From Oceanobacillus sojae (lineage in GTDB: Bacteria; Bacillota; Bacilli; Bacillales; Amphibacillaceae), in the NCBI RefSeq assembly GCF_900162665.1, contig NZ_LT727809.1, positions 183,539 to 247,538 on the forward strand: 64,000 bases of DNA, given 5' to 3'. Numbering within the stretch: the first letter of the stretch is position 1; each line of letters starts with the position of its first letter. The notes beneath the pieces are model-generated. The model had not been told where the DNA came from. It ran no database searches and was given only the letters and a program-made list of their open reading frames with translations. Position numbers and translations under genes: made by a program. Positions 1 to 64,000 of this stretch are shown here, in pieces.

Positions 1-60
1 GCCGGATCACTTAAACATGCTACGATAAGGGAAGATTATGGACTTTTTGGAGATGAGCAA

Positions 61-585
61 GTGGAAAATATCAATCAAAAAAAAGAATGGATAGGCTGGT
101 TCAAGGCAATTGTTATTACCATCATGCTTGCCCTTTTTCTCAGGACTTTTATTTTTGCCACTTCAATTGTAGAAGGAGAAAGTATGTATCCCACCCTTCA
201 GGATGGGGAACGTGTGATTTTTAATAAGGTTGTTTATTCTATCTATGAACCCGACCGCGGTGATATTGTAATTATTCATCAGCCTCCTAAAAACTACGTA
301 AAACGTGTGATCGGGATGCCCGGCGAAACGATAGAAATTCAAAATAGTCAGTTGTATATTGATGGTGAAGCCTATCAGCAGCATTTTTTAAGCGATGAAG
401 TAATTGCACAAACCAATAATTTTGGCCCTATAGAAATTCCTGAAGACAATTATTTTGTCATGGGGGATAACCGGTTAATCAGTAAAGACAGCCGAAATGG
501 ACTCGGATTTATCCCGCGGGATGATATTATCGGCAAATCCGAATTAATTATCTACCCTTTCAGTGAATTTGGCCGGGTAGAATAA
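61..585 (+). CDS. lepB: Type I signal peptidase (SipS/SipT-like)
   Basis: This membrane-anchored serine protease removes signal peptides from secreted preproteins on the outer face of the membrane. One N-terminal membrane segment (about residues 14-32) is followed by the catalytic serine in the box GESMYPT (Ser41), the lysine of the dyad in YVKRVIGMPGE (Lys81) and the late box GDNR...DSRNGLG. The 174 residues fit the short Bacillus Sip enzymes. The GTG start is preceded by GGAG at 49-52. The reading frame stays open to the window edge, so a longer N-terminus is not excluded, but the Sip alignment begins naturally here. A strong terminator follows, so it probably ends its transcript. Confidence 0.93.
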   Translation: MENINQKKEWIGWFKAIVITIMLALFLRTFIFATSIVEGESMYPTLQDGERVIFNKVVYSIYEPDRGDIVIIHQPPKNYVKRVIGMPGETIEIQNSQLYIDGEAYQQHFLSDEVIAQTNNFGPIEIPEDNYFVMGDNRLISKDSRNGLGFIPRDDIIGKSELIIYPFSEFGRVE

Positions 586-643
586 AAGCAGAAAGCTGCT
601 TCCTTTTACTTGAAGAAAAAGGAAGCAACTTTCTGCTTTTTTT
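586..643 (+). terminator. Rho-independent terminator after the signal peptidase gene
   Basis: A long stem pairs AGCAGAAAG plus TGCTTCCTTTT with AAAAGGAAGCA plus CTTTCTGCT. It starts next to the stop codon and runs into an eight-T tract. Confidence 0.9.
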
Positions 644-700
644 ATTGTCTAGGAAATTATAGAATTATTGCCTTGTGGATAACTATTTATAGAAAAACAG

Positions 701-845
701 CCGCATCCAGCTCCGAGCGCCAAAAACTAGGAGATTTCACGTCGCGCCCTACGATAAGTCAACATCGGTTCGTTACCTCACCGTGTTTCCTTTATCTCAG
801 TTGCGCCGTTCCAATCTCTACGTTTTAAGCAGGCGCTCTGCGCTT
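701..845. repeat. Bacillaceae-type intergenic palindromic repeat
   Basis: This non-coding stretch is closed by complementary ends: GAGCGCC at 715-721 pairs with GGCGCTC at 832-838. It ends in the motif GCAGGCGCTCTGCGCTTTTG, which resembles a repeat I recognise from Bacillaceae spacers (established by memory, not by search). No ORF in it has a ribosome binding site or a family resemblance. Only one copy lies in this window. Confidence 0.45.
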
Positions 846-854
846 TTGTTCAAA

Positions 855-1250
855 GATAAGAAAGTATATAAAAATGCTGAAGTCAGCCGCTGCAGAAATA
901 CACTACGCTTTCCGTGGGCTTGAGCTCAGCCTCCTCGAAAAAAAGAAGAGCACTTTTTTTCTGCGGGGTCTTCCCACTGCGCATTCCCACAGGAGTCTCC
1001 GTGTATTTCTTCCGCTAAAATTAGCTTTATTTCTTTGTAAAAAAGTAAATAAAACTTATTTCTTCTTAGATGGGAGCGAAGGGAAGTCGACTCCTGCGGG
1101 AAAAGCAACAGGTGAAGACCCCGCAAGAAGTGGTCTTCTTCTGAGGAGGCTGAGGCGTTGCCCGCGGAAAGCGACTTCCCACAGCGGACATCTCCTTGGC
1201 TAGAACACCAGTATTTTAAAGACCAAGTGATTTCCTTGGTTTTTCTTATT
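855..1250. repeat. MITE-like composite repeat, long form
   Basis: The left end (TAAGAAAGTATATAAAAATG, about 857-876) and the right end (about 1185-1250, ending in CCTTGGTTTTTCTTA) recur at the two ends of a shorter copy at 57709-57868. The long form also carries two GC-rich modules in opposite orientation, about 900-1012 and 1081-1180. They share CGCTTTCCG, CAGCCTCCTC and GCGGGGTCTTC blocks and could form a large stem. The outermost bases TAAGAAA and TTTCTTA are inverted. It encodes no transposase, so it would need help in trans if mobile. The short ORFs across it look accidental. Confidence 0.6.
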
Positions 1251-1312
1251 TGTATAAAATAAATCAGCCGTGACTAAACTAGATAGAAGCAGAAACAGGA
1301 GGAAAGGTGAGA

Positions 1313-1645
1313 ATGGAGAATATGTTGCTATCAGGTATTATATCTATCGGAAATATTGGGATTAATTCTGTTTATGTTTATCTCGGTATGATGCTTCTAT
1401 GCAGTGCAGCAGTTTACTATATGGTGAAAAAATTATATAAATGGGCAATTAAAAAACAAATGCTGCGATTTCTATCTTATATTGGTGCAAGTACCGTTAT
1501 AATAAGTTTAACTATTATTCTAGCTGTACTTCAGGAAAGAGATGCGTGGCAATTTTTAAAGGCAGCTGTACAAAGTCTGGCTTTTTTAGGAATCAGCCTG
1601 GCTATTTTTCCATTGCTGCATCAATTTTTATTAAAAAGAAAATAA
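1313..1645 (+). CDS. Small hypothetical membrane protein
   Basis: I do not recognise the family. The product is about 110 residues with three likely membrane segments: near residues 20-37 (YLGMMLLCSAAVYYMV), 53-72 (GASTVIISLTIILAVLQ) and 86-104. A basic loop (KKLYKWAIKKQ) and a basic tail (LLKRK) suggest both sides of the middle helix meet the cytoplasm. An AGGAGG at 1297-1302 lies 10 nt before this ATG. An in-frame GTG at 1307 sits only 4 nt from it and is less likely. It stands alone between a repeat-rich spacer and the convergent ykyB. Confidence 0.6.
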   Translation: MENMLLSGIISIGNIGINSVYVYLGMMLLCSAAVYYMVKKLYKWAIKKQMLRFLSYIGASTVIISLTIILAVLQERDAWQFLKAAVQSLAFLGISLAIFPLLHQFLLKRK

Positions 1646-1763
1646 ATATACCCGGCAGGCATATCACACCTGTTTAAAATGGATACGAAGCCTGTACATA
1701 AGGAAAACAGCGCTCATTACTAATTTATTGCTTTTGTAATAATTGTCTGAGGCTGCTATTTCC

Positions 1764-2240
1764 TTATTTCTTTTTAGAACGTACAGGCGGCCACTCCATT
1801 TTACCCAATGAGGAAGGGACGTAATAGCTGGAACGCTGTTTCTTGGCTGAAGCAGACTTTGGTTTTTCCTGTTTCCAGTTAATATATTGGCAGACAAGCC
1901 GCTTTGCCTGAGATAAAGACATTTTTACCGGGGGATTTCGGTAGGTTTGATCTAATGAACCTAAATGCTCGAGCTGCTTTAAATCCTCTTTTGCAGGAGG
2001 AATATGGAAACAATAGTCTCCAACTTTAATAAGTACAGTAGAATGTTGATTACTAAGCTTTGGATGATTAGAAAAATGCAGCCCTTTTTTAAAAGCTTTC
2101 TTCTCTTTTAATAATTGTTCAATAGCCTGTTTTTTTAATTGATATAATTGCTTCGGTTCAGGAGCTGTTTTAGCATGCTTATTGATTACAAATAAGGCTT
2201 GCGCTATCTTTTGAACCTCAACGTCATGTTTCATTTTCAA
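1764..2240 (-). CDS. ykyB: YkyB family protein
   Basis: This is a 158-residue protein of the conserved Bacillus YkyB family, whose function is unknown. The family-like blocks are IAQALFVINKHAKTAPEP near residue 12, GLHFSNHPKLS near 53 and LSQAKRLVCQYI near 108. The protein is very basic and has no membrane segment or signal peptide, so it is likely cytosolic. The lysine-rich C-terminus is variable. In B. subtilis ykyB lies close to ykuE, ykuL and dapH, and the same order holds here, which supports the assignment more than any motif does. Confidence 0.8.
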   Translation of the reverse strand: MKMKHDVEVQKIAQALFVINKHAKTAPEPKQLYQLKKQAIEQLLKEKKAFKKGLHFSNHPKLSNQHSTVLIKVGDYCFHIPPAKEDLKQLEHLGSLDQTYRNPPVKMSLSQAKRLVCQYINWKQEKPKSASAKKQRSSYYVPSSLGKMEWPPVRSKKK

Positions 2241-2387
2241 GTCTCTCCCTTTTAAAAAAGGATTTAAATCAATTTATTTCAATTATTACTCTACCTTAAA
2301 CTTTATACAATTTCAATACTATATCAAAATAAATGCGAACAAATGCACTTATTTTGTTTGTAGGTAATAAAGTTTGAGTGGAAAAGC

Positions 2388-2415
2388 AAAAAACCGCATT
2401 TTCATAAATGCGGTC
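2388..2415 (-). terminator. Terminator for the Sco gene
   Basis: Read on the minus strand, ACCGCATTT and AAATGCGGT form a 9-bp stem with a small loop, followed by six Ts. It lies about 75 nt downstream of the Sco-family stop codon. Confidence 0.8.
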
Positions 2416-2490
2416 TTATAGCGTTATAAAGCGAAATATAACCTTTCTGAATCTGGAAAGAGCTGCTTTCATTTTAAATAGCAGGATTGC

Positions 2491-3063
2491 TTAATTTACT
2501 TTTTTTAAATCAGCAAGGATAGTATCCATATTTTTCATTTCCACACCATCATATTTTTTAACAACCTCTCCTTCAGGGCTGACTAAGAAAAAGGACGTTC
2601 CGTGAATAACCTGATCATCTCCTTCACCTGGAGCCTGAACTAAATTTTTAAAATGCTTAATGGAAAATTCACGGATAGTTTCAAAGTCGTAGCCGGTTAC
2701 GAAAGACCAGTTATCAAAGTTTGCATCATAATGGGAAGCATATTCCTTTAATATTTCTGGTGTATCATAATCCGGATCTACGCTAAAGGAAACAATCTTT
2801 GCATCAATACCCTCTTCCTCCATCATGGACTGCAAGTGAGCCATATTCTGAGTCATCGGCATACATACTGTTCGGCAATTGGTGAAAACGAAGTCAGCAA
2901 TCCACCAATCTCCCTTTAAATCCTCCAGGGAAAGCTGTTCTTCATCCTGAGTTGTGTATTCAAAATCGGGAACCTGTTCTGACATGGTTGTTTCAATAGC
3001 ATAACTTTGCCCGCATCCTGCCAATAGAAAAAATAAACCAATAAGTACTAAATATCGTCTCAT
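2491..3063 (-). CDS. SCO1/SenC family copper chaperone lipoprotein
   Basis: Sco proteins carry copper and reductant to the CuA centre of cytochrome c oxidase subunit II. The 190-residue product has a lipoprotein signal ending in LLAGC (Cys17), then a thioredoxin-like fold with the copper ligands CRTVC (Cys63 and Cys67) and a downstream His154 in VIHGTS. B. subtilis YpmQ (BsSco) is the likely counterpart. I chose the internal ATG at 3063 because AAAGGA lies 9 nt upstream and the lipobox then falls at the normal distance. The caa3 oxidase that would be its client is encoded at 38-46 kb. Confidence 0.9.
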   Translation of the reverse strand: MRRYLVLIGLFFLLAGCGQSYAIETTMSEQVPDFEYTTQDEEQLSLEDLKGDWWIADFVFTNCRTVCMPMTQNMAHLQSMMEEEGIDAKIVSFSVDPDYDTPEILKEYASHYDANFDNWSFVTGYDFETIREFSIKHFKNLVQAPGEGDDQVIHGTSFFLVSPEGEVVKKYDGVEMKNMDTILADLKKVN

Positions 3064-3241
3064 ATCATTAAATCCTTTCCCAACTATACTTATACTCATT
3101 ATAGCATTGGATAAAATGTAGAGAAACCACCCCTTATGAAGGAATTATGACATTTCAGTACGTGTTTCAAACAGTCCCGATATAAAAGAACAAAAGATTC
3201 GCTGCGTTATTTTATGAAACTTCTGTCTCCAAAAAATAGTA

Positions 3242-4087
3242 TCAGGAATGAAGTGTAAATACATGCAGTTCAGGTCTGCATAAAAATCGGTATGGTAAAC
3301 GGGTTGTTCCAATGCCGCTATTTACATAAAGGGTCAATTTATCTGAAATAGTATATTTTCCCTGTACATATTTTTCTGCATACGCAGGGGTATATAAATC
3401 ACCGATAAATGGCAGACGAACCTGTCCTCCATGACTGTGCCCCGATAATTGAATATCCACTGGATAATTTTTCACTGTATCTGCAAGATCAGGTTCATGT
3501 GCAAGCAGAATAGTAAAGTCAGAATCTGTACGTTCCTCCAAAGCCCGGCTAATATCTGGTTTTCCAAGCATAGCATCATCGAGCCCTGCTAAGATAAAGG
3601 ATGCGTCTTTCCGTTGGATGCGGGATGAACTGTTTTGCAGTAATGTAAAATCAGCCGCCTCAAATGTTTCATGTAAAATATCCGTTCCATAGCCTCCATG
3701 ATCATGGTTTCCATAAATCCAAAATTTCCCCTCTGGCGCATCTAATTGCTGTAATAGCTGGATTAGCTTATCATTCCAATGATAATTATTAGGGTCATCA
3801 ACCAGGTCTCCCGTGAACAGAATGATATCAGGCTTCAGATTGTTAATTTTTGAAACGAGTGATTCTAATTGTTCTATTTCATAATGAAAACCTAAATGTG
3901 TATCGGAAAATTGGACAATTTTAAATTGATTAAAAGCTGCGGGGATTTGCGGAGAATTAATAGATTCTTCCGTGATTGTAAGTAAAGAAGGCTCAATCTC
4001 ACGAGCATAAAAATAAGTACCGCCACTTAAACCCAGTAATGTTAACAAGCTTCCTAGAGACCTTTTTAAAAATGTTCTGCGATTCAT
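3242..4087 (-). CDS. ykuE: Tat-exported metallophosphoesterase YkuE
   Basis: A calcineurin-type phosphoesterase of 281 residues. The N-terminus NRRTFLK (Arg3-Arg4) is a twin-arginine signal followed by a hydrophobic stretch, so export through the Tat pathway to the wall side is expected, as known for B. subtilis YkuE. The metal-binding blocks are in order: FSDTHLG near 60, GDLVDDP near 94, GNHDHGG near 126, LLAHEPD near 195 and GHSHGGQ near 216. The physiological substrate is not evident from sequence. It is a monocistronic minus-strand gene facing away from ykuL, in the same neighbourhood as in B. subtilis. Confidence 0.92.
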   Translation of the reverse strand: MNRRTFLKRSLGSLLTLLGLSGGTYFYAREIEPSLLTITEESINSPQIPAAFNQFKIVQFSDTHLGFHYEIEQLESLVSKINNLKPDIILFTGDLVDDPNNYHWNDKLIQLLQQLDAPEGKFWIYGNHDHGGYGTDILHETFEAADFTLLQNSSSRIQRKDASFILAGLDDAMLGKPDISRALEERTDSDFTILLAHEPDLADTVKNYPVDIQLSGHSHGGQVRLPFIGDLYTPAYAEKYVQGKYTISDKLTLYVNSGIGTTRLPYRFLCRPELHVFTLHS

Positions 4088-4454
4088 TGTATAATTTCCT
4101 TTCTGATAACCTGTTATAAAAATTATAGCACGGATAGAGCGCTTTTTTCATTTGGAAAATCATTAATTTACACAGGAAGATTAGAGAACGTTAAAAGTAA
4201 CCAGATCCTGGCACTTTAAGACCTTGCTGATGCAATAATCGTGAGAGAAAAGCAGAAGTGTGTTAAACTGGTAATGTGTGTATGAATAAAATAAAAATGA
4301 AATATAATTTAAAATGGAAGTTTATGTATAATTGTTTCAGGGTATAAAGCACATGGGCTTAGCTGCAACAAAATGAATCAGATATACAAGAAAAGTTTTA
4401 AAAGAATAATCAATTTACTAATACAAATGTTTATATAAAAAGGGGGCAAATAAG
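4088..4454. other. Intergenic region between divergent ykuE and ykuL
   Basis: The 367-bp AT-rich spacer separates divergent genes and should carry both promoters. Two TATAAT boxes (4303-4308 and 4327-4332) point toward ykuL, but neither has a convincing -35 partner. No ORF or repeat was seen. Confidence 0.4.
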
Positions 4455-4904
4455 GTGAGTGCAACGCAAGATAAACAGTTAGCAGATATTAAGTTAGGTG
4501 AAGTACTTATTCCTGCTGAGAAAGTGGCACATGTCCAGCTCAATAATCCTTTAGAACACGCATTACTGGTATTAATGAAATCCGGCTATACAGCAGTCCC
4601 GGTACTTGATTCAGCTTATAAATTCGCGGGAATTATCGGTAAAACAGCTATCCTTAATGAAGTGCTGGGGATAGAAAGCTTTGAAATGGAACGCTTATCA
4701 GAAATAAGGGTAATGGATGCAATGGCAAGTGACGTGCCGACCTTAACAAGAGAAAATAATTTATTAGATGGTCTTAACGCTTCGATTGACCATCCATTTG
4801 TCTGTTTAGTAGATGCAGATGGATATTTTGATGGTATCCTGACAAGAAGGGCCATATTAAAGCAAATGAAGAAAGATATCTATATGAATGTATACAAAAA
4901 ATAA
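4455..4904 (+). CDS. ykuL: CBS domain protein YkuL
   Basis: A 149-residue protein made of two CBS motifs (about residues 12-70 and 82-140), which usually form one adenine-nucleotide-binding Bateman module. The recurring TAVPVLDS...AGIIGKTAIL and HPFVCLVDADGYFDGILTRRAIL units are typical. No catalytic domain is attached, so it probably senses a nucleotide and acts on a partner protein. In B. subtilis c-di-AMP binding by such stand-alone CBS proteins (DarB) is established for this locus, so that is the likely ligand here (inference from family). GGGGG at 4441-4445 precedes the GTG start. A hairpin terminator follows. Confidence 0.88.
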   Translation: MSATQDKQLADIKLGEVLIPAEKVAHVQLNNPLEHALLVLMKSGYTAVPVLDSAYKFAGIIGKTAILNEVLGIESFEMERLSEIRVMDAMASDVPTLTRENNLLDGLNASIDHPFVCLVDADGYFDGILTRRAILKQMKKDIYMNVYKK

Positions 4905-4910
4905 TTACAA

Positions 4911-4964
4911 AACCTCTATGATGTGGAAGAGCGATCATTTTATTCCGCATCATGGAGGTTTTTT
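4911..4964 (+). terminator. Terminator after ykuL
   Basis: ACCTC(T/C)ATGATG(T/C)GGAA pairs across a 16-nt loop with TTCCGCATCATGGAGGT, followed by six Ts. Confidence 0.85.
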
Positions 4965-5126
4965 ATGTGCCTGATTTTAAGCAGTAAACGCTCTGTTCAG
5001 CAGAATAGAGATTATTTAAAAGTCAGGGACCTTTTAAATAATCATAACTGCATTATATTAGTTGCCGATGAAGGTAGCGTCTGCTAAAGTAATAAAGAGA
5101 TTATAAAAATGGAGGAATAGTTAATT

Positions 5127-5834
5127 ATGGATGCAAATGAAATTATACAATTTATTTCTAATAGCAAGAAAAGTACCCCGGTAAAAGTGTATGTGAAAGG
5201 AAATTTAGACAAGCTTCCTGAGCAAGACGGGATTAAAGCATTTGTTGATGCAAAAAGCGGCACACTATTTGGCGAGTGGAAAGCAATAGAAGCATTTCTA
5301 AAAGAAAATGAATCTATTATTGAAGACTATGTTATAGAAAATGATCGCCGTAATTCTGCGATTCCAATGCTGGACTTAAAAAATATCAATGCACGTATCG
5401 AGCCGGGCGCAATTATTCGTGACCAGGTAGAGATCGGCGATGGTGTTGTCATTATGATGGGCGCATCGATTAATATTGGCTCTGTTATCGGTGAAGGAAC
5501 AATGATTGATATGAATGCTGTCCTTGGCGGGAGAGCTACAGTAGGAAAGAACTGCCATATTGGCGCCGGTACTGTATTGGCTGGTGTTATTGAGCCGCCT
5601 TCTGCAAAACCGGTTATTGTAGAGGATGATGTTGTCATCGGAGCGAATGTTGTTGTTCTTGAAGGAATTACTGTTGGAAAAGGTTCGATTGTAGCAGCAG
5701 GATCTATTGTTACAAAGGATGTAGAACCAAATACATTAGTAGGTGGAACGCCTGCACGTGTTTTAAAAGAAATTGACGAGCAGACCAAATCTAAAACGGA
5801 AATTAAGCAAGAGCTTCGTAAATTAGATAATTAA
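5127..5834 (+). CDS. dapH: Tetrahydrodipicolinate N-acetyltransferase
   Basis: DapH acetylates tetrahydrodipicolinate with acetyl-CoA, the first step of the acetylase branch toward meso-diaminopimelate (cell wall) and lysine. The 235 residues fit the B. subtilis enzyme. An N-terminal alpha-helical domain (1-85) is followed by left-handed beta-helix hexapeptide repeats (about 90-200; for example [20 protein letters not shown]), which form the trimeric acyltransferase. GGAGG at 5111-5115 supports the ATG. dapL follows after 16 nt, so the two form an operon that also works as a pathway unit. I saw no lysine riboswitch in the leader. Confidence 0.96.
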
Positions 5835-5850
5835 GGCAGATGAATAGTAT

Positions 5851-6969
5851 ATGACAGCATTTGATTTGCAAACCGTCCGCAGGGAGCTGCATCAAATTCC
5901 TGAATTAGGCTTCAAAGAGGAGAAGACGCAAAAGTATCTGCTTGAGAAGATTCAGGAAATGGCGACAGATCGTGTTGACATTAAAACCTGGCGGACCGGT
6001 ATCTTAGTACATGTATCTGGAACCAATCCGGAAAAGCGAATCGGTTTTCGGACGGATATAGACGGGCTTCCAATTTTAGAAGACACAGGCTTTGATTTCT
6101 CTTCCACACATGCTGGAAAAATGCATGCCTGTGGACATGACTTTCACATGACGATTGCATTGGCGGCTCTCCGTAGACTGATTGACCAGCCTGTAAAAGA
6201 TAATGTTCTATTTATTTTTCAGCCGGCAGAGGAAGGTCCGGGCGGAGCAAAGCCAATGATTGCATCAAAGGAATTTCTTGATTGGAAACCGGACACTATT
6301 TTTGCACTGCATATCGCACCGGAGTTACCAGTCGGTCAGGTATCTTCAAAGCCAGGGCTTCTATTCGCTAATACAAGTGAGCTATTTATTGATTTTAAAG
6401 GTCTTGGCGGACATGCTGCCTATCCGCATTTGACAAGGGATATGACAGTAGCAGCAAGTAACTTTGTTGTGCAGCTGCAGCAAATTGTTTCCAGAGGGCT
6501 GAATCCTTTAGATGGTTCCGTGATTACGATAGGGAAAATGGAGAGCGGATTTGTACAAAATGCAATCGCTGAGACCGCGAGACTAGAAGGAACCATCCGG
6601 ACAACAGAAGCTTCTTCCATTATATTGGTAAAGGAAAAGCTTGAGAAACTAATCAAAGGTTTTGAAATAGCGTATGATTGTGAGATAGATGTAGATTATG
6701 GATCTAACTATTATCAAGTGGTGAATGATGGAAAATATGTCGAGCTGTTTAAAGAATCCTTAGCAGGTACAGAAATTGAATATATTCAGGCCTCTGCAGC
6801 GATGACTGGAGAAGATTTTGGAGATATGTTAAAAGTAATCCCCGGATTTATGTTCTGGCTTGGTGTAGATTCACCATACGGACTTCATCACGCAAAACTG
6901 GCTCCGAATGAAGCAGCGCTTTCTGTTGGAGTGGAAGCAGTAGAAACATTTATCCGGTCATTTGATTAA
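5851..6969 (+). CDS. dapL: N-acetyldiaminopimelate deacetylase
   Basis: This M20-family amidohydrolase removes the acetyl group from N-acetyl-LL-diaminopimelate late in the DapH branch. Metal-binding blocks are visible: [10 protein letters not shown] near 67, [11 protein letters not shown] near 92 and [13 protein letters not shown] near 128, with the dimerisation domain in the middle and a final HHAK block near 350. The 372-residue length is usual. It is the second gene after dapH and lacks its own strong ribosome binding site, consistent with cotranscription. The symbol follows Bacillus usage; dapL also names an unrelated aminotransferase elsewhere. Confidence 0.95.
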
Positions 6970-7002
6970 TGTTTTGCTGGAGATAGATGCATTACAAAAG
7001 AT

Positions 7003-7041
7003 AAAAAGACTTTCTTGTTTTTTCAAAGGAAAGTCTTTTTT
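7003..7041 (+). terminator. Terminator of the dapH-dapL operon
   Basis: AAAAGACTTTC and GAAAGTCTTTT form an 11-bp stem ending in a T-rich tail 35 nt after the dapL stop. Confidence 0.88.
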
Positions 7042-7071
7042 CTGATCCTCTCGTAATTCTTCTCGTCTAAA

Positions 7072-7205
7072 TTAAATATTTACTTCACTTATAAGTGTAT
7101 GCGTATTATTTTCTGTATCACTGAAAAATACCATCCACTTCCTTCCCAGTGAAATTGAGGACTTTTTGCATGCAGGATGAAATTTGTTGAACGAGTTTGA
7201 GTCAT
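7072..7205 (-). pseudogene. Possible decayed fragment, VOC/glyoxalase-like C-terminus
   Basis: On the minus strand an ATG with GGAG 8 nt upstream opens a 38-codon frame (MTQTRSTNFILHAKSPQF...). Near codon 23 a second frame takes over that reads WMVFFSDTENNTHTLISEV, which resembles the C-terminal strand of VOC-superfamily proteins. Joined across one frameshift, the pieces read as one continuous C-terminal domain of about 43 residues, far shorter than any complete member. It may equally be a chance small ORF. The resemblance is by eye only. Confidence 0.3.
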
Positions 7206-7327
7206 AATAAAATCTCCATATGTTTTTGTCTATATTATACAGAAAATTGAATATAATAAAAATAAATACATAGATTTTTTGCCTTTATCATATATCAGTT
7301 AGAGAGTAAAAAATAAGGAGTGACATC

Positions 7328-7768
7328 ATGCAGATTTATGATATTCTTCCTGACTTAACCCAAATTAAACGCTTGCCCGGCAGCAATCAGTCTCTTTTAT
7401 CGTCAAGCGGAAGGCCAATTCTCGTTATTTTTTGGTCTGTAAACTGTTCATCCTGCAGTAATTTTTTAAAACAGCTGGCTGAGGTTCCGGAAATTAAAGC
7501 AAAGAAAGTTATTCCAATTTTAATTCATATATATTTAGATAAGGAACAGATAAGCTTATCAGCAATAAAGAATAAGCTGGATCAGCTGCACTTTGATGCG
7601 GTTTCTTTAGATGATACAGAGGACCGGCTGGCAGCCATATTTCAATTCCGTTATGTACCCGCGTTATATTTGTTTGATAAACAGGAAAGGCTCCGGTTTA
7701 AGCAAAGCGGCAAATCTTCTACAAACTTAATGGAACAGCGTTTAAAGCGGCTATTAAACGAAAAGTAA
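7328..7768 (+). CDS. ykuV: Thioredoxin-like thiol-disulfide oxidoreductase YkuV
   Basis: A 146-residue single-domain thioredoxin-fold protein with the redox motif Cys40-Ser-Ser-Cys43 in FWSVNCSSC. A YVPALYLFD strand near residue 110 supplies the cis-proline region. There is no signal peptide or membrane anchor, so it acts in the cytoplasm, as proposed for B. subtilis YkuV (whose motif is CHLC). AAGGAG lies just before the ATG. It follows dapH-dapL as in B. subtilis, though the intervening ykuS, ykuT and ykuU genes are absent here. Its own terminator follows. Confidence 0.85.
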   Translation: MQIYDILPDLTQIKRLPGSNQSLLSSSGRPILVIFWSVNCSSCSNFLKQLAEVPEIKAKKVIPILIHIYLDKEQISLSAIKNKLDQLHFDAVSLDDTEDRLAAIFQFRYVPALYLFDKQERLRFKQSGKSSTNLMEQRLKRLLNEK

Positions 7769-7778
7769 GAAAAAATAT

Positions 7779-7807
7779 CTCTGTTCTTAATAGAATGGAG
7801 TTTTTTT
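7779..7807 (+). terminator. Terminator after ykuV
   Basis: CTCTGTTCT and AGAATGGAG form a 9-bp RNA stem (two G-U pairs) around TAAT, followed by seven Ts. Confidence 0.7.
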
Positions 7808-8014
7808 GTTGTGGCAGTAAAAAAGAGTTTCAAAGATATGGATAATAAACGAATTATTCAGAACTATTCGAGGCAATTCATTTCTTTAAATAGGTATATT
7901 GATGGAAAAAAACTTTTTTAAAAAAATTTTCAAAAAAATAGCGCAAAACAGTAGAAATTTATTTCGGAAACCGTTATATTAGTTATTACGGAAAAGTGAA
8001 AGGGGGAATAAATT

Positions 8015-9763
8015 TTGAATATTTTTAAAAAATTAAAGCGTTTTTATTGGCCGTATAAGAAGTACTTTATTTGGTCAATTATTGGTATGCTTATCGTTAC
8101 AGTTATTACAGTCGTTTATCCAATTATACTTCAAATCACAATTGATGAAGTAGTTGCTGAACAGAGATATGGACTGATTCCTTATATCTGTGGAGCCTTT
8201 TTAGGCTTAATGATGATAAAAGGGGTATCCACTTTTTTCTTTCAGTATCTGGGCGATCTATTTGGAATGACTGCTGTATATAAGCTGCGTGAATCGTTAT
8301 ATGATAAGCTGCAGGCGCTTGCATTTAAGTATTATGATAATGCAAAAACAGGGGATATTATGTCCCGGCTGACTGCAGATGTGGAAGGGTTCCGTTTCTT
8401 TCTCTCAGTCGGTTTTGCAGAATTGATCCGAGTTGTTTCTTTGATGCTGATAAGTATTTCAGTTATGTTTTATTATTCTATTCCTCTAGCACTTATAACA
8501 ATGGCTGCAATGCCGTTTCTGGCATTTGTTGTTTATAAATTTGATAAACAGGTACATCCGGCCTTTCGCAGAATCAGACGTTCTTTTGGGAGATTAAATA
8601 CAAGGGTACAGGAAAACATAAGCGGAATGAATACAGTTAAGTCATTATCAAGAGAAGATTTTGAGATTGGCAGATTCTCTGAAAGTAATGATAATTATCG
8701 GCAAAAATATTTGTTTACATCCAGTTTGTGGGCAAAGTATTTCCCGGTAATGGAATTTATCGGGAATGTCAGTGCAGTTGTTTTATTAGCATTCGGTGGT
8801 ATTTTTGTAATAAACGGCTCCATGACGACAGGAGAATTAATGGCATTTTTCAGCCTTGTCTGGTTCATTATGGGACCACTTATGAATTTAGGATTTATCA
8901 TTAACCAATTTTCTCAGGCAAAGGCATCCGGAGAGCGGCTGCTGGAGATTCTGGAAGCACATGAAGACGTCGAAGAAAAACCTGATGCCATCGATAAAGA
9001 GATTCAGGGTCATGTAACATTTAAGAATGTGACGCTCACATATATTGAAGATGATGATGAAGCGTTGAAGCATATCAGCTTCGATGCCCCACCCGGCAAG
9101 ACGATTGGTTTAATCGGTGCAACTGGTTCCGGGAAAACAAGTATTACACAGCTGCTTACACGATTCTATGAGCCGGAGGAAGGAGAAGTCCTCGTTGACG
9201 GGCGTCCCGTTTCAGACTATAAGCTGAAAAGCCTTCGCAGTCAAATCGGATTTGTATTGCAGGAGCCATTCCTGTTCTCCACAACAATTAAAGAAAATAT
9301 TTCTTATGGTACCCCCGGAATTAAAGATGAAGATATTATAGCTGCGGCAAAAATGGCACAAGCACATGATTTTATTATGGAGCTTCCGGACGGATATGAT
9401 ACGCTTCTGGGAGAGAGGGGAATGGGTCTGTCTGGCGGTCAGAAACAGCGGATAGCAATTGCCCGCGCAATTTGTATTGACCCGAGTATTCTCGTTTTAG
9501 ATGATGCAACATCTGCAGTTGACATGCAAACAGAGCATAAAATTCAAAAGGCACTGCGGGAAGTAATGAAGAACCGTACTTCTTTTATTATTGCACACCG
9601 TATTTCTTCTTTGAAGCATGCAGATGAAATTTTAGTGCTGGAGGACGGCGAAATTGTCGAACGGGGCACCCATGATTTCTTATTAAATAATAATGGACCT
9701 TATGAACGTATTTATAATATCCAATATCAGGACCGCGAAGAAATTATGAGCGTGGCCCATTAA
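8015..9763 (+). CDS. ABC exporter half-transporter, degenerate-site subunit
   Basis: A 582-residue half-transporter: six membrane helices (about residues 15-310), then a nucleotide-binding domain with Walker A GATGSGKT, signature LSGGQKQR, Walker B LVLDDATSAVD and H-loop IIAHR. The Walker B ends in Asp where ATPases normally have the catalytic Glu. That is the hallmark of the non-hydrolytic subunit in heterodimeric exporters such as BmrC or TM287. Export of drugs or lipids is likely but the substrate cannot be read from sequence. The TTG start has AAAGGGGG upstream. The partner gene follows after 15 nt. Confidence 0.9.
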   Translation: MNIFKKLKRFYWPYKKYFIWSIIGMLIVTVITVVYPIILQITIDEVVAEQRYGLIPYICGAFLGLMMIKGVSTFFFQYLGDLFGMTAVYKLRESLYDKLQALAFKYYDNAKTGDIMSRLTADVEGFRFFLSVGFAELIRVVSLMLISISVMFYYSIPLALITMAAMPFLAFVVYKFDKQVHPAFRRIRRSFGRLNTRVQENISGMNTVKSLSREDFEIGRFSESNDNYRQKYLFTSSLWAKYFPVMEFIGNVSAVVLLAFGGIFVINGSMTTGELMAFFSLVWFIMGPLMNLGFIINQFSQAKASGERLLEILEAHEDVEEKPDAIDKEIQGHVTFKNVTLTYIEDDDEALKHISFDAPPGKTIGLIGATGSGKTSITQLLTRFYEPEEGEVLVDGRPVSDYKLKSLRSQIGFVLQEPFLFSTTIKENISYGTPGIKDEDIIAAAKMAQAHDFIMELPDGYDTLLGERGMGLSGGQKQRIAIARAICIDPSILVLDDATSAVDMQTEHKIQKALREVMKNRTSFIIAHRISSLKHADEILVLEDGEIVERGTHDFLLNNNGPYERIYNIQYQDREEIMSVAH

Positions 9764-9778
9764 AGGGGGTGGAGAATC

Positions 9779-11608
9779 TTGTCCAAAGTAAAAGAAACTA
9801 AAAAGCAAAGTAAACATTTAGAGAGGTTTCATTATACAGTAGATCAGGCAATTGAGAAGCCGTTTAACTGGAAGCAGATGTGGAGATTACTTCAGTTTTT
9901 GAAGCCATACTCAAAAACATACTTGCCGGGTGCGATTATGGCGATGTTTGTTGCTACTGCTGTCCGGTTAGCTATACCTATATTAATCGGTAAAGTAGCT
10001 GTAGATATAGCAATTGCCCAAAGCGATACTAATCTATTAGTCTATCTCGTAGCAGGTATTGCAATCCTTTATATAATCAGTTTTATTGCCAACCGTTTTC
10101 GGATAAAGTGGGTTAATATCCTGGGACAGAATGTAATTTATGATTTAAGACAAAAGCTGTTTTCTCATGTTCAGAGACTTTCCCACCGCTTTTTTGATAC
10201 TCGTTCAGCAGGATCAATACTTGTACGGATTTTAAATGATATCAATTCCTTACAGGAACTTTTTACAAACGGGATTATTAATCTGTTGATGGATATTTTA
10301 ATGTTAAGTGGAATTATTATTATTCTTTTCATCATGAGTCCGCCTTTAGCTTTGGCTGTTGTGATTGTTATTCCGCTGATGTTTATTATATCTACCACAT
10401 TAAGAAGAAAAATAAGACGTTCCTGGCAAATGGTCCGTCTGCAGCAATCCAGAATGAATTCGCATTTAAATGAAGGGCTTCAAGGTATGCGTATTACCCA
10501 ATCCTTCTCACAGGAAAAAGAAAATGCAGAATTCTTTGATGGAGTGAACAGCGGTTATTTTAACAGCTTCCGCGATGCAGCGAAAAAAAGTGCATTCTTC
10601 AGACCGCTTGTGGATATCTGCGATGCAGCAGGAACCATCATACTAATTGCGTTTGGCTCTTATTTAATTCTTAATGGAACAATTGAATTAGGAACATTTA
10701 TTTCTTTTGCCTTTTTCCTGGGGATGTTCTGGGAGCCTATTTCCAGACTGGGACAGATGTACAATCAGCTGTTAATGGCAATGGCGTCATCAGAACGTAT
10801 TTTTGAGTTCCTGGATGAACAGCCTAATGTTGCTGAAAAAGAAAATGCTTATGAAATTGAAAAAATGGATGGGAAAATTGAATTTGATCAAGTAGAATTT
10901 GCTTATAATGCGGATCGTTTAGCTTTAAAGAAAATTTCCCTGGATATTCAGGCGGGGCAGACGATTGCCTTAGTCGGCCATACAGGAAGCGGTAAATCGA
11001 CCATTGCCAATCTGATAAGCCGCTTCTATGATCCTACATCCGGTTCGGTAAAAGTCGATGGCCACGATCTGCGTGATGTCACGTTAGACAGCTTAAGGCA
11101 GCGGATCAGTGTAGTCCTTCAGGATACGTTTATTTTTTCAGGAACCATCATGGAAAATATTCGTTTTGGACGGCCGGATGCAACGGATGAAGAAGTAAAA
11201 GAAGCAGCAAAGGTTGTCGGTGCAGATAGTTTTATCAGCCGTTTAGCGAATGATTATGAGACAGAAGTAGAAGAACGGGGAAATATTTTATCTGCTGGAG
11301 AAAGGCAATTATTATCCTTTGCAAGAGCTTTGCTGGCAAATCCAAGTATTATTATATTGGATGAAGCAACAGCCAGTATTGATACAGAATCAGAAGTAAA
11401 AATCCAAAAGGCTCTGAAAAGATTGTTAAAAGGAAGAACTTCTATTATAATTGCGCATCGTCTGTCCACTATAAGAGAAGCAGACTGTATTTATGTTCTG
11501 GAACAAGGCAAGGTTTTAGAGTATGGAAGCCACCAAGAGTTAATGCAGCAGCATGGAAAATATTATGATCTTGTGAAATCACAGTTTACAATGCTGGATG
11601 CAATGTAG
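9779..11608 (+). CDS. ABC exporter half-transporter, catalytic-site subunit
   Basis: The 609-residue partner has an N-terminal extension, six membrane helices (about 40-335) and a nucleotide-binding domain with Walker A GHTGSGKS, Walker B IILDEATASID with the catalytic Glu, and H-loop IIAHR. Its signature reads LSAGERQL instead of LSGGQ. Paired with the first subunit this gives one canonical and one degenerate ATP site, the usual design of BmrCD/YknUV/YfiBC-type heterodimers. The TTG start follows AAGGGGGTGGAG. I did not assign a B. subtilis orthologue because several paralogous pairs fit equally well. Confidence 0.9.
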   Translation: MSKVKETKKQSKHLERFHYTVDQAIEKPFNWKQMWRLLQFLKPYSKTYLPGAIMAMFVATAVRLAIPILIGKVAVDIAIAQSDTNLLVYLVAGIAILYIISFIANRFRIKWVNILGQNVIYDLRQKLFSHVQRLSHRFFDTRSAGSILVRILNDINSLQELFTNGIINLLMDILMLSGIIIILFIMSPPLALAVVIVIPLMFIISTTLRRKIRRSWQMVRLQQSRMNSHLNEGLQGMRITQSFSQEKENAEFFDGVNSGYFNSFRDAAKKSAFFRPLVDICDAAGTIILIAFGSYLILNGTIELGTFISFAFFLGMFWEPISRLGQMYNQLLMAMASSERIFEFLDEQPNVAEKENAYEIEKMDGKIEFDQVEFAYNADRLALKKISLDIQAGQTIALVGHTGSGKSTIANLISRFYDPTSGSVKVDGHDLRDVTLDSLRQRISVVLQDTFIFSGTIMENIRFGRPDATDEEVKEAAKVVGADSFISRLANDYETEVEERGNILSAGERQLLSFARALLANPSIIILDEATASIDTESEVKIQKALKRLLKGRTSIIIAHRLSTIREADCIYVLEQGKVLEYGSHQELMQQHGKYYDLVKSQFTMLDAM

Positions 11609-11611
11609 TAG

Positions 11612-11650
11612 AAAGAAAGGGAACAGTTGATTAAACTGCTCCCTTTCTTT
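11612..11650 (+). terminator. Terminator of the ABC exporter operon
   Basis: AAAGAAAGGGA-CAGTT pairs with AACTG-TCCCTTTCTTT around a short loop, 4 nt after the second subunit's stop. Confidence 0.85.
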
Positions 11651-11694
11651 TATGCTATATGTTAATATAAATAGCAGAAGAATGGAGGTTTCAT

Positions 11695-12357
11695 ATGAAA
11701 AAGGATTTTGCAGTTATTGGGCTAGGCAGATTTGGAGGCAGCATTTGTAAGGAACTGAGCGATAAAGGAATGCATGTTCTGGCTATTGATTTGGATGAAG
11801 CTAAAGTGAATGAATATAAAAATATTGCTTATCATTCCGTTGTACTGGATGCAACCGATGAAGATGCATTGAAAGAAATCGGAATTACAAATTTTGACCA
11901 TGTTATCGTCGCTATCGGTGAAAATATTCAAGCAAGTATTTTGACAGCCGTTATATTAACTGATTTGGATATAAAAAGAATTACTGTCAAAGCACAGAAT
12001 GATTATCATGATAAAATATTAAACCGGATTGGCGTCCATCATGTTGTTCACCCGGAACGGGATATGGGAAAAAGGTTAGCACACAGCTTTATCTCAAATA
12101 ATATCTTAGAGTATCTGGAGCTGTCCAATGAGTACAGTATTGTAGAGGTTATTGCCGGCAGGAAAATGATTGGAAAGACTCTAATCTCACTTGATGTCCG
12201 GGCGAAGTTTGGATGTAATATTGTTGCAATAAAAAGCGGCTCAGAAATTGATGTTTCGCCTGAAGCGGACAAGCCTTTAAAAGAAGGGGATATACTTATA
12301 ATTATAGGAGCAGATCATGATATTAACAGGTTTGAAAAAGCCTTGATTTTTGACTGA
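11695..12357 (+). CDS. ktrC: Potassium channel gating subunit KtrC
   Basis: KtrC forms the cytosolic octameric ring that gates a KtrB/KtrD-type potassium channel. The 220-residue product has an RCK N-domain with the dinucleotide motif GLGRFGGS (near residue 9) and the acidic strand end AIDLDEAKV, then a TrkA-C ligand-binding domain (about 138-220). In this family ATP/ADP bind the N-domain and c-di-AMP the C-domain. GGAGG precedes the ATG. No channel subunit gene is adjacent, as for ktrC in B. subtilis. In B. subtilis adeC separates it from rnjA; here a methyltransferase gene sits in that gap. Confidence 0.9.
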   Translation: MKKDFAVIGLGRFGGSICKELSDKGMHVLAIDLDEAKVNEYKNIAYHSVVLDATDEDALKEIGITNFDHVIVAIGENIQASILTAVILTDLDIKRITVKAQNDYHDKILNRIGVHHVVHPERDMGKRLAHSFISNNILEYLELSNEYSIVEVIAGRKMIGKTLISLDVRAKFGCNIVAIKSGSEIDVSPEADKPLKEGDILIIIGADHDINRFEKALIFD

Positions 12358-12400
12358 AAATAAAAGAACCTTCCATTAGTGAAAGCTTCTTTTATTTTAA
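12354..12400 (+). terminator. Terminator after ktrC
   Basis: AAAATAAAAGAA-CTT-CA pairs with TG-AAG-TTCTTTTATTTT across a 4-nt loop. The symmetric A/T flanks could also serve the convergent gene at 12453. Confidence 0.75.
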
Positions 12401-12452
12401 TTCATTATAGAGAAAAAGAGCTTCAGTCTTTGAAATATATATACTAAAAAAA

Positions 12453-13067
12453 TTAATCGCTCAGGCGGTAGATAACGATTCGTTCATCCGGATTCAGCCA
12501 ATAAGCTTTTAGTTTTATCTCCATGAATAAATCAAATGGACTGTAGTAATCAAGAAATTGAATATAACTTTCGTGTGGATAATATAAGATAATATCTACT
12601 TCTCTTGGTATATTCTCTACAGATTTTTGGATGTTAGAGATAATATGTTTAAAAATTTGCACAGAAAAAGGATTGAAAAAGTAAAACCGGTTATCCTGAG
12701 GTTTAATTTGATATTCTTCAGCTAAACAACAGATAAATTGGATCTCGGACCCGTCGCTTTTAGAGCTTATTAATTGCTTATATGCTTGTAAATTATGCTC
12801 GGCATCATTAAAAAAATCTGAATCCATTTCAATTCCAGTAACAGATATATGCTGAAAATAATGAAGATAAAAAGGTAACCGTCCTTTTCCGCAGCCAAAG
12901 TCAATAACAGAGTCCTGCTTATCAAAGGTATAAGTTTTAGTTAATCTTTCCAAAGCACTGTATGGGGTAGGTTCATAAGGGTTGTAGTGATGTGATTCAG
13001 GATATATCGTTTTTTTATTTTCCATAGTATGAATATTTAACAGCTTATCATAATATTTATCTTTCAT
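12453..13067 (-). CDS. Class I SAM-dependent methyltransferase-like protein
   Basis: The 204-residue protein has a Rossmann-type motif I, VIDFGCGKGRLPFYL (near residue 54), followed by an acidic loop GIEMDSDF (near 78) that fits S-adenosylmethionine binding, and a conserved-looking FFNPFS block (near 130). The N-terminal YNPYEPTPYSALERL resembles uncharacterised Bacillaceae methyltransferases. The substrate is unknown. GAGG lies 9 nt before the ATG. It occupies the place of adeC between ktrC and rnjA in the B. subtilis order. Confidence 0.75.
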   Translation of the reverse strand: MKDKYYDKLLNIHTMENKKTIYPESHHYNPYEPTPYSALERLTKTYTFDKQDSVIDFGCGKGRLPFYLHYFQHISVTGIEMDSDFFNDAEHNLQAYKQLISSKSDGSEIQFICCLAEEYQIKPQDNRFYFFNPFSVQIFKHIISNIQKSVENIPREVDIILYYPHESYIQFLDYYSPFDLFMEIKLKAYWLNPDERIVIYRLSD

Positions 13068-13115
13068 TGCTTATACCTCTTTCTAAATAGACAACAGTGT
13101 TTGAATCATTTAAAG

Positions 13116-13161
13116 AAAGCTTCATTCACCTCATAAATTGTTTGAGGCGAATGAAGCTTTT
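13116..13161 (-). terminator. Terminator of the rpoY-rnjA transcript
   Basis: On the minus strand AAGCTTCATTCGCCTCA pairs with TGAGG-GAATGAAGCTT with one bulge, followed by TCTTTAAA. Confidence 0.8.
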
Positions 13162-13166
13162 GTTCT

Positions 13167-14834
13167 TTAAATTTCCATAATGATTGGTAATACCATTGGA
13201 CGACGCTTTGTTTTCTCATATAGGAACGGAGCAATCGTATCTGTAATTTCATTTTTAATTTCAGACCATTGTGTTGTCCGGCGTTCCATTACTTTTTCTA
13301 AATGCTTGGCAACAAGCTTTTGTGCATCGTTGATGAGGTCCTCAGATTCACGCATATAAACAAAGCCGCGGGAAATGATATCTGGACCTGCTTCAATTTT
13401 AAATTCCTTCATATTAATACTTACAACGACAATAACTAATCCTTCTTCCGAAAGAATTCGTCTGTCTCTCAGAACAATATTTCCGATATCGCCAATGCCA
13501 CTTCCATCTACATAAATAGAACCGGACGGGATTTTACCTGCAATTGAAGCTTGTTCTTTTCCAAGAGCCAGTACATCGCCATTATCCATGATAAACGAAT
13601 GATTTTCTTCAACTCCGCATAATTCAGCTAATTTGGTATGTTCTTTTAACATGCGGTATTCACCATGAATCGGCATGAAATATTTTGGCTTGATTAAGCG
13701 CAGCATAAGCTTCTGCTCTTCTTGACTTCCGTGACCGGATGTATGAATATTGCTCAGTTTCCCATGAATAACATCTGCTCCTGCACGATACAGCTTATTA
13801 ATTGTTCTGCTAACGCTGACAGTATTTCCAGGGATTGGTGATGATGAAAATACAACCGTGTCTCCAGGAATTAATTGAATTTGACGATGCGTTCCATTGG
13901 CAATTCGGGAAAGAGCTGCCATTGATTCGCCTTGTGAACCGGTACAGAGGATCGTTACTTCATTTGCCGGAAGACGATTAATTTGGTTTCCTTCAATAAA
14001 CGTATCTTTTGGAGCTTGGATATAACCCAAATCCAGACCGATGTTTATTGCGGATTCCATACTTCTTCCAAAGACAGCTACTTTACGGTTATGCTTAACG
14101 GCTGCTTCAACAACTTGCTGTAATCTATAGATATTAGACGCAAATGTAGCAAATATCAGTCTGCCATCAACACGGCTGAATATATCTTGGATGCTTTCAC
14201 CAACAACGCTTTCAGACATTGTAAATCCAGGTACTTCACTATTCGTACTATCGGATAGAAGACATAACACCCCTTCTTCGCCAATTTGAGCCATTTTAGA
14301 AAGGTTTGCAGGTTCGCCGACAGGGGTAAAGTCAAATTTGAAATCACCTGTATGCACAATATTTCCAGGCGGTGTTTTTACAACGACCCCAAATGAATCT
14401 GGAATACTGTGTGTCGTACGGAAAAAGCTTACGGAAGTCTTACGGAATTTAATAACATCATCTTCTTGAATGGAAATTAGCTTTGTGCTGCGTAATAAAC
14501 CATGTTCTTCCAGTTTATTACGGATTAAACCGATTGCTAATTTTCCAGCATAAATTGGCACATTAATTTGTTTTAATAAAAATGGGATTCCACCAATGTG
14601 ATCTTCGTGACCGTGTGTTACAAAAAGACCTTTAATTTTATCTTGGTTTTGTACAAGATAGGTGTAGTCCGGAATGACATAGTCAATACCAAGAAGCTCA
14701 TCCTCCGGGAATTTAATTCCTGCATCAATAAGGATGATTTCGTCTTGGAACTGAACTGCATACGTATTTTTACCGATTTCCCCAAGTCCGCCAAGGGCAA
14801 ATACAGCAGTCTGATCATTTTTCACAAACTTCAT
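13167..14834 (-). CDS. rnjA: Ribonuclease J1
   Basis: RNase J1 is the essential endo- and 5'-3' exoribonuclease of Bacillus mRNA decay. The 555-residue length matches. The beta-lactamase/beta-CASP core contains HGHEDH (His74, His76, Asp78, His79), TGDFKFD near 160 and a late GHGSQEEQ near 368. The C-terminal domain follows about residue 450. It starts 2 nt after the rpoY stop, so the two are cotranscribed and probably translationally coupled, as in other Bacilli. Confidence 0.97.
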
Positions 14835-14836
14835 TA

Positions 14837-15046
14837 TTATACGTTCTCCAATTCGAACTTGCCAGTACTTTTTTCGTATTCGAGATGTGCCTCATCTAAT
14901 ACTTGAATGTACTCAATGTTAATGTTACGGTCACTAATTTTGGATCTTGCTTCTCTTAAGGATTGCGCTTCTATATAAAGGCTCTCCGTGCGTTCTCTTA
15001 CAGGCACTTGATTTTGTGATGCCTGATATAATACTTTAAAAATCAT
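14837..15046 (-). CDS. rpoY: RNA polymerase epsilon subunit
   Basis: The 69-residue product matches the YkzG/RpoY family (DUF1447), a small RNA polymerase subunit of Firmicutes. Recognisable blocks are FKVLYQ at the start, [14 protein letters not shown] near residue 14 and the acidic end [24 protein letters not shown] lies close upstream of the ATG. It is always paired with rnjA in Bacillus, and here the genes are only 2 nt apart, tying transcription and RNA decay in one operon. Confidence 0.95.
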
Positions 15047-15189
15047 TTCATCTCTCCTTTAAAATTTAAAAACTTTATTTCATCAGGGTTATTATTTCGA
15101 TGTGTTATATTCCGTTATAAAAGGTAAGTTTCCGTCAGCTCACCTGAAAAATGGCTTTTACCGTTAAAAATTATTGTTTGGCGGTTTAA

Positions 15190-15276
15190 TTATTTATTAG
15201 TAGTTGGTACACGCCCCTCTTTGCCCAGTAAATCCTTTAAACGTTTTTTGAGTTTCTCTTTAAGACGTTTCAGCAT
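15190..15276 (-). CDS. Small cationic amphipathic peptide, hypothetical
   Basis: A 28-codon frame reads MLKRLKEKLKKRLKDLLG followed by KEGRVPTTNK. The first 18 residues place Leu at regular 3-4 spacing against Lys/Arg, an amphipathic helix. AAGGAG lies 12 nt upstream of the ATG, a slightly long but workable spacing. It lies about 140 nt upstream of rpoY on the same strand, so it could be a leader peptide gene or an independent small protein. I do not recognise a family. Expression is unproven. Confidence 0.5.
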   Translation of the reverse strand: MLKRLKEKLKKRLKDLLGKEGRVPTTNK

Positions 15277-15398
15277 AAGGACTCACTTCTCCTTCCGATA
15301 ATTTAGAAAAGCAAATTTAACCCTCTACCGTCCAATCCTCTTATCTATAGTATAGTACGAAATTGGAAAGAATTAAATAAAAAACGATAAATAATTAG

Positions 15399-15447
15399 AA
15401 AAACTCGAGTTTACCTCTCTTTTTTTGAGCGGATAAACTCGTTTTTT
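15399..15447. terminator. Bidirectional terminator between def and rpoY
   Basis: CGAGTTTA pairs with TAAACTCG. The hairpin is flanked by T runs on both strands. It lies about 140 nt downstream of def on the minus strand. Confidence 0.7.
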
Positions 15448-15584
15448 ATAAGGTCTTTCCTAGAAAGGCCGTGCTTTGACGTTATAATAAATAATTGTCT
15501 GAGCGAATCGTATAAACTATTTCTATCATCGTCTAAATCAACAAAATTATACAGTTTTGAAAAGAAATATCATTTAGATCTCCG

Positions 15585-16136
15585 TCAGCTTATCTCGATT
15601 GCATTATCCGGAATAGCGAAAGGATTGTTTTCATTGATCCGATCAAAAAACATAACACCATTCAAATGATCGATTTCATGCTGGAATACAACAGCTGGAT
15701 AATCTTTCAGCCGGAGCTTCACAGGATTATCATTAATATCTGTTGCAGTTATTGTAATACGGGCATGTCTTGGGACATATCCTTCTATTACACGGTCAAC
15801 AGATAAACAACCTTCTCCATTTTGTAAATAGGACTGCTCTACAGAATGGCTGATAATTTTAGGGTTGGCTAATCCCATGCTGTATTTTTTCCCTTTACTG
15901 TCTTCAAAGTGCAGTGCAATCAATTGCTTTTCTACACCCAGCTGTGGTGCTGCCAGGCCGACTCCGGCTCTTAAATTATATTGTTCGGCAATTTCGTCAT
16001 CTTGACTGTTTTTTAGGAATTGAAGCATGTCTCCTAATAACTGTTTATCATCTTCGGATAATGGAACATCGACCTTTGCTGCTTTTTTAGTTAAAGAAGG
16101 GTGTCCTTCTCTGACAATATCATTCATTGTTATCAT
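15585..16136 (-). CDS. def: Peptide deformylase
   Basis: Peptide deformylase removes the N-terminal formyl group from nascent proteins. All three motifs are present: GVGLAAPQ (near 58), EGCLSV with metal ligand Cys110, and HEIDH with ligands His153 and His157 and catalytic Glu154. The 183-residue length and the long insertion mark the Gram-positive type 2 enzyme (DefB/YkrB). I placed the start at the ATG at 16136 because AAAGGAG lies 8 nt upstream. The frame can be extended to a GTG at 16184, but that codon lies in the inverted repeat end of a mobile-like element. ykrA, found next to it in B. subtilis, is absent. Confidence 0.95.
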
Positions 16137-16164
16137 GTTTATGACTCCTTTTATAGATTTATCT

Positions 16165-16428
16165 TTATAATTCAACTTTCGCACCTAAGAATAAACACAC
16201 TAACCTTGCTGTTCCAAGATGTACATGGTCTCTATTAACATACTTGCTTTTAGTTAACTTATCTTTTTATATTTTGAACAGGTTATTGTGTATAGCTTCC
16301 GCTCCGGCCAACCACTCCGCTTTACACTTTACCTTCTATCTTTGTTAACAGATATATGGAAGAGATGATCAACCCCTGTTTCTATGAATAGGAAGTTTCT
16401 TTTTAAAGTGCGAAAGTTGAGTTTATAA
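16165..16428. repeat. MITE-like element with about 20-bp terminal inverted repeats
   Basis: TTATAATTCAACTTTCGCAC at 16165-16184 is the inverse of GTGCGAAAGTTGAGTTTATAA at 16408-16428, with one one-base gap and one mismatch. The similarity continues weakly inward. The 264-bp unit has no ORF of note. Its left end lies about 15 bp upstream of the def ribosome binding site, so it forms the def leader and may supply its promoter. A related single end occurs at 44546-44562. Confidence 0.6.
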
Positions 16429-16657
16429 CACATTAAAAATTTATGTTAGACAAGTCTGTTGCTTATAGTAACACATATTTGAATGAAGGTTATTTCATAT
16501 TATAAAATAGGAGAAGAAGATGTAAAAGCTTTTCGTCTTTTCTTCCCTGATTCGCAGTGAGTATGTTACAATTTTATTCATGTATAGATTAAAAAGCATC
16601 AGATTTTAAATGAACGATTAGAAAGAGAAAAGAAATATACATATTGGAGGTTTTTTT

Positions 16658-17329
16658 GTGTCAAAAAAGATTTATATGTTTGCAATCATTATTTCATCTT
16701 TACTGTTAGTTACCGCATGCAGTAGTAAATCTTCTGAAGAAAAAATACATGATCATTTGGAAGAAGCGATTAATTTGGAAGAAGATTACGAAACGCTTCA
16801 AGGAGAAATTGGCGAGCTTGAACTGCAGGAGAAAGAAATATTTAATCAGATTGTGGATTTAGATATGGAGCAATTTGATGAAATTCAGAAAAAGTCAAAG
16901 GAAGCGGTTGAGCTCTCTAATCAGAAACAGGAGAAGCTGGGTGAAGAAAGGGAAAGTATAGAAGCATCAGAGGAAGAGTTTGTCCAGGTTGAATCTATTA
17001 TTACAGATTTAGAGGATGAAAATGTAAAGCAGGATGCGGAAGAAATGTATGAGATTATGACAAACCGCTACGCAGCATATTATGATTTGAACGATACTTA
17101 TCAAACTTCTGTAGAGCAGGAAATAGAACTATATGAAATGCTGCAGCTGGAAGAACTTGAACAGGAAGAAGTAACAGCTCATTTAGAAGCCCTAAATGAA
17201 AATTACGAAAAAATTATTTCATTAAACGAAGAATTTAATCAATTGACAGCAGAATACAACGATGCAAAACGTGCATTTTATGAGGCTTCTGACCTGAATG
17301 TGAGCTATGAAGACGAAACAGATGAATAA
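16658..17329 (+). CDS. ykyA: YkyA family lipoprotein
   Basis: A 223-residue lipoprotein with a signal ending in LLVTAC (Cys21). The rest is highly acidic and almost entirely helical, with long coiled-coil stretches (for example residues 28-120 and 145-205). This fits the YkyA family of putative cell-wall-associated lipoproteins, whose function is unknown. It sits directly upstream of pdhA as in B. subtilis, though a terminator and a repeat separate the two. GGAGG at 16646-16650 supports the GTG start. Confidence 0.88.
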   Translation: MSKKIYMFAIIISSLLLVTACSSKSSEEKIHDHLEEAINLEEDYETLQGEIGELELQEKEIFNQIVDLDMEQFDEIQKKSKEAVELSNQKQEKLGEERESIEASEEEFVQVESIITDLEDENVKQDAEEMYEIMTNRYAAYYDLNDTYQTSVEQEIELYEMLQLEELEQEEVTAHLEALNENYEKIISLNEEFNQLTAEYNDAKRAFYEASDLNVSYEDETDE

Positions 17330-17341
17330 GCAAAATGATAA

Positions 17342-17385
17342 GACACCCTATACCGTTGCAATAATGGTATAGGGTGTTATTTTTA
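17342..17385 (+). terminator. Terminator after ykyA
   Basis: ACACCCTATACC and GGTATAGGGTGT form a perfect 12-bp stem with an 11-nt loop and a T-rich tail. Confidence 0.92.
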
Positions 17386-17417
17386 TTAAATAGTAATACA
17401 GACGGGTATTTTTATAA

Positions 17418-17544
17418 GAGGATATTCAAAAAGTGATATATAAGTTGATTCTTGCTCTTATTATTTGCAAAAAAAAACAGGTTTGATCCATTCGGGTGAA
17501 TCGGGACCACATACTAGCGCTTAGGGACTTTTTGAACACGCTCT
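17418..17544. repeat. Short inverted-repeat element, TTCAAAAAGT family, copy 1
   Basis: GAGGATATTCAAAAAGT at the left end is inverted as ACTTTTTGAACACGCTC at the right end. A second member with the same ends lies at 51236-51322. The inner sequence is only loosely conserved between the copies. There is no ORF. It separates ykyA from the pdh promoter. Confidence 0.6.
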
Positions 17545-17688
17545 ATAAAAAATATTTTTGAAAAGCAATTTGTTAAACTTCGAGACAAAACTAATACAGT
17601 TTTTTTGTTAAGTAATACAGTTTAAACGAAGAAGGATGAAGGAAGGAAAGTCCTTACAAAATATATTGAAAATCAAGAAACAAAGTGA

Positions 17689-17717
17689 TTGACCATCATA
17701 AAAAAATGAGCTAAGAT
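17689..17717 (+). promoter_or_regulatory. Candidate SigA promoter of the pdh operon
   Basis: TTGACC at 17689-17694 and TAAGAT at 17712-17717 are 17 bp apart and lie about 180 nt upstream of the pdhA start. The leader between has no obvious riboswitch or attenuator. Confidence 0.5.
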
Positions 17718-17895
17718 AAGAGAGGATAAAAATTGTATTACTTTCTATTGCTCGTCCTTTTAGAACAGTAATGATAAAATGGCACAGATTAAGAAATTCT
17801 GTATCAGGGTAAATGACTTTAGTATGTAATTTTTATTGTTTAAGGGTAGAATAGATAAAGAATACTTAATTTTGATATAAGAAAGGAAGAGGTGA

Positions 17896-18984
<1,089 letters not shown>

Positions 18985-18987
18985 ATC

Positions 18988-19965
18988 ATGGCACAAATGA
19001 CAATGATTCAAGCAATCACTGATGCAATGCGCGTAGAATTGAAAAATGACGAAAACGTGCTTGTATTTGGTGAAGATGTTGGACAAAATGGTGGAGTTTT
19101 CCGTGCTACGGAAGGTCTTCAAGATGAATTCGGCGAAGATCGTGTATTTGATACACCGCTTGCTGAATCAGGAATTGGCGGTTTAGCCATCGGTTTAGCA
19201 ATGGAAGGATTCCGCCCGGTTCCGGAAATCCAGTTTTTCGGCTTCGTTTTTGAGGTAATGGATTCTATCAGTGGCCAAATGGCCCGTTTGCGTTACCGTT
19301 CCGGCGGTCATTATAATGCACCGATTACTGTTCGTGCTCCATTTGGCGGCGGAGTTCACACGCCTGAATTACACGCGGATTCCTTAGAAGGACTTATCGC
19401 TCAACAACCAGGTGTAAAAGTAGTTATTCCTTCTACACCATATGAAGCAAAAGGATTACTAATCTCTGCAATTCGTGATAATGATCCGGTTGTATTCTTA
19501 GAGCATATGAAATTATACCGTTCTTTCCGCGGCGAAGTTCCAGAAGATGCTTACACAGTTGAAATTGGAAAAGCTGATGTAAAACGTGAAGGATCTGACG
19601 TAACATTACTTGCATATGGGGCAATGGTTCATTCTTCATTAAAAGCGGCTGAAGAATTAGAAAAAGATGGTATTTCTGCTGAAGTAATTGACTTACGTAC
19701 CGTTTCTCCAGTTGATTATGAAACTATCTTAGAATCTGTTAAGAAAACAAATCGTGTTGTATTTGTTCAAGAAGCACAACGCCAGGCTGGTATTGCTGGA
19801 CAAGTTATTTCAGAAGTCCAGGAAAGAGCAATTTTACATTTAGAAGCTCCTATTCTTCGTGTTACTGCACCAGACACAGTTTATGCATTCTCTGATGCAG
19901 AAGAAGTTTGGTTACCTGATCATAAAGACATTGTTGAAAGAGTAAACGAAGTAATTAATTTCTAA
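18988..19965 (+). CDS. pdhB: Pyruvate dehydrogenase E1 beta subunit
   Basis: The 325-residue partner of PdhA in the E1 heterotetramer. A transketolase-like pyrimidine-binding domain occupies about residues 1-180 ([11 protein letters not shown]...FDTPLAE) and the C-terminal transketolase domain about 195-320. It begins 3 nt after the pdhA stop, with AAGGAG inside the end of pdhA, so translation is coupled. Confidence 0.97.
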
Positions 19966-19984
19966 ATTTTAGGAGGACAAATTC

Positions 19985-21268
19985 ATGGCATTTAATTTTA
20001 AATTACCTGATATTGGTGAAGGAATTCACGAAGGCGAACTTGTTAAATGGTTTGTTAAAGAAGGCGACGAAGTAAAAGAAGATGACGTGCTTTGTGAAAT
20101 TCAAAATGACAAATCTGTCGTTGAAATTCCATCCCAAGTTGATGGAAAAGTTACTAAAATCCACGTAGCAGAAGGTGAAGTTGCAATTGTAGGCGATACG
20201 TTGATTTCATTTGATGCTGAAGGATATGACGATGAAGAAGAGGAAGAAACAAAATCTGAAGATACTTCTTCTGAATCTAAAGAAGAGAAAACAGATGACA
20301 GTGCTGCAGAAAAATCAGAGGATGCAGATCAATCTTCTGACGATAAGCGCGTCATTGCAATGCCTTCAGTCCGTAAATTTGCACGTGAAAATGATGTGAA
20401 TATTAAAGATGTACAAGGCTCTGGTAAAAATGGACGTATTACAAAAGAAGATGTGGAAAGCTTCTTAAGTGGAGATCAGCCAAAAGCTTCTTCTGATTCT
20501 TCAGAAGCTGGAGAAGCGAAAGAAACTGCAACATCTGAAGATACAGCAGCTGCTCCACAAGGTCAGTATCCGGAAACTCGTGAGAAAATGACTGCAATGC
20601 GTAAAGCAATTGCAAAATCCATGGTTAACTCTAAATCGAAAGCTCCACACGTAACATTAATGGACGAGGTGGATGTAACAGAATTAGTAGCACACCGTAA
20701 GAAATTCAAAGCTGTTGCTGCTGAACAGGAAATTAAGCTGACTTATTTACCTTATGTAGTTAAAGCATTGGTTTCTGCAACGAAGAAATTCCCGATTTTC
20801 AACTCATACATTGATGAGGAAACAGAAGAAATTGTACAAAAACATTACTACAATATCGGTATTGCTGCAGATACAGAACGTGGACTTTTAGTTCCGGTTG
20901 TGAAGGATGCAGATAAAAAATCTATCTTCCAAATTTCCAGTGAAATTAATGAATTGGCAGTGAAAGCTAGAGATGGTAAACTAAAACCAGACGAAATGAA
21001 AGGTGCTTCCAATACGATTTCCAATATTGGTTCAGCCGGTGGTCAATGGTTTACTCCAGTATTAAACTACCCTGAAGCAGCTATTCTTGGAATTGGCCGT
21101 ATTGCAGAAAAACCTGTCGTTCGTGATGGTGAAATCGTAGTGGCTCCAGTTCTTGCTGTATCCCTAAGCTTTGATCATCGTATTGTTGATGGTGCAACTG
21201 CTCAAAATGCATTGAACCAAATCAAACGTTTATTGAATGACCCACAATTAATTATGATGGAGGCGTAA
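19985..21268 (+). CDS. pdhC: Dihydrolipoamide acetyltransferase (PDH E2)
   Basis: E2 carries acetyl groups on a lipoyl arm and transfers them to CoA at the core of the complex. The 427 residues hold one lipoyl domain (about 1-78, lipoylated Lys43 in NDKS), an acidic Ser/Glu-rich linker, a peripheral-subunit-binding domain ([13 protein letters not shown], about 120-157), a second flexible linker and the catalytic domain with DHRIVDG near 398. AGGAGG lies upstream of the ATG. Confidence 0.97.
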
Positions 21269-21271
21269 GTC

Positions 21272-22678
21272 ATGGTAGTAGGAGATTTCCCGATAGAAGT
21301 AGATACACTTGTCGTTGGTGCTGGTCCAGGAGGCTATGTTGCAGCAATTCGTGCAGCACAGCTGGGACAAAAGGTTACAATTGTTGACAAAGGTGAATTG
21401 GGCGGTGTTTGTTTAAACGTTGGATGTATTCCTTCTAAAGCACTTATCGAAGCAGGACACAAATATCAAAACGCTAAAGGGTCTGAAGACTTAGGTATTA
21501 CAACAGAAAAAGTAAATCTTGACTTTTCTAAAGTACAAGAATGGAAGGGATCTGTTGTAAACAAGCTTACTTCTGGTGTTAAAGGTTTATTGAAAGGGAA
21601 TAAAGTAGACATTGTTAAAGGAGAAGCTTATTTCGTTGATGAGCATACTGTAAAAGTTGCTGATGATAAAAACTCTCAGACTTATAAATTTAACAATTGT
21701 ATTATTGCTACTGGTTCTTCACCAATTGAAATTCCTTCTTTCAAATTCTCTGAAAGAGTATTGGATTCTACAGGTGCATTGAACCTTACTGAAGTTCCTG
21801 AGAAATTAGTTGTTATCGGTTCTGGTTATGTTGGAACAGAGCTTGGTACAGCTTATGCAAACTTTGGCACAGAGGTGACATTCTTAGAAGGCGCGAAAGA
21901 TATTCTTGGCGGATTTGAAAAGCAAATGACCCAGGTCGTTAAAAAAGCTTTGGATAAAAAAGGCGCTAAAATTGTTACGGAAGCAATGGCTAAAGGTGCA
22001 GAAGAAACAAAAGACGGTGTAAAGGTTACTTATGAAGCAAAAGGTAAAGAGGAAGTAGTTGAAGCAGACTACGTGCTTGTTACAGTAGGCCGCCGTCCAA
22101 ACACTGATGAATTAGGATTAGAACAAGTCGGCATTGAAAAAGATGACAGAGGTCTGGTTAAAGTTGATAACCAGGGAAGAACTTCTGTAAGCAACATCTT
22201 TGCAATCGGTGATATTGTTCCTGGTCCGGCTCTTGCTCACAAAGCATCTTATGAAGCTAAGATTGCAGCAGAAGCAATCAGCGGTGAAAAAGTAGCAATT
22301 GACTACAATGCCATTCCGGCAGTAGCATTTACTGAGCCTGAATTAGCAACAGTAGGTCTATCTGAACAAGCTGCGAAAGATGCAGGCTATGATGTAAAAG
22401 CAGCGAAATTCCCATTTGCTGCAAATGGACGTGCCTTATCATTAAATACGTCAGAAGGCTTCGTGAAATTAGTTACCCGCAAAGAAGATGGTCTTATCAT
22501 CGGCGGACAGATTGCCGGTCCAAATGCGAGTGATATGATTTCTGAAATCGGACTGGCTATTGAAGCTGGTATGACAGCAGAAGATATTGCATTAACCATC
22601 CATGCTCATCCAACATTAGGTGAGATTACAATGGAAGCTGCAGAAGTAGGATTAGGTACACCAATCCATACAATGTAA
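21272..22678 (+). CDS. pdhD: Dihydrolipoamide dehydrogenase (E3)
   Basis: E3 reoxidises dihydrolipoamide with FAD and NAD. The 468-residue protein has the FAD motif GAGPGG (near 16), the redox disulfide GGVCLNVGC (Cys47 and Cys52), the NAD motif GSGYVGTE near 190, AIGDIVPG near 314 and the C-terminal HAHPTLGE near 446, whose second His is the catalytic base. It starts 3 nt after pdhC and closes the operon. It probably also serves other 2-oxoacid dehydrogenases. Confidence 0.97.
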
Positions 22679-22683
22679 TTTTA

Positions 22684-22727
22684 AAAAAAGACATGCCGCG
22701 GATTTTTCCGGGGCATGTCTTTTTTAA
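22684..22727 (+). terminator. Terminator of the pdh operon
   Basis: AAAAAGACATGCC-CGG pairs with CCG-GGCATGTCTTTTT around a short loop. The last bases overlap the stop codon of the convergent lipoprotein gene. Confidence 0.93.
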
Positions 22728-23104
22728 TATATAATTTGATTGCTTGAATCTACAATTGACTCTAAGGTATCCATGATTTGTCCACGTGACATTGCATTTT
22801 CAACTGAAAAAACAACTGATTCGTCTTTGAGTAAGTAAAAACTATTTGTACTTAAAGTATAATCTGATGGTAGGTCTTGATTATCCATTGTACGTTTTTC
22901 AGGATTGGAAAGCTCTTCAGGATACTTTGCCTTTAAATCAATAAATGTATTCATATAGCTATCATTATCGTCATCTGGAGGAACATATATAACCTGATAA
23001 TCCGTAAATTGAAATTCGATAACTTGTATGTCCTCTTCCGATTGGCAACTATTTAATATAGGGATGATCGCAAATAATAGTAGAATGATACCAAATTTCT
23101 TCAT
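22724..23104 (-). CDS. Small hypothetical lipoprotein
   Basis: The 126-residue product has a signal peptide ending in ILNSC (Cys20). The mature part is acidic and includes DNDSYMNTFIDLKAKYPEEL and a C-terminal block YLLKDESVVFSVENAMSR that could be the end of an alpha/beta domain, but I recognise no family. B. subtilis has a different small lipoprotein (Slp) just after pdhD, on the other strand. Orthology is not claimed. The ATG at 23104 has AGGTGG upstream. Confidence 0.65.
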   Translation of the reverse strand: MKKFGIILLLFAIIPILNSCQSEEDIQVIEFQFTDYQVIYVPPDDDNDSYMNTFIDLKAKYPEELSNPEKRTMDNQDLPSDYTLSTNSFYLLKDESVVFSVENAMSRGQIMDTLESIVDSSNQIIY

Positions 23105-23332
23105 TCTATGCCACCTCTTCCAGAAAATAAAACAAGTATCTGCTTCTTTTATTTTCATACGATATATAGCTTAACAAATATATTTTATGAATTTGCAGAT
23201 GTTATAAAATAGTAAAGAAAATGATATTAGAGTAACATTCAATTGTAGTAAAGTGTAATACTTTAAAAGAAAAGTAAAGAAAAGGGGATTTTGTAAACAG
23301 TACGTATTTGTTGTCGAAAGGATTATAAATAA

Positions 23333-23385
23333 TAAAAGCTCTCCTTAAATGTAATAGATAATAAATACATAAGGAGAGCTTTTTA
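23333..23385 (-). terminator. Terminator of the BCCT transporter gene
   Basis: AAAGCTCTCCTTA pairs with TAAGGAGAGCTTT around a 20-nt loop, with T-rich flanks on both strands. Confidence 0.75.
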
Positions 23386-23450
23386 AATTAATTTTTTATA
23401 TGAACTGAAATGAGAATAGTATCTCTTTTTCAAAACAAAATGCTTTTAAA

Positions 23451-25076
23451 TTAAAATTCGTTTTTGTTTTCTTCGTCCACGTCAGGTAGTGTTTTTTCAA
23501 ATCCTTCTTTCATTTTCCGGATTTCTTTTTTCTGCTTTTCCCGGAATTCGGGATCATATCTGCGCTGTCTTGCTTCCAACGTCAAAATTTTATGCTCACT
23601 TTTCAGTGCTTTTAATAAAGAGTAGCACATGAAAATCATTAAAACAGCGAATGGAAATGCTGTAATCAGCATGGCCATTTGCAGGGCGTTTAAACCGCCA
23701 GACCATAGTAGAACAGTAGCAATAGCAGCTAAAATGATACCCCAGACAACTTTTATTCCCATGTTGGGATTTAATTTGCCGCCTGTGGTAAGCATACTAA
23801 GGACAAAAGTTCCAGAATCAGCAGAAGTAATGAAGAAACATGAGATTAAGAGTACTGCAATACCGATAACGATGGAAGCCATTGGCATGGACTCAAGAAA
23901 AGCAAATAGAGCTACTTCATTGCCCAGTTCATTCATTAATTGATGAATCATGCCGCCTTGAGAGGCGTCCATTTCTAATCCTGCAACTCCAAAAATAGAG
24001 AACCAGATGGCGCTGAATACGACAGGTACAGCAGTTACACCAATAACAAATTCGCGAATGGTTCTTCCTCTGGAAACTCTGGCAATAAAGGTTCCGACAA
24101 ATGGTGACCAGCCAATCCACCATGCCCAATAAAATAGTGTCCAGGCATTCAGGAATTCTCTGTCTCCTTCAAAAGCATTGGTTCCTAAGGTCATACTGGG
24201 AAGATTCTGTATATAATTCCCTAATGTTGTCGTAAAGGCTTCAATCATTTGTGTAGAAGAACCAAGGATGAAAACAAACACCATTAATCCAATAGCCAGA
24301 ATTACGTTAGTCCAGCTCAGATAACGAATACCTTTATTGATTCCGGTTGTTGCAGAAAGCATAAATAAAGCTGTGATAATTAAAATAACAATGAAATTCG
24401 TTGTAAAATTATTTGGAATACCTTCAAATGTAAAATTCAACCCGGCTGTAATTTGTGTCGCACCAAGACCGAGAGAAGTTGCAATACCAAACACAGTAGC
24501 AAAAACAGCTAATGTATCAATCGCAATTCCCAGTCCACCTTTTGTACGGTCCCCAATCAACGGTGCAAAAGCAGAGCTGATCAATGCAGGAGAACGATGG
24601 CGGAATTTAAAATAAGCCAGCGCCAATGCAAGTACTGCGTAAACAGACCATGGATGGAATCCCCAATGGAATAAAGTGTACTGCATGGATTGTTCTGCTG
24701 CTGCTAATGTTTCCGGTTCAGCAGAAGGAGGGGAATAATAATGTGTCACGGGTTCTGTTACACCATAAAACACGAGGCCGACTCCCATACCGGCAGTAAA
24801 TAAAAATGCAAACCAGGTAAAATAACTATATTCAGGCTTATCATCAGGTTTACCTAATTTAATTTTTCCATAAGGTCCAAAGATGAGAAAGAGTGCAACC
24901 AGTATAAAACCTGTTGTAACCAGCATATAAAACCAGCCAAATGTGTTTGAAATAAAACCATCAATGATTCCTAAGATATATTCTACATTTGCAGGGAAAA
25001 ATGCTCCCCAAAGAAGGAATACAAGTATCAATGATATAGACACCCAAAAAACAGGCGTAATTGTCTTAAATTTAAT
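23451..25076 (-). CDS. BCCT betaine/choline-type transporter (OpuD-like), probable ATT start
   Basis: A secondary sodium- or proton-coupled transporter for compatible solutes such as glycine betaine. It has 12 hydrophobic segments and the BCCT signature region with AWWIGWSPFVG near 327 and GMGVGLVFYGVTEP near 97. The C-terminus is a charged tail, a feature linked to osmosensing in the family. The first usual start codon is a GTG at 25043, but it has no ribosome binding site and cuts off the first conserved residues. A perfect AAGGAGGT at 25083-25090 points to ATT at 25074-25076, giving an N-terminus (KFKTITPVFWVSISLILVFLLW in-frame, broken here as KFKTITPVFW + VSISLIL) that matches OpuD. Monocistronic. 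Confidence 0.88.
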   Translation of the reverse strand: MKFKTITPVFWVSISLILVFLLWGAFFPANVEYILGIIDGFISNTFGWFYMLVTTGFILVALFLIFGPYGKIKLGKPDDKPEYSYFTWFAFLFTAGMGVGLVFYGVTEPVTHYYSPPSAEPETLAAAEQSMQYTLFHWGFHPWSVYAVLALALAYFKFRHRSPALISSAFAPLIGDRTKGGLGIAIDTLAVFATVFGIATSLGLGATQITAGLNFTFEGIPNNFTTNFIVILIITALFMLSATTGINKGIRYLSWTNVILAIGLMVFVFILGSSTQMIEAFTTTLGNYIQNLPSMTLGTNAFEGDREFLNAWTLFYWAWWIGWSPFVGTFIARVSRGRTIREFVIGVTAVPVVFSAIWFSIFGVAGLEMDASQGGMIHQLMNELGNEVALFAFLESMPMASIVIGIAVLLISCFFITSADSGTFVLSMLTTGGKLNPNMGIKVVWGIILAAIATVLLWSGGLNALQMAMLITAFPFAVLMIFMCYSLLKALKSEHKILTLEARQRRYDPEFREKQKKEIRKMKEGFEKTLPDVDEENKNEF

Positions 25077-25856
25077 AATATGACCTCCTTATAATTTTTA
25101 AGTAAGTAATGTCAGCTAAGCAGAATAAATATTTTCTTCATTACAAGAAAAAACTCCATTATTCATCCTGTCTGATCACTGTTGGTTTGAAAAGTTCAGC
25201 TAGTTTATATTCCTTATTTTTTCCCCGAGAAGAAAATATTATCCGGAAACTGAAAATGGGGGGTGAAAATTTCACAAGAGAACATAACATAAATCTAATT
25301 TGCATCGCTTTTTCTGCAGTGCAGTATGGATATAGATTTTGTAATGATGCTTAGCCAATAAGCAATGAGGCTGATTGAGATAATCAGCTGCTTGAAGAAA
25401 GACCTTTTCTGTGTATAAATTTATGGATGGTTTTGTACTGATTTACTGCTCTTTCTTTAACATAAACACTTATAACAGACTATCAACACTTCAACCCTGT
25501 TGTCAACCATTTGGTTTAATACTTGTATAAATAAACGAAAGATATATGTATTTATTTTAGTATATTTGTAAATTTAATTGACCTCGTCTTGGAATATGTT
25601 CAAAAGTTCTTAAATGACAAGCTGCAGCATTATTCCCATAACTAATCTGCTATTAGAAAAAGCGAACACACTAAATTCTATTAGAATAACCCAGTAAAGC
25701 CCGCCTCTTTACTGGTTCAAGGATGTACTGACGTCGACATTCCTTTGGCTCCATGGTTTTTCTTATCATATAAAAAAGGCATCGGTTGCTCATTGTAAGA
25801 AACTGGCTTATAATAAAATCAGAATTTTATAATGGATTATGGAGGTTTTTGATAAA
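25077..25856. other. Long spacer upstream of the BCCT transporter and deacetylase genes
   Basis: About 780 bp without a supportable gene. An 81-codon frame at 25109-25354 has no ribosome binding site or family resemblance. The hairpin CAGTAAAG/CTTTACTG (about 25691-25714) lacks a T tract. The right end holds the deacetylase promoter. Promoters of the osmolyte transporter should lie near 25.1-25.3 kb on the minus strand, but I could not single one out. Confidence 0.4.
25786..25814 (+). promoter_or_regulatory. Candidate SigA promoter of the deacetylase-like lipoprotein gene
   Basis: TTGCTC at 25786-25791 and a perfect TATAAT at 25809-25814 are separated by 17 bp, about 43 nt before the chosen ATG. 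Confidence 0.6.
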
Positions 25857-26738
25857 ATGTTACGAAAAAGCAGTTTTGTTGTCGTATTCATTCTAATGGT
25901 GGGTATGATCGTAGCCTGCAGTTCTAATGATAATGGTGAAAGCAGCGCAGAGCAGCCGGAGGATGAACCAGCGGATAACCAAGAGAGCGGGGAAAGTGAA
26001 AGCCCTGATGAAGAGGCTGCAAATGAAGAAGCAGATGAAGAGGGCAATGAAGAGAAGGAGGCAGAGGATCAGGAGCCAGTATACTATATAGATGAAGAAA
26101 CAGCTTCTATTCGTCCTATTAACGAGGATGATGACGAGAACGTAATCCTTCTTACTATTGATGATGCACCTGATAAATATGCTTTAGAAATGGCTGAAAC
26201 ATTGCAAGAAAAAGATGCAAAAGCTATATTCTTTGTAAATGGACACTTTATTGAAGATGAAGAAGGTCAAGAAAAGCTGAAAGCTATTCATGAAATGGGA
26301 TTTCCAATCGGTAACCATACATATTCCCACCCTGTTATTCCAGATATTCCTGAGGATGAACAGACAGAGGAAATTGTTAATCTGAACGATAAAATTGAAG
26401 AAATTATTGGAGAGCGTCCAAAATTTTTTAGAGCACCACATGGGGCAAATTCAGACCATTCACGTGAAGTCGTAAAAGAAGAAGGAATGGTTTTAATGAA
26501 TTGGACGTATGGCTTTGATTATTTTGAGCCTTATCAAGATGCGGATAAATTAAAAGAAGCATTGATTTCAGGAGAAGCACCGGAAATAGGCGAGGAGCAA
26601 TCATTGCTTCATTCTGGCGCAAATATTCTTATGCATGATCGTGAATGGACAAATGAAGCATTGGGTGATGTGATTGATGGCCTTAGAGAACAGGGATATA
26701 AGATAGCTGATCCCAATTTAATTGAGACAATAGAATAA
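25857..26738 (+). CDS. Polysaccharide deacetylase family lipoprotein
   Basis: A lipoprotein signal ends in IVAC (about Cys19), then about 75 residues of very acidic, Glu/Asp/Ser-rich linker, then a NodB-type domain. Motif 1 reads TIDDAP (TFDDGP is usual) and keeps both Asp. Motif 2 is HTYSHP with both metal-binding His, motif 3 is RAPHGA and the final motif is LMHD. The usual role is deacetylation of peptidoglycan or another wall glycan at the membrane surface. The acidic linker suits a halotolerant host. GGAGG at 25841-25845 favours this ATG over the upstream one. The NMO gene follows after 20 nt. Confidence 0.82.
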   Translation: MLRKSSFVVVFILMVGMIVACSSNDNGESSAEQPEDEPADNQESGESESPDEEAANEEADEEGNEEKEAEDQEPVYYIDEETASIRPINEDDDENVILLTIDDAPDKYALEMAETLQEKDAKAIFFVNGHFIEDEEGQEKLKAIHEMGFPIGNHTYSHPVIPDIPEDEQTEEIVNLNDKIEEIIGERPKFFRAPHGANSDHSREVVKEEGMVLMNWTYGFDYFEPYQDADKLKEALISGEAPEIGEEQSLLHSGANILMHDREWTNEALGDVIDGLREQGYKIADPNLIETIE

Positions 26739-26758
26739 AATAATGCGGGGGGAAAACC

Positions 26759-27721
26759 GTGTACCAAACAAGGATTACCAAGCTGTTAAATATTAAATAT
26801 CCAATTATTCAAGGTGGATTGGCCTATTTGGCTTATGCTGATCTTGCTGCTGCAGTCAGTAATGCCGGGGGACTTGGACAAATTACTGCGATGAGTTTAC
26901 CGGATCCAGAAAGTCTGCAAAAAGAAATTCATAAGGTAAAGCAGCTGACTGACAGGCCGTTTGGTGTCAATTTTGCAATTGGCCAGCATGGCAGAGCATT
27001 TGAACATATGGTGCAGGTTGCTATCGATGAACAAGTTCCAGCTGTTTCTATTACCGGCGGAAACCCGGCAGGCGTTTTAGATATGCTAAAAAGTTCCCCT
27101 ATAAAAACGCTTGTCCTGGTAGCGTCCTCCAGACAGGCTCAGAAAGCACAGGAATTAGGTGCAGACGCAGTGATGGTCGTCGGACAAGAAGGCGGCGGGC
27201 ACCTGGGCAGAAGTGATACAGGTACCATTGTTCTGACACCGCATGTCGTTGATGCGCTTGAAATCCCGGTTATTGCTTCTGGCGGTATTGTTGATGGAAG
27301 AGGCTTCATGGCCGCGCTTGCTCTTGGTGCAGAAGGAATTGAAATGGGAACAAGGTTTATTGCAACAAAGGAAATACAGTCGCATATAAATTATAAACAA
27401 GCGATTTTGTCTGCAGATGAAGGAGATACCGTTGTGATAAAACGTTCGTTAGGAACTCCGGCCAGAGCATTACGGAGCCCTTTCACAGAAAATATTCTAT
27501 CGCTGGAAGAAAAGTACGGGAATAATTATGAGAAGTTAAAGGATTATATTAGTGGAGAGGTAAATCAAAAATATATTCATTCAGGTAACGAATCATCAGG
27601 TTTTGGATGGGCTGGTCAAGGGGCCAGTCGTATTTATCAAATTTTAAGCGTGAAAGACTTAATAAGCTCCATAATAGATGAAGCGGATCAGATTCGAGGA
27701 AAATGGAGTAAAGAGGTGTAA
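26759..27721 (+). CDS. Nitronate monooxygenase family FMN oxidoreductase
   Basis: A 320-residue TIM-barrel flavoprotein of the NMO/2-nitropropane dioxygenase family, similar in layout to enoyl-ACP reductase FabK. N-terminal [12 protein letters not shown] supplies the first FMN contact, [10 protein letters not shown] near 142 the active-site loop with its His, and [10 protein letters not shown] near 174 plus [10 protein letters not shown] near 199 the phosphate site. NMO members oxidise toxic nitronates. The FabK possibility cannot be excluded from sequence alone. GTG start after GCGGGGGG. The last bases carry the ribosome binding site of yktA. Confidence 0.82.
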
Positions 27722-27723
27722 AC

Positions 27724-27993
27724 ATGAATTACGCATATCCGATGGATGAGACATGGTCAACGCAGGAGATTATTGATGCAGTAAACTTTTTCTCTCTAAT
27801 TGAACAGGCATACGAGAAAAAAGTCAGGCGTACTGACCTCCTTCATCTATATCGCCGCTTTAAGGAAATTGTTCCTTCGAAAAGCAGAGAAAAGCAATTA
27901 TTTGAGGAATTTAAACGGTCTTCCGGATATTCCAGCTACCATGTTGTGAAAAAAGCAAGAGAGTCGGAAGAAGCTTTCATTTCCATGGCATAA
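27724..27993 (+). CDS. yktA: UPF0223 protein YktA
   Basis: An 89-residue protein of the UPF0223 family, function unknown. The N-terminal [19 protein letters not shown], central [15 protein letters not shown] and [12 protein letters not shown] blocks are diagnostic. It is predicted to be a small cytosolic helical protein. GAGGTG overlaps the end of the NMO gene and the ATG follows its stop by 2 nt, so the genes are coupled. In B. subtilis it likewise neighbours yktB and suhB. Confidence 0.92.
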
Positions 27994-28036
27994 AAACAGC
28001 CCCTAAACAAATTTAACGTTTAGGGGCTGTTTTTTA
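27992..28036. terminator. Bidirectional terminator between yktA and yktB
   Basis: AAAAACAGCCCCTAAAC pairs with GTTTAGGGGCTGTTTTT around a 9-nt loop. It has T runs on both strands and serves both convergent genes. Confidence 0.93.
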
Positions 28037-28657
28037 CGCGTCTCTGCTGTCTATTGCTAATTGATAAAGCGGAAGCAGCTGTTCATATGTTTCTGTTATA
28101 GCAGCGAACAGCTCCTTATCGTTTTGTAAAATAGGATCATCATAAGAAAGATGTTTACCAATTAAGAACTCGGCTTTTTTTACATCCCGGAAACGTTCTA
28201 AATCCTTTTGAGATAATTCTTCTAAAGAAATAGAATCTTTTTTCGTATGATCCAGTGAGACAACAAATGATTCTGGAAGGCTTTTTATTTCATTAAAACT
28301 GTTTAAATAGTTCTGTGCAATTTTTTGCTTGTTTGGTAATTCATAGATAAGTGCGAGCCAAATAAATAAATGGTCATCAAATAACCCAACCTGAAAATGA
28401 GGATGCTTTTTATAGCCTCTCTTGTTATCTGCAATGGCTAACCAGGTATCCTTCGGCGGATTGACGGTTCTCCGTGCGTGCTTTGCAATATGTAAATAAA
28501 GCTCTTGACCGGTCTTTTCTGATAAAAATGATACGAGATCTTCACCTATTACCTGAAATTTTGGCTGTATTCTATTCTGGATGGCTTCCATACGCTCATC
28601 TAAGCCATCGATTAAAAATGTTTGGAAATCTTCTTTTATAAAATGATGTAACTCCAC
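28034..28657 (-). CDS. yktB: UPF0637 protein YktB
   Basis: A 207-residue member of the UPF0637 family, function unknown. Conserved blocks are FLIDGLDERMEAI near residue 14, HIAKHARRTVNPPKDTWLA near 56 and RGYKKHPHFQVGLFDDHLFIW near 80 (split by me only for orientation). No signal or membrane segment. I prefer the GTG at 28657: AAAGGG lies 8 nt upstream and the N-terminus then aligns with B. subtilis YktB. The GTG at 28666 would abut the ribosome binding site. Confidence 0.9.
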   Translation of the reverse strand: MELHHFIKEDFQTFLIDGLDERMEAIQNRIQPKFQVIGEDLVSFLSEKTGQELYLHIAKHARRTVNPPKDTWLAIADNKRGYKKHPHFQVGLFDDHLFIWLALIYELPNKQKIAQNYLNSFNEIKSLPESFVVSLDHTKKDSISLEELSQKDLERFRDVKKAEFLIGKHLSYDDPILQNDKELFAAITETYEQLLPLYQLAIDSRDA

Positions 28658-28706
28658 AAATGACACCCTTTCTTTAAAATTGTGTACTTTTTTTGATATA
28701 TATAAA

Positions 28707-28949
28707 TTGAACTAAATAATTTCTCACTGGCCTGATATGTGCTCTTGATCCATTTACGCAGTATGATGAGATAAGCCGGAAATAAATTCATTTATTTCCG
28801 GCTTATCTCATCATACTGCTACCTTTCAGCGGAGCTGAAAGGCGTGTGAATTGGAAAATTCACACGAATGGATCAAATCTAGTATTGTTATAAAACAATA
28901 CGTGCAAGGATTAGCTTGTAACACGTTTTTGTTACATTTATTAGTTCAA
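28707..28949. other. Highly structured element with a four-way (cloverleaf) junction
   Basis: Nested perfect palindromes fill this spacer. An outer 9-bp stem pairs TTGAACTAA (28707-28715) with TTAGTTCAA (28941-28949). Inside, TTGATCCATT (28745-28754) pairs with AATGGATCAA (28867-28876) and encloses three back-to-back hairpins. Hairpin A (28758-28819) has a perfect 29-bp stem with loop TTCA. Hairpin B (28822-28842) has a 9-bp stem CCTTTCAGC/GCTGAAAGG. Hairpin C (28843-28866) has a 10-bp stem CGTGTGAATT/AATTCACACG with a GGAA (GNRA) loop. Further hairpins follow at 28882-28901 and 28917-28936. No T tract follows any stem, so it is not a plain terminator. It may be a structured RNA or a non-autonomous mobile element. 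No ORF lies within. Confidence 0.75.
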
Positions 28950-29156
28950 CTTCTATAAATTATTATTCTTCATCTATAGAAAGAAGTCAAGCAAGACCCC
29001 CAAAGCAGGTTTCAATTCTTTAAATAGAGGGAATAGAAAGATAACAATAAATTGTTTTTGTTATTTTAGGTGAACAATTTATTTTGTAAAACATAATATA
29101 TAGCACATACATGAAACGAAAGTAATCAATATGTTTTCAGTTTAAGGAGTGATAGG

Positions 29157-29345
29157 ATGAAATATGTTATGGAAGCTCTCCGGCGAAAAGAAGCAGAAGA
29201 ACGTCTCCCTGTCATAAAATTAGAGATTGATTATGAATTGGCAACATTGTACGAGGCTATGCAGGATGAGGATACTGTACAAATAATTAAATCCAAAGAG
29301 AGATTAAAGCAGCTTAGTGAACAATGGATGGCTCTCATGGATTAA
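29157..29345 (+). CDS. Small conserved-position protein upstream of suhB (possibly YkzI)
   Basis: A 62-residue, charged, helical protein: EALRRKEAEERLPVIKLE at the start, then DYELATLYEAMQ and a Lys/Glu-rich second helix. There is no signal, cysteine pair or membrane segment. AAGGAG lies about 10 nt before the ATG. The position between yktB and suhB is that of B. subtilis ykzI, so it may be that small protein, but I base this on position only. A hairpin terminator follows. Confidence 0.65.
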   Translation: MKYVMEALRRKEAEERLPVIKLEIDYELATLYEAMQDEDTVQIIKSKERLKQLSEQWMALMD

Positions 29346-29359
29346 TAGGATAGCATCTT

Positions 29360-29408
29360 ACCCTAATATATTGCAGCTTTCCTGATAAGGAAGAGGCGTA
29401 TTAGGGTT
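29360..29408 (+). terminator. Candidate terminator before suhB
   Basis: ACCCTAATA pairs with TATTAGGGT and encloses a smaller CTTTCC/GGAAG stem. The tail TATTTATT is only moderately T-rich. Confidence 0.55.
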
Positions 29409-29507
29409 ATTTATTGATATAAACTCAGGATAAAAAGTTTAAGGTTGGTTTAATGGACAGGAGTTTGATAAAATAAGCTTACTTGAAGTTTTTGGAGGCG
29501 ATGTATA

Positions 29508-30314
29508 ATGAATCAGCAACAAAGACAGGAAATTTATGAAACAGCAAAGAATTGGATATATGAAGCAGGCAGCTTCATTCGTGAGCATATGGATGAGCCG
29601 CTGGATATTGAAACAAAATCGAATCCGAATGATTTAGTAACGGTTCTTGATAAGCAGACAGAGAAATTTTTCGTAGATCATATTCATCAATATTATCCGG
29701 AACATCATATTATTGGTGAGGAAGGATATGGAGACGCATTAACAGAAGTTGATGGAACAATATGGATTATCGATCCGATAGACGGAACAATGAATTTCGT
29801 TCATCAGAAGCGGACCTTTGCCATATCGATCGGAATTTTACATAATGGCGTGGGGGAAATAGGCTTTATATATGACGTTATGGGAGATATTTTATACCAT
29901 GTTAAACGAGGAGAAGGCGCTTTTAAAAATAATACAAAATTAGCTCCGCTGGACAAGGAGAAAAAGCTGGAAGAAGCTATTGTCGGCATGAACCATTTCT
30001 GGTTATGCGAGAACAAACTGGTAGATTACCCGGTGATGCAAAAATTTGTGCGCAAGGTGCGAGGAACACGTTCGCATGGATCTGCGTCGTTGGAATTGGC
30101 GTATGTTGCTGAAGGGATTCAAGATGCTTATCTTGCTTTAAGCCTTTCACCGTGGGATGTAGCAGCAGGAATCATATTGAATGAAGAAGTTGGCGGTATT
30201 GCAGGAGATATTGACGGAAATCCTTGGAATCCTTTGGAAAGGTCATCCTCTTTAGTGGCTAATCCGGCAATTCATCGTCCTATTATAGATTTTATAAAGG
30301 AAGGAAGGAAATAA
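29508..30314 (+). CDS. suhB: Inositol monophosphatase family protein (YktC/SuhB)
   Basis: A magnesium-dependent sugar-phosphate phosphatase. The metal-site motifs are GEEGYG near residue 71, IDPIDGTMNFVH near 89 and SPWDVAAGIILNEEVGG near 214. The 268 residues fit B. subtilis YktC, which acts on inositol monophosphate and related esters in vitro. TTTGGAGG precedes the ATG. Its stop codon abuts the stop of the convergent ylaF-like gene, and its terminator lies inside that gene's 3' end. Confidence 0.92.
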   Translation: MNQQQRQEIYETAKNWIYEAGSFIREHMDEPLDIETKSNPNDLVTVLDKQTEKFFVDHIHQYYPEHHIIGEEGYGDALTEVDGTIWIIDPIDGTMNFVHQKRTFAISIGILHNGVGEIGFIYDVMGDILYHVKRGEGAFKNNTKLAPLDKEKKLEEAIVGMNHFWLCENKLVDYPVMQKFVRKVRGTRSHGSASLELAYVAEGIQDAYLALSLSPWDVAAGIILNEEVGGIAGDIDGNPWNPLERSSSLVANPAIHRPIIDFIKEGRK

Positions 30315-30331
30315 TTATCCCTTCCTTTTTT
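30299..30331 (+). terminator. Terminator of suhB, overlapping a convergent gene
   Basis: GGAAGG pairs with CCTTCC, followed by seven Ts. The T tract lies within the C-terminal Lys codons of the ylaF-like gene on the other strand. Confidence 0.75.
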
Positions 30332-30488
30332 TCTTGTTGGACATTGCAAATCCGAATGTAGAAAATGCCAGTATAATACATAAAATGATAGCCCAAACAC
30401 TTCGGAAAGCAATAGCCAGTCCAACTAAAATAAATAACAGAACAACTAAAATTGCTAACAACAGCATTGGAATGTCTAATTTCTTCAT
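30315..30488 (-). CDS. ylaF: DUF5325 family small membrane protein (YlaF-like)
   Basis: A 57-residue protein with two membrane helices (about residues 7-25 and 29-48, LLLAILVVLLFILVG and WAIILCIILAF) and a basic tail SNKKKRKG. This length and layout match the YlaF/DUF5325 family, function unknown. GGCGG precedes the ATG at 30488. It is too short for a 60-residue ORF cutoff and would be missed by such a scan. It ends exactly against the suhB stop. Its place beside ylaH and ylaI supports the assignment. Confidence 0.78.
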   Translation of the reverse strand: MKKLDIPMLLLAILVVLLFILVGLAIAFRSVWAIILCIILAFSTFGFAMSNKKKRKG

Positions 30489-30643
30489 TTTTCAACCGCC
30501 TTTATTATCTGTCCACAGAATAGTATAAAGGATAGCGCCGAGAACTTCAAAAAACAGACATATAATTTTTTATTTTTCTCTAGTCATATGGAAGCACTTT
30601 TAGTATGATTAAGGGAGCGTAAAGATAAGGTGGCGTTTGAATA

Positions 30644-30952
30644 ATGGTATTAGAGTATATCCTTGAAATGAATGGAACAGAGCATATTTTCTGGATTTTT
30701 TACGTAATTAATTTAATTCTCTCAGCAGTAGCTTATCAGTTGGGCTTTGCTAAGAAGCTTCCGGTTTTAAAAAATATGATTGTATACGTATTATTGATGA
30801 TTGGTACATTCGTCGTAACAATTTTCTCAACAGTAATGAGAATGCCTACAGTAGAATGCTTAATTATTATAATATTTGTATTGGGAATCTATCGTTTTCG
30901 ATTACATCGTGAAAGAAAGAATCGGCAAGACGTGCAGGAAAGTAACTCATAA
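30644..30952 (+). CDS. ylaH: YlaH-like membrane protein
   Basis: A 102-residue protein with three hydrophobic helices (about 13-32, 44-63 and 70-85). The block QLGFAKKLPVLKNMIVY near residue 37 and the ending YRFRLHRER are characteristic of the YlaH family. The function is unknown. The basic tail suggests a cytoplasmic C-terminus. It precedes the convergent ylaI, as in B. subtilis. Confidence 0.82.
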   Translation: MVLEYILEMNGTEHIFWIFYVINLILSAVAYQLGFAKKLPVLKNMIVYVLLMIGTFVVTIFSTVMRMPTVECLIIIIFVLGIYRFRLHRERKNRQDVQESNS

Positions 30953-31002
30953 AAGCACGCAGATTATAGCTCGAATTTCTGGCACATTGAACACGTACTA
31001 AT

Positions 31003-31038
31003 AAAAGCAGAGAATCCATTTTGGAATCTCTGCTTTTT
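31003..31038. terminator. Terminator between ylaH and ylaI
   Basis: AAAAGCAGAGA-TCC pairs with GGA-TCTCTGCTTTT around five bases, followed by Ts on the plus strand. It may serve both convergent genes. Confidence 0.88.
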
Positions 31039-31063
31039 TAGCTGATAAAAAGCTTACGACGGG

Positions 31064-31267
31064 TTATAAGTAGTCATCTACTTTCTTTGTTTCCTGGTAG
31101 AATCGAAACTTACCTGTAGCGAGTCTTTTTTTTGTATTCTCTTCAATGCGTTTATAGCATGGAGTGCATAAATGAATATTTTTTCTGCGGTTACGTAATC
31201 TTTTTGCATGTGGCGAATCATTTTCTATTTCTTCTACTTTATCACATATGGTGCATTTAACCTGCAT
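31064..31267 (-). CDS. ylaI: YlaI zinc-ribbon protein (DUF2197)
   Basis: A 67-residue protein with two Cys pairs, CTIC near residue 5 and CTPC near 37, that should bind one zinc ion. The block HAKRLRNRRKN between them is typical of DUF2197. The function is unknown. I use the ATG at 31267, which puts the family N-terminus MQVKC directly at the start. The upstream in-frame GTG would add seven unrelated residues. GGGGTG lies upstream. Confidence 0.82.
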   Translation of the reverse strand: MQVKCTICDKVEEIENDSPHAKRLRNRRKNIHLCTPCYKRIEENTKKRLATGKFRFYQETKKVDDYL

Positions 31268-31420
31268 TTTTTCACCCCAATTCGACAAAAATAGTAAAAC
31301 GATATCTTTTATTAGTATAGCATAATTTTAAAACCAATTTAAATAATCAAAGTTTGAAAAGGTGAAAAGTGGGAATCATATAACTAAAGTGAATGCCTCA
31401 ATTCTTGAAAGGGTGATTAT

Positions 31421-31693
31421 ATGAAAAAAAGATATGTTGTATCAGCGTTAGGAGCAGTTGGAGCAGGAGTAGCCGGAGTTTTATTGTCAGATAGAAAAAA
31501 ACGAAAAAAAATAAAATCAGCTGCGGGTACACTGAGAGTTTTTGAAAATGCCGGAAAACCTGATGAGTCTTCTGATGAAGAATTAGACCAGCTGGAAAAT
31601 GCAAAGATGGTTTCAGAAGGATCCCAATTTGGAGTACAATATTATAACGAGAAAAAGGATAAAATGCATCAGCTGTCAGAAGAAGATGAATAA
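31421..31693 (+). CDS. Hypothetical small protein with hydrophobic N-terminus
   Basis: A 90-residue protein. The first 22 residues form a Gly/Ala/Val-rich hydrophobic helix (YVVSALGAVGAGVAGVLL) that ends in a strongly basic patch (DRKKRKKIK). An acidic tail follows. The layout suggests a membrane-inserted or membrane-associated protein, loosely like YtxH-type proteins, but I cannot name a family. GAAAGGGTG precedes the ATG. It replaces ylaJ/ylaK in the B. subtilis order. Confidence 0.6.
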   Translation: MKKRYVVSALGAVGAGVAGVLLSDRKKRKKIKSAAGTLRVFENAGKPDESSDEELDQLENAKMVSEGSQFGVQYYNEKKDKMHQLSEEDE

Positions 31694-31700
31694 TACAAAT

Positions 31701-31752
31701 AGCCCGCCTGCTAAATCGCTTGAACTATCAGCATTAAGCAGGCGGGCTTTAT
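31701..31752. terminator. Terminator between the 31.4-kb gene and ylaL
   Basis: AGCCCGCCTGCT pairs perfectly with AGCAGGCGGGCT over a 28-nt loop, with TTTATT following. It lies between convergent genes. Confidence 0.8.
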
Positions 31753-31843
31753 TGCCGCAGAAAGAATGTATAAAATACAGGTAAGCAAAACATTTCTCTG
31801 TGGCAGAAATTTTAACATGTTACATATTAAGAAGAGCTATAAT

Positions 31844-32290
31844 TTAATTTATACGAATCTCCTTAATATCTTTAATTGGATTATCCTGGTTGGAGCCATC
31901 TTTATAATAAAAATGTACAGGACCATCTTCACGCAACGGCTTACCTTTTCTTGAAAAAAGTAAGTAGCCGTTTTTGGCATCTTCTAAAGAGACTTTTTCA
32001 TTATTTCCATTGCTTTTAATGAATTCCGCTTCTTTAGCATCAGCATTAGGTTCAGCATTATTTAAAAAGTCATGTAATGGAATCACATAACTGTTTTTTA
32101 AATATTCTTCTCCTTCCATTTTGGATATGCTTCTGTTAACAGGCGGTTTCTGAAAAATTGACTCACTGCCTTTAATTTCTTCTCTTTCCATAAAAGCTTT
32201 TTCTAATTCAATTTTTCTATCATCAAAAATCCATACAGTAGGATCCAGCGTGATAGGGTATCCGACATTTCCTTTAATCATTACAATCAT
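31844..32290 (-). CDS. ylaL: YlaL-like protein
   Basis: A 148-residue soluble protein. It begins with IKGNVGYPITLDPTVWIFD, has a FLNNAEPNADAKE segment near 78 and ends with GPVHFYYKDGSN near 124. These blocks agree with my recollection of B. subtilis YlaL, function unknown, and the position upstream of ylaN fits. There are no catalytic motifs, signal peptide or membrane segments. AGGAGG lies 10 nt before the ATG. Confidence 0.7.
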   Translation of the reverse strand: MIVMIKGNVGYPITLDPTVWIFDDRKIELEKAFMEREEIKGSESIFQKPPVNRSISKMEGEEYLKNSYVIPLHDFLNNAEPNADAKEAEFIKSNGNNEKVSLEDAKNGYLLFSRKGKPLREDGPVHFYYKDGSNQDNPIKDIKEIRIN

Positions 32291-32537
32291 GTTATTTTAT
32301 CCTCCTAAATTAATTACAGTATGTACAATGAAGCTTAAACCGCGCTTCATCAAAAAATAATGCATGTTCTTTCACTTTATAACAATAGCAAAGATTGGAG
32401 TTACTTTCATCTATTTTAGATTGGATAAAAGAAGTAAACAGAGTAATTTTAGTAATGAACTTAAATTAGATTTGCATTTTTGCGCTTGTAGCGATAATAT
32501 TATATCAAGAATGATAAATGCGGAGGGGATTATATTG

Positions 32538-32819
32538 ATGCCTGATGTAACGATTAATCACCGTGAAAAAGCCCACGCTCTTTTAAAAGCTGATGCTGAA
32601 AAGATACTTCGTTTAATCGAGGTTCAGATAGAAAATTTAACAATGCCACAATGTCCTGTATATGAGGACGTACTGGATACACAGATGTTTGGCTTATCTA
32701 GAGAAATTGATTTTGCCGTTCGCCTAGAATTAATTACAGAAGAAGAGGGACGAAATCTATTAGGAAATCTGGAGAAAAAGCTTAATATATTACATGAGGC
32801 ATCACAAAGTACATTGTGA
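32538..32819 (+). CDS. ylaN: YlaN iron-homeostasis protein
   Basis: A 93-residue helical protein that matches YlaN in length and in the blocks [19 protein letters not shown] (near 9) and [19 protein letters not shown] (near 40). YlaN is essential in low iron in B. subtilis and has been reported to bind iron and antagonise Fur. The longer frame starting at 32364 has no support: GGAGGGG at 32522 points to this ATG. It precedes ftsW as in other Bacilli, but a terminator lies between. Confidence 0.92.
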
Positions 32820-33182
32820 TTATAACTGCCTGTAATTGTGACAGTACTAAAATAAAACTTTGCCAATTGAAAGAACGGCAAGGTTTTTTTATACTATCAC
32901 AGCAAGCATTGTAGAATGTAATACCCATCTAAGCGTATTCAAGAAATAGGAGTATGAAAAGTAAATAAAGATTACTGTAACGAAAGTGAACCAAAAAGAG
33001 ATTTAAAGCTTATAAACTATAGTTTTGAAACTCTTTTTAAATCTTTTAGAGCTCGCTATTGTTTATAATATGTTAAAAAATGTATACTGACAAAAGAGGG
33101 ATAAATAATAACAGCTCTATAGATATTATGCTATACTGTTAAAAATCTCTTAATCTTACATAGTGGCTAGGAGAAAAATATA
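32820..33182. other. Spacer between ylaN and ftsW
   Basis: It holds the ylaN terminator, then an imperfect stem of AAAGAGATTTAAA with TTTAAATCTTT (about 32995-33047), and an extended -10 box TG-C-TATACT at 33129-33137 likely to drive ftsW-pycA. No gene was seen. Confidence 0.45.
32855..32890 (+). terminator. Terminator after ylaN
   Basis: AACTTTGCC pairs with GGCAAGGTT (one G-U pair), followed by seven Ts. Confidence 0.85.
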
Positions 33183-34367
33183 ATGTTAAAAAATTGGAAA
33201 CACTTCGATTTCACATTGATGATCACCCCAATTCTATTAGCTGGTTTTGGAGTAGTAATGGTATATAGCGCAAGTATGGTAGTAGCTGTTGTGGATGGTT
33301 TTAACAGCAATTATTATCTTATAAGGCAATCGATATTCTTTATCGTTGCACTTATCGGGTTTGCCGTCATATCTTTCTTGCCATACCAGATTTATCAACG
33401 ACTGATGAAGATAATCATTATATCCTGTATTGTTTTGCTGGTAGCCGTTCTTTTCTTTGGAGATACAGTGAATAATGCAAGGTCATGGTTTCGTTTTGGT
33501 CCATTCAGCCTGCAGCCTGCAGAGGTTGCCAAGCTTGGTTTAATTATTTATTTGTCTGCTATTTATTCTAAAAAGCAGGCATACTTAGACCAATTTAGTA
33601 AAGGTGTATTGCCACCGCTTATTATCACAGCTGTTGTTCTTGGATTGATTGTGGGACAGCCGGATATCGGAACTGCCTCCATTATTTTTTTAATGGGTTG
33701 TTCCGTGATTTTTGCTTCCGGTATTAAATGGAGGCATCTATTTCTTCTGGTGTTTACCGGACTTATTCTATTGGCGTTTGCAATTCCAAATATGGTAACA
33801 GAGGAAAGGTTATCCCGTTTTACAGGAGCCTATCAGCCGTTCAATTCACCAGATTTAAACGGTTATCAATTAATTCAATCATATGTAGCCATTGGCAATG
33901 GTGGTTTAACAGGAGAGGGCTTAGGTCAAAGTATTCAAAAACTGGGCTTTCTGGTGGAAGGTCATACGGATTTTATTATGGCCATTATTGCAGAGGAACT
34001 TGGCTTTGTAGGTGTTGCTATTGTTTTAGGTCTATTAGCAGCTATTGTTTTAAGAGGGCTTTATATTTCAAGACAGTGCCAAGACAGCTTTGGCTCCTTG
34101 CTTGCACTTGGAATTGCATCGATGGTAGGAATTCAAACCTTTATTAATTTAGGTGCCATTAGCGGGGTTCTGCCAATTACTGGTGTTCCCTTACCTTTTA
34201 TCAGTTATGGAGGATCTTCATTATTATTTATGATGATAGCCATGGGGATTCTTAATAATATCGCTATGCAGGTTAATAAGAAAGAAATTGAAAAGGAAGA
34301 GCTGGCACCCAAATCCGGCTTATTTCAAAGAAAATCTATTAATTCATACAGAGGTGGTAAAGCATGA
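33183..34367 (+). CDS. ftsW: Peptidoglycan polymerase FtsW
   Basis: A SEDS-family glycosyltransferase that polymerises septal peptidoglycan from lipid II together with a class b PBP. The 394-residue protein has about ten membrane helices. Family blocks include VYSASMV near 27, ARSWFRFGPFSLQPAEVAK near 99 (short of the full motif) and GVPLPFISYGGSS near 335. Its partner PBP2B is encoded at the right end of the window. The last four bases overlap the pycA start as ATGA, so pycA is translationally coupled. Confidence 0.94.
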   Translation: MLKNWKHFDFTLMITPILLAGFGVVMVYSASMVVAVVDGFNSNYYLIRQSIFFIVALIGFAVISFLPYQIYQRLMKIIIISCIVLLVAVLFFGDTVNNARSWFRFGPFSLQPAEVAKLGLIIYLSAIYSKKQAYLDQFSKGVLPPLIITAVVLGLIVGQPDIGTASIIFLMGCSVIFASGIKWRHLFLLVFTGLILLAFAIPNMVTEERLSRFTGAYQPFNSPDLNGYQLIQSYVAIGNGGLTGEGLGQSIQKLGFLVEGHTDFIMAIIAEELGFVGVAIVLGLLAAIVLRGLYISRQCQDSFGSLLALGIASMVGIQTFINLGAISGVLPITGVPLPFISYGGSSLLFMMIAMGILNNIAMQVNKKEIEKEELAPKSGLFQRKSINSYRGGKA

Positions 34368-37300
34368 CAGACTTAAAGCAGATTAATAAAGTGTTAGTTG
34401 CAAACAGAGGAGAAATAGCTATACGTGTATTTCGCGCCTGTACGGAGTTAAATGTCCGTACAGTAGCTGTTTACTCCAGTGAAGATTCTTCTTCCTTTCA
34501 CCGGTTTAAAGCAGATGAAGCATATTTAATCGGTGAAGGAAAGAAGCCAATTGATGCTTACTTGGATATTGAAGGAATCATAGCTTTAGCAAAAGAAGTA
34601 AATGTGGATGCAATCCATCCAGGTTATGGATTTCTTTCTGAAAACATTGAATTTGCAAAACGTTGCGAAGAAGAGGACATTATTTTTATTGGTCCGAACA
34701 GCCGGCATTTAAATATGTTCGGTGATAAAGTAAAAGCGAGAGAACAAGCCCTGGCTGCCAAATTGCCAATTATTCCGGGAAGTGATGGGCCGGTTGAATC
34801 TTTAGAAGAGGTAAAAGCTTTTGGAGACAAGCATGGATACCCAATTATTATTAAGGCATCACTAGGCGGTGGCGGAAGAGGAATGCGTGTTGTTCAGGAT
34901 GTAAATGAAGTGGAGAATGCATATGACCGCGCAAAATCAGAAGCAAAAGCAGCCTTTGGTAATGATGAAATTTATGTTGAAAAATTAATTGAGAATCCAA
35001 AGCATATTGAAGTACAGATTATTGGGGATAAACAAGGGAACATTGTTCACCTGTATGAAAGAGACTGTTCGGTACAGCGCCGTCATCAGAAATTAATTGA
35101 GGTTGCTCCAAGCCTGTCTCTAAATAATGATCTAAGAGAAGCAATTTGTCAGGCAGCTGTCGATTTGATGAAAAATGTAGACTATATTAATGCGGGTACA
35201 GTCGAGTTTCTTGTAACTGACAATGATTTTTACTTCATCGAAGTGAATCCACGTGTTCAAGTAGAGCATACAATCACGGAGATGATTACTGGTGTTGATA
35301 TTGTTCAAACGCAAATAAAAATTGCGGATGGTTTTGGATTGCATGATAAGGAAGTCGGCATACCAGAGCAAAGTAAAATTACAACGCAGGGCTATGCCAT
35401 TCAATCCCGCGTAACCTCTGAGGATCCACTGAATGATTTTATGCCGGATACAGGAAAAATTAATGCATACCGCAGCGGCGGCGGGTTTGGTGTCCGTCTC
35501 GATGCCGGGAATGCCTATCAGGGAGCAATTATTTCACCTCACTATGATTCATTATTGGTTAAAGTGTCTACCTGGGCTCTTGACTTTGAGCAGGCAACCA
35601 TTAAAATGGTGCGAAACCTAAAAGAATTCCGTATCAGAGGAATTAAGACAAATATCCCTTTCCTTGAAAACGTTATGCTTCACGAGCAATTTTTATCAGG
35701 GGAATATGATACGACTTTTGTTGATAAAACACCAGAACTATTTATTTTCCCGGTGCGTCGTGACCGTGGAACCAAAATGCTGACGTATATTGCAAATACG
35801 ACTTTAAATGGTGTAGATGGTGCCGAAAAACAAGAAAAACCGGATTTTGATAAATTATTTATTCCAAATACTGAAAATACAGAAATACAGCCGGGAACGA
35901 AGCAAATTTTAGATGAACGCGGTCCGGAAGGGCTTGCAAAATGGCTGAAGGAACAGAAACAGGTATTATTAACAGATACGACATTCCGAGATGCGCATCA
36001 ATCATTATTAGCTACACGGGTACGTACAAATGACTTATTGCATATTGCAGAGCCGACAGCAAAATTGCTTCCAAACCTGTTTTCTGTAGAGATGTGGGGT
36101 GGGGCAACATATGATGTAGCATACCGTTTCTTAAAAGAAGATCCATGGGAAAGATTGCTGCAGCTGAGAAAACGTATGCCGAATGTGTTATTCCAAATGC
36201 TGCTGCGCGCCAGCAATGCTGTTGGGTATAAGAACTATCCTGATAATGTTATTGAATTATTCGTGAAGAAGAGTGCCGAAGCCGGTATAGATGTATTCCG
36301 GATTTTTGACAGCTTAAACTGGGTAGAAGGCATGCAGGTAGCAATTGATAATGTGCGTAAAACAGATAAAATTGCAGAAGCCGCTATTTGCTATACCGGT
36401 GATATTTTAGATACCGGCAGAACGAAATATGATATCGATTATTATAAAAATATGGCAAAAGAATTAGAAACTGCCGGTGCTCATATTCTCGGGATTAAAG
36501 ACATGGCAGGATTACTTAAGCCGGAAGCAGCATATCAGCTGATCAGCACATTAAAAGAAACAGTGGATATTCCAATTCATTTGCATACACATGATACAAG
36601 CGGAAACGGTGTCTATGCGTATTCAAGAGCAATTGAAGCAGGCGTAGATGCAGTGGATGTTTCTGTTGGCTCCATGTCCGGGATGACTTCGCAGCCAAGC
36701 GCACAGTCACTATACTACGCATTAGATGGAACAGAACATCAGCCGGAGCTGAATATTGAGAAATATGAAGAAATCGGACAGTACTGGGAAGGCGTCAGGG
36801 AATACTATAAAGATTTTGAAAGTGGTATGAAGTCACCGCATACAGAAATCTATCACCATGAGATGCCAGGCGGGCAATACAGTAATCTGCAGCAGCAGGC
36901 AAAAGCTGTCGGACTTGGTGATCGCTGGAACGAAGTAAAAGATATGTTTCGTAAAGTGAATGATATGTTTGGAGATATTGTAAAAGTTACTCCATCTTCT
37001 AAAGTTGTGGGAGATTTGGCGCTGTTTATGGTGCAAAACGATCTAGATGAGGAAAAAATTTATGAAAAAGGTGCATCGATTGACTTCCCTGATTCTGTTA
37101 TCGAATTTGCCCAAGGTTACATTGGACAGCCATATCAAGGCTTCCCGGAAGAACTGCAAAAACTGATTCTGAAAGATAAAGAGCCTATTACAGTCAGACC
37201 TGGCGAGCTGTTAGAGGATGTAGATTTTAATGAGATGCGTGATACGCTGTATAATGAATTGAATCGCCCGGTTAACAGCCATGATTTAATTTCTAATGCA

Positions 37301-37804
37301 CTTTATCCGAAAGTATTCAAAGATTATCAAGATTTCTTAAACACGTATGGTGATATGTCTGTTTTAGACACACCGACTTTCTTCTATGGCATGAAACTGG
37401 GTGAAGTGATTGAAGTAGAAATTGAAAAAGGTAAAACATTGATTGTTAAATTAGTTACTATTTCTGAACCGAAAGAAGACGGTACACGTGTTGTTTATTT
37501 TGAATTAAATGGACAATCCAGAGAGATTACAGTTCGGGATAATAATATAGAATCTGCTATTGCAGCAAATCCGAAAGCAGATAAATCAAACCCAAATCAT
37601 TTAGGGGCAACCATGCCTGGAACAGTTCTTGAGGTGCATTGTGCAAAAGGAGATACTGTTAAAAAAGGCCAGCATCTAATGACAAATGAGGCAATGAAAA
37701 TGGAAACTTCTGTACAGGCGCCGCTTGATGGTGTAATTAAAGAAATTCATGTACAGAAGGGAGACTCTATTGCAGTAAATGATTTATTAATCGAATTTGA
37801 GTAA
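34364..37804 (+). CDS. pycA: Pyruvate carboxylase
   Basis: This biotin enzyme makes oxaloacetate from pyruvate, bicarbonate and ATP to refill the TCA cycle. The 1146 residues cover the biotin carboxylase domain (about 1-455, with GGGGRGM near 167 and the ATP-grasp region), the carboxyltransferase barrel (about 530-830, starting TDTTFRDAHQS), the allosteric region and the C-terminal biotinyl domain with AMKM (biotinylated Lys1112). The ATG overlaps the ftsW stop. Both genes end at one strong terminator. Confidence 0.98.
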   Translation: MTDLKQINKVLVANRGEIAIRVFRACTELNVRTVAVYSSEDSSSFHRFKADEAYLIGEGKKPIDAYLDIEGIIALAKEVNVDAIHPGYGFLSENIEFAKRCEEEDIIFIGPNSRHLNMFGDKVKAREQALAAKLPIIPGSDGPVESLEEVKAFGDKHGYPIIIKASLGGGGRGMRVVQDVNEVENAYDRAKSEAKAAFGNDEIYVEKLIENPKHIEVQIIGDKQGNIVHLYERDCSVQRRHQKLIEVAPSLSLNNDLREAICQAAVDLMKNVDYINAGTVEFLVTDNDFYFIEVNPRVQVEHTITEMITGVDIVQTQIKIADGFGLHDKEVGIPEQSKITTQGYAIQSRVTSEDPLNDFMPDTGKINAYRSGGGFGVRLDAGNAYQGAIISPHYDSLLVKVSTWALDFEQATIKMVRNLKEFRIRGIKTNIPFLENVMLHEQFLSGEYDTTFVDKTPELFIFPVRRDRGTKMLTYIANTTLNGVDGAEKQEKPDFDKLFIPNTENTEIQPGTKQILDERGPEGLAKWLKEQKQVLLTDTTFRDAHQSLLATRVRTNDLLHIAEPTAKLLPNLFSVEMWGGATYDVAYRFLKEDPWERLLQLRKRMPNVLFQMLLRASNAVGYKNYPDNVIELFVKKSAEAGIDVFRIFDSLNWVEGMQVAIDNVRKTDKIAEAAICYTGDILDTGRTKYDIDYYKNMAKELETAGAHILGIKDMAGLLKPEAAYQLISTLKETVDIPIHLHTHDTSGNGVYAYSRAIEAGVDAVDVSVGSMSGMTSQPSAQSLYYALDGTEHQPELNIEKYEEIGQYWEGVREYYKDFESGMKSPHTEIYHHEMPGGQYSNLQQQAKAVGLGDRWNEVKDMFRKVNDMFGDIVKVTPSSKVVGDLALFMVQNDLDEEKIYEKGASIDFPDSVIEFAQGYIGQPYQGFPEELQKLILKDKEPITVRPGELLEDVDFNEMRDTLYNELNRPVNSHDLISNALYPKVFKDYQDFLNTYGDMSVLDTPTFFYGMKLGEVIEVEIEKGKTLIVKLVTISEPKEDGTRVVYFELNGQSREITVRDNNIESAIAANPKADKSNPNHLGATMPGTVLEVHCAKGDTVKKGQHLMTNEAMKMETSVQAPLDGVIKEIHVQKGDSIAVNDLLIEFE

Positions 37805-37805
37805 G

Positions 37806-37850
37806 CAAAATAACCTCTCCTGGTAAGTTGACCAGGGGAGGTTATTTTGT
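37806..37850 (+). terminator. Terminator of ftsW-pycA
   Basis: AAAATAACCTC-CCTGG pairs with CCAGG-GAGGTTATTTT around an 8-nt loop, directly after the pycA stop. Confidence 0.92.
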
Positions 37851-38009
37851 TATAGGAGGGTTATATGCAGGAGAGAACACAGCAGTTTTGAAATGAATCT
37901 TGCACAAAAAAATAGGTGTATGCGAACGGTTTAAAAAAGGTATATTACAGATAAAGCAATGGAATAACTCAGGTTCTAAATAATTAAGTGGATAATTGTG
38001 TCACTATAC

Positions 38010-38054
38010 CAAAAGGAAAGGAAACTCTATTTAGCAGAGTTTCCTTTCCTTTTA
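38010..38054 (-). terminator. Terminator of ctaA
   Basis: GGAAAGGAAACTCT pairs perfectly with AGAGTTTCCTTTCC around seven bases, with CTTTT tails on both strands, just beyond the ctaA stop. Confidence 0.85.
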
Positions 38055-38076
38055 TAATGAAGGCATATGTTAAATG

Positions 38077-38994
38077 CTATTCTCGTTTTTTTCTGCTGCT
38101 TCGGAATGACAGATGTATAAAGTAACTTAACATTCCAAAATAACATGTGATAAACAGGGCATGCATTAATGCGATAAACAGATTAAGCTGTGTAAAGACA
38201 ACAAGTGCACCAAATGTAACCTGAAGCGCAATCAATACTGGTGTAATAATCCAGCCCCAGCGCATAACATTATTATCACCATATCTCTTTATCATGCGAA
38301 CGGCTAAAAAGATCGTCCACAAAAATAAAATCCCGGCTGCAATACGGTGACCCATTTGTACCCATTGATTAAATGTATAGCTTCCAATAGAAAAGGGCAC
38401 GGAATTGAAGCAAAAAGGCCAGTCTGAACACACCAGATTTGATTCTGTATGTCGTACCAGTGCACCGCTATAAACCACACACATGGTATAAATAGAAATT
38501 GCATAGATTTCAATCCGGTGGGGTTTTTTAATATGGATATCTTCTGTATGTAACTTTTTATCAATTTCAAAGAATAATAACATAAGTAAAAAAACAGAAG
38601 AAAAACAAATTAAAGATATCCCGAAGTGTGTAGCTAATACAAAGTCAGATTGTCCCCACACAACTGCGGCTGCACCAACAAGCGCCTGTACAATAATAAA
38701 GAATAAAGCAGATAAACTCAGGAAAATAACTTCTTTATGATTTCTGTATGCTTTCCAGGATAGTATTGCAAGTAAAAGTACTAATATACCAACTGCGCCG
38801 CTGACCATTCGGTGACTTAACTCAATTATCATTTCAAAATGCAGGTTGGCAGGGAGAAATTCCCCTTCACAAAGCGGCCAGCTGTCTCCGCATCCATCTG
38901 CTGAACCTGTTTTTGTAACAAGTGCTCCTCCGAGAAGAAGAGGCAGCATTCCTATGGTCGTTATCACAGATAGTATTTTTAGTTTTTTCAACAT
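38077..38994 (-). CDS. ctaA: Heme A synthase
   Basis: CtaA oxidises the methyl group of heme O to give heme A for the aa3/caa3 oxidases. The 305-residue protein has eight membrane helices in two four-helix halves. Heme-ligand histidines are in IIELSHRM near 58, ATHFGIS near 121, QMGHRI near 211 and ALMHALF near 274. Two Cys pairs on external loops (GCGDSWPLC near 35 and a later pair flanking SDWPF) may form disulfides. It is transcribed away from ctaB, as in B. subtilis, where ResDE controls it. I could not assign a ResD site with confidence. Confidence 0.96.
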   Translation of the reverse strand: MLKKLKILSVITTIGMLPLLLGGALVTKTGSADGCGDSWPLCEGEFLPANLHFEMIIELSHRMVSGAVGILVLLLAILSWKAYRNHKEVIFLSLSALFFIIVQALVGAAAVVWGQSDFVLATHFGISLICFSSVFLLMLLFFEIDKKLHTEDIHIKKPHRIEIYAISIYTMCVVYSGALVRHTESNLVCSDWPFCFNSVPFSIGSYTFNQWVQMGHRIAAGILFLWTIFLAVRMIKRYGDNNVMRWGWIITPVLIALQVTFGALVVFTQLNLFIALMHALFITCYFGMLSYFIHLSFRSSRKKRE

Positions 38995-39495
38995 ATCTAT
39001 GTAACCTCACTTCTATGTAAAAATATCCAATATCTCCAGTTTACCAAAAATACTGCGGGAAACGCTTTCCAATTTTGAACAAAATCTAACAAACTTTGAA
39101 TTTATCCATATTATGAAGCCAGTTTCCGGCTTGCAAAAAAGGATAATGAATGGACCCTTGTTAATACTATCATGTTTTCTGAAAGTTTTCATCAGCAAAT
39201 AAAAAAAGCTTGCATAATTCACTTATGTTTGCTAGAAATATAGTATGGATGAGTACGCAGAAAAGCAGTGAACGTTTTATAAAAGATAGAAAATATACAT
39301 AATTTATTGTCCTTATCTACTCTCCGGTCTTCTTATTCAGCTGGATGTTCAAATTGTTGTAATATATTATATAAAAGTTCATTAGATTGTCAAAGAAATC
39401 CATGCTATAATTAGATGGGAAACGGAGTACATAGAATGAAGTGCGTGTATTCTGTTTATTATTATGTCTTCCTACTGGTGCGAAGGGGGGAAATT
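38995..39495. other. Divergent control region between ctaA and ctaB
   Basis: A 501-bp AT-rich spacer between divergent genes. It should hold promoters and any ResD sites. An extended -10 box TG-C-TATAAT at 39403-39411 faces ctaB. A 69-codon frame at 39013-39222 is judged accidental. No repeat was seen. Confidence 0.45.
39403..39411 (+). promoter_or_regulatory. Candidate extended -10 promoter of ctaB
   Basis: TGCTATAAT lies 85 nt before the ctaB ATG. The nearest TTGTCA is only 13 bp upstream, so an extended -10 promoter is more likely than a full -35/-10 pair. Confidence 0.45.
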
Positions 39496-40446
39496 ATGGA
39501 TAAAGTAGATATGACTTATTCGGAATTAATTGGTAACACGACTATTTCAAACAAACAAAAAGTAACTGTTTTTCTGTCAGAAGTGAAGGCGCTTATAAAA
39601 ATCGGAATTGTGAATTCAAATTTAATTACAGCAATAACTGGTTTTTTAGTGGCTATCGCTTTAACAAACTCCTCCTTTAGTAATCATTGGGGATCCTTTC
39701 TTCTGATGATAATCGGAAGTGCTTTCGTGATTGCTGGCGGATGCATTATTAATAACTGGTATGACGTAGATATTGATCCCAAAATGTCCAGAACGAAGAA
39801 AAGACCTACCGTAACCGGATTCTTTTCACTGCGGACAGTACTTACAACAGGAATTATTGTAAGTATTCTTGGCTTTGTGATATTAATGTTCACTACCTGG
39901 TATGCAGCACTATTTGCTTTTATCGGCTGGATTGGCTACGTTGTTTTATATACCATGTGGTCAAAGAGAAGATATACTTTAAACACAGCTGTTGGAAGCT
40001 TATCCGGTGCAATGCCTCCCTTGATTGGATGGGCAGCAGTTGATCCTTCTTTTCATGTGGTTCCATTTGTTATGTTTCTTATTATGTTTATCTGGCAAAC
40101 ACCACATTTTCTTGCATTAGCAATGAAAAAGAAAGAAGAATATAAGGCAGCCGGGGTTCCAATGTTGCCGGTAGTTAGAGGCATGGGAATAACCAAAAGA
40201 CAGATTGCTGTATATATTGCCTGTCTTTTACCATTGCCGTTTTTCTTAATGCCTGCATTGGGATTGACATTCACAATTGTGGCAACAATATTAAATATTG
40301 CCTGGCTGGTGATAGGTTTTATGGGGTTATTTACGAAAACGGAAAAAGATATGAAATGGGCTAATTTAGTATTTATATTTTCTTTGAATTATTTAACCAT
40401 TTTATTTCCGTTAATGATTATTGTCACACTGCCGATATTTAATTAA
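39496..40446 (+). CDS. ctaB: Heme O synthase (protoheme IX farnesyltransferase)
   Basis: CtaB attaches a farnesyl group to heme B to make heme O, the substrate of CtaA. It is a UbiA-family prenyltransferase of 316 residues with about nine membrane helices. The diphosphate-binding aspartates lie in NNWYDVDIDPKMSRTKKRP near residue 93. The ATG at 39496 has GGGGGG just upstream, so I prefer it to the 27-codon longer frame starting at 39415. It leads the ctaBCDEF series. Confidence 0.95.
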   Translation: MDKVDMTYSELIGNTTISNKQKVTVFLSEVKALIKIGIVNSNLITAITGFLVAIALTNSSFSNHWGSFLLMIIGSAFVIAGGCIINNWYDVDIDPKMSRTKKRPTVTGFFSLRTVLTTGIIVSILGFVILMFTTWYAALFAFIGWIGYVVLYTMWSKRRYTLNTAVGSLSGAMPPLIGWAAVDPSFHVVPFVMFLIMFIWQTPHFLALAMKKKEEYKAAGVPMLPVVRGMGITKRQIAVYIACLLPLPFFLMPALGLTFTIVATILNIAWLVIGFMGLFTKTEKDMKWANLVFIFSLNYLTILFPLMIIVTLPIFN

Positions 40447-40513
40447 TGATTTGTTATTCCTTAAAATTTAAATATAAAAAGGAAAGAACAAGGAGAAAGA
40501 GAGGTATTCTTAC

Positions 40514-41596
40514 ATGAGAGGTTGGATGGGAAAAACCAAAGTATTTTTCGTATTCCTGTTACTTGCATCATTTCTTGCCGGTTGTGGAATCGAAAATCTG
40601 ACTGCACTTGAACCTAAAGGGTATGGGGCAGAAAAATCCATGGATCTTATTATACTGACCACGTTAATTATGACAGGTGTGTTTATTGTGGTTATGGTGA
40701 TCTATGTGATTACACTTGTCCGCTTTCGCAGGAAAAAAGGACAGGAAGATTATGTTCCAAAGCAAGTGGAAGGAAATCATAAGCTGGAGGTAATATGGAC
40801 AGTTATACCGATTATTTTGGTATTAGTGATTGCTGTACCTACTGTTCTGGCAACATTTGATTTGTCAGATGATTCGAAGGCAGATGAACTCATCAATGTT
40901 AACGTAAAAGGAAATCAATACTGGTGGCATTTTGAGTATGCCGGAGAAGAAATCCAAACAAGTCAAGACCTGTATATTCCTACTGGTGAGCGAGTTTATT
41001 TACATATGCTCTCCTCTGATGTTATTCATTCATTCTGGGTCCCTTCAATATCAGGAAAAATGGATGTTAATGCAGAGAACGTAAACACTATGTATATTGA
41101 AGCTTATGATGAGGGTGTATACTGGGGCAAGTGTGCTGAGTTATGCGGACCTTCACACTCATTGATGGACTTTAAAGTCATCGCTGTTTCACCAGATGAG
41201 TATGATGAGTGGGTTAATGACATGCAAAATGTTGATACGGATGCAGAGCCTGAAAACGCTGTAGCTCAAGAAGGGCAGGAGCTGTTTGAAGCGAATAACT
41301 GTATGAACTGTCATGCGACAGATTCGGCTGCTTCCGGTATTGAAGCTGGCCCACAGAACAATGGACCTTTTGGACCGAACCTGACCAACTTTGGAGATCG
41401 TTCCCGGGTTGCGGGTATTTTAGAACATAACAAAGAAAACCTGGTTGATTGGATTATGGATCCTGAATCTATTAAGCCGGGAAACAAAATGACAGGGCAG
41501 TATCCGGAGCTTAGTCAGGATGAAGCTGAAAGTATTGCAGAATATTTATTGCAGCTGAAGCCTTCAGAAATTACACCTGAGAGCGCAGGAGATTAA
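40514..41596 (+). CDS. ctaC: caa3 cytochrome c oxidase subunit II with fused cytochrome c
   Basis: Subunit II receives electrons at the binuclear CuA site. This 360-residue lipoprotein has a signal ending in FLAGC, two membrane helices (near 45-70 and 90-110), a cupredoxin domain whose CuA ligands include Cys207, Glu209, Cys211, His215 and Met218, and a C-terminal cytochrome c domain with the heme motif Cys263-MN-Cys266-His267. The fused heme domain defines a caa3-type oxidase. CuA insertion would depend on the Sco protein encoded at 2.5-3.1 kb. Confidence 0.97.
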   Translation: MRGWMGKTKVFFVFLLLASFLAGCGIENLTALEPKGYGAEKSMDLIILTTLIMTGVFIVVMVIYVITLVRFRRKKGQEDYVPKQVEGNHKLEVIWTVIPIILVLVIAVPTVLATFDLSDDSKADELINVNVKGNQYWWHFEYAGEEIQTSQDLYIPTGERVYLHMLSSDVIHSFWVPSISGKMDVNAENVNTMYIEAYDEGVYWGKCAELCGPSHSLMDFKVIAVSPDEYDEWVNDMQNVDTDAEPENAVAQEGQELFEANNCMNCHATDSAASGIEAGPQNNGPFGPNLTNFGDRSRVAGILEHNKENLVDWIMDPESIKPGNKMTGQYPELSQDEAESIAEYLLQLKPSEITPESAGD

Positions 41597-41632
41597 AACA
41601 TGAGAGACAGTTACAAAAGGGAGGTTTAAAAT

Positions 41633-43486
41633 TTGGGTATGACTAGTGCTCAAAAAAGGGGTTTCGGGGCTACCTTATGGGATTGGTTGACTACTGTTGA
41701 TCATAAAAAGATAGGTATCCTTTATCTTGCAGGGGGAGGATTCTTTTTCCTTCTGGGTGGTCTTGAAGCTGTAATTATTCGTATTCAATTAATGTCACCA
41801 GAGAATAATTTTATTAGTGCAGGGCTTTATAACGAAATGATTACCATGCATGGCACAACCATGATTTTTCTTGCAGCTATGCCAATATTATTAGGATTGA
41901 TGAACTTTATTATGCCGCTGCAAATCGGAGCACGTGATGTTGCGTTTCCGTTTCTAAACTCTTTAGGATTCTGGTTATTCTTATTTGGAGGAGTTTTATT
42001 AAACCTTAGCTGGTTTACTGGTGCACCTGATGCCGGCTGGACGAACTACGCTCCTTTATCAATACAATCACCAGGTCACGGTATTGACTTTTATATTATG
42101 GGACTGCAATTATCAGGGGCAGGAACATTAATGGGTGGAATTAACTTTATTGTTACAATTGTACTTATGCGTGCACCGGGTATGACTTATATGAGAATGC
42201 CCCTGTTTACATGGACCACATTTGTAGCAAGTATCTTAATACTATTTGCTTTCCCGGCATTGACGGTTGGATTATTCTTAATGATGTTTGATCGCATGTT
42301 TGGTTCTGCATTTTTTGACGCTGCATTAGGCGGAAATGCTGTAATTTGGCAGCATCTATTCTGGATATTTGGACATCCGGAAGTATATATTTTAATTTTA
42401 CCGGTATTTGGAGTATTTAGTGAGGTTTTCCCGACATTTGCTAAGAAGCGCTTGTTCGGATACACAGCAATGGTATTTGCGACTTTCTTAATTGCATTTT
42501 TAGGATTTATGGTGTGGGCTCACCACATGTTTACTGTTGGTCTAGGACCAGTTGCGAACTCTATTTTCGCTGTTGCAACAATGGCAATTGCTGTACCTAC
42601 TGGTATTAAAATATTTAACTGGCTGTTCACCCTTTGGGGAGGCAGTATCAAGATTAATACAGCAATGTTATGGTCATTAGCTTTTATTCCGTCATTTACC
42701 ATTGGGGGAATGACTGGTGTTATGCTTGCATCAGCTGTTGCTGACTACCAATATCATGACTCTTACTTTGTTATTGGACACTTTCACTATGTTATTGTTG
42801 GTGGAACAGTTTTTGGTATATTAGCTGGACTGCATTATTGGTGGCCAAAAATGTTTGGAAAGTATTTGCATGAAGGACTGGGACAGATATCTTTTTGGAC
42901 ATTCTTTGTTGGATTCCATTTAACATTCTTTATTCAGCATTTCTTAGGTTTAATGGGTATGCCACGTCGTTACTGGGTATTCCTGGAAAACCAAGGTCTG
43001 GATACCGGGAACTTAATTAGTTCCATTGGTGCTTTCTTTATGTCATTTGGTGTTATTGTATTTTTGATTAATATTATTTACACCACTATCAAAGGTAAAA
43101 AAGCTCCTCGCGATGCTTGGGGAAGCGGACGTACGCTGGAATGGACAATTTCATCACCGCCTGTCCATTATAACTTTAAACAGTTGCCGTTAGTTCGCGG
43201 GTTAGATCCATTATGGATTGAAAAAACAGAAGGAAATGAAAAAATGACACCTGCAGAACCGGTAGATGAAATTCATATGCCAAATGGGTCAATTCTTCCT
43301 TTAATTATGACGATCGGGTTTACTATTGCTTCCTATGGATTTATTTATCAGACAGGCAATAAATACTGGTTAATCGCTGTGTATTCTGGAATTGCGATTG
43401 CATTAATCTGTATGCTGACCCGTTCATTAAAAGATGACCACGGACATCATATATCTAAAGAAGAACTAGAAAGGGTGGGTGATTAA
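41633..43486 (+). CDS. ctaD: Cytochrome c oxidase subunit I
   Basis: The catalytic subunit with heme a and the heme a3-CuB centre, where oxygen is reduced and protons are pumped. The 617-residue protein has at least 12 membrane helices. Key blocks are MHGTTMIF near 74 (heme a ligand), GHPEVYIL near 246 (CuB His and the cross-linked Tyr), WAHHMF near 297 and GHFHYVIVGG near 382 (ligands of both hemes). The TTG at 41633 is 8 nt from AAGGGAGG; the ATG two codons later is 14 nt away and less likely. Confidence 0.97.
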   Translation: MGMTSAQKRGFGATLWDWLTTVDHKKIGILYLAGGGFFFLLGGLEAVIIRIQLMSPENNFISAGLYNEMITMHGTTMIFLAAMPILLGLMNFIMPLQIGARDVAFPFLNSLGFWLFLFGGVLLNLSWFTGAPDAGWTNYAPLSIQSPGHGIDFYIMGLQLSGAGTLMGGINFIVTIVLMRAPGMTYMRMPLFTWTTFVASILILFAFPALTVGLFLMMFDRMFGSAFFDAALGGNAVIWQHLFWIFGHPEVYILILPVFGVFSEVFPTFAKKRLFGYTAMVFATFLIAFLGFMVWAHHMFTVGLGPVANSIFAVATMAIAVPTGIKIFNWLFTLWGGSIKINTAMLWSLAFIPSFTIGGMTGVMLASAVADYQYHDSYFVIGHFHYVIVGGTVFGILAGLHYWWPKMFGKYLHEGLGQISFWTFFVGFHLTFFIQHFLGLMGMPRRYWVFLENQGLDTGNLISSIGAFFMSFGVIVFLINIIYTTIKGKKAPRDAWGSGRTLEWTISSPPVHYNFKQLPLVRGLDPLWIEKTEGNEKMTPAEPVDEIHMPNGSILPLIMTIGFTIASYGFIYQTGNKYWLIAVYSGIAIALICMLTRSLKDDHGHHISKEELERVGD

Positions 43487-43487
43487 T

Positions 43488-44111
43488 ATGAGTCATGATC
43501 ATTCCATTGATCCAAAGAGTATGCCCAAAGACCCTTCCAAAGCGACAACTGAAGGAAAACATAAATTTATGGGTTTGTGGATATTCCTTGGTGGCGAAAC
43601 AGTTCTTTTTGCCTGCCTGTTTGGAACATACCTTGCTTTAAGGAATTCAAATGCTGGCGGGCCAACAACTCAGGAATTATATGGACTTGGTCTGGTATTC
43701 TTAATGACTGTTTTACTTTTAACAAGCTCTTTAACAAGTGTGTATGCAATTTATCACATGAAGAATAATGACTTTAAAAAGATGCAGCTGTGGATGGGAA
43801 TTACAGCATTATTAGGTATCGGTTTCCTTGCTTGTGAGATTTATGAATTTGCTCATTATATTCATGGTTATGGATTTACATTCCGTTCTTCAGCATTTGG
43901 GTCCTCCTTCTATGCTTTAGTTGGCTTCCATGGAGGACACGTTGCATTCGGATTATCATGGATTATCACGTTAATGGTACGTAATGCAAAGCGGGGATTA
44001 GATTTGTATAATGCGCCTAAATTTAATACATTTGCTCTATATTGGCATTTTATCGATGTAGTGTGGGTATTCATCTTTACAGTTGTTTATCTGATGGGGA
44101 TGGTGAGTTAA
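43488..44111 (+). CDS. ctaE: Cytochrome c oxidase subunit III
   Basis: Subunit III of the caa3 oxidase, 207 residues with about five membrane helices, as in B. subtilis. A His-rich N-terminus (MSHDHSIDP) is followed by KFMGLWIFLGGETVLFACLF near 27, FGSSFYALVGFHGGHV near 137 and a closing FALYWHFIDVVWVFIF. It stabilises subunit I in the membrane. The ATG lies one base after the ctaD stop. An in-frame GTG inside ctaD is not needed. Confidence 0.95.
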   Translation: MSHDHSIDPKSMPKDPSKATTEGKHKFMGLWIFLGGETVLFACLFGTYLALRNSNAGGPTTQELYGLGLVFLMTVLLLTSSLTSVYAIYHMKNNDFKKMQLWMGITALLGIGFLACEIYEFAHYIHGYGFTFRSSAFGSSFYALVGFHGGHVAFGLSWIITLMVRNAKRGLDLYNAPKFNTFALYWHFIDVVWVFIFTVVYLMGMVS

Positions 44112-44114
44112 TTT

Positions 44115-44435
44115 ATGACAGACGAAATGAGTACAAGAAAAATTAATTCGTTCCAAAAACAAAAGAATAAACAAGAGATGCAAAGAATGGTAGTCAGCTT
44201 TGCTTTAATGATCATCTTTACATTAATTGCATTTGCCCTTGTTATGCTGGAGGTACCATCTACTTATGTTATTCCAATAATATTACTCCTTGCTTTTGTT
44301 CAGGTAGGTTTTCAGTTTTTTTACTTTATGCACTTAAAGGACAAAGGACATGAAGTACCTTCCCAGATTATCTATGGAGGAGTATTTATTACTGTAATGG
44401 TAGCATTAACATTTACGGTCATTACCTGGTGGTAA
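44115..44435 (+). CDS. ctaF: Cytochrome c oxidase subunit IV
   Basis: The small fourth subunit, 106 residues with three membrane helices (about 27-47, 51-72 and 84-104) and a charged N-terminus. The block FQFFYFMHLKDKG near 68 is typical of the bacterial subunit IV family. It begins 3 nt after ctaE. A terminator ends the ctaBCDEF unit here, and ctaG has its own start downstream. Confidence 0.92.
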   Translation: MTDEMSTRKINSFQKQKNKQEMQRMVVSFALMIIFTLIAFALVMLEVPSTYVIPIILLLAFVQVGFQFFYFMHLKDKGHEVPSQIIYGGVFITVMVALTFTVITWW

Positions 44436-44470
44436 GTAAGAGAGAGACTCTCATTCAACTCTTTTTAATT

Positions 44471-44512
44471 AAAAAACGCTATGATGATTAATTAATCATC
44501 ATAGCGTTTTTA
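44471..44512 (+). terminator. Terminator of the ctaBCDEF operon
   Basis: AAAACGCTATGATGATTA pairs with the inverted half ATCATCATAGCGTTTT, giving at least a 16-bp stem with a T tail. Confidence 0.92.
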
Positions 44513-44545
44513 AATATAATATTTTATTGAATGATCTTTTCATCA

Positions 44546-44562
44546 AGTGCGAAAGTTGAGTT
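44546..44562. repeat. Solo end of the 16.2-kb MITE-like family
   Basis: AGTGCGAAAGTTGAGTT is identical to the right terminal repeat at 16407-16423. No inverted partner was found nearby, so it looks like a remnant or a half element between the cta terminator and ctaG. Confidence 0.45.
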
Positions 44563-44673
44563 GTGACAGAGAAATATATAGATATGTTTTAAAATCGTCA
44601 CAATCCTACTAGAGAATTCCTATTTGTTTTAAGGTATAATAGACAGAGCAGACTAAAGTGGAGATGATTATGT

Positions 44674-45582
44674 ATGTGGTTGGATATACAAATATTTGGG
44701 TTTCGGGCCTTGTGGAGCCCCTACTTTATGATATTTATAGTTCTGGTTGCTTTAGCTTATTTTTTAATTACAGGTCCATATCGTTATAAATTTGACGGTC
44801 ATGATAGAGTATCTGTGAAGCAGCAACTTTCTTTTTACGCTGCACTGCTTTGTTTATACATTGTTAAAGGTGCACCAATTGATTTACTTTCACATATAAC
44901 ACTGACTGCCCATATGATTCAGATGGCAATTTTTTTGCTTGTTGTTCCAATATTAATAATCGCAGGAATACCGGCCTGGTTATGGAGAACAGTAATTGAT
45001 CGGCCTGTTATAAAACCTGTTGTGGAAATAGGAACAAAACCTTTGATTTCGTTATTAGTATTTAACGGCTTATTTTCTGTGTATCATGTACCTGTTTTCT
45101 TTGAGTTTGCAAAGTCTTCGCCAGTGATTCATTTTTTTGTACATGGAATATTATTTATTGCAGCTTTTTTCATGATATTTCCTTTACTGTCACCATTGAA
45201 GGAATTTGATCGCATGCAGCCTTTATTGAAAATAGCCTATATTTTTGCAAACAGTGTGTTAATAACACCGGCATGTGCGTTGATTATTTTTGCGCCGGAA
45301 CCGCTTTACGCCACGTATACGCAGGGAGGCGCATGGATGCAGGCGATGAGTTTGTGTGTACCGGGAAATGTATTACAGGGGCTTGCTCCTGGGTTAACTG
45401 GACCAGAAATGTTTACACCGATTAGTACGTTAGAGGATCAGCAGCTGGGCGGTATTATAATGAAGATTATGCAGGAATTTACTTATGGGGCTATTTTAGC
45501 AGTTGTTATCTTTTCATGGTTCAGAAAGGAAAGTAGTAATAAAATAGATCCGCTGCCGCCAACTACAGCAGAATCGCATTAA
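44674..45582 (+). CDS. ctaG: Cytochrome c oxidase assembly factor CtaG
   Basis: A 302-residue membrane protein of the caa3_CtaG family with about seven hydrophobic helices. Conserved elements include TAHMIQMAIFLLVVPILI near 87, YHVPVFFEFA near 132 and WMQAMSLCVPG near 225. In B. subtilis CtaG is needed for formation of active caa3 oxidase, likely in copper handling. It is the last member of the cta series and is followed by a DUF420 gene that probably shares its transcript (22-nt gap). Confidence 0.92.
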   Translation: MWLDIQIFGFRALWSPYFMIFIVLVALAYFLITGPYRYKFDGHDRVSVKQQLSFYAALLCLYIVKGAPIDLLSHITLTAHMIQMAIFLLVVPILIIAGIPAWLWRTVIDRPVIKPVVEIGTKPLISLLVFNGLFSVYHVPVFFEFAKSSPVIHFFVHGILFIAAFFMIFPLLSPLKEFDRMQPLLKIAYIFANSVLITPACALIIFAPEPLYATYTQGGAWMQAMSLCVPGNVLQGLAPGLTGPEMFTPISTLEDQQLGGIIMKIMQEFTYGAILAVVIFSWFRKESSNKIDPLPPTTAESH

Positions 45583-45604
45583 AGAAATATTGGAGGATAA
45601 AGAA

Positions 45605-46060
45605 ATGCATTTACTACCAACAATTAGTACATTTTTCATTGCTTTAAGTGCAATACTTGTAGCAATCGGCTGGGCGTTAATTATCAAAAATAAAAGGAAG
45701 CAGCATAAGAAAGTAATGATAGCAGCTGCTGTCAGCGCCCTACTTTTCTTTATTATTTATGTGTCACGTACTGTATTTATAGGAAACACAAGCTTTGGAG
45801 GACCTGATGATATAAAAACATATTTTACAATTTTCCTGATCTTCCATATTATTTTAGCGACAGTTGGAGCTGTATTTGGAGTTGTAACACTTGTACTGGC
45901 ATTTAAAAGAAATATTAAGAAGCATCGCAAAATTGGCCCGGTAACAAGCATTATTTGGTTTTTCAGTGCAGTTACGGGAGTTCTTGTTTATATCTTTCTG
46001 TATGTAATGTACGATCCAGGGGAAACGACAAGCATGATTAAAGCAATTTTAGGTTTATAG
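45605..46060 (+). CDS. DUF420 membrane protein (CtaM-like)
   Basis: A 151-residue protein with four membrane helices (about 5-24, 38-57, 75-98 and 115-140). It carries conserved histidines in LLPTIST...KQHKKVM, IFHIILATVG and KKHRKIG. DUF420 proteins next to ctaG act in maturation of heme A-containing oxidases; the Staphylococcus CtaM is the named example. The ATG at 45605 is preceded by GGAGG; the upstream TTG overlaps that site. Its place supports a role in assembling the caa3 oxidase. Confidence 0.82.
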   Translation: MHLLPTISTFFIALSAILVAIGWALIIKNKRKQHKKVMIAAAVSALLFFIIYVSRTVFIGNTSFGGPDDIKTYFTIFLIFHIILATVGAVFGVVTLVLAFKRNIKKHRKIGPVTSIIWFFSAVTGVLVYIFLYVMYDPGETTSMIKAILGL

Positions 46061-46090
46061 GCTATTGCAAGATCAGGTATAGGTTAAAAT

Positions 46091-46138
46091 TAAAAAAGGG
46101 TACAATGCTTCTGTGATAGGAGCATGTACCCTTTTTTA
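46091..46138. terminator. Bidirectional terminator between DUF420 gene and ylbA
   Basis: AAAAAAGGGTACA-TGCT pairs with AGCA-TGTACCCTTTTTT around an 11-nt loop. It lies between convergent genes with T runs on both strands. Confidence 0.9.
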
Positions 46139-46504
46139 TTATTTCTTGTAATACTGAAGTTCTTCACTAAGTTTCGCAAGCAGTGTGTTTGCTCTTTCTA
46201 CAACGCTTTCAGGGAAGTTCTCTTCCTCGCCATACTCTACTCCATGAGGATAATAATGTTTACCGAGCAGTGGAGTCAATAATTTGATAACAGCATTACG
46301 TTTATCAACATCCCCATCGATAGCATATCCCTGTACGCGAATATAGTATGTAATATTTTTTTCGTTGGAGCCAATTTTGTAATCATAAGTAACACGTTCG
46401 TAATCCCATTGTCCTGCACGGATAAATGCCAGATTAGCTGTTACATGATCTAATACCTGCACATCAATAATCGTGTCTTCTATCCCTGTGTTTTCAAATC
46501 TCAT
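46139..46504 (-). CDS. ylbA: YugN-like family protein YlbA
   Basis: A 121-residue soluble protein of the YugN-like family. It begins MRFENTGIEDTIIDVQVL, has a central YDYKIGSNEKNITYYIRV segment and a helical, acidic C-terminus. The function is unknown. There are no cysteines or membrane segments. Its position after ctaG and before ylbC matches B. subtilis ylbA. AGGTGAAAG lies before the ATG on the minus strand. Confidence 0.85.
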   Translation of the reverse strand: MRFENTGIEDTIIDVQVLDHVTANLAFIRAGQWDYERVTYDYKIGSNEKNITYYIRVQGYAIDGDVDKRNAVIKLLTPLLGKHYYPHGVEYGEEENFPESVVERANTLLAKLSEELQYYKK

Positions 46505-46945
46505 TATTCTTTCACCTCATCAAAAATATTCTGCTTAATTTAAGGATAATACGAAACAGTAATAGATGCAATAGAAACCGTTAACGATAGTAAAGAAAGG
46601 GCATACTTATCAAGATAACTGCATGAAAGAAATTGATAAATCGGCTATTTTTCTTTTTTTCTAAAGTATCAGCTTGCGTTTTAATTTTGTGATTCCTAGT
46701 TCATGCTAAAATTAAATAGTTTAGATACATTTATTTGTGTTTTTGCTTTATAATGGCTTATATATGTTGTGATTAAATGCTGGTTAGAAAACATTGAGAT
46801 TTTTTGAATGCGTACATATAAAGAATTATTGATATATTAAGTTACAGGTAATTCGATTTGAAAGTATACAATAGTAAATAATGGGGTATAAAGTAGATAA
46901 GTAGATTATTAATGATATATTTGTCTGCCAGATGGGGGTTAAATC
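46505..46945. other. Spacer between divergent ylbA and ylbC
   Basis: The 441-bp AT-rich spacer shows no ORF, repeat or stable hairpin that I can support. It corresponds to the place of ylbB in B. subtilis, which is missing here. Promoters for both flanking genes are expected. Confidence 0.4.
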
Positions 46946-48013
46946 ATGAAGATGATTCGTAATATTATGATAATCATGATTATTGCACTCCTAATATTTA
47001 TTGTTATTAACCAGATAAATTCATCACCTAAAGAAATTGTAAGGGAAGTAACCACACATTTGACTGATGATGAAGATTCCATAGAATCCAAGGGGACAGC
47101 AGCAGAACTTCCTCAGATGAATTTAGAAGGCGATTTATATCAATGGATAGGAAAGACGTCAACAGAACTTACGGATGAGCTGGGAGAACCGGATAGAATT
47201 GATGTTAGTGCATATAATTATGAATGGTATGTATATAATAACTCGGAAAGCCAATATGGTATGTTTGGAGTTTTAGGAGATGAGGTTGTATCAGTTTATG
47301 CTATTGGAGAAGACTTGGAGATTTCGCCGATAGAATCAGGTGCAAGTTACGTAGAAATAGCAGATAAATTCCCTTTTTTAAGTGAAGTAGATTATTCTGA
47401 CGATAATTCTTCGTTTACTTTCCGATTAACAACAGAAGATCTTCAGATGAGACCTTTAGTCAAAATAAGTGATAATACATTTATTCAATTCTATTTTGAT
47501 ACATTTACAGAAACGCTTTCTTCAGTGAGAATTTCAACTGGAGACGCACTTTTACTACAGAGACCGTATGAAATTGAGTATCGGGGTGAACTGCCTGATC
47601 AGCCTGAATTCAGTGAGAAAGAGTGGGGAGAGATTCAGGAGGGAATGGAACAGCAAATTCTCGATATCTCTAATATTATGCGTTATCAGCGTGACCTTCC
47701 TCGTTTAGAGTGGGATGACCAAGTCAGTCTGGTTGCATATGATCACAGCAGAGACATGTATGAGAATGATTATTTTTCTCATGTCAGCTTAGAGGGAGAC
47801 GGGTTAAAAGAACGGCTGGAGGCAAGACAGGTTGCCTATGTTGCGGCTGGTGAAAATATCGCTGCCCAATATCCGGATGCCCCTGCCGCAATGGAGGGCT
47901 GGCTAAACAGTGAAAGTCACCGGGAAGCGTTATTAAGTGATGAATACAGCTACCTTGGAGTAGGGGTATATCGATTCTATTACACGCAGAACTTTTTAGG
48001 AAAACCATTCTAA
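46946..48013 (+). CDS. ylbC: CAP domain protein YlbC
   Basis: A 355-residue protein with an N-terminal membrane anchor or signal (about residues 5-24), a CAP-associated domain (about 60-200, starting with the WIGKTSTELTDELGEPDR block) and a C-terminal CAP/SCP domain (about 230-345) with AYDHSRDMYENDYFSH and AGENIA motifs. The domain is extracytoplasmic. Function is unknown; related proteins such as YkwD occur in Bacillus. GGGGG lies before the ATG. Synteny matches B. subtilis ylbC. Confidence 0.88.
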   Translation: MKMIRNIMIIMIIALLIFIVINQINSSPKEIVREVTTHLTDDEDSIESKGTAAELPQMNLEGDLYQWIGKTSTELTDELGEPDRIDVSAYNYEWYVYNNSESQYGMFGVLGDEVVSVYAIGEDLEISPIESGASYVEIADKFPFLSEVDYSDDNSSFTFRLTTEDLQMRPLVKISDNTFIQFYFDTFTETLSSVRISTGDALLLQRPYEIEYRGELPDQPEFSEKEWGEIQEGMEQQILDISNIMRYQRDLPRLEWDDQVSLVAYDHSRDMYENDYFSHVSLEGDGLKERLEARQVAYVAAGENIAAQYPDAPAAMEGWLNSESHREALLSDEYSYLGVGVYRFYYTQNFLGKPF

Positions 48014-48030
48014 TATACTTATTAGTAAAA

Positions 48031-48059
48031 GAAGCCACCAATTCTAGGGGGCTTTTTTT
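48031..48059 (+). terminator. Terminator after ylbC
   Basis: AGCC-CC pairs with GG-GGCT around a 7-nt loop, followed by seven Ts. The stem is short with one internal mismatch. Confidence 0.65.
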
Positions 48060-48061
48060 AG

Positions 48062-48165
48062 AGTAAGAAAGTATAAAATGCGGAGGATAACCGCTCCAAC
48101 AGGTTTCATGGGATGAGTAATCTTAGGCCCCAGGACGTTGCGAACTTAACCGGACTCCCTTTTTT
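48062..48165. repeat. Partial copy of the 57.7-kb MITE-like repeat
   Basis: GTAAGAAAGTATA at 48063-48075, CGCTCCAAC at 48092-48100 and GGTTTCATGGG soon after match the left half of the 57709-57868 element in order and spacing. The right end with the TTGGTTTTTCTTA motif is missing, so it is a truncated or diverged copy. Confidence 0.5.
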
Positions 48166-48245
48166 ATTCTGAGCCGTAAGCACATTTTTAAGCAATTTAC
48201 ATAGGTTATTGTAGGAAGTTGTAATAAAAAAAGGACGGTGAGAGA

Positions 48246-48650
48246 ATGAATCAATTACATCCCAGTGTTGCAGCATTTAAAAACTTTGTGAATCGCCATC
48301 CTAAATTGTTGGAGGAAATCAGAAAAAGTGGCAGGGGATGGCAGGAATTTTATGAGAAGTGGGCAATTTTAGATGAAGATGATCCTTTTTGGAAAGAATA
48401 TAAAATCAAAGAACCCGATACTGATACACAACCGAAAAATCAAGAAAGTAAAAAAAGCAAGAAAACAGACCACTCTGATCTTATCCGGCAGATTATGGAT
48501 TACACACAAAATCTAGATACAGAAAAGGTACAAGGACAAATTGAGCAGTTAAGTAAAGCTATTGGAACTGTACAGGAAATGATTGGTGATATTAAAAAGC
48601 CTTCTGCTGCTAAGGTGCCCAAGGCTCCTTTTTCATTAAGAAAAGATTAG
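48246..48650 (+). CDS. ylbD: YlbD family coat-like protein
   Basis: A 134-residue protein of the YlbD family, annotated in Bacillus as a putative spore coat protein. The N-terminal block LHPSVAAFKNFVNRHPKLL and RKSGRGWQEFYEKWAILDEDD near 27 are characteristic. A charged linker and a C-terminal helix (QIMDYTQNLDTEKVQGQI) follow. No signal peptide. It forms a pair with ylbE, 10 nt downstream. A role in sporulation is family-based, not visible here. Confidence 0.88.
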   Translation: MNQLHPSVAAFKNFVNRHPKLLEEIRKSGRGWQEFYEKWAILDEDDPFWKEYKIKEPDTDTQPKNQESKKSKKTDHSDLIRQIMDYTQNLDTEKVQGQIEQLSKAIGTVQEMIGDIKKPSAAKVPKAPFSLRKD

Positions 48651-48660
48651 AGGGGATAAA

Positions 48661-48894
48661 ATGGATAATGAAGTAATTACTTATCTTAAACAAAATCCAG
48701 ATATTGCAGAATTTGTCCGGTATCATCCAATATGGTATCGTTATTTGATGCGGGATCCTGATCGGCTTACGGAATTAAAAAAAGAAGCAAAGAAATTTTA
48801 TGGAAAAACATTTCCCCAAAAAGTAAATACCTTCTCGAACCAATTACAAATGGTAAGAATGTTTGCAGAGATGGCTAAATCAATGAAGGATTAA
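48661..48894 (+). CDS. ylbE: YlbE-like protein
   Basis: A 77-residue protein with the YlbE blocks YLKQNPDIAEFVRYHPIWYR (near 8) and LMRDPDRL, then a basic and helical C-terminus. The function is unknown. It has AGAGGGG just before the ATG and follows ylbD closely, so the two are likely cotranscribed, as in B. subtilis. Confidence 0.88.
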   Translation: MDNEVITYLKQNPDIAEFVRYHPIWYRYLMRDPDRLTELKKEAKKFYGKTFPQKVNTFSNQLQMVRMFAEMAKSMKD

Positions 48895-49069
48895 AGTCGC
48901 CTCTGTTTTCTTTCAAATCATAAAATGGTATGATAAAAAGGATAACTATTAAAAATTAATGATGCAGCCAAGCTGAATAACATCTAATTTAATAGTTAAT
49001 GGCATAAACCTTACTTAAGAGATATTCTCTTTTTATTACATGCATTAATTTGTTCGTGGAGGTGTGAAA

Positions 49070-49507
49070 ATGATTGCTACAATGGAATATGTAGATATAT
49101 TGGATGAATCGGAACTTGTTGGAAAAATGATTTTACAATCCGATGTAATGGAGCAATATCAATCAGCAAAGAAAGCATTGGATGAAGATAAGGAAGCGCA
49201 GAATCTAATTAGGACATTTGCAGATGTCAAAGAGCATTATGAAGACGTGCAGCGGTTCGGCAGGTATCATCCGGATTATTATGATATTATGAAGCAGGTG
49301 CGTTCCAAAAAGCGTGATATGGATATGCATGATAAAGTAGCGGCTTTTAAAATTGCTGAAAGAAATCTGCAAAAACTTTTGGATGAAATTAGCCAGTTTG
49401 TAGCTGAGAGTGTCAGTGAGCAGATTAAAGCACCTAAAGATGGTGCAGCATTGACAGACAGCGGGTGCGGCTGCGGCAGCGGCGGAGCTTGCGGCTGTGC
49501 ATCATAA
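49070..49507 (+). CDS. ylbF: RicF/YlbF regulator with Cys-rich tail
   Basis: YlbF (RicF) works with YmcA and YaaT in the Ric complex, which stimulates competence, sporulation and biofilm formation and assists RNase Y. The 145-residue helical protein ends in a motif with Cys133, Cys135, Cys141 and Cys143 (GCGCGSGGACGC). In B. subtilis the Ric complex holds Fe-S clusters and C-terminal cysteines of YlbF are implicated. I chose the ATG at 49070, 7 nt after GGAGG, over the GTG at 49064. ylbG follows after 20 nt. Confidence 0.92.
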   Translation: MIATMEYVDILDESELVGKMILQSDVMEQYQSAKKALDEDKEAQNLIRTFADVKEHYEDVQRFGRYHPDYYDIMKQVRSKKRDMDMHDKVAAFKIAERNLQKLLDEISQFVAESVSEQIKAPKDGAALTDSGCGCGSGGACGCAS

Positions 49508-49527
49508 ATAAAAGGGAGGATGGCAGT

Positions 49528-49800
49528 ATGGTAGAAAGACAGGGAATTGTTGTCTGGTTTCAGCATATGAAAAATGTCAGACAGCTAAAAAAACATGGTC
49601 ACCTTATTCATGTTTCTAAAAAACATCGATATGCGGTTATTTATGTTAATCGTGAGGATATGGATGCGATCGAGAAAAAGTTTAATCAGTTTGCTTTTGT
49701 TTCTAAAGTGGAACGATCCCAGAAGCCATTTATTCCGACAAACTATGAGAATGCAAAACCGGATAAAGCGAAGCAATATGATTATAAAATGGGAATTTAA
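49528..49800 (+). CDS. ylbG: YlbG family protein (DUF2129)
   Basis: A 90-residue basic cytosolic protein of the DUF2129 family, function unknown. The N-terminal RQGIVVWFQHMKNVRQLKKH and central RYAVIYVNREDMD blocks are diagnostic. AGGGAGG lies upstream of the ATG at 49528. The frame can be extended upstream into ylbF, but that lacks a start signal. It is likely cotranscribed with ylbF and ends at the next terminator. Confidence 0.92.
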   Translation: MVERQGIVVWFQHMKNVRQLKKHGHLIHVSKKHRYAVIYVNREDMDAIEKKFNQFAFVSKVERSQKPFIPTNYENAKPDKAKQYDYKMGI

Positions 49801-50143
49801 TCAGAATGGACAGCTTGTTTCTTTATTTTTTAAAATAGAAGACTTACAGCCGGCTGCACTTGTATAAATTGTATATAAAAATAAAAAAACCTGCAGTCAA
49901 AACTACTGCAGGTGCTTTTATTTTTAAATAAAAATAAAAGGCTAAAGGGAGAGGAGAAACCGGATGAAGAGCTTATGGGGAAGAATAAGCCTTCTTCCGT
50001 TTCAACTAAATCATGTTTAGCTGAATCATTATATTATTATAGACAAAGCAAAAAATAATATACATATCAAAATAAAATAATTTGCTAAAGCTGAGAATCG
50101 TGGTAGACTATTGACGAGCCAAAAAGAGCTGAGGTGACCTGGA
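49801..50143. other. Spacer between ylbG and rsmD
   Basis: The spacer contains the ylbG terminator and about 220 bp of AT-rich DNA that should carry the rsmD-coaD promoter. A 90-codon frame overlapping ylbG in another phase is a shadow. No other structure was seen. Confidence 0.4.
49887..49925 (+). terminator. Terminator after ylbG
   Basis: AACCTGCAGT pairs with ACTGCAGGT around seven bases, followed by GCTTTTATTTTT. Confidence 0.85.
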
Positions 50144-50713
50144 GTGCGTGTAATAGCTGGAATACATAAGGGAAGAGGGCTAAAAAGTGTTGCTGGCGAA
50201 TCTACAAGACCGACTACTGATAAAGTGAAAGAAGCTGTATTTCAAATAATGGGCCCTTTTTTTTCAGGTGGATCCGGATTAGATTTATTTGCTGGAAGCG
50301 GATCACTTGGAATTGAAGCGTTGAGCAGAGAGATGTCTAAGGTGATTTTTGTAGACAAGCATCCAAAGGCAGTACAAACCATTAAAGAGAATTTGAAAAC
50401 GCTAAAACTGGAAAAGCAGGCAGAAGTATATCGAAATGATGCACAGCGAGCTTTAAAGGCAATCTCTAAACGTGAATTGCAATTCGATTTAGTACTTCTG
50501 GACCCGCCATATAAAAATAAAGACTATTTAAAATTACTTGATTATCTTCTCGATAACCAAATGCTTAAAGAGAATGCAATTGTGTATTGTGAGCATGATA
50601 AGTCTAACATGCTGCCAAATGCGTATAAATCTTTAAAAGCAATTAAACAAGCGGATTATGGCGGTTTAGTTCAAGTTACTATTTACCAAATCGAGGAAAG
50701 CGAGGAAGCGTGA
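50144..50713 (+). CDS. rsmD: 16S rRNA guanine-N2 methyltransferase RsmD (YlbH)
   Basis: RsmD methylates the exocyclic amine of G966 (E. coli numbering) in 16S rRNA. The 189-residue protein has the N-terminal RVIAGIHKGRGL block, SAM motif LDLFAGSGSLGIEALSR near 46 and the catalytic DPPY in LVLLDPPYKNKDY near 124. The GTG start follows GAGGTGACCTGGA. coaD starts 3 nt after its stop, a pairing conserved in many Firmicutes. Confidence 0.94.
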   Translation: MRVIAGIHKGRGLKSVAGESTRPTTDKVKEAVFQIMGPFFSGGSGLDLFAGSGSLGIEALSREMSKVIFVDKHPKAVQTIKENLKTLKLEKQAEVYRNDAQRALKAISKRELQFDLVLLDPPYKNKDYLKLLDYLLDNQMLKENAIVYCEHDKSNMLPNAYKSLKAIKQADYGGLVQVTIYQIEESEEA

Positions 50714-51196
<483 letters not shown>

Positions 51197-51235
51197 AAAA
51201 GTTGGATGCATGATTTCTGTTTATTACATATAATT

Positions 51236-51322
51236 GTGTGTTCAAAAAGTAGCTAAATTAGAAGCAAGAAGGTCAACGCAGAGATTCGCCGCTAATCATT
51301 TGGGAACTTTTTGAACATCCTC
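51236..51322. repeat. Short inverted-repeat element, TTCAAAAAGT family, copy 2
   Basis: TGTGTTCAAAAAGT at the left is inverted as ACTTTTTGAACATCC at the right. The ends match the 17418-17544 element; the inside is shorter and loosely similar. It lies just after coaD and, read as RNA, forms a terminal stem of about 11 bp. Confidence 0.6.
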
Positions 51323-51394
51323 TATAAGCTAAAACTTACTGACCTGAAAAAATTGCAATTCATACAGTAGTTATATTTATTCATGTTTTACAAT

Positions 51395-51426
51395 GAAGAG
51401 AGCCTGATTTATCGGGCTCTCTTTTG
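51395..51426. terminator. Terminator between coaD and ylbJ
   Basis: AAGAGAGCC-G pairs with CGGGCTCTCTT around six bases with a T tail. It lies just past the ylbJ stop on the minus strand and may end both transcripts. Confidence 0.82.
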
Positions 51427-51445
51427 GTGTATAGTACGAATATAA

Positions 51446-52654
51446 TTATGTCTTTTTTATTTTATAGATAATAATAAAGATAGCTGCTGCCAAACTTAAG
51501 ATAGTTATTGACGGGCCAATATTCTGTAAAAAATAGTAAGTATTCATCCAAATGGAGGAATCTTGTATTGTGGCAGCAGGAATTTCATTAGAGTTGATAA
51601 CGATTCGATCGAGATACAGTGGTTTGTATAATAAAATAGTTAAAATAACAGCGATTGTGCCATGTAAAAGACGGGCTAAAAAATATGGGTAGAAGCGGAT
51701 ATCCGTCTTCGCTAAAATACTGGCAACCTGTGCTTGTATGGATAAACCGTTAAATCCAAGGATGAAGCTGATTAAAATTGCTTTTTGCAATAATGAATCA
51801 GTTGTTACTTGAGATATTAAGTTTGATCCAACAGTAATTTCGAATAATCCTGATATAAATGGAAGTCCCAATTCTTTTGGCATTTCAAAAATAGGAAGAA
51901 CTGGTTCAATAAAAGCTGCGATAATCGGTGTTATATCCATCAGAAAAAGAAGTTTAATCAATACAGAAAATAAAATAATAAAACCGCCGACCATAACAAG
52001 TGTCTGGATTGAATTTAATACGGCATCTCCTAATATTTCGCCGAAGGGGCGTGTATTCTTTAAACGGTTTCGATGCATTTCTTGAAATGCTCTTTTCAGT
52101 GAAAATGAATATCTTTTTTTCTTGGTCAAGTGCTGTTCCTGTTTCTTTCCATGAAAACGCATGATGACCCCGACTATAGTGTTTGCTGAATAATGACAAA
52201 TTGCCAGAAGTAAACCCAGTTTAATGTTATAAAAAAAACCGGCAGAAATAGCTCCGAATATAAAGAGCGGACTTGAATTATTTGTGAAGGATACCAGTCT
52301 TTCTGCCTCTATCTGTGTTACTTGTTTTTCTTCCCGGAGCCGAGCTGCTATTTTTGCTCCTGTCGGATAACCGCTTGCCATACCCATGATCCATCCAAAA
52401 CTGCCGGCGCCGGGTATATTAAATAATGGCCTCATAATCGGTTCAAATAAAACACCTAAAAATTTAACAACTCCGAATGCTAACAATAGTTCAGCAGTTA
52501 TAAAAAATGGTAACAGTGACGGAAAAACAACCTCCCACCACATATTTAATCCGCGGATAGCTGCCTCTAATGCCTGATCCGGAAATCGTATTAAACTGAG
52601 GCATAAAAAAATTGATATGCCAGCATAACCGAGTGTTTTTAGTTTTTGCTTCAA
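51446..52654 (-). CDS. ylbJ: Sporulation integral membrane protein YlbJ
   Basis: A 402-residue membrane protein with about eight to ten helices and two nucleoside-transporter-like Gate domains (about 45-155 and 235-340). The blocks MWWEVVFPSLLPFFITAELLL (near 39, abbreviated to its core WWEVVFPSLLPFF), GYPTGAKIAARL near 95 and FTNNSSPLFIFGA near 122 are diagnostic. In B. subtilis ylbJ is a sporulation gene needed for heat-resistant spores. It is transcribed away from ylbL. ylbK, which lies between them in B. subtilis, is absent. Confidence 0.9.
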   Translation of the reverse strand: MKQKLKTLGYAGISIFLCLSLIRFPDQALEAAIRGLNMWWEVVFPSLLPFFITAELLLAFGVVKFLGVLFEPIMRPLFNIPGAGSFGWIMGMASGYPTGAKIAARLREEKQVTQIEAERLVSFTNNSSPLFIFGAISAGFFYNIKLGLLLAICHYSANTIVGVIMRFHGKKQEQHLTKKKRYSFSLKRAFQEMHRNRLKNTRPFGEILGDAVLNSIQTLVMVGGFIILFSVLIKLLFLMDITPIIAAFIEPVLPIFEMPKELGLPFISGLFEITVGSNLISQVTTDSLLQKAILISFILGFNGLSIQAQVASILAKTDIRFYPYFLARLLHGTIAVILTILLYKPLYLDRIVINSNEIPAATIQDSSIWMNTYYFLQNIGPSITILSLAAAIFIIIYKIKKT

Positions 52655-52882
52655 TCTGATGTCCCCCTATTAGAAAGAAAGCGCCATTATGTTGCCTGTA
52701 CTTTCTGTAATGAAGTATCTACTCTGTACAATTATTGTGGGAAGTAGTAGAATAATGCTAGCTTGTCCGATGTATAATGTTGATAAAATAAAATTGTTAT
52801 ATAAGATATATATACGCGAATACCATATAAAAATATGCCATAGATATATTTTTAGTAAAGATGCCGGGAAGGGGAATAACAC

Positions 52883-53908
52883 GTGTTTCGTTTATCAAAA
52901 AAAAGAATTATAGGTTTATTAGCAGTTGTGTTGGTTGTTTATTTTTTAGGAGTTTATCAATTACCGTATTATATACAAAAACCAGGCGGAGCTGACCCGT
53001 TAGATCCAATTGTAGAGGTAGAAGACAGCTATCCAAGCGAAGGTGATATGCATTTAGTAACAGTCAGTGGAATGCAGGCGACACCCGTTTTGTATGCTGC
53101 TGCTTTATTATTACCGCATCATGATATTCTGCCGTTAGATCAGGTCTTCCCGGAAGGAATGACTCAGGAAGACTATATGGCTGCACAGCTCCAAGTGATG
53201 GAAAGCTCACAGCAAGCTGCAACAGTGGTTGCTTATGAAGCGGCTGATAAAGATATAGATATTTCATATAATGGTGTATATGTAGTGGCGGCGGTAGAAG
53301 GGCTGCCTGCAGAAGGTAAATTAGAAAGCGGCGACCGTATTACTGGAATTGATGATACAGAAGTTCATGAATCTCAGGATTTGATTAATTATATTGACGG
53401 GAAAGAAGCGGGCGATACTGTAACTGTTATGTATGAACGGGATGATGAAGAGCATACAGCAGATCTGGAGTTAGAACCGTTAGATGATGAAGGCAGCCGT
53501 ATGGGGATTGGAATTAATCTTGTGACAGACCGGGGAGTTACGGTAAATCCAAAAATTCATTTTTCCAGCGGCAGTATCGGCGGTCCAAGTGCAGGGCTTA
53601 TGTTTTCATTAGAGATTTATGATCAGTTGGTAGAAGAAGACTTAACAGATGGTAAACAAATCGGTGGAACTGGTGAAATTGATTATGAAGGAAATGTTGG
53701 CCGAATTGGCGGAGTGGACAAAAAAGTGGTGGCATCTGACAAAGAGGGTGTGGACATTTTCTTCGCTCCAAATGAAGGAGGACGCGAAGACTCAAATTAC
53801 CAAGTGGCGGTTGAGACTGCCGAAAGTATAGGAACAGACATGGAAATCGTTCCAGTGGATACTTTTGAAGATGCGGTAGAGTATTTAGAAAGTATTGCTG
53901 ATGAATAA
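52883..53908 (+). CDS. ylbL: YlbL: PDZ and Lon-like S16 protease domain protein
   Basis: A membrane-anchored protein of 341 residues: one N-terminal helix (about 8-26), a PDZ domain (about 125-205, VAAVEGLPAEGKLESGD) and a C-terminal Lon-type S16 proteolytic domain with catalytic Ser in GGPSAGLMF (near 235) and Lys in DKKVVAS (near 279). The active site faces outward. In B. subtilis YlbL degrades the cell-division inhibitor YneA. The GTG start follows GGAAGGGG. An acidic surface composition is evident. Confidence 0.93.
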   Translation: MFRLSKKRIIGLLAVVLVVYFLGVYQLPYYIQKPGGADPLDPIVEVEDSYPSEGDMHLVTVSGMQATPVLYAAALLLPHHDILPLDQVFPEGMTQEDYMAAQLQVMESSQQAATVVAYEAADKDIDISYNGVYVVAAVEGLPAEGKLESGDRITGIDDTEVHESQDLINYIDGKEAGDTVTVMYERDDEEHTADLELEPLDDEGSRMGIGINLVTDRGVTVNPKIHFSSGSIGGPSAGLMFSLEIYDQLVEEDLTDGKQIGGTGEIDYEGNVGRIGGVDKKVVASDKEGVDIFFAPNEGGREDSNYQVAVETAESIGTDMEIVPVDTFEDAVEYLESIADE

Positions 53909-53911
53909 AAT

Positions 53912-53961
53912 AAAAAGGATTTCTGTATCACATATCGGTAGTGATGCGGAAATCCTTTTTT
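53912..53961 (+). terminator. Terminator after ylbL
   Basis: AAAAAGGATTTC-G-ATCAC pairs with GTGAT-C-GAAATCCTTTTT around a 9-nt loop, next to the ylbL stop. Confidence 0.9.
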
Positions 53962-54084
53962 GTGCCGATTTACTTATTTTAAAAATGGGGCAGTTATCAG
54001 TCTCTTTTTTAATACTGCTGGTTTTAATCCGGATGTAATTCCTCTAATATCAAGTGTTTCTGCCGTTTCATCCAATGAGAGAAG

Positions 54085-54159
54085 AACGAAAATTCTTGCT
54101 GAAAGGATTTCACTTTATAATTATCGGGGATTTAATTTCCTGTAAGAAGAATTTTCGTT
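54085..54159 (-). other. Perfect 13-bp inverted repeat across the ylbM 3' end
   Basis: AACGAAAATTCTT at 54085-54097 is exactly inverted at 54147-54159. The arms bracket the last codons of ylbM and its stop. It may act as a weak terminator or mRNA 3'-end structure, although no clear U tract follows on the minus strand. Confidence 0.45.
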
Positions 54160-55315
54160 GTTTACTGCCGGGCAAGACACTGTAATATGCTTTGGCAGCT
54201 CTTTCTTCTATTTGCAGGGATGGATGCTGTATTTGATTGATTTTTGTAATAAATGGCAGCTCAGCTTGTTTTTTCTGCTGATTTAGATAAGCCTGTCCGG
54301 TTTTATTCATAGCAAGAATCCGTATGTAACCTACATTATTTGCAAGAATATTTTCTTCTTTTTTTGTATTCGTTAGAATATGCACAAATATACGCTGAAG
54401 CCTGGTCCATGTATACCGTTTTGTTTTTAAAGCGGTCATCCATTCTTGAAAAGATGAAGCGTTTGAAGCGGTACGTACGATTCGATGCTCAAGTCCCTCC
54501 ACAATACCTTCTATTTGTCTTAGTTCTGTTATAGTCATCGTTTCCACACGGTATTTTAAAAAAGGAAAATATAACTCCCAATCGTGCCAGCAGCCTGCCT
54601 CATATTTGTAACTTTGTAAAATATCTAAAGTAGCTGCCGGCATTGTTTCTGCAGCCGATTCAGATGCAGAAGGATTTTTAAGAACTTCTTTACGGATACT
54701 TGTTGCGCTGGCAATGTTCCCTGTGATTGCAGTATCATGATAATTATTCTGAATCCGTTTAATTGTAACAGGCTTTATAGGGTACTTAGCGTCTTTAATT
54801 GCCTGAACGTAACTTAAACCTAATATATTGTTCGGTTTGGACACATCAAGTATATCAGAAATGCCAAAAATACTTTGATAAGCTTTTGTTGCTGCATCAG
54901 GGTATGCGTGCCCCTCATTTAAGTATGTTTTCACGTAGGTTTCATATTGATCATGATATTGCTTTTTAAGCAGATAAGCATCTGAAAAAGAATGGATATT
55001 CCCCGATTCACTGCCAAAGCATATTGAATTTACTCCCGTATGATAGAGGATGTCAATTGCTCCTTTGGCAAAATAATCACTATACTGAACAGCATAAACA
55101 TAAGGCAGTTCTATAACCAGATCTACTCCTCCAATAATTGCTGCTTTGGCCCGGCTATATTTATCCATAATAGCCGGCTCGCCACGCTGTAAAAAGTTCC
55201 CGCTCATTACAGCAACAACACAATCAGCATTTGTTTTTTCTTTTGCTTGTTTTAAATGGTATTGATGCCCATAATGGAAAGGATTATATTCTACAACTAA
55301 ACCGCAAGCTTTCAT
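54110..55315 (-). CDS. tmcAL: tRNA(Met) cytidine acetate ligase (YlbM)
   Basis: TmcAL forms N4-acetylcytidine at the wobble base of elongator tRNA-Met, using acetate and ATP. The 401-residue protein starts with the nucleotidyltransferase-like blocks GLVVEYNPFHYGHQYHL (near 5) and VMSGNFLQRGEPAIMDKYSRA (near 36, core SGNFLQRGEP), followed by an FGSESG block near 97 and a central RKEV region. The ATG is the first codon of the conserved domain and has GAGGTGAG upstream. Transcribed away from ylbN. Confidence 0.93.
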   Translation of the reverse strand: MKACGLVVEYNPFHYGHQYHLKQAKEKTNADCVVAVMSGNFLQRGEPAIMDKYSRAKAAIIGGVDLVIELPYVYAVQYSDYFAKGAIDILYHTGVNSICFGSESGNIHSFSDAYLLKKQYHDQYETYVKTYLNEGHAYPDAATKAYQSIFGISDILDVSKPNNILGLSYVQAIKDAKYPIKPVTIKRIQNNYHDTAITGNIASATSIRKEVLKNPSASESAAETMPAATLDILQSYKYEAGCWHDWELYFPFLKYRVETMTITELRQIEGIVEGLEHRIVRTASNASSFQEWMTALKTKRYTWTRLQRIFVHILTNTKKEENILANNVGYIRILAMNKTGQAYLNQQKKQAELPFITKINQIQHPSLQIEERAAKAYYSVLPGSKQRKFFLQEIKSPIIIK

Positions 55316-55627
55316 ACACTCACCTCTATTTTTAAGTAATTCTATTTTAACATATTTATAGCTGTAAACAGATTTTCGATAATATATGTATTATGTTTGG
55401 ATATTCATCTGTAAAAAGGTTATAATTTCTTACATATTGAGCATTAAAATAATAGCAGGAATAATAATAAAAGCAAAAGAATGATATAAGAGAAAAATGC
55501 TGCCAAAATGATTGTAACGGATGTTTTCTGCTTCTTTTGTCAGGTAATACTCCTTCTGTAAAGAAAATATATTGACAAACGTGGCATTTTCTTTTATCAT
55601 TTATCTTGTTGCCTAGAGGTGATTTTA
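55316..55627. other. Divergent spacer between tmcAL and ylbN
   Basis: A 312-bp spacer that carries the ylbN-rpmF promoter at its right end. A 94-codon minus-strand frame crossing it is low-complexity and unsupported. No repeat was seen. Confidence 0.4.
55572..55600 (+). promoter_or_regulatory. SigA-type promoter of ylbN-rpmF
   Basis: A perfect TTGACA (55572-55577) and TATCAT (55595-55600) are 17 bp apart and 27 nt before the ylbN ATG. Confidence 0.75.
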
Positions 55628-56158
55628 ATGAAATTAACAATTAATCAGATTAGAAAAGGTTCCGTAAATGAGCCGTATTTCTTTGATGGCCAAGCAGATG
55701 TGACAGAACTGGAAATGATGAATAATGATATTCGTAAAATTTCTCCAGTGCATGTGACAGGGCAAGTAACCATGCATGGTGAAGAGTTCTATGTGAGCTT
55801 TCATTTAAATGGAGAAATGACACTCCCTTGTGCCCGTACATTGGTGGACGTTCCTTATCCGTTTGAAATAGATGCAAACGAGGTTTTTTCTGCATCTGCT
55901 TATTATGGAAGAGAAGAACAGGAACAAGAAATTCATCCAATTCAGGGAGAAGTTCTTGACTTAACACCATATATCAAGGAAAATATATTATTGGAAATTC
56001 CATTCCGCGTTTTTGCTGATAACGCTGATTCGGATGAGGCAGCTCCTTCTAGCGGGAAGGACTGGGAATTTGTATCTGAAACTAAGGAAGAGAAGTCCAT
56101 CGATCCAAGACTAAAAAAATTGGAATCTCTCCTTAATAATAAGCCGAAAGAAAAATAA
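55628..56158 (+). CDS. ylbN: YceD/DUF177 family protein YlbN
   Basis: A 176-residue acidic protein of the YceD/DUF177 family, nearly always encoded just before rpmF. It is linked to 23S rRNA or ribosome assembly in plants and bacteria, though the exact role in Bacillus is unsettled. Blocks visible are GQVTMHGEEFYVSFHLNGEM near 42 (core), CARTLVDV near 67 and LDLTPYIKENILLEIP near 114. The ATG at 55628 follows GAGGTG; the GTG within that site is not used. Confidence 0.9.
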   Translation: MKLTINQIRKGSVNEPYFFDGQADVTELEMMNNDIRKISPVHVTGQVTMHGEEFYVSFHLNGEMTLPCARTLVDVPYPFEIDANEVFSASAYYGREEQEQEIHPIQGEVLDLTPYIKENILLEIPFRVFADNADSDEAAPSSGKDWEFVSETKEEKSIDPRLKKLESLLNNKPKEK

Positions 56159-56203
56159 GAATCTGATTCAAGTTTTACTTTCATTTTGAAGGAGGTGTAA
56201 GTC

Positions 56204-56377
56204 ATGGCAGTACCTAAAAGAAGAACTTCCAAAAAAGTAAAAAACCAACGCCGTACGCATAAAAAATTACACGTACCTGGTATGGTAGAATGCTCTAACT
56301 GTGGTGAATTAACAAAACCTCATCATGTTTGCAAATCTTGCGGACATTATGATGGAAAAGAAGTTGTAAGTAACTAA
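56204..56377 (+). CDS. rpmF: 50S ribosomal protein L32
   Basis: A 57-residue zinc-binding L32. It starts [19 protein letters not shown] and carries two CxxC pairs (CSNC near 30 and CKSC near 43), so it is the zinc-containing form. GGAGGTG lies upstream of the ATG. It is below a 60-residue ORF cutoff and easy to miss. It follows ylbN by 45 nt and ends at its own terminator. Confidence 0.97.
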
Positions 56378-56387
56378 TTCCAATTAA

Positions 56388-56421
56388 TAAAAGCAGATCA
56401 CAATACGTGGTCTGTTTTTTT
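56388..56421 (+). terminator. Terminator after rpmF
   Basis: GCAGATCAC pairs with GTGGTCTGT (G-U tolerated) around four to six bases, followed by seven Ts. Confidence 0.85.
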
Positions 56422-56521
56422 ATGGAGAAAATGAAGCGATTTGGATAATTTTAATATAAAACGATTCTAGCATACCTATTTTTTGCATACATTGATAGCA
56501 AACCCTATTAGGAGGTATGTT

Positions 56522-56989
56522 ATGAACGATACAAGACAGGATGCTTGGACGGAAGAAGAGGACAGATTGCTAGCAGATACAGTATTACAATGTATTCAGG
56601 AAGGCAGAACACAATTAGAAGCATTTAAAGAAGTTGCTGAAAAATTATCAAGAACAGCAGCAGCATGTGGATTTCGTTGGAATGCAAAGATAAGGAAGCA
56701 GTGTCAGGAGCAGGTTCAAGCCGCAAAAGAAAAAAGAAAAGCAGGGTTAAAGCAGCGAATTACTTATCCGGCAATAGAAACTTCTTCCATTCATTCTATT
56801 GATACTGCCATTCAACTGCTAGAAAAAATGCGGACAGATATGCCGCAGCAGGAAGATTTTGTGAAGCGTGAAGAATTAAATGAAGCCATGCAGGAAAACA
56901 GAGATTTAAAAAAGAGACTTGAAGTATATGAAACGGTATGGGGGAAAATAAATCATCTTATAGAGGATGTGCAGAAGACACGTTTGTAA
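56522..56989 (+). CDS. ylbO: RsfA/GerR family transcription factor YlbO
   Basis: A 155-residue regulator of the RsfA family. The N-terminus (about 5-60) is a Myb/SANT-like DNA-binding domain with WTEEEDRLLADTVLQ and CGFRWNAKIRKQ. A coiled-coil C-terminus (about 100-150) suggests dimerisation. B. subtilis YlbO (GerR) is a SigE-dependent repressor of mother-cell sporulation genes, so a similar role is likely. AGGAGG lies before the ATG at 56522. The longer frame to 56483 lacks a start signal. Confidence 0.85.
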   Translation: MNDTRQDAWTEEEDRLLADTVLQCIQEGRTQLEAFKEVAEKLSRTAAACGFRWNAKIRKQCQEQVQAAKEKRKAGLKQRITYPAIETSSIHSIDTAIQLLEKMRTDMPQQEDFVKREELNEAMQENRDLKKRLEVYETVWGKINHLIEDVQKTRL

Positions 56990-57036
56990 ACCGTATCTTC
57001 CGGATTTTCGGGAATTCATTCGAATCTTATTTAAAT

Positions 57037-57073
57037 AAAAAAAGACAGGAAGCTTATTGCTTCGTGTCTTTTT
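57037..57073 (+). terminator. Terminator after ylbO, overlapping ylbP
   Basis: AAAAAGACA-GAAGC pairs with GCTTC-TGTCTTTTT around four bases. It overlaps the last codons of the convergent ylbP. Confidence 0.85.
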
Positions 57074-57536
57074 CTTTAACGCCTTCAGGTAACCAGAGTA
57101 ATGGATTTTCTCCCAAATCACGTTCCATTTCATAATGCGGCTTGATAAAGTTCATCTTTTCCCAAAAACCATGTGAGTTAATTCTCGGACTTGTTTTGAT
57201 AGGAAGATGAAAGCTTTTTGCAAAATCCACAAGCGCTTTTCCATATCCCTTCCCTTGATAGTCAGGAAGTACTTCTAATTTCCACAATGTCAGAAAATCC
57301 TGCGAAGGTTCAAAATAAAAATCATATTTCTTACTCACTTCATACAGACTCATTCTGGCTATTAAGTTATCTCCAATATAGATTCCGTAAAAAGGAGATT
57401 TACTATTATTCTCAATAATCTTATTCTGCAAATCTTCCATCATTGTTAATTCCTGATTTCCATATTCACGAAAACGCTTAAATTTTTCCAGTGTTTTAAA
57501 ATTGATGAGTAAATTTTCTATCTTTACATTTCCCAT
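57054..57536 (-). CDS. ylbP: GNAT acetyltransferase YlbP
   Basis: A 160-residue GNAT-fold protein. The acetyl-CoA-binding loop reads LPDYQGKGYGKALVDFA (near 97), the classical Q/RxxGxG/A signature. The substrate is unknown. I chose the ATG at 57536 because GGAGG lies just upstream and the length then equals that of B. subtilis YlbP; the 15-codon upstream extension has no support. It converges on ylbO. Confidence 0.9.
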   Translation of the reverse strand: MGNVKIENLLINFKTLEKFKRFREYGNQELTMMEDLQNKIIENNSKSPFYGIYIGDNLIARMSLYEVSKKYDFYFEPSQDFLTLWKLEVLPDYQGKGYGKALVDFAKSFHLPIKTSPRINSHGFWEKMNFIKPHYEMERDLGENPLLWLPEGVKEKDTKQ

Positions 57537-57708
57537 ATTAACTCCTCCTGCATAGTGTAGTATCATATTCATTAAGAACATTTAAAGATGAATGTGGATT
57601 TCCCTCTTTGTCTAAATTATAATACATACAATACGAATTTAAAATTATTTCTGTTATTTTCATACAAAATCAGCTAAAATGAATCACATCGCTCTATCTT
57701 TTTGAAAG

Positions 57709-57868
57709 AATAAGAAAGTATATAAAAATGTCGGAGTCAATCGCTCCAACGGGTTTCATGGGGTGAGTCATCGCAACCCCAGAAATACACTACGCTTTCC
57801 GCAGCGGACATCTTCTTGGTCAGAACACCAGTATTTTAAAGACCAAGTGATTTTCTTGGTTTTTCTTA
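57709..57868. repeat. MITE-like composite repeat, short form
   Basis: The left 20 bases (TAAGAAAGTATATAAAAATG) and the right 65 bases (AGCGGACATC... to TTGGTTTTTCTTA) are almost identical to the ends of the 855-1250 element. The two GC-rich modules of the long form are mostly missing. The left interior matches the partial copy at 48062. It lies between divergent ylbP and the DUF3397 gene. Confidence 0.6.
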
Positions 57869-57915
57869 ACACAAACTTTAATGAATTATTTGTTTTTTAG
57901 GCAGGGGGGGAGAGA

Positions 57916-58296
57916 ATGAGAGATTATATTTACTATACACTGGCTCTATTTATTGCATTTCCATTCATTATTACTTTTTTGGCGTATTGGATAACGAAAC
58001 TCACTAAAAAGCATACATGGAAAGCGGTACATAATGCTGTCCAGTGGTCAGCGATATTTTTTATCTTAGGTGTCGGGATTTTATTGCAGCTTTTATTTGA
58101 CCGAAGTTTTTTCGGATGGATTATCCTGTTGTTCTTAATCAGCCTGGCGGGAATTTTAATTCATCAATATCGAAATCAGACAGAAATAGAGGTATCCAAA
58201 GCGATTAAAATTGTTTGGAGAAGTGCATTTTTATTGTTTTCTTCTGCTTATATTATTTTAAGCTGCATTTATATTATCTCTGAGGTTTTATCATAA
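57916..58296 (+). CDS. DUF3397 family membrane protein
   Basis: A 126-residue protein with four membrane helices (about 5-25, 43-62, 66-84 and 102-124) and a short basic loop after the first (YWITKLTKKHTWKAVHNAV). It fits the DUF3397 family found upstream of bshC in Bacillaceae. The function is unknown. A G-rich GGGGGGGGAGAG precedes the ATG. ylbQ (ketopantoate reductase), which lies here in B. subtilis, is absent. Confidence 0.8.
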   Translation: MRDYIYYTLALFIAFPFIITFLAYWITKLTKKHTWKAVHNAVQWSAIFFILGVGILLQLLFDRSFFGWIILLFLISLAGILIHQYRNQTEIEVSKAIKIVWRSAFLLFSSAYIILSCIYIISEVLS

Positions 58297-58398
58297 GAAA
58301 ACGGCAATTAATTTCCTCTGGAAGCAGATTAGTTTGATTCTTACAGTTTTTTCTGTACAATACGGAATGTATCCAATTCGATATAAGGGGAAAATGAT

Positions 58399-60027
58399 AT
58401 GCAGATAAATCCATTAACTTTACCAGCTGCTAATAAGCTGGTAGCTGATTATAAAAATGAAGCAGATAATATAACAAAAATGTTTGATTACCATCCATAT
58501 AAGGATTTTCATAAACGGCTGCAAGATGTATCCGAAAGAGAGTTTGACCGGAATGAGCTGACAAATGTATTACATAAATTAAATAAAGAATGGGGAGCGC
58601 CAGAAGAGACGTTAAAGCAAATTGACCGTTTAAATGATAAGCAGAGTACGGTTGTTATCGGCGGTCAGCAAGCTGGTCTTTTAACTGGCCCTGTCTATAC
58701 GATTAATAAAATTATTTCCATTCTTCAGCTGGCAAAACAGCAGGAAGAAGCATTGGGAACACCTGTAATTCCCGTATTTTGGATTGCCGGAGAAGATCAT
58801 GACTTTGAGGAAATAAATCATATTCACTGTCCAAAAAAAGACGGAGATTTTAAAAAAATAAAGTTTCATACCCGGGACACAGATGCCGGAAAGAAGTCTG
58901 TATCAGAACTGGAACTGGATAAGGAAGAGCTTGAGAAGTGGAGTGCTGCTGTTTTTGAAGAATTACCGGAAACAGCACATACAAAAGATATCTGTACGCT
59001 GATTCAGGAAGTACAAAATCAAGCAGCTAATTATATTGATTTCTTTGCACGTCTTATTTTTGTGCTATTTGAAAATCAGGGGATTGTCCTCGTGGATTCT
59101 GGAAATCCTGCCTTCCGTAAGCTGGAGACAGATTGTTTTCTGGAATTGATTCAGAAACAATCGCAGATTAGTAAATCTGTGGCTGAAACGCTAAAAGAAT
59201 TAGAAAGCCTTGAATACCCGCTTGCTATAGACGCTGAAAAATCAGATGGGAATTTATTTTACCATGATGATATTGAAGGAAGAATTTTGTTGAAAGCAGC
59301 TGAAAACGGGAGTTGGGTTGGAAAACAGCAGGAAATTTCTTTTTCTCAGCAGGAATTGATGAATATTGCCAGAAATACACCTTGGAAATTGAGTAATAAC
59401 GTCGTAACCAGACCGATTATGCAGGAATATATGTTTCCTACTTTGGCTTTTATAGCCGGACCTGGCGAAATAGCTTATTGGGCAGCGTTGAAATCGGGTT
59501 TTCATGTAATGAATTTGCAAATGCCGCCAGTTGTTCCAAGACTTTCATTCACGTTTTTAGACGCTTCTACAAAAAAGATATTAACAAAATATCAGCTGCG
59601 TGTTGAAGATGTTATATTAAATGGGACTCAGACAACAAGAAAAGCGTATATGAAAACGAACGGGCGTCAAGAAATAGACCAGGTAACAGACGGGGTTATT
59701 GAAAAAATTAAAGAGGCACATCTGCCTATTCAGAATATGGCTGACGGAATGGGAGATGACATACAGGCCCTAAGCAAAAAGAATTTAACCTATTTGTTAG
59801 AGGATATTCGATTTATGAATAAACGTTTTCATAAAGAATTTGAGAAGAAGCATGCCCGGGAGTTAAATGAATTTAATCAGCTGGAGCAGGTTCTTCATCC
59901 ACATGGAGGTCTGCAGGAACGTATTTGGAATCCGTTATTTTTATTGAATCATTATGGCATCGAAATTATTTCACAGCTGACTGCATTTCCACTTGATATG
60001 GAAACAGGACATTGGGTGGTTGAATAA
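58399..60027 (+). CDS. bshC: Bacillithiol synthase BshC
   Basis: BshC joins cysteine to GlcN-malate in the last step of bacillithiol synthesis, the main low-molecular-weight thiol of Bacilli. The 542-residue length fits. Characteristic blocks are VIGGQQAGLLTGPVYTI near 87, PVFWIAGEDHDFEEINH near 123 and PTLAFIAGPGEIAYWAAL near 350. A coiled coil is predicted in the C-terminal half. It opens the mraZ-division cluster as in B. subtilis (yllA), with a terminator before mraZ. Confidence 0.95.
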   Translation: MQINPLTLPAANKLVADYKNEADNITKMFDYHPYKDFHKRLQDVSEREFDRNELTNVLHKLNKEWGAPEETLKQIDRLNDKQSTVVIGGQQAGLLTGPVYTINKIISILQLAKQQEEALGTPVIPVFWIAGEDHDFEEINHIHCPKKDGDFKKIKFHTRDTDAGKKSVSELELDKEELEKWSAAVFEELPETAHTKDICTLIQEVQNQAANYIDFFARLIFVLFENQGIVLVDSGNPAFRKLETDCFLELIQKQSQISKSVAETLKELESLEYPLAIDAEKSDGNLFYHDDIEGRILLKAAENGSWVGKQQEISFSQQELMNIARNTPWKLSNNVVTRPIMQEYMFPTLAFIAGPGEIAYWAALKSGFHVMNLQMPPVVPRLSFTFLDASTKKILTKYQLRVEDVILNGTQTTRKAYMKTNGRQEIDQVTDGVIEKIKEAHLPIQNMADGMGDDIQALSKKNLTYLLEDIRFMNKRFHKEFEKKHARELNEFNQLEQVLHPHGGLQERIWNPLFLLNHYGIEIISQLTAFPLDMETGHWVVE

Positions 60028-60069
60028 TTTCTCTCCACAAGTCCCCACCACAGGTTTATATTTTTTTGA

Positions 60070-60104
60070 AAAACTGTCTATCTATTGATATGACAGTTTT
60101 TTTT
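60070..60104 (+). terminator. Terminator after bshC
   Basis: AAAACTGTC and GACAGTTTT form a 9-bp stem around 13 nt, followed by eight Ts in total. Confidence 0.85.
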
Positions 60105-60144
60105 ATGGTTTTTAAAAAGAAATTCAGACGCTTTAAAAGAAGGA

Positions 60145-60193
60145 TATAAAATATTTTTGAATAAATGGTGGAGCATAGTGGAGGGATGTGGTA
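60145..60193 (+). promoter_or_regulatory. MraZ operator boxes and promoter of the division cluster
   Basis: GTGGAG (60168-60173), GTGGAG (60178-60183) and GTGGTA (60188-60193) repeat every 10 bp in direct orientation upstream of mraZ. This spacing of GTGG-type boxes is the known MraZ binding site. A TATAAA at 60145-60150 with TTCAGA 16 bp upstream may be the promoter. A further GTGGGG lies at 60210-60215 but is out of phase by a few bases. Confidence 0.7.
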
Positions 60194-60224
60194 TTATGAA
60201 TTTACGAAAGTGGGGGGCGTCTTT

Positions 60225-60656
60225 ATGTTTATGGGAGAATTCCTGCATAGCATTGATACAAAAGGACGAATCATTGTTCCTTCTAAGTTTAGAGAAGACT
60301 TAGGGACAAGTTTTGTATTGACGCGTGGTCTTGATAAATGTTTATTCGCTTACCCCAAGCACGAATGGGAAGTTTTGGAAGGGAAATTAAAGCAGCTCCC
60401 ACTGACTAAAAAGGATGCCCGTGCTTTTACACGTTTCTTTTTCTCCGGTGCAATGGAATGTGAAATAGATAAACAGGGAAGAATAAACATTCCTGCAAAT
60501 CTGCGAGCGTACGCTAATCTGGAAAAGGATTGCAGTGTGATTGGCGTTTCGAACCGTGTTGAGCTTTGGGCCAGCGATCACTGGAATACGTATGTGGAAG
60601 AATCTGAAGAATCATTCGCAGAAATCGCTGAGAATCTAATGGATTTTGATATTTAA
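60225..60656 (+). CDS. mraZ: Transcriptional regulator MraZ
   Basis: MraZ is a ring-forming DNA-binding protein that regulates the division and cell-wall cluster, including its own gene. The 143 residues hold two AbrB-like swapped-hairpin domains with [20 protein letters not shown] near 4 and [16 protein letters not shown] near 80. I use the ATG at 60225; the longer frame would run across the operator boxes. The length equals that of B. subtilis MraZ. rsmH follows after 19 nt. Confidence 0.95.
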
Positions 60657-60675
60657 GAAAAAGTTGGTGGCTTAG

Positions 60676-61656
60676 ATGTTTGAACATTACAGTGTTTTAA
60701 AAGAAGAAACTATAAAAGGGCTGGAAATTAAGCCGGACGGTACCTATGTTGATTGTACTGTCGGTGGTGGCGGTCATTCTTTGGAAATTGCATCAAGACT
60801 TGATCAAAACGGCAGGCTATTTGCCTTTGATCAAGATATACAGGCATTAGAGGCTGCAAAAAAGACGTTGAGTGCATATACGGAGAGAATTACATTTATA
60901 CACTCAAACTTTCAAGGATTGCAAGAAAACCTCTCAGAACAGGGTGTTATACATGTTGATGGAATCCTATTCGATTTAGGGGTGTCTTCTCCACAGCTGG
61001 ATCATGCTGACAGAGGCTTCAGTTACCACCAGGATGCAAAATTAGATATGCGTATGAACCAATCCCAGCCGCTCTCGGCATATGAAGTCGTGAATGAGTG
61101 GAGCTATGAACAACTGGTATCCATCTTTTTCAAGTATGGCGAGGAGAAATTCTCCAAAGGGATTGCCCGAAGGATTGAAAAGGAAAGAGAAACAAGGCCG
61201 ATTGAAACAACTGGAGAACTGGTAGAAATTATTAAGGATGCTATTCCTGCACCCGCCCGTAGAAAAGGCGGACATCCGGCGAAACGTATTTTTCAAGCAA
61301 TACGTATTGCTGTAAATGATGAGCTGGAAGTATTTAATCAGGCACTTCACCAGGCTGCTGAGGTAATAGGTAAAAATGGAAGGATAGCAGTAATTACATT
61401 CCATTCATTAGAAGACCGTCTTTGTAAACAGGCTTTTAAAATGTGGAGTACAGATAAGCCTGTTCCCAGACAAATTCCTATTGTACCAGAATCACATCAG
61501 GCTCCTTTTAAACTGATAACAAGAAAACCAATTATAGCTCAAATGGATGAATTAGACGAAAATCGGCGATCACGTTCAGCAAAATTACGGATTGTCGAAA
61601 AAATAAATGAATGGAATAATGATTTCCGTTATGAAGAAGGGTGGAAAAAGAGATGA
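60676..61656 (+). CDS. rsmH: 16S rRNA cytosine-N4 methyltransferase RsmH
   Basis: RsmH methylates N4 of C1402 (E. coli numbering) in the ribosomal decoding centre. The 326 residues include [12 protein letters not shown] near 25 (SAM motif), [12 protein letters not shown] near 97, RMNQ near 126 and the late ISFHSLED-type block [10 protein letters not shown] near 239. It is the second gene of the cluster. Its stop codon overlaps the ftsL start as ATGA. Confidence 0.96.
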
Positions 61657-62027
61657 GCGAAAACCAGGCAAGAAAATGGCAAGTAAACCCCCGATATAAT
61701 CCTCAAGAAGAATCCCAAACAGTAGTCAGAAAGGTAAAGAAAACACCTTGGATTACCAAAGGAGAAAAAGTGATTTATTCCATTACAGGTGCTGCAATTT
61801 TAGCATTTGGAATTGGTATCGTTTCTTTTGCATCTGGAACTGATTCCTTGAATCGTGGTATGCAAAATGTAGAAACCAATATAAACAACCAAAAAATAAT
61901 AAATGAAAATTTAAATTTTGAGAAGGAAGAATTATCACGCCCTGAGAGAATTACTGAAATTGCGGAGAAAAATGGATTGAAAATCCAAAATTCGGAAGTG
62001 AAACAAGCAGAAACAGTTAACAACTAG
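61653..62027 (+). CDS. ftsL: Cell division protein FtsL
   Basis: A bitopic division protein of 124 residues: a basic cytoplasmic N-terminus, one membrane helix (about 48-68, [17 protein letters not shown]) and an extracytoplasmic leucine-zipper-like coiled coil (about 70-105). It works with DivIC/FtsB and DivIB and is rate-limiting for septation in B. subtilis. I chose the ATG that overlaps the rsmH stop, since GGGTGG lies 7 nt upstream. Confidence 0.9.
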
Positions 62028-62044
62028 CAAGGGGTTTCTTTAAA

Positions 62045-64000
62045 ATGAAAAAAAATAAGACGGCAAACATAATGGCCGGTGTTTATACACTGATTTTTGT
62101 TGCCCTGTTCCTTGTCATTGCAGGAAGATTTTTGTATATACAGGCAACCGGTGAAGTTAGCGGAGTTGCATTGGGTGAGTGGGCAGAGAAGCAGCGTTCG
62201 GCTTCTTTTACAATGCAAGCACAACGCGGAAAAATCATGGATAAAAACGGCATGGTTTTGGCCTATGACCGCCCTGCGTATCGAATGTATGCTATATTAG
62301 ACGAAGCTTACTCCGAAAATTCACCAAAAGCCCTGCATGTTTCAAATACAAAGGAAACAGCGGAAAAACTGGCACCTATTTTAGAAGTGGATGAGAATGA
62401 AATAAAAAGTATACTGGATGATGCAGTTAATACAGGGAAATTCCAGGTTGAATTTGGAAAGCTGGGACGTCAGCTTTCACAGCAGGTTAAAGAGGAAATA
62501 GAGGATACAGAAATTCCGGGAATTTACTTTGATGAAGAACCTATGCGTTATTATCCAAATGGTATATTTGCATCGCACATTATTGGTTTTGCCCGTGAGA
62601 TAGAGGAAGAAACCGAGGATGGTATCGAACATAGCATTACTGGTATAACTGGCATGGAAAATGTCATGAATGAAGTTCTTGGCGGGAAGGATGGATTTAT
62701 TTCATATCAGCGAGACAGGTATAACAAGAAATTATTGGATCCTGATGAGGTTATCCAAGAACCGGAAGATGGAGATTCTGTTTATTTAACACTTGACCAA
62801 AAAATTCAAACCTTGTTGGATGATGTGATGACCCAGGTGGATGAGCAATATAATCCTGCGAAGATGAACGCCATTATTATGGACCCGAAAACGGGTGAAA
62901 TTCTTGCCATGAGTACCCGGCCAACCTACAACCCGAATAGTCCTGATAATGTTGAAAACTGGTATAATGATCCGATTTCTTCTCCTTTTGAACCAGGCTC
63001 TACCTTCAAGATTTTTACATGGGCAGCTGCCATTGAAGAAGGGGTCTATAATGGAGAAGAGACATTTAAATCTGGAACCTACCAGCCTAACGAACGAATT
63101 GAAAAAATCAGAGACCATAACCAGGGTAAAGGCTGGGGAGAAATTTCTTATGATGAAGGTTTTATGCGTTCTTCCAACGTAGCTGCGTCTAAATTGCTCT
63201 GGGAAGAAATTGGAGCAGATAAATTCTATGAATATATTAAGGCGTTTGGCTTTGAAGATCCGACCGGCATTGATCTTCCTGATGAAGCTGTCGGCCGCAT
63301 TCAATATAATTGGCCTTCCGAAAAATTAAGAACGGCCTTCGGACAAGGAACAACCGTTACTCCTATCCAGCAGATGAAAGCTGCTTCAGCAGTTGTTAAT
63401 GATGGGAAAATGGTGAAGCCATATGTCGTAGATAAGATTGTCGATTCTACAACAGGAAATGTTATGGAAGAAACAGAGCCGGAATATGCCGGTCAGCCGA
63501 TTTCAGCAGAAACAGCAGAACAAATGAGAGAATTGCTGACTTCTGTAGTAAATGATGAGCATGGAACAGGCGCACCATATAAGTTAGATGATTATGTTGT
63601 CGGTGGTAAGACAGGGACAGCGCAAATGCCGGATCCTGAAGGAGGCGGCTATTTAACAGGAAGAGAGAACTACGTGTTTTCATTTCTGGGGATGGCTCCT
63701 ATGGATGACCCTAAATTAATGGTTTATGTGTCCATCCAGCAGCCGGAACTTGAGGATACAGAATCAGGCTCGGCACCTCTTTCATTTATTTTTAATAATG
63801 TCGTAGAAAATAGTCTCCATTATTTAGATGTAGAACCGGATGAAAATGAATCCGACGGTATTGATGAAGTAGAATTTCCAGAAGTAAAGGATGAATCTAC
63901 AGAAAATATTCAGTCTGATTTAGAAGAAAAAGGACTGCGGCCGATTGTAATCGGTGAAGGAGAAAAAATAATTTCAAGTAATGTGGAAGCAGGAGAAAAA
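62045..64000 (+). CDS. pbpB: Penicillin-binding protein 2B, truncated by the window edge
   Basis: A septal class b transpeptidase that cross-links peptidoglycan with FtsW as the polymerase. 652 codons are visible. A cytoplasmic start and membrane helix (about 10-30) precede the dimerisation domain and the transpeptidase domain with Ser319-TF-Lys322 (GSTFK), SSN at 376-378 and Lys522-Thr-Gly (KTGTA). A PASTA domain begins near 620 and is cut by the window end. It has no plausible stop before 64000. AAGGGG precedes the ATG, 17 nt after ftsL. In B. subtilis the gene ends after two PASTA domains. Confidence 0.96.
   Translation, partial: MKKNKTANIMAGVYTLIFVALFLVIAGRFLYIQATGEVSGVALGEWAEKQRSASFTMQAQRGKIMDKNGMVLAYDRPAYRMYAILDEAYSENSPKALHVSNTKETAEKLAPILEVDENEIKSILDDAVNTGKFQVEFGKLGRQLSQQVKEEIEDTEIPGIYFDEEPMRYYPNGIFASHIIGFAREIEEETEDGIEHSITGITGMENVMNEVLGGKDGFISYQRDRYNKKLLDPDEVIQEPEDGDSVYLTLDQKIQTLLDDVMTQVDEQYNPAKMNAIIMDPKTGEILAMSTRPTYNPNSPDNVENWYNDPISSPFEPGSTFKIFTWAAAIEEGVYNGEETFKSGTYQPNERIEKIRDHNQGKGWGEISYDEGFMRSSNVAASKLLWEEIGADKFYEYIKAFGFEDPTGIDLPDEAVGRIQYNWPSEKLRTAFGQGTTVTPIQQMKAASAVVNDGKMVKPYVVDKIVDSTTGNVMEETEPEYAGQPISAETAEQMRELLTSVVNDEHGTGAPYKLDDYVVGGKTGTAQMPDPEGGGYLTGRENYVFSFLGMAPMDDPKLMVYVSIQQPELEDTESGSAPLSFIFNNVVENSLHYLDVEPDENESDGIDEVEFPEVKDESTENIQSDLEEKGLRPIVIGEGEKIISSNVEAGEK

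What the first reader, a model, noticed from the sequence alone, without database searches (positions are those of the whole stretch)
28707..28949. Cloverleaf-like element with nested perfect stems, including a 29-bp hairpin
The spacer between yktB and the suhB side folds, by base pairing seen directly, into a closed four-way junction. The closing stem is TTGATCCATT/AATGGATCAA. Three hairpins sit inside with only 3, 2, 0 and 0 unpaired bases between stems. One hairpin has 29 perfect base pairs and one a GNRA loop. An outer 9-bp stem and two more hairpins complete the unit. Such compact packing is not expected for a terminator, and no T tract follows. It could be an undescribed structured RNA, a folded single-strand substrate of a transposase or recombinase, or a REP/MITE-type element. 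The family identity is not known to me.
Basis: partly seen in the sequence, partly recalled or inferred. Interest (0 to 1): 0.75.

Follow-up and report, generated by a model that had tools for sequence, protein, structure and literature searches.

The report
Mobile palindromic DNA with four-way core
The spacer holds a small transposon-like DNA element whose core of about 143 bases folds into a cross of four stems; relatives occur in many genera of one bacterial order, and the pairing seems to be kept at the level of DNA rather than RNA.

Summary
The fold is real (z -14) and is one copy of an interspersed repeat: 28 loci here, several truncated; relatives in 64 of 397 genomes and 22 of 135 genera of the order (E up to 0.001; 50 genomes, 16 genera at 1e-5). 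The window copy is a transposition product: six relatives have the spacer without it, and TATA flanks it on both sides. The 68 copies parsed as intact share closing stem P0, a ~30-bp hairpin H1 of changing sequence, and sequence-conserved hairpins H2 and H3. In 43 cores, 44 of 51 pairs change on both sides. G·T mispairs do not exceed A·C (46 vs 44); own tRNAs show 50 vs 0. Arms change together and one copy is inverted in place. This suggests upkeep as DNA, not RNA. The core lies inside three kinds of ends with different target duplications (TATA; 3 bp; 8 bp, perfect in 18 of 28), or without recognised ends. Most likely a MITE-like family with a DNA four-way core. No Rfam match; no autonomous transposase found; function unproven.

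The parts
28697..28700 (.). target-site TATA, left copy
   Evidence: empty sites in G019/G025 read GATATAGAWTATTATTC; exact duplication length ambiguous in the TA run
   Evidence: (I2); same kind of end in other own-genome copies and in G136/G286 copies
28745..28754 (+). P0 closing stem, 5' arm
28758..28819 (+). H1: 29-30 bp hairpin; variable sequence, narrow length range in the family
28822..28842 (+). H2: 9-bp hairpin, sequence conserved
28843..28866 (+). H3: 10-bp hairpin, partly conserved sequence, strong covariation
28867..28876 (+). P0 closing stem, 3' arm
28882..28901 (+). subterminal hairpin GTATTGTT/AACAATAC; a related GTATT...AATAC is seen in several type-A and type-B copies of this genome
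28917..28936 (+). second subterminal hairpin
28941..28957 (-). right terminal inverted repeat, type A, ending in the right TATA copy (28954-28957)
17417..17544 (-). second, decayed 128-bp copy of the same family in the window, with type-B ends and ATA flanks

Best explanation
It is a non-autonomous, MITE-like mobile DNA element. SHOWN: repetition, terminal repeats, target duplications, empty sites, covariation of the stems, strand-symmetric mispairs, one clear inversion in place. INFERRED: it is moved in trans by a DDE transposase that recognises its ends. Its core of about 143 nt forms a four-way junction as DNA (hairpins on single strands at the fork, or a cruciform in negatively supercoiled DNA). 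Replication template switching in the folded state copies one arm onto the other, so the stems stay nearly perfect while their sequences drift, and sometimes the inside inverts. The core travels as cargo inside at least three kinds of ends and persists where no ends are recognisable. The sequence conservation of H2, H3 and P0 suggests that a protein reads the folded core; that last step is a guess.
For: Repeat: 28 own-genome loci. Mobility: empty site in 6 of 6 evaluable relatives of 12 searched, TATA flanks; TIR-C elements with perfect 8-bp duplications in 18 of 28, one mismatch in 5; TIR-B elements with identical 3-bp flanks in 22 of 27 (8 of 11 with this core). Architecture: 68 of 90 distinct copies passed an intactness filter (P0 score, segment 60-74 nt); their P0-to-H2 segment is 63-70 nt, 26 of them 67. 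Covariation: 44 of 51 pairs in 43 cores. DNA level: G.T 46 vs A.C 44 in P0+H1+H3, 22 vs 18 on 40 pair columns of A2, tRNA control 50 vs 0; at orthologous sites 29 two-sided against 27 one-sided changes; one-base insertion in both H1 arms, L169 vs L171; inversion between collinear flanks, L173 vs L169. Arm homogenisation and spacer inversion by template switching: abstracts of PMC8604942 and PMC8794818.
Against: No autonomous IS with any of the three ends was found. P0 arms lie about 113 nt apart, so correcting them needs the whole fold. PMC8794818 reports template switching in RNA genes, so such signatures do not by themselves exclude an RNA. H2/H3 conservation is not explained by hairpin correction alone. 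One-sided changes at orthologous sites (27) are nearly as many as two-sided ones (29), and 13 of them are neither G.T nor A.C. No transcript or protein-binding data.
Confidence: 0.72

Rival explanations
1. A structured non-coding RNA gene or cis-regulator (four-way-junction RNA) that was spread by transposons and is selected as RNA.
For: Strong covariation, sequence-conserved H2/H3, narrow H1 length, copies without recognised ends shared by up to four species at one site; few sites between convergent genes (3 of 63).
Against: G.T does not exceed A.C; the element lies in either orientation to its neighbours (25 ++ and 16 -- of 63 sites); one copy is inverted in place; no Rfam match at gathering score (E-value scans gave only sub-threshold hits).
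Confidence: 0.13
2. The cross is a folded single-strand DNA (or cruciform) ligand of a specific host or element protein, selected as such, for example for synapsis, fork targeting or insulation. (A finer version of the best explanation, not exclusive with it.)
For: Conserved junction geometry and H2/H3 sequence with free H1 sequence; strand symmetry; divergent over convergent spacers, 19 vs 3 against 11 vs 19 in other gaps of the same loci (p 0.0005), which would fit negative supercoiling.
Against: No protein candidate; shortened forms recur with target duplications.
Confidence: 0.35
3. No function in the core: an ordinary MITE or relic whose palindromes are kept only by mutational hairpin correction. 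(Also a finer version of the best explanation.)
For: Template-switch-like changes; decayed and shortened copies are common.
Against: Does not explain why H2/H3 keep their sequence while H1 does not, nor why copies without recognised ends keep P0 paired in several genera, nor one core inside three kinds of ends.
Confidence: 0.3
4. Chance cluster of palindromes or a terminator.
For: None found.
Against: z -14, homologues with compensatory changes, no T tract.
Confidence: 0.01

Closest known systems
Bacterial MITEs (review PMC10969869, three passages read)
   Same: Short, no ORF, terminal inverted repeats, direct repeats, intergenic, strong predicted stem-loops
   Different: One core recurs inside three kinds of ends; no parent IS found; four-way core shared across genera
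BOX / RUP elements of Streptococcus pneumoniae (recalled; named in PMC2267715, passages read)
   Same: Interspersed, intergenic repeats; BOX recalled as modular
   Different: Other host; sequences not compared here
bcr1 of the Bacillus cereus group (recalled; title of its paper seen in PMC2267715)
   Same: Chromosomal repeat of a Bacillus group with mobile-element traits and predicted structure
   Different: Its title calls it specific to the B. cereus group; sequence not compared here
Bhal-1 family of Bacillus halodurans (PMC2267715, Table 3 passage)
   Same: Stem-loop repeat, 74 bp, 36 copies, mostly intergenic; might be part of this family
   Different: Its sequences are in a supplement that was not open to me, so identity is unresolved
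Template-switch hairpin correction (PMC8794818, PMC8604942, abstracts)
   Same: Homogenised arms, spacer inversion, compensatory changes from one event
   Different: Reported there for RNA genes and yeast coding DNA; a mobile family is not mentioned in the abstracts

Membership tests
MITE | terminal inverted repeats | tested here: met
   types A, B and C; many copies in other genera show none
MITE | target-site duplication and empty sites | tested here: met
   empty sites tested for the window copy only
MITE | multi-copy, no coding capacity | tested here: met
   copies; no ORF of 60 aa or more over 28707-28949 in the list
MITE | ends shared with an autonomous IS | tested here: inconclusive
   no IS with ends A, B or C found in the own genome's PF01609 families or the loci examined
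Rfam RNA family | match above gathering score | tested here: not met
   none over the element in the window or in 20 relatives' loci, where the 5 hits are neighbouring riboswitches and a CRISPR repeat
Structured RNA under selection | G.U wobble tolerated over A.C | tested here: not met
   46 vs 44, 22 vs 18
REP/RAYT | short tagged hairpins with an associated RAYT transposase | not tested
   size and ends differ from what I recall; RAYT not searched
Integron attC | folded hairpin with conserved core-site boxes | not tested
   considered from recall only
IS6-family derivative (TIR C) | 8-bp duplication and an IS6 transposase between the same ends | tested here: inconclusive
   8-bp duplications met; PF13610 gave 5 hits in 4 of 8 genomes, one above cut-off (own genome), none with paired ends in its locus

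The most novel reading that the evidence does not exclude
The core is a genetic entity in its own right: a DNA fold (four-way junction with a length-fixed, sequence-free arm of about 30 bp) that is recognised by a conserved Bacillales protein, hitchhikes between unrelated transposon ends, and has been kept at conserved promoter-side sites after the ends were lost.
Probability: 0.22. Interest if true: 0.85.

Novelty: new variant of a known kind. Interest (0 to 1): 0.6.

Why it matters
A covarying structure is usually read as proof of a functional RNA. This family looks like a strong covariation signal arising at the DNA level, visible in dozens of copies, at orthologous sites and in an inversion in place, so it is a natural test bed for template-switch hairpin correction and a caution for RNA discovery. 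It also shows one structured core inside transposon-like elements with three different ends and target duplications, which raises the question of what the core does for them or for the host.

Tried and rejected
Terminator: no T tract. Known RNA: Rfam gathering scans and E-value scans; the latter gave sub-threshold hits only, mostly microRNA hairpins on H1. Own-genome PF01609 transposases: I looked at the ends of their three groups and none is A, B or C. PF13610: no paired ends in the loci; one search skipped loci under 2500 bases when it looked for IS-sized pairs. Viral contigs with the type-B end: none of the 13 stretches has a second end within four mismatches; taken as chance. Plasmids and phages: no match for the window element; two relatives' cores, no plasmid match. 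H1 as a guide: three H1 arms of the many were searched in phages; matches were weak (2 records, best E about 1; none; 17 records, best listed E 0.09, 9 records not listed). Not pursued. Phylum-wide hits outside the order (L290-L292) lack the junction by eye. Literature: searches listed no paper that I recognised as describing this family; I read passages of two papers, one abstract, and one abstract with the start of its introduction. The H2 mispair count was left out because the parser misregistered H2 in some lineages (G.T 14, A.C 11, other 20 there). Mispairs that are neither G.T nor A.C were 15, 63 and 4 in P0, H1 and H3 and 50 on A2. One search, meant to show the neighbours of 12 loci, stopped with an error at the sixth. 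One search prints 17 of 28 for the 8-bp duplications; the rows count 18.

Full report
OBSERVATION. The same cross forms on either DNA strand. The neighbours are yktB-like (28034-28666, minus) and a short ORF before suhB-like (29157-29345, 29508-30314, plus) (gene names from the finding and recall).

IT IS A REPEAT. DNA search of the own genome gave 73 pieces at E up to 10. I merged these by hand into 28 loci (list; sequences), several of them truncated; other weak pieces that I looked at were not counted. Copies fall into two end types. Type A has TATAAGTTGAACTAAA-like ends, as in the window. Type B has AGAGCGTGTTCAAAAAGT-like ends. Both carry the same inner core, in a long form (P0, H1, H2, H3) or a short form (P0 directly around H3), besides decayed copies. 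The type-B end (one mismatch allowed) occurs 66 times in the genome against 1 for the reversed-pattern control and also bounds a second modular repeat family with a different inside.

IT MOVED. A 2.3-kb query around the site was searched in 12 same-genus genomes. In G025, G019, G008 and G014 the two flanks abut. G002 and G018 run through the same spacer without the element. The other 6 of 12 matched only parts in and near the genes and cannot be judged. The empty site in G019 and G025 reads GATATAGAWTATTATTC and the filled one has TATA on both sides, so the duplication is TATA, its exact length blurred by the TA run.

RELATIVES. An exact scan of one genome per species (84,980 species) with the signature TACCTTTCARCNNNGYTGAAAGGCGTGTGAA found 10 contigs, in Gracilibacillus timonensis, Niallia endozanthoxylica, Bacillus sp. 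V59.32b, Bacillus sp. CECT 9360, Alkalihalobacillus sp. YIM B00296 and Robertmurraya massiliosenegalensis. A covariance model of H2+H3 found matches at E up to 0.001 in 64 of 397 genomes of the order, 22 of 135 genera; 50 genomes in 16 genera reach 1e-5. The weakest were not inspected. I parsed the full junction in copies from 10 of these genera. At most 14 candidates per genome were scored, so copy numbers are lower bounds. Genome G130 has 124 P0 arms within one mismatch, control 0. In a phylum sample 5 of 398 genomes hit; two belong to the order and the other three loci lack the junction. I have no evidence for the family outside this order.

ARCHITECTURE. From the loci then fetched, 90 distinct copies were found. 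Of these, 68 passed an intactness filter (P0 score at least 7, P0-to-H2 segment 60-74 nt); the other 22 are truncated, decayed, or have no P0 that the script could find. Within the 68 the segment is 63-70 nt, 26 of them exactly 67. In 43 of the 68 (after removing near-duplicates) RNAalifold recovers the same cross, and 44 of 51 pairs have two-sided changes. H2 and H3 are conserved in sequence, P0 is often GATTTTTGGCTCATT/AATGAGCCAAAAATC, and H1 differs between lineages except for a tip of the kind AAA...TTT.

DNA, NOT RNA. If one RNA strand were selected, G.U should exceed A.C. In P0, H1 and H3 of the 68 copies G.T is 46 and A.C 44 (p 0.92). On 40 pair columns of the 43-core alignment (P0, H1 tip, H2, H3) the figures are 22 and 18 of 1715 lettered cells, with 50 other mispairs. 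In 38 distinct tRNAs of the own genome they are 50 and 0 of 828 pairs; ARAGORN may hide non-standard pairs, so this control is rough. At orthologous sites (11 comparisons, several sharing a sequence) 29 pairs changed on both sides and stayed Watson-Crick; 27 changed on one side (G.T 9, A.C 5, other 13); 8 changed otherwise and 35 were unpaired in both. L169 and L171 differ by a one-base insertion present in both H1 arms. In L173 the H2-H3-P0 part is inverted between flanks collinear with L169. In G050 two of seven copies (L046, L047) appear to have the asymmetric inner part of H1 reversed (my reading). Arm homogenisation and spacer inversion are what template switching between inverted repeats produces (abstract of PMC8604942). 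PMC8794818 (abstract and start of the introduction) reports such events in RNA genes, so they do not exclude an RNA; the wobble test is what speaks against it. The inference is that the hairpins fold as DNA in vivo and are corrected there.

ENDS. Type C ends (GGCTATGTTA or GGCTCTGTTA) surround the core in several genera. Of 28 such elements 18 have perfect 8-bp duplications, 5 have one mismatch and 5 have more. Most are 189-198 bp; others are shorter. In G130 a form with P0 directly around H3 recurs at five loci (L340-L344) and a form lacking most of H1 and one arm of H2 at L337-L339 and, by its spacing, L336; L342, L336 and L339 have perfect duplications. Shortening after insertion cannot be excluded for a single copy, but the same form at several sites suggests that shortened elements transpose. 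Type B: identical 3-bp flanks in 22 of 27 elements, 8 of 11 with this core, usually inside T-NNN-A. Type A: TATA. Different duplication lengths imply different transposases (established knowledge of IS families). Many copies, notably in genera g38, g26 and g24, show no convincing terminal repeat. Several sites are shared by up to four species. Neighbours of five such loci look like trigger factor/ClpX, Rho, alcohol dehydrogenase/glucose-6-phosphate isomerase, a decarboxylase and a cation-efflux gene (my reading, which stopped early; no family search was run).

CONTEXT. Loci with enough flank were clustered into 69 distinct sites by flank similarity; 63 had a callable gene on both sides: 41 co-directional (25 with the element's strand, 16 against), 19 divergent, 3 convergent. 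Other gaps in the same loci were 40 co-directional, 11 divergent and 19 convergent; convergent versus divergent differs with p 0.0005. The ORF calls are crude. Divergent spacers are where negative supercoiling, which favours cruciforms, is expected (inference).

MECHANISM AND STATUS. Shown: mobile, repeated, multi-ended, covarying, strand-symmetric in its mispairs, inverted once in place. Inferred: mobilisation in trans, DNA folding, template-switch upkeep. Guessed: a protein ligand. Class: MITE-like by ends, duplications, copy number and lack of ORF, with the autonomous partner not found. The core shared by different ends, and its presence without them, is the unusual part.

Noticed in passing
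own genome, L064, L068, L070-L073, L075, L076, L079-L082, L087, L092: A second modular repeat family (159-353 bp) uses the same type-B ends; 12 of 14 parsed end pairs have identical 3-bp flanks (one pair spans two adjacent elements), and hairpin-rich modules appear inserted into a 159-bp base form.
   Followed up: partly
window 51233-51323: A 91-bp relic with type-B ends and ATA flanks, looking like a deletion derivative of the second family.
   Followed up: partly
L056 and L037: At what looks like one orthologous site the own genome keeps joined type-A-like ends (a footprint), while G019 keeps a larger remnant of the element.
   Followed up: no
L054 (own genome C17:1142013-1142906): A different, long hairpin-rich sequence with partial type-A-like ends.
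   Followed up: no
L041 versus L034, L039, L043 (genome G050): A TGCAGTCAC motif sits beside the right P0 arm in three copies and, reversed, beside the left arm in L041, as if the core had flipped inside its site (read).
   Followed up: no
window 49879-50002: ylbH leader RNA (RF00516), the only Rfam family above its gathering score in the window.
   Followed up: no
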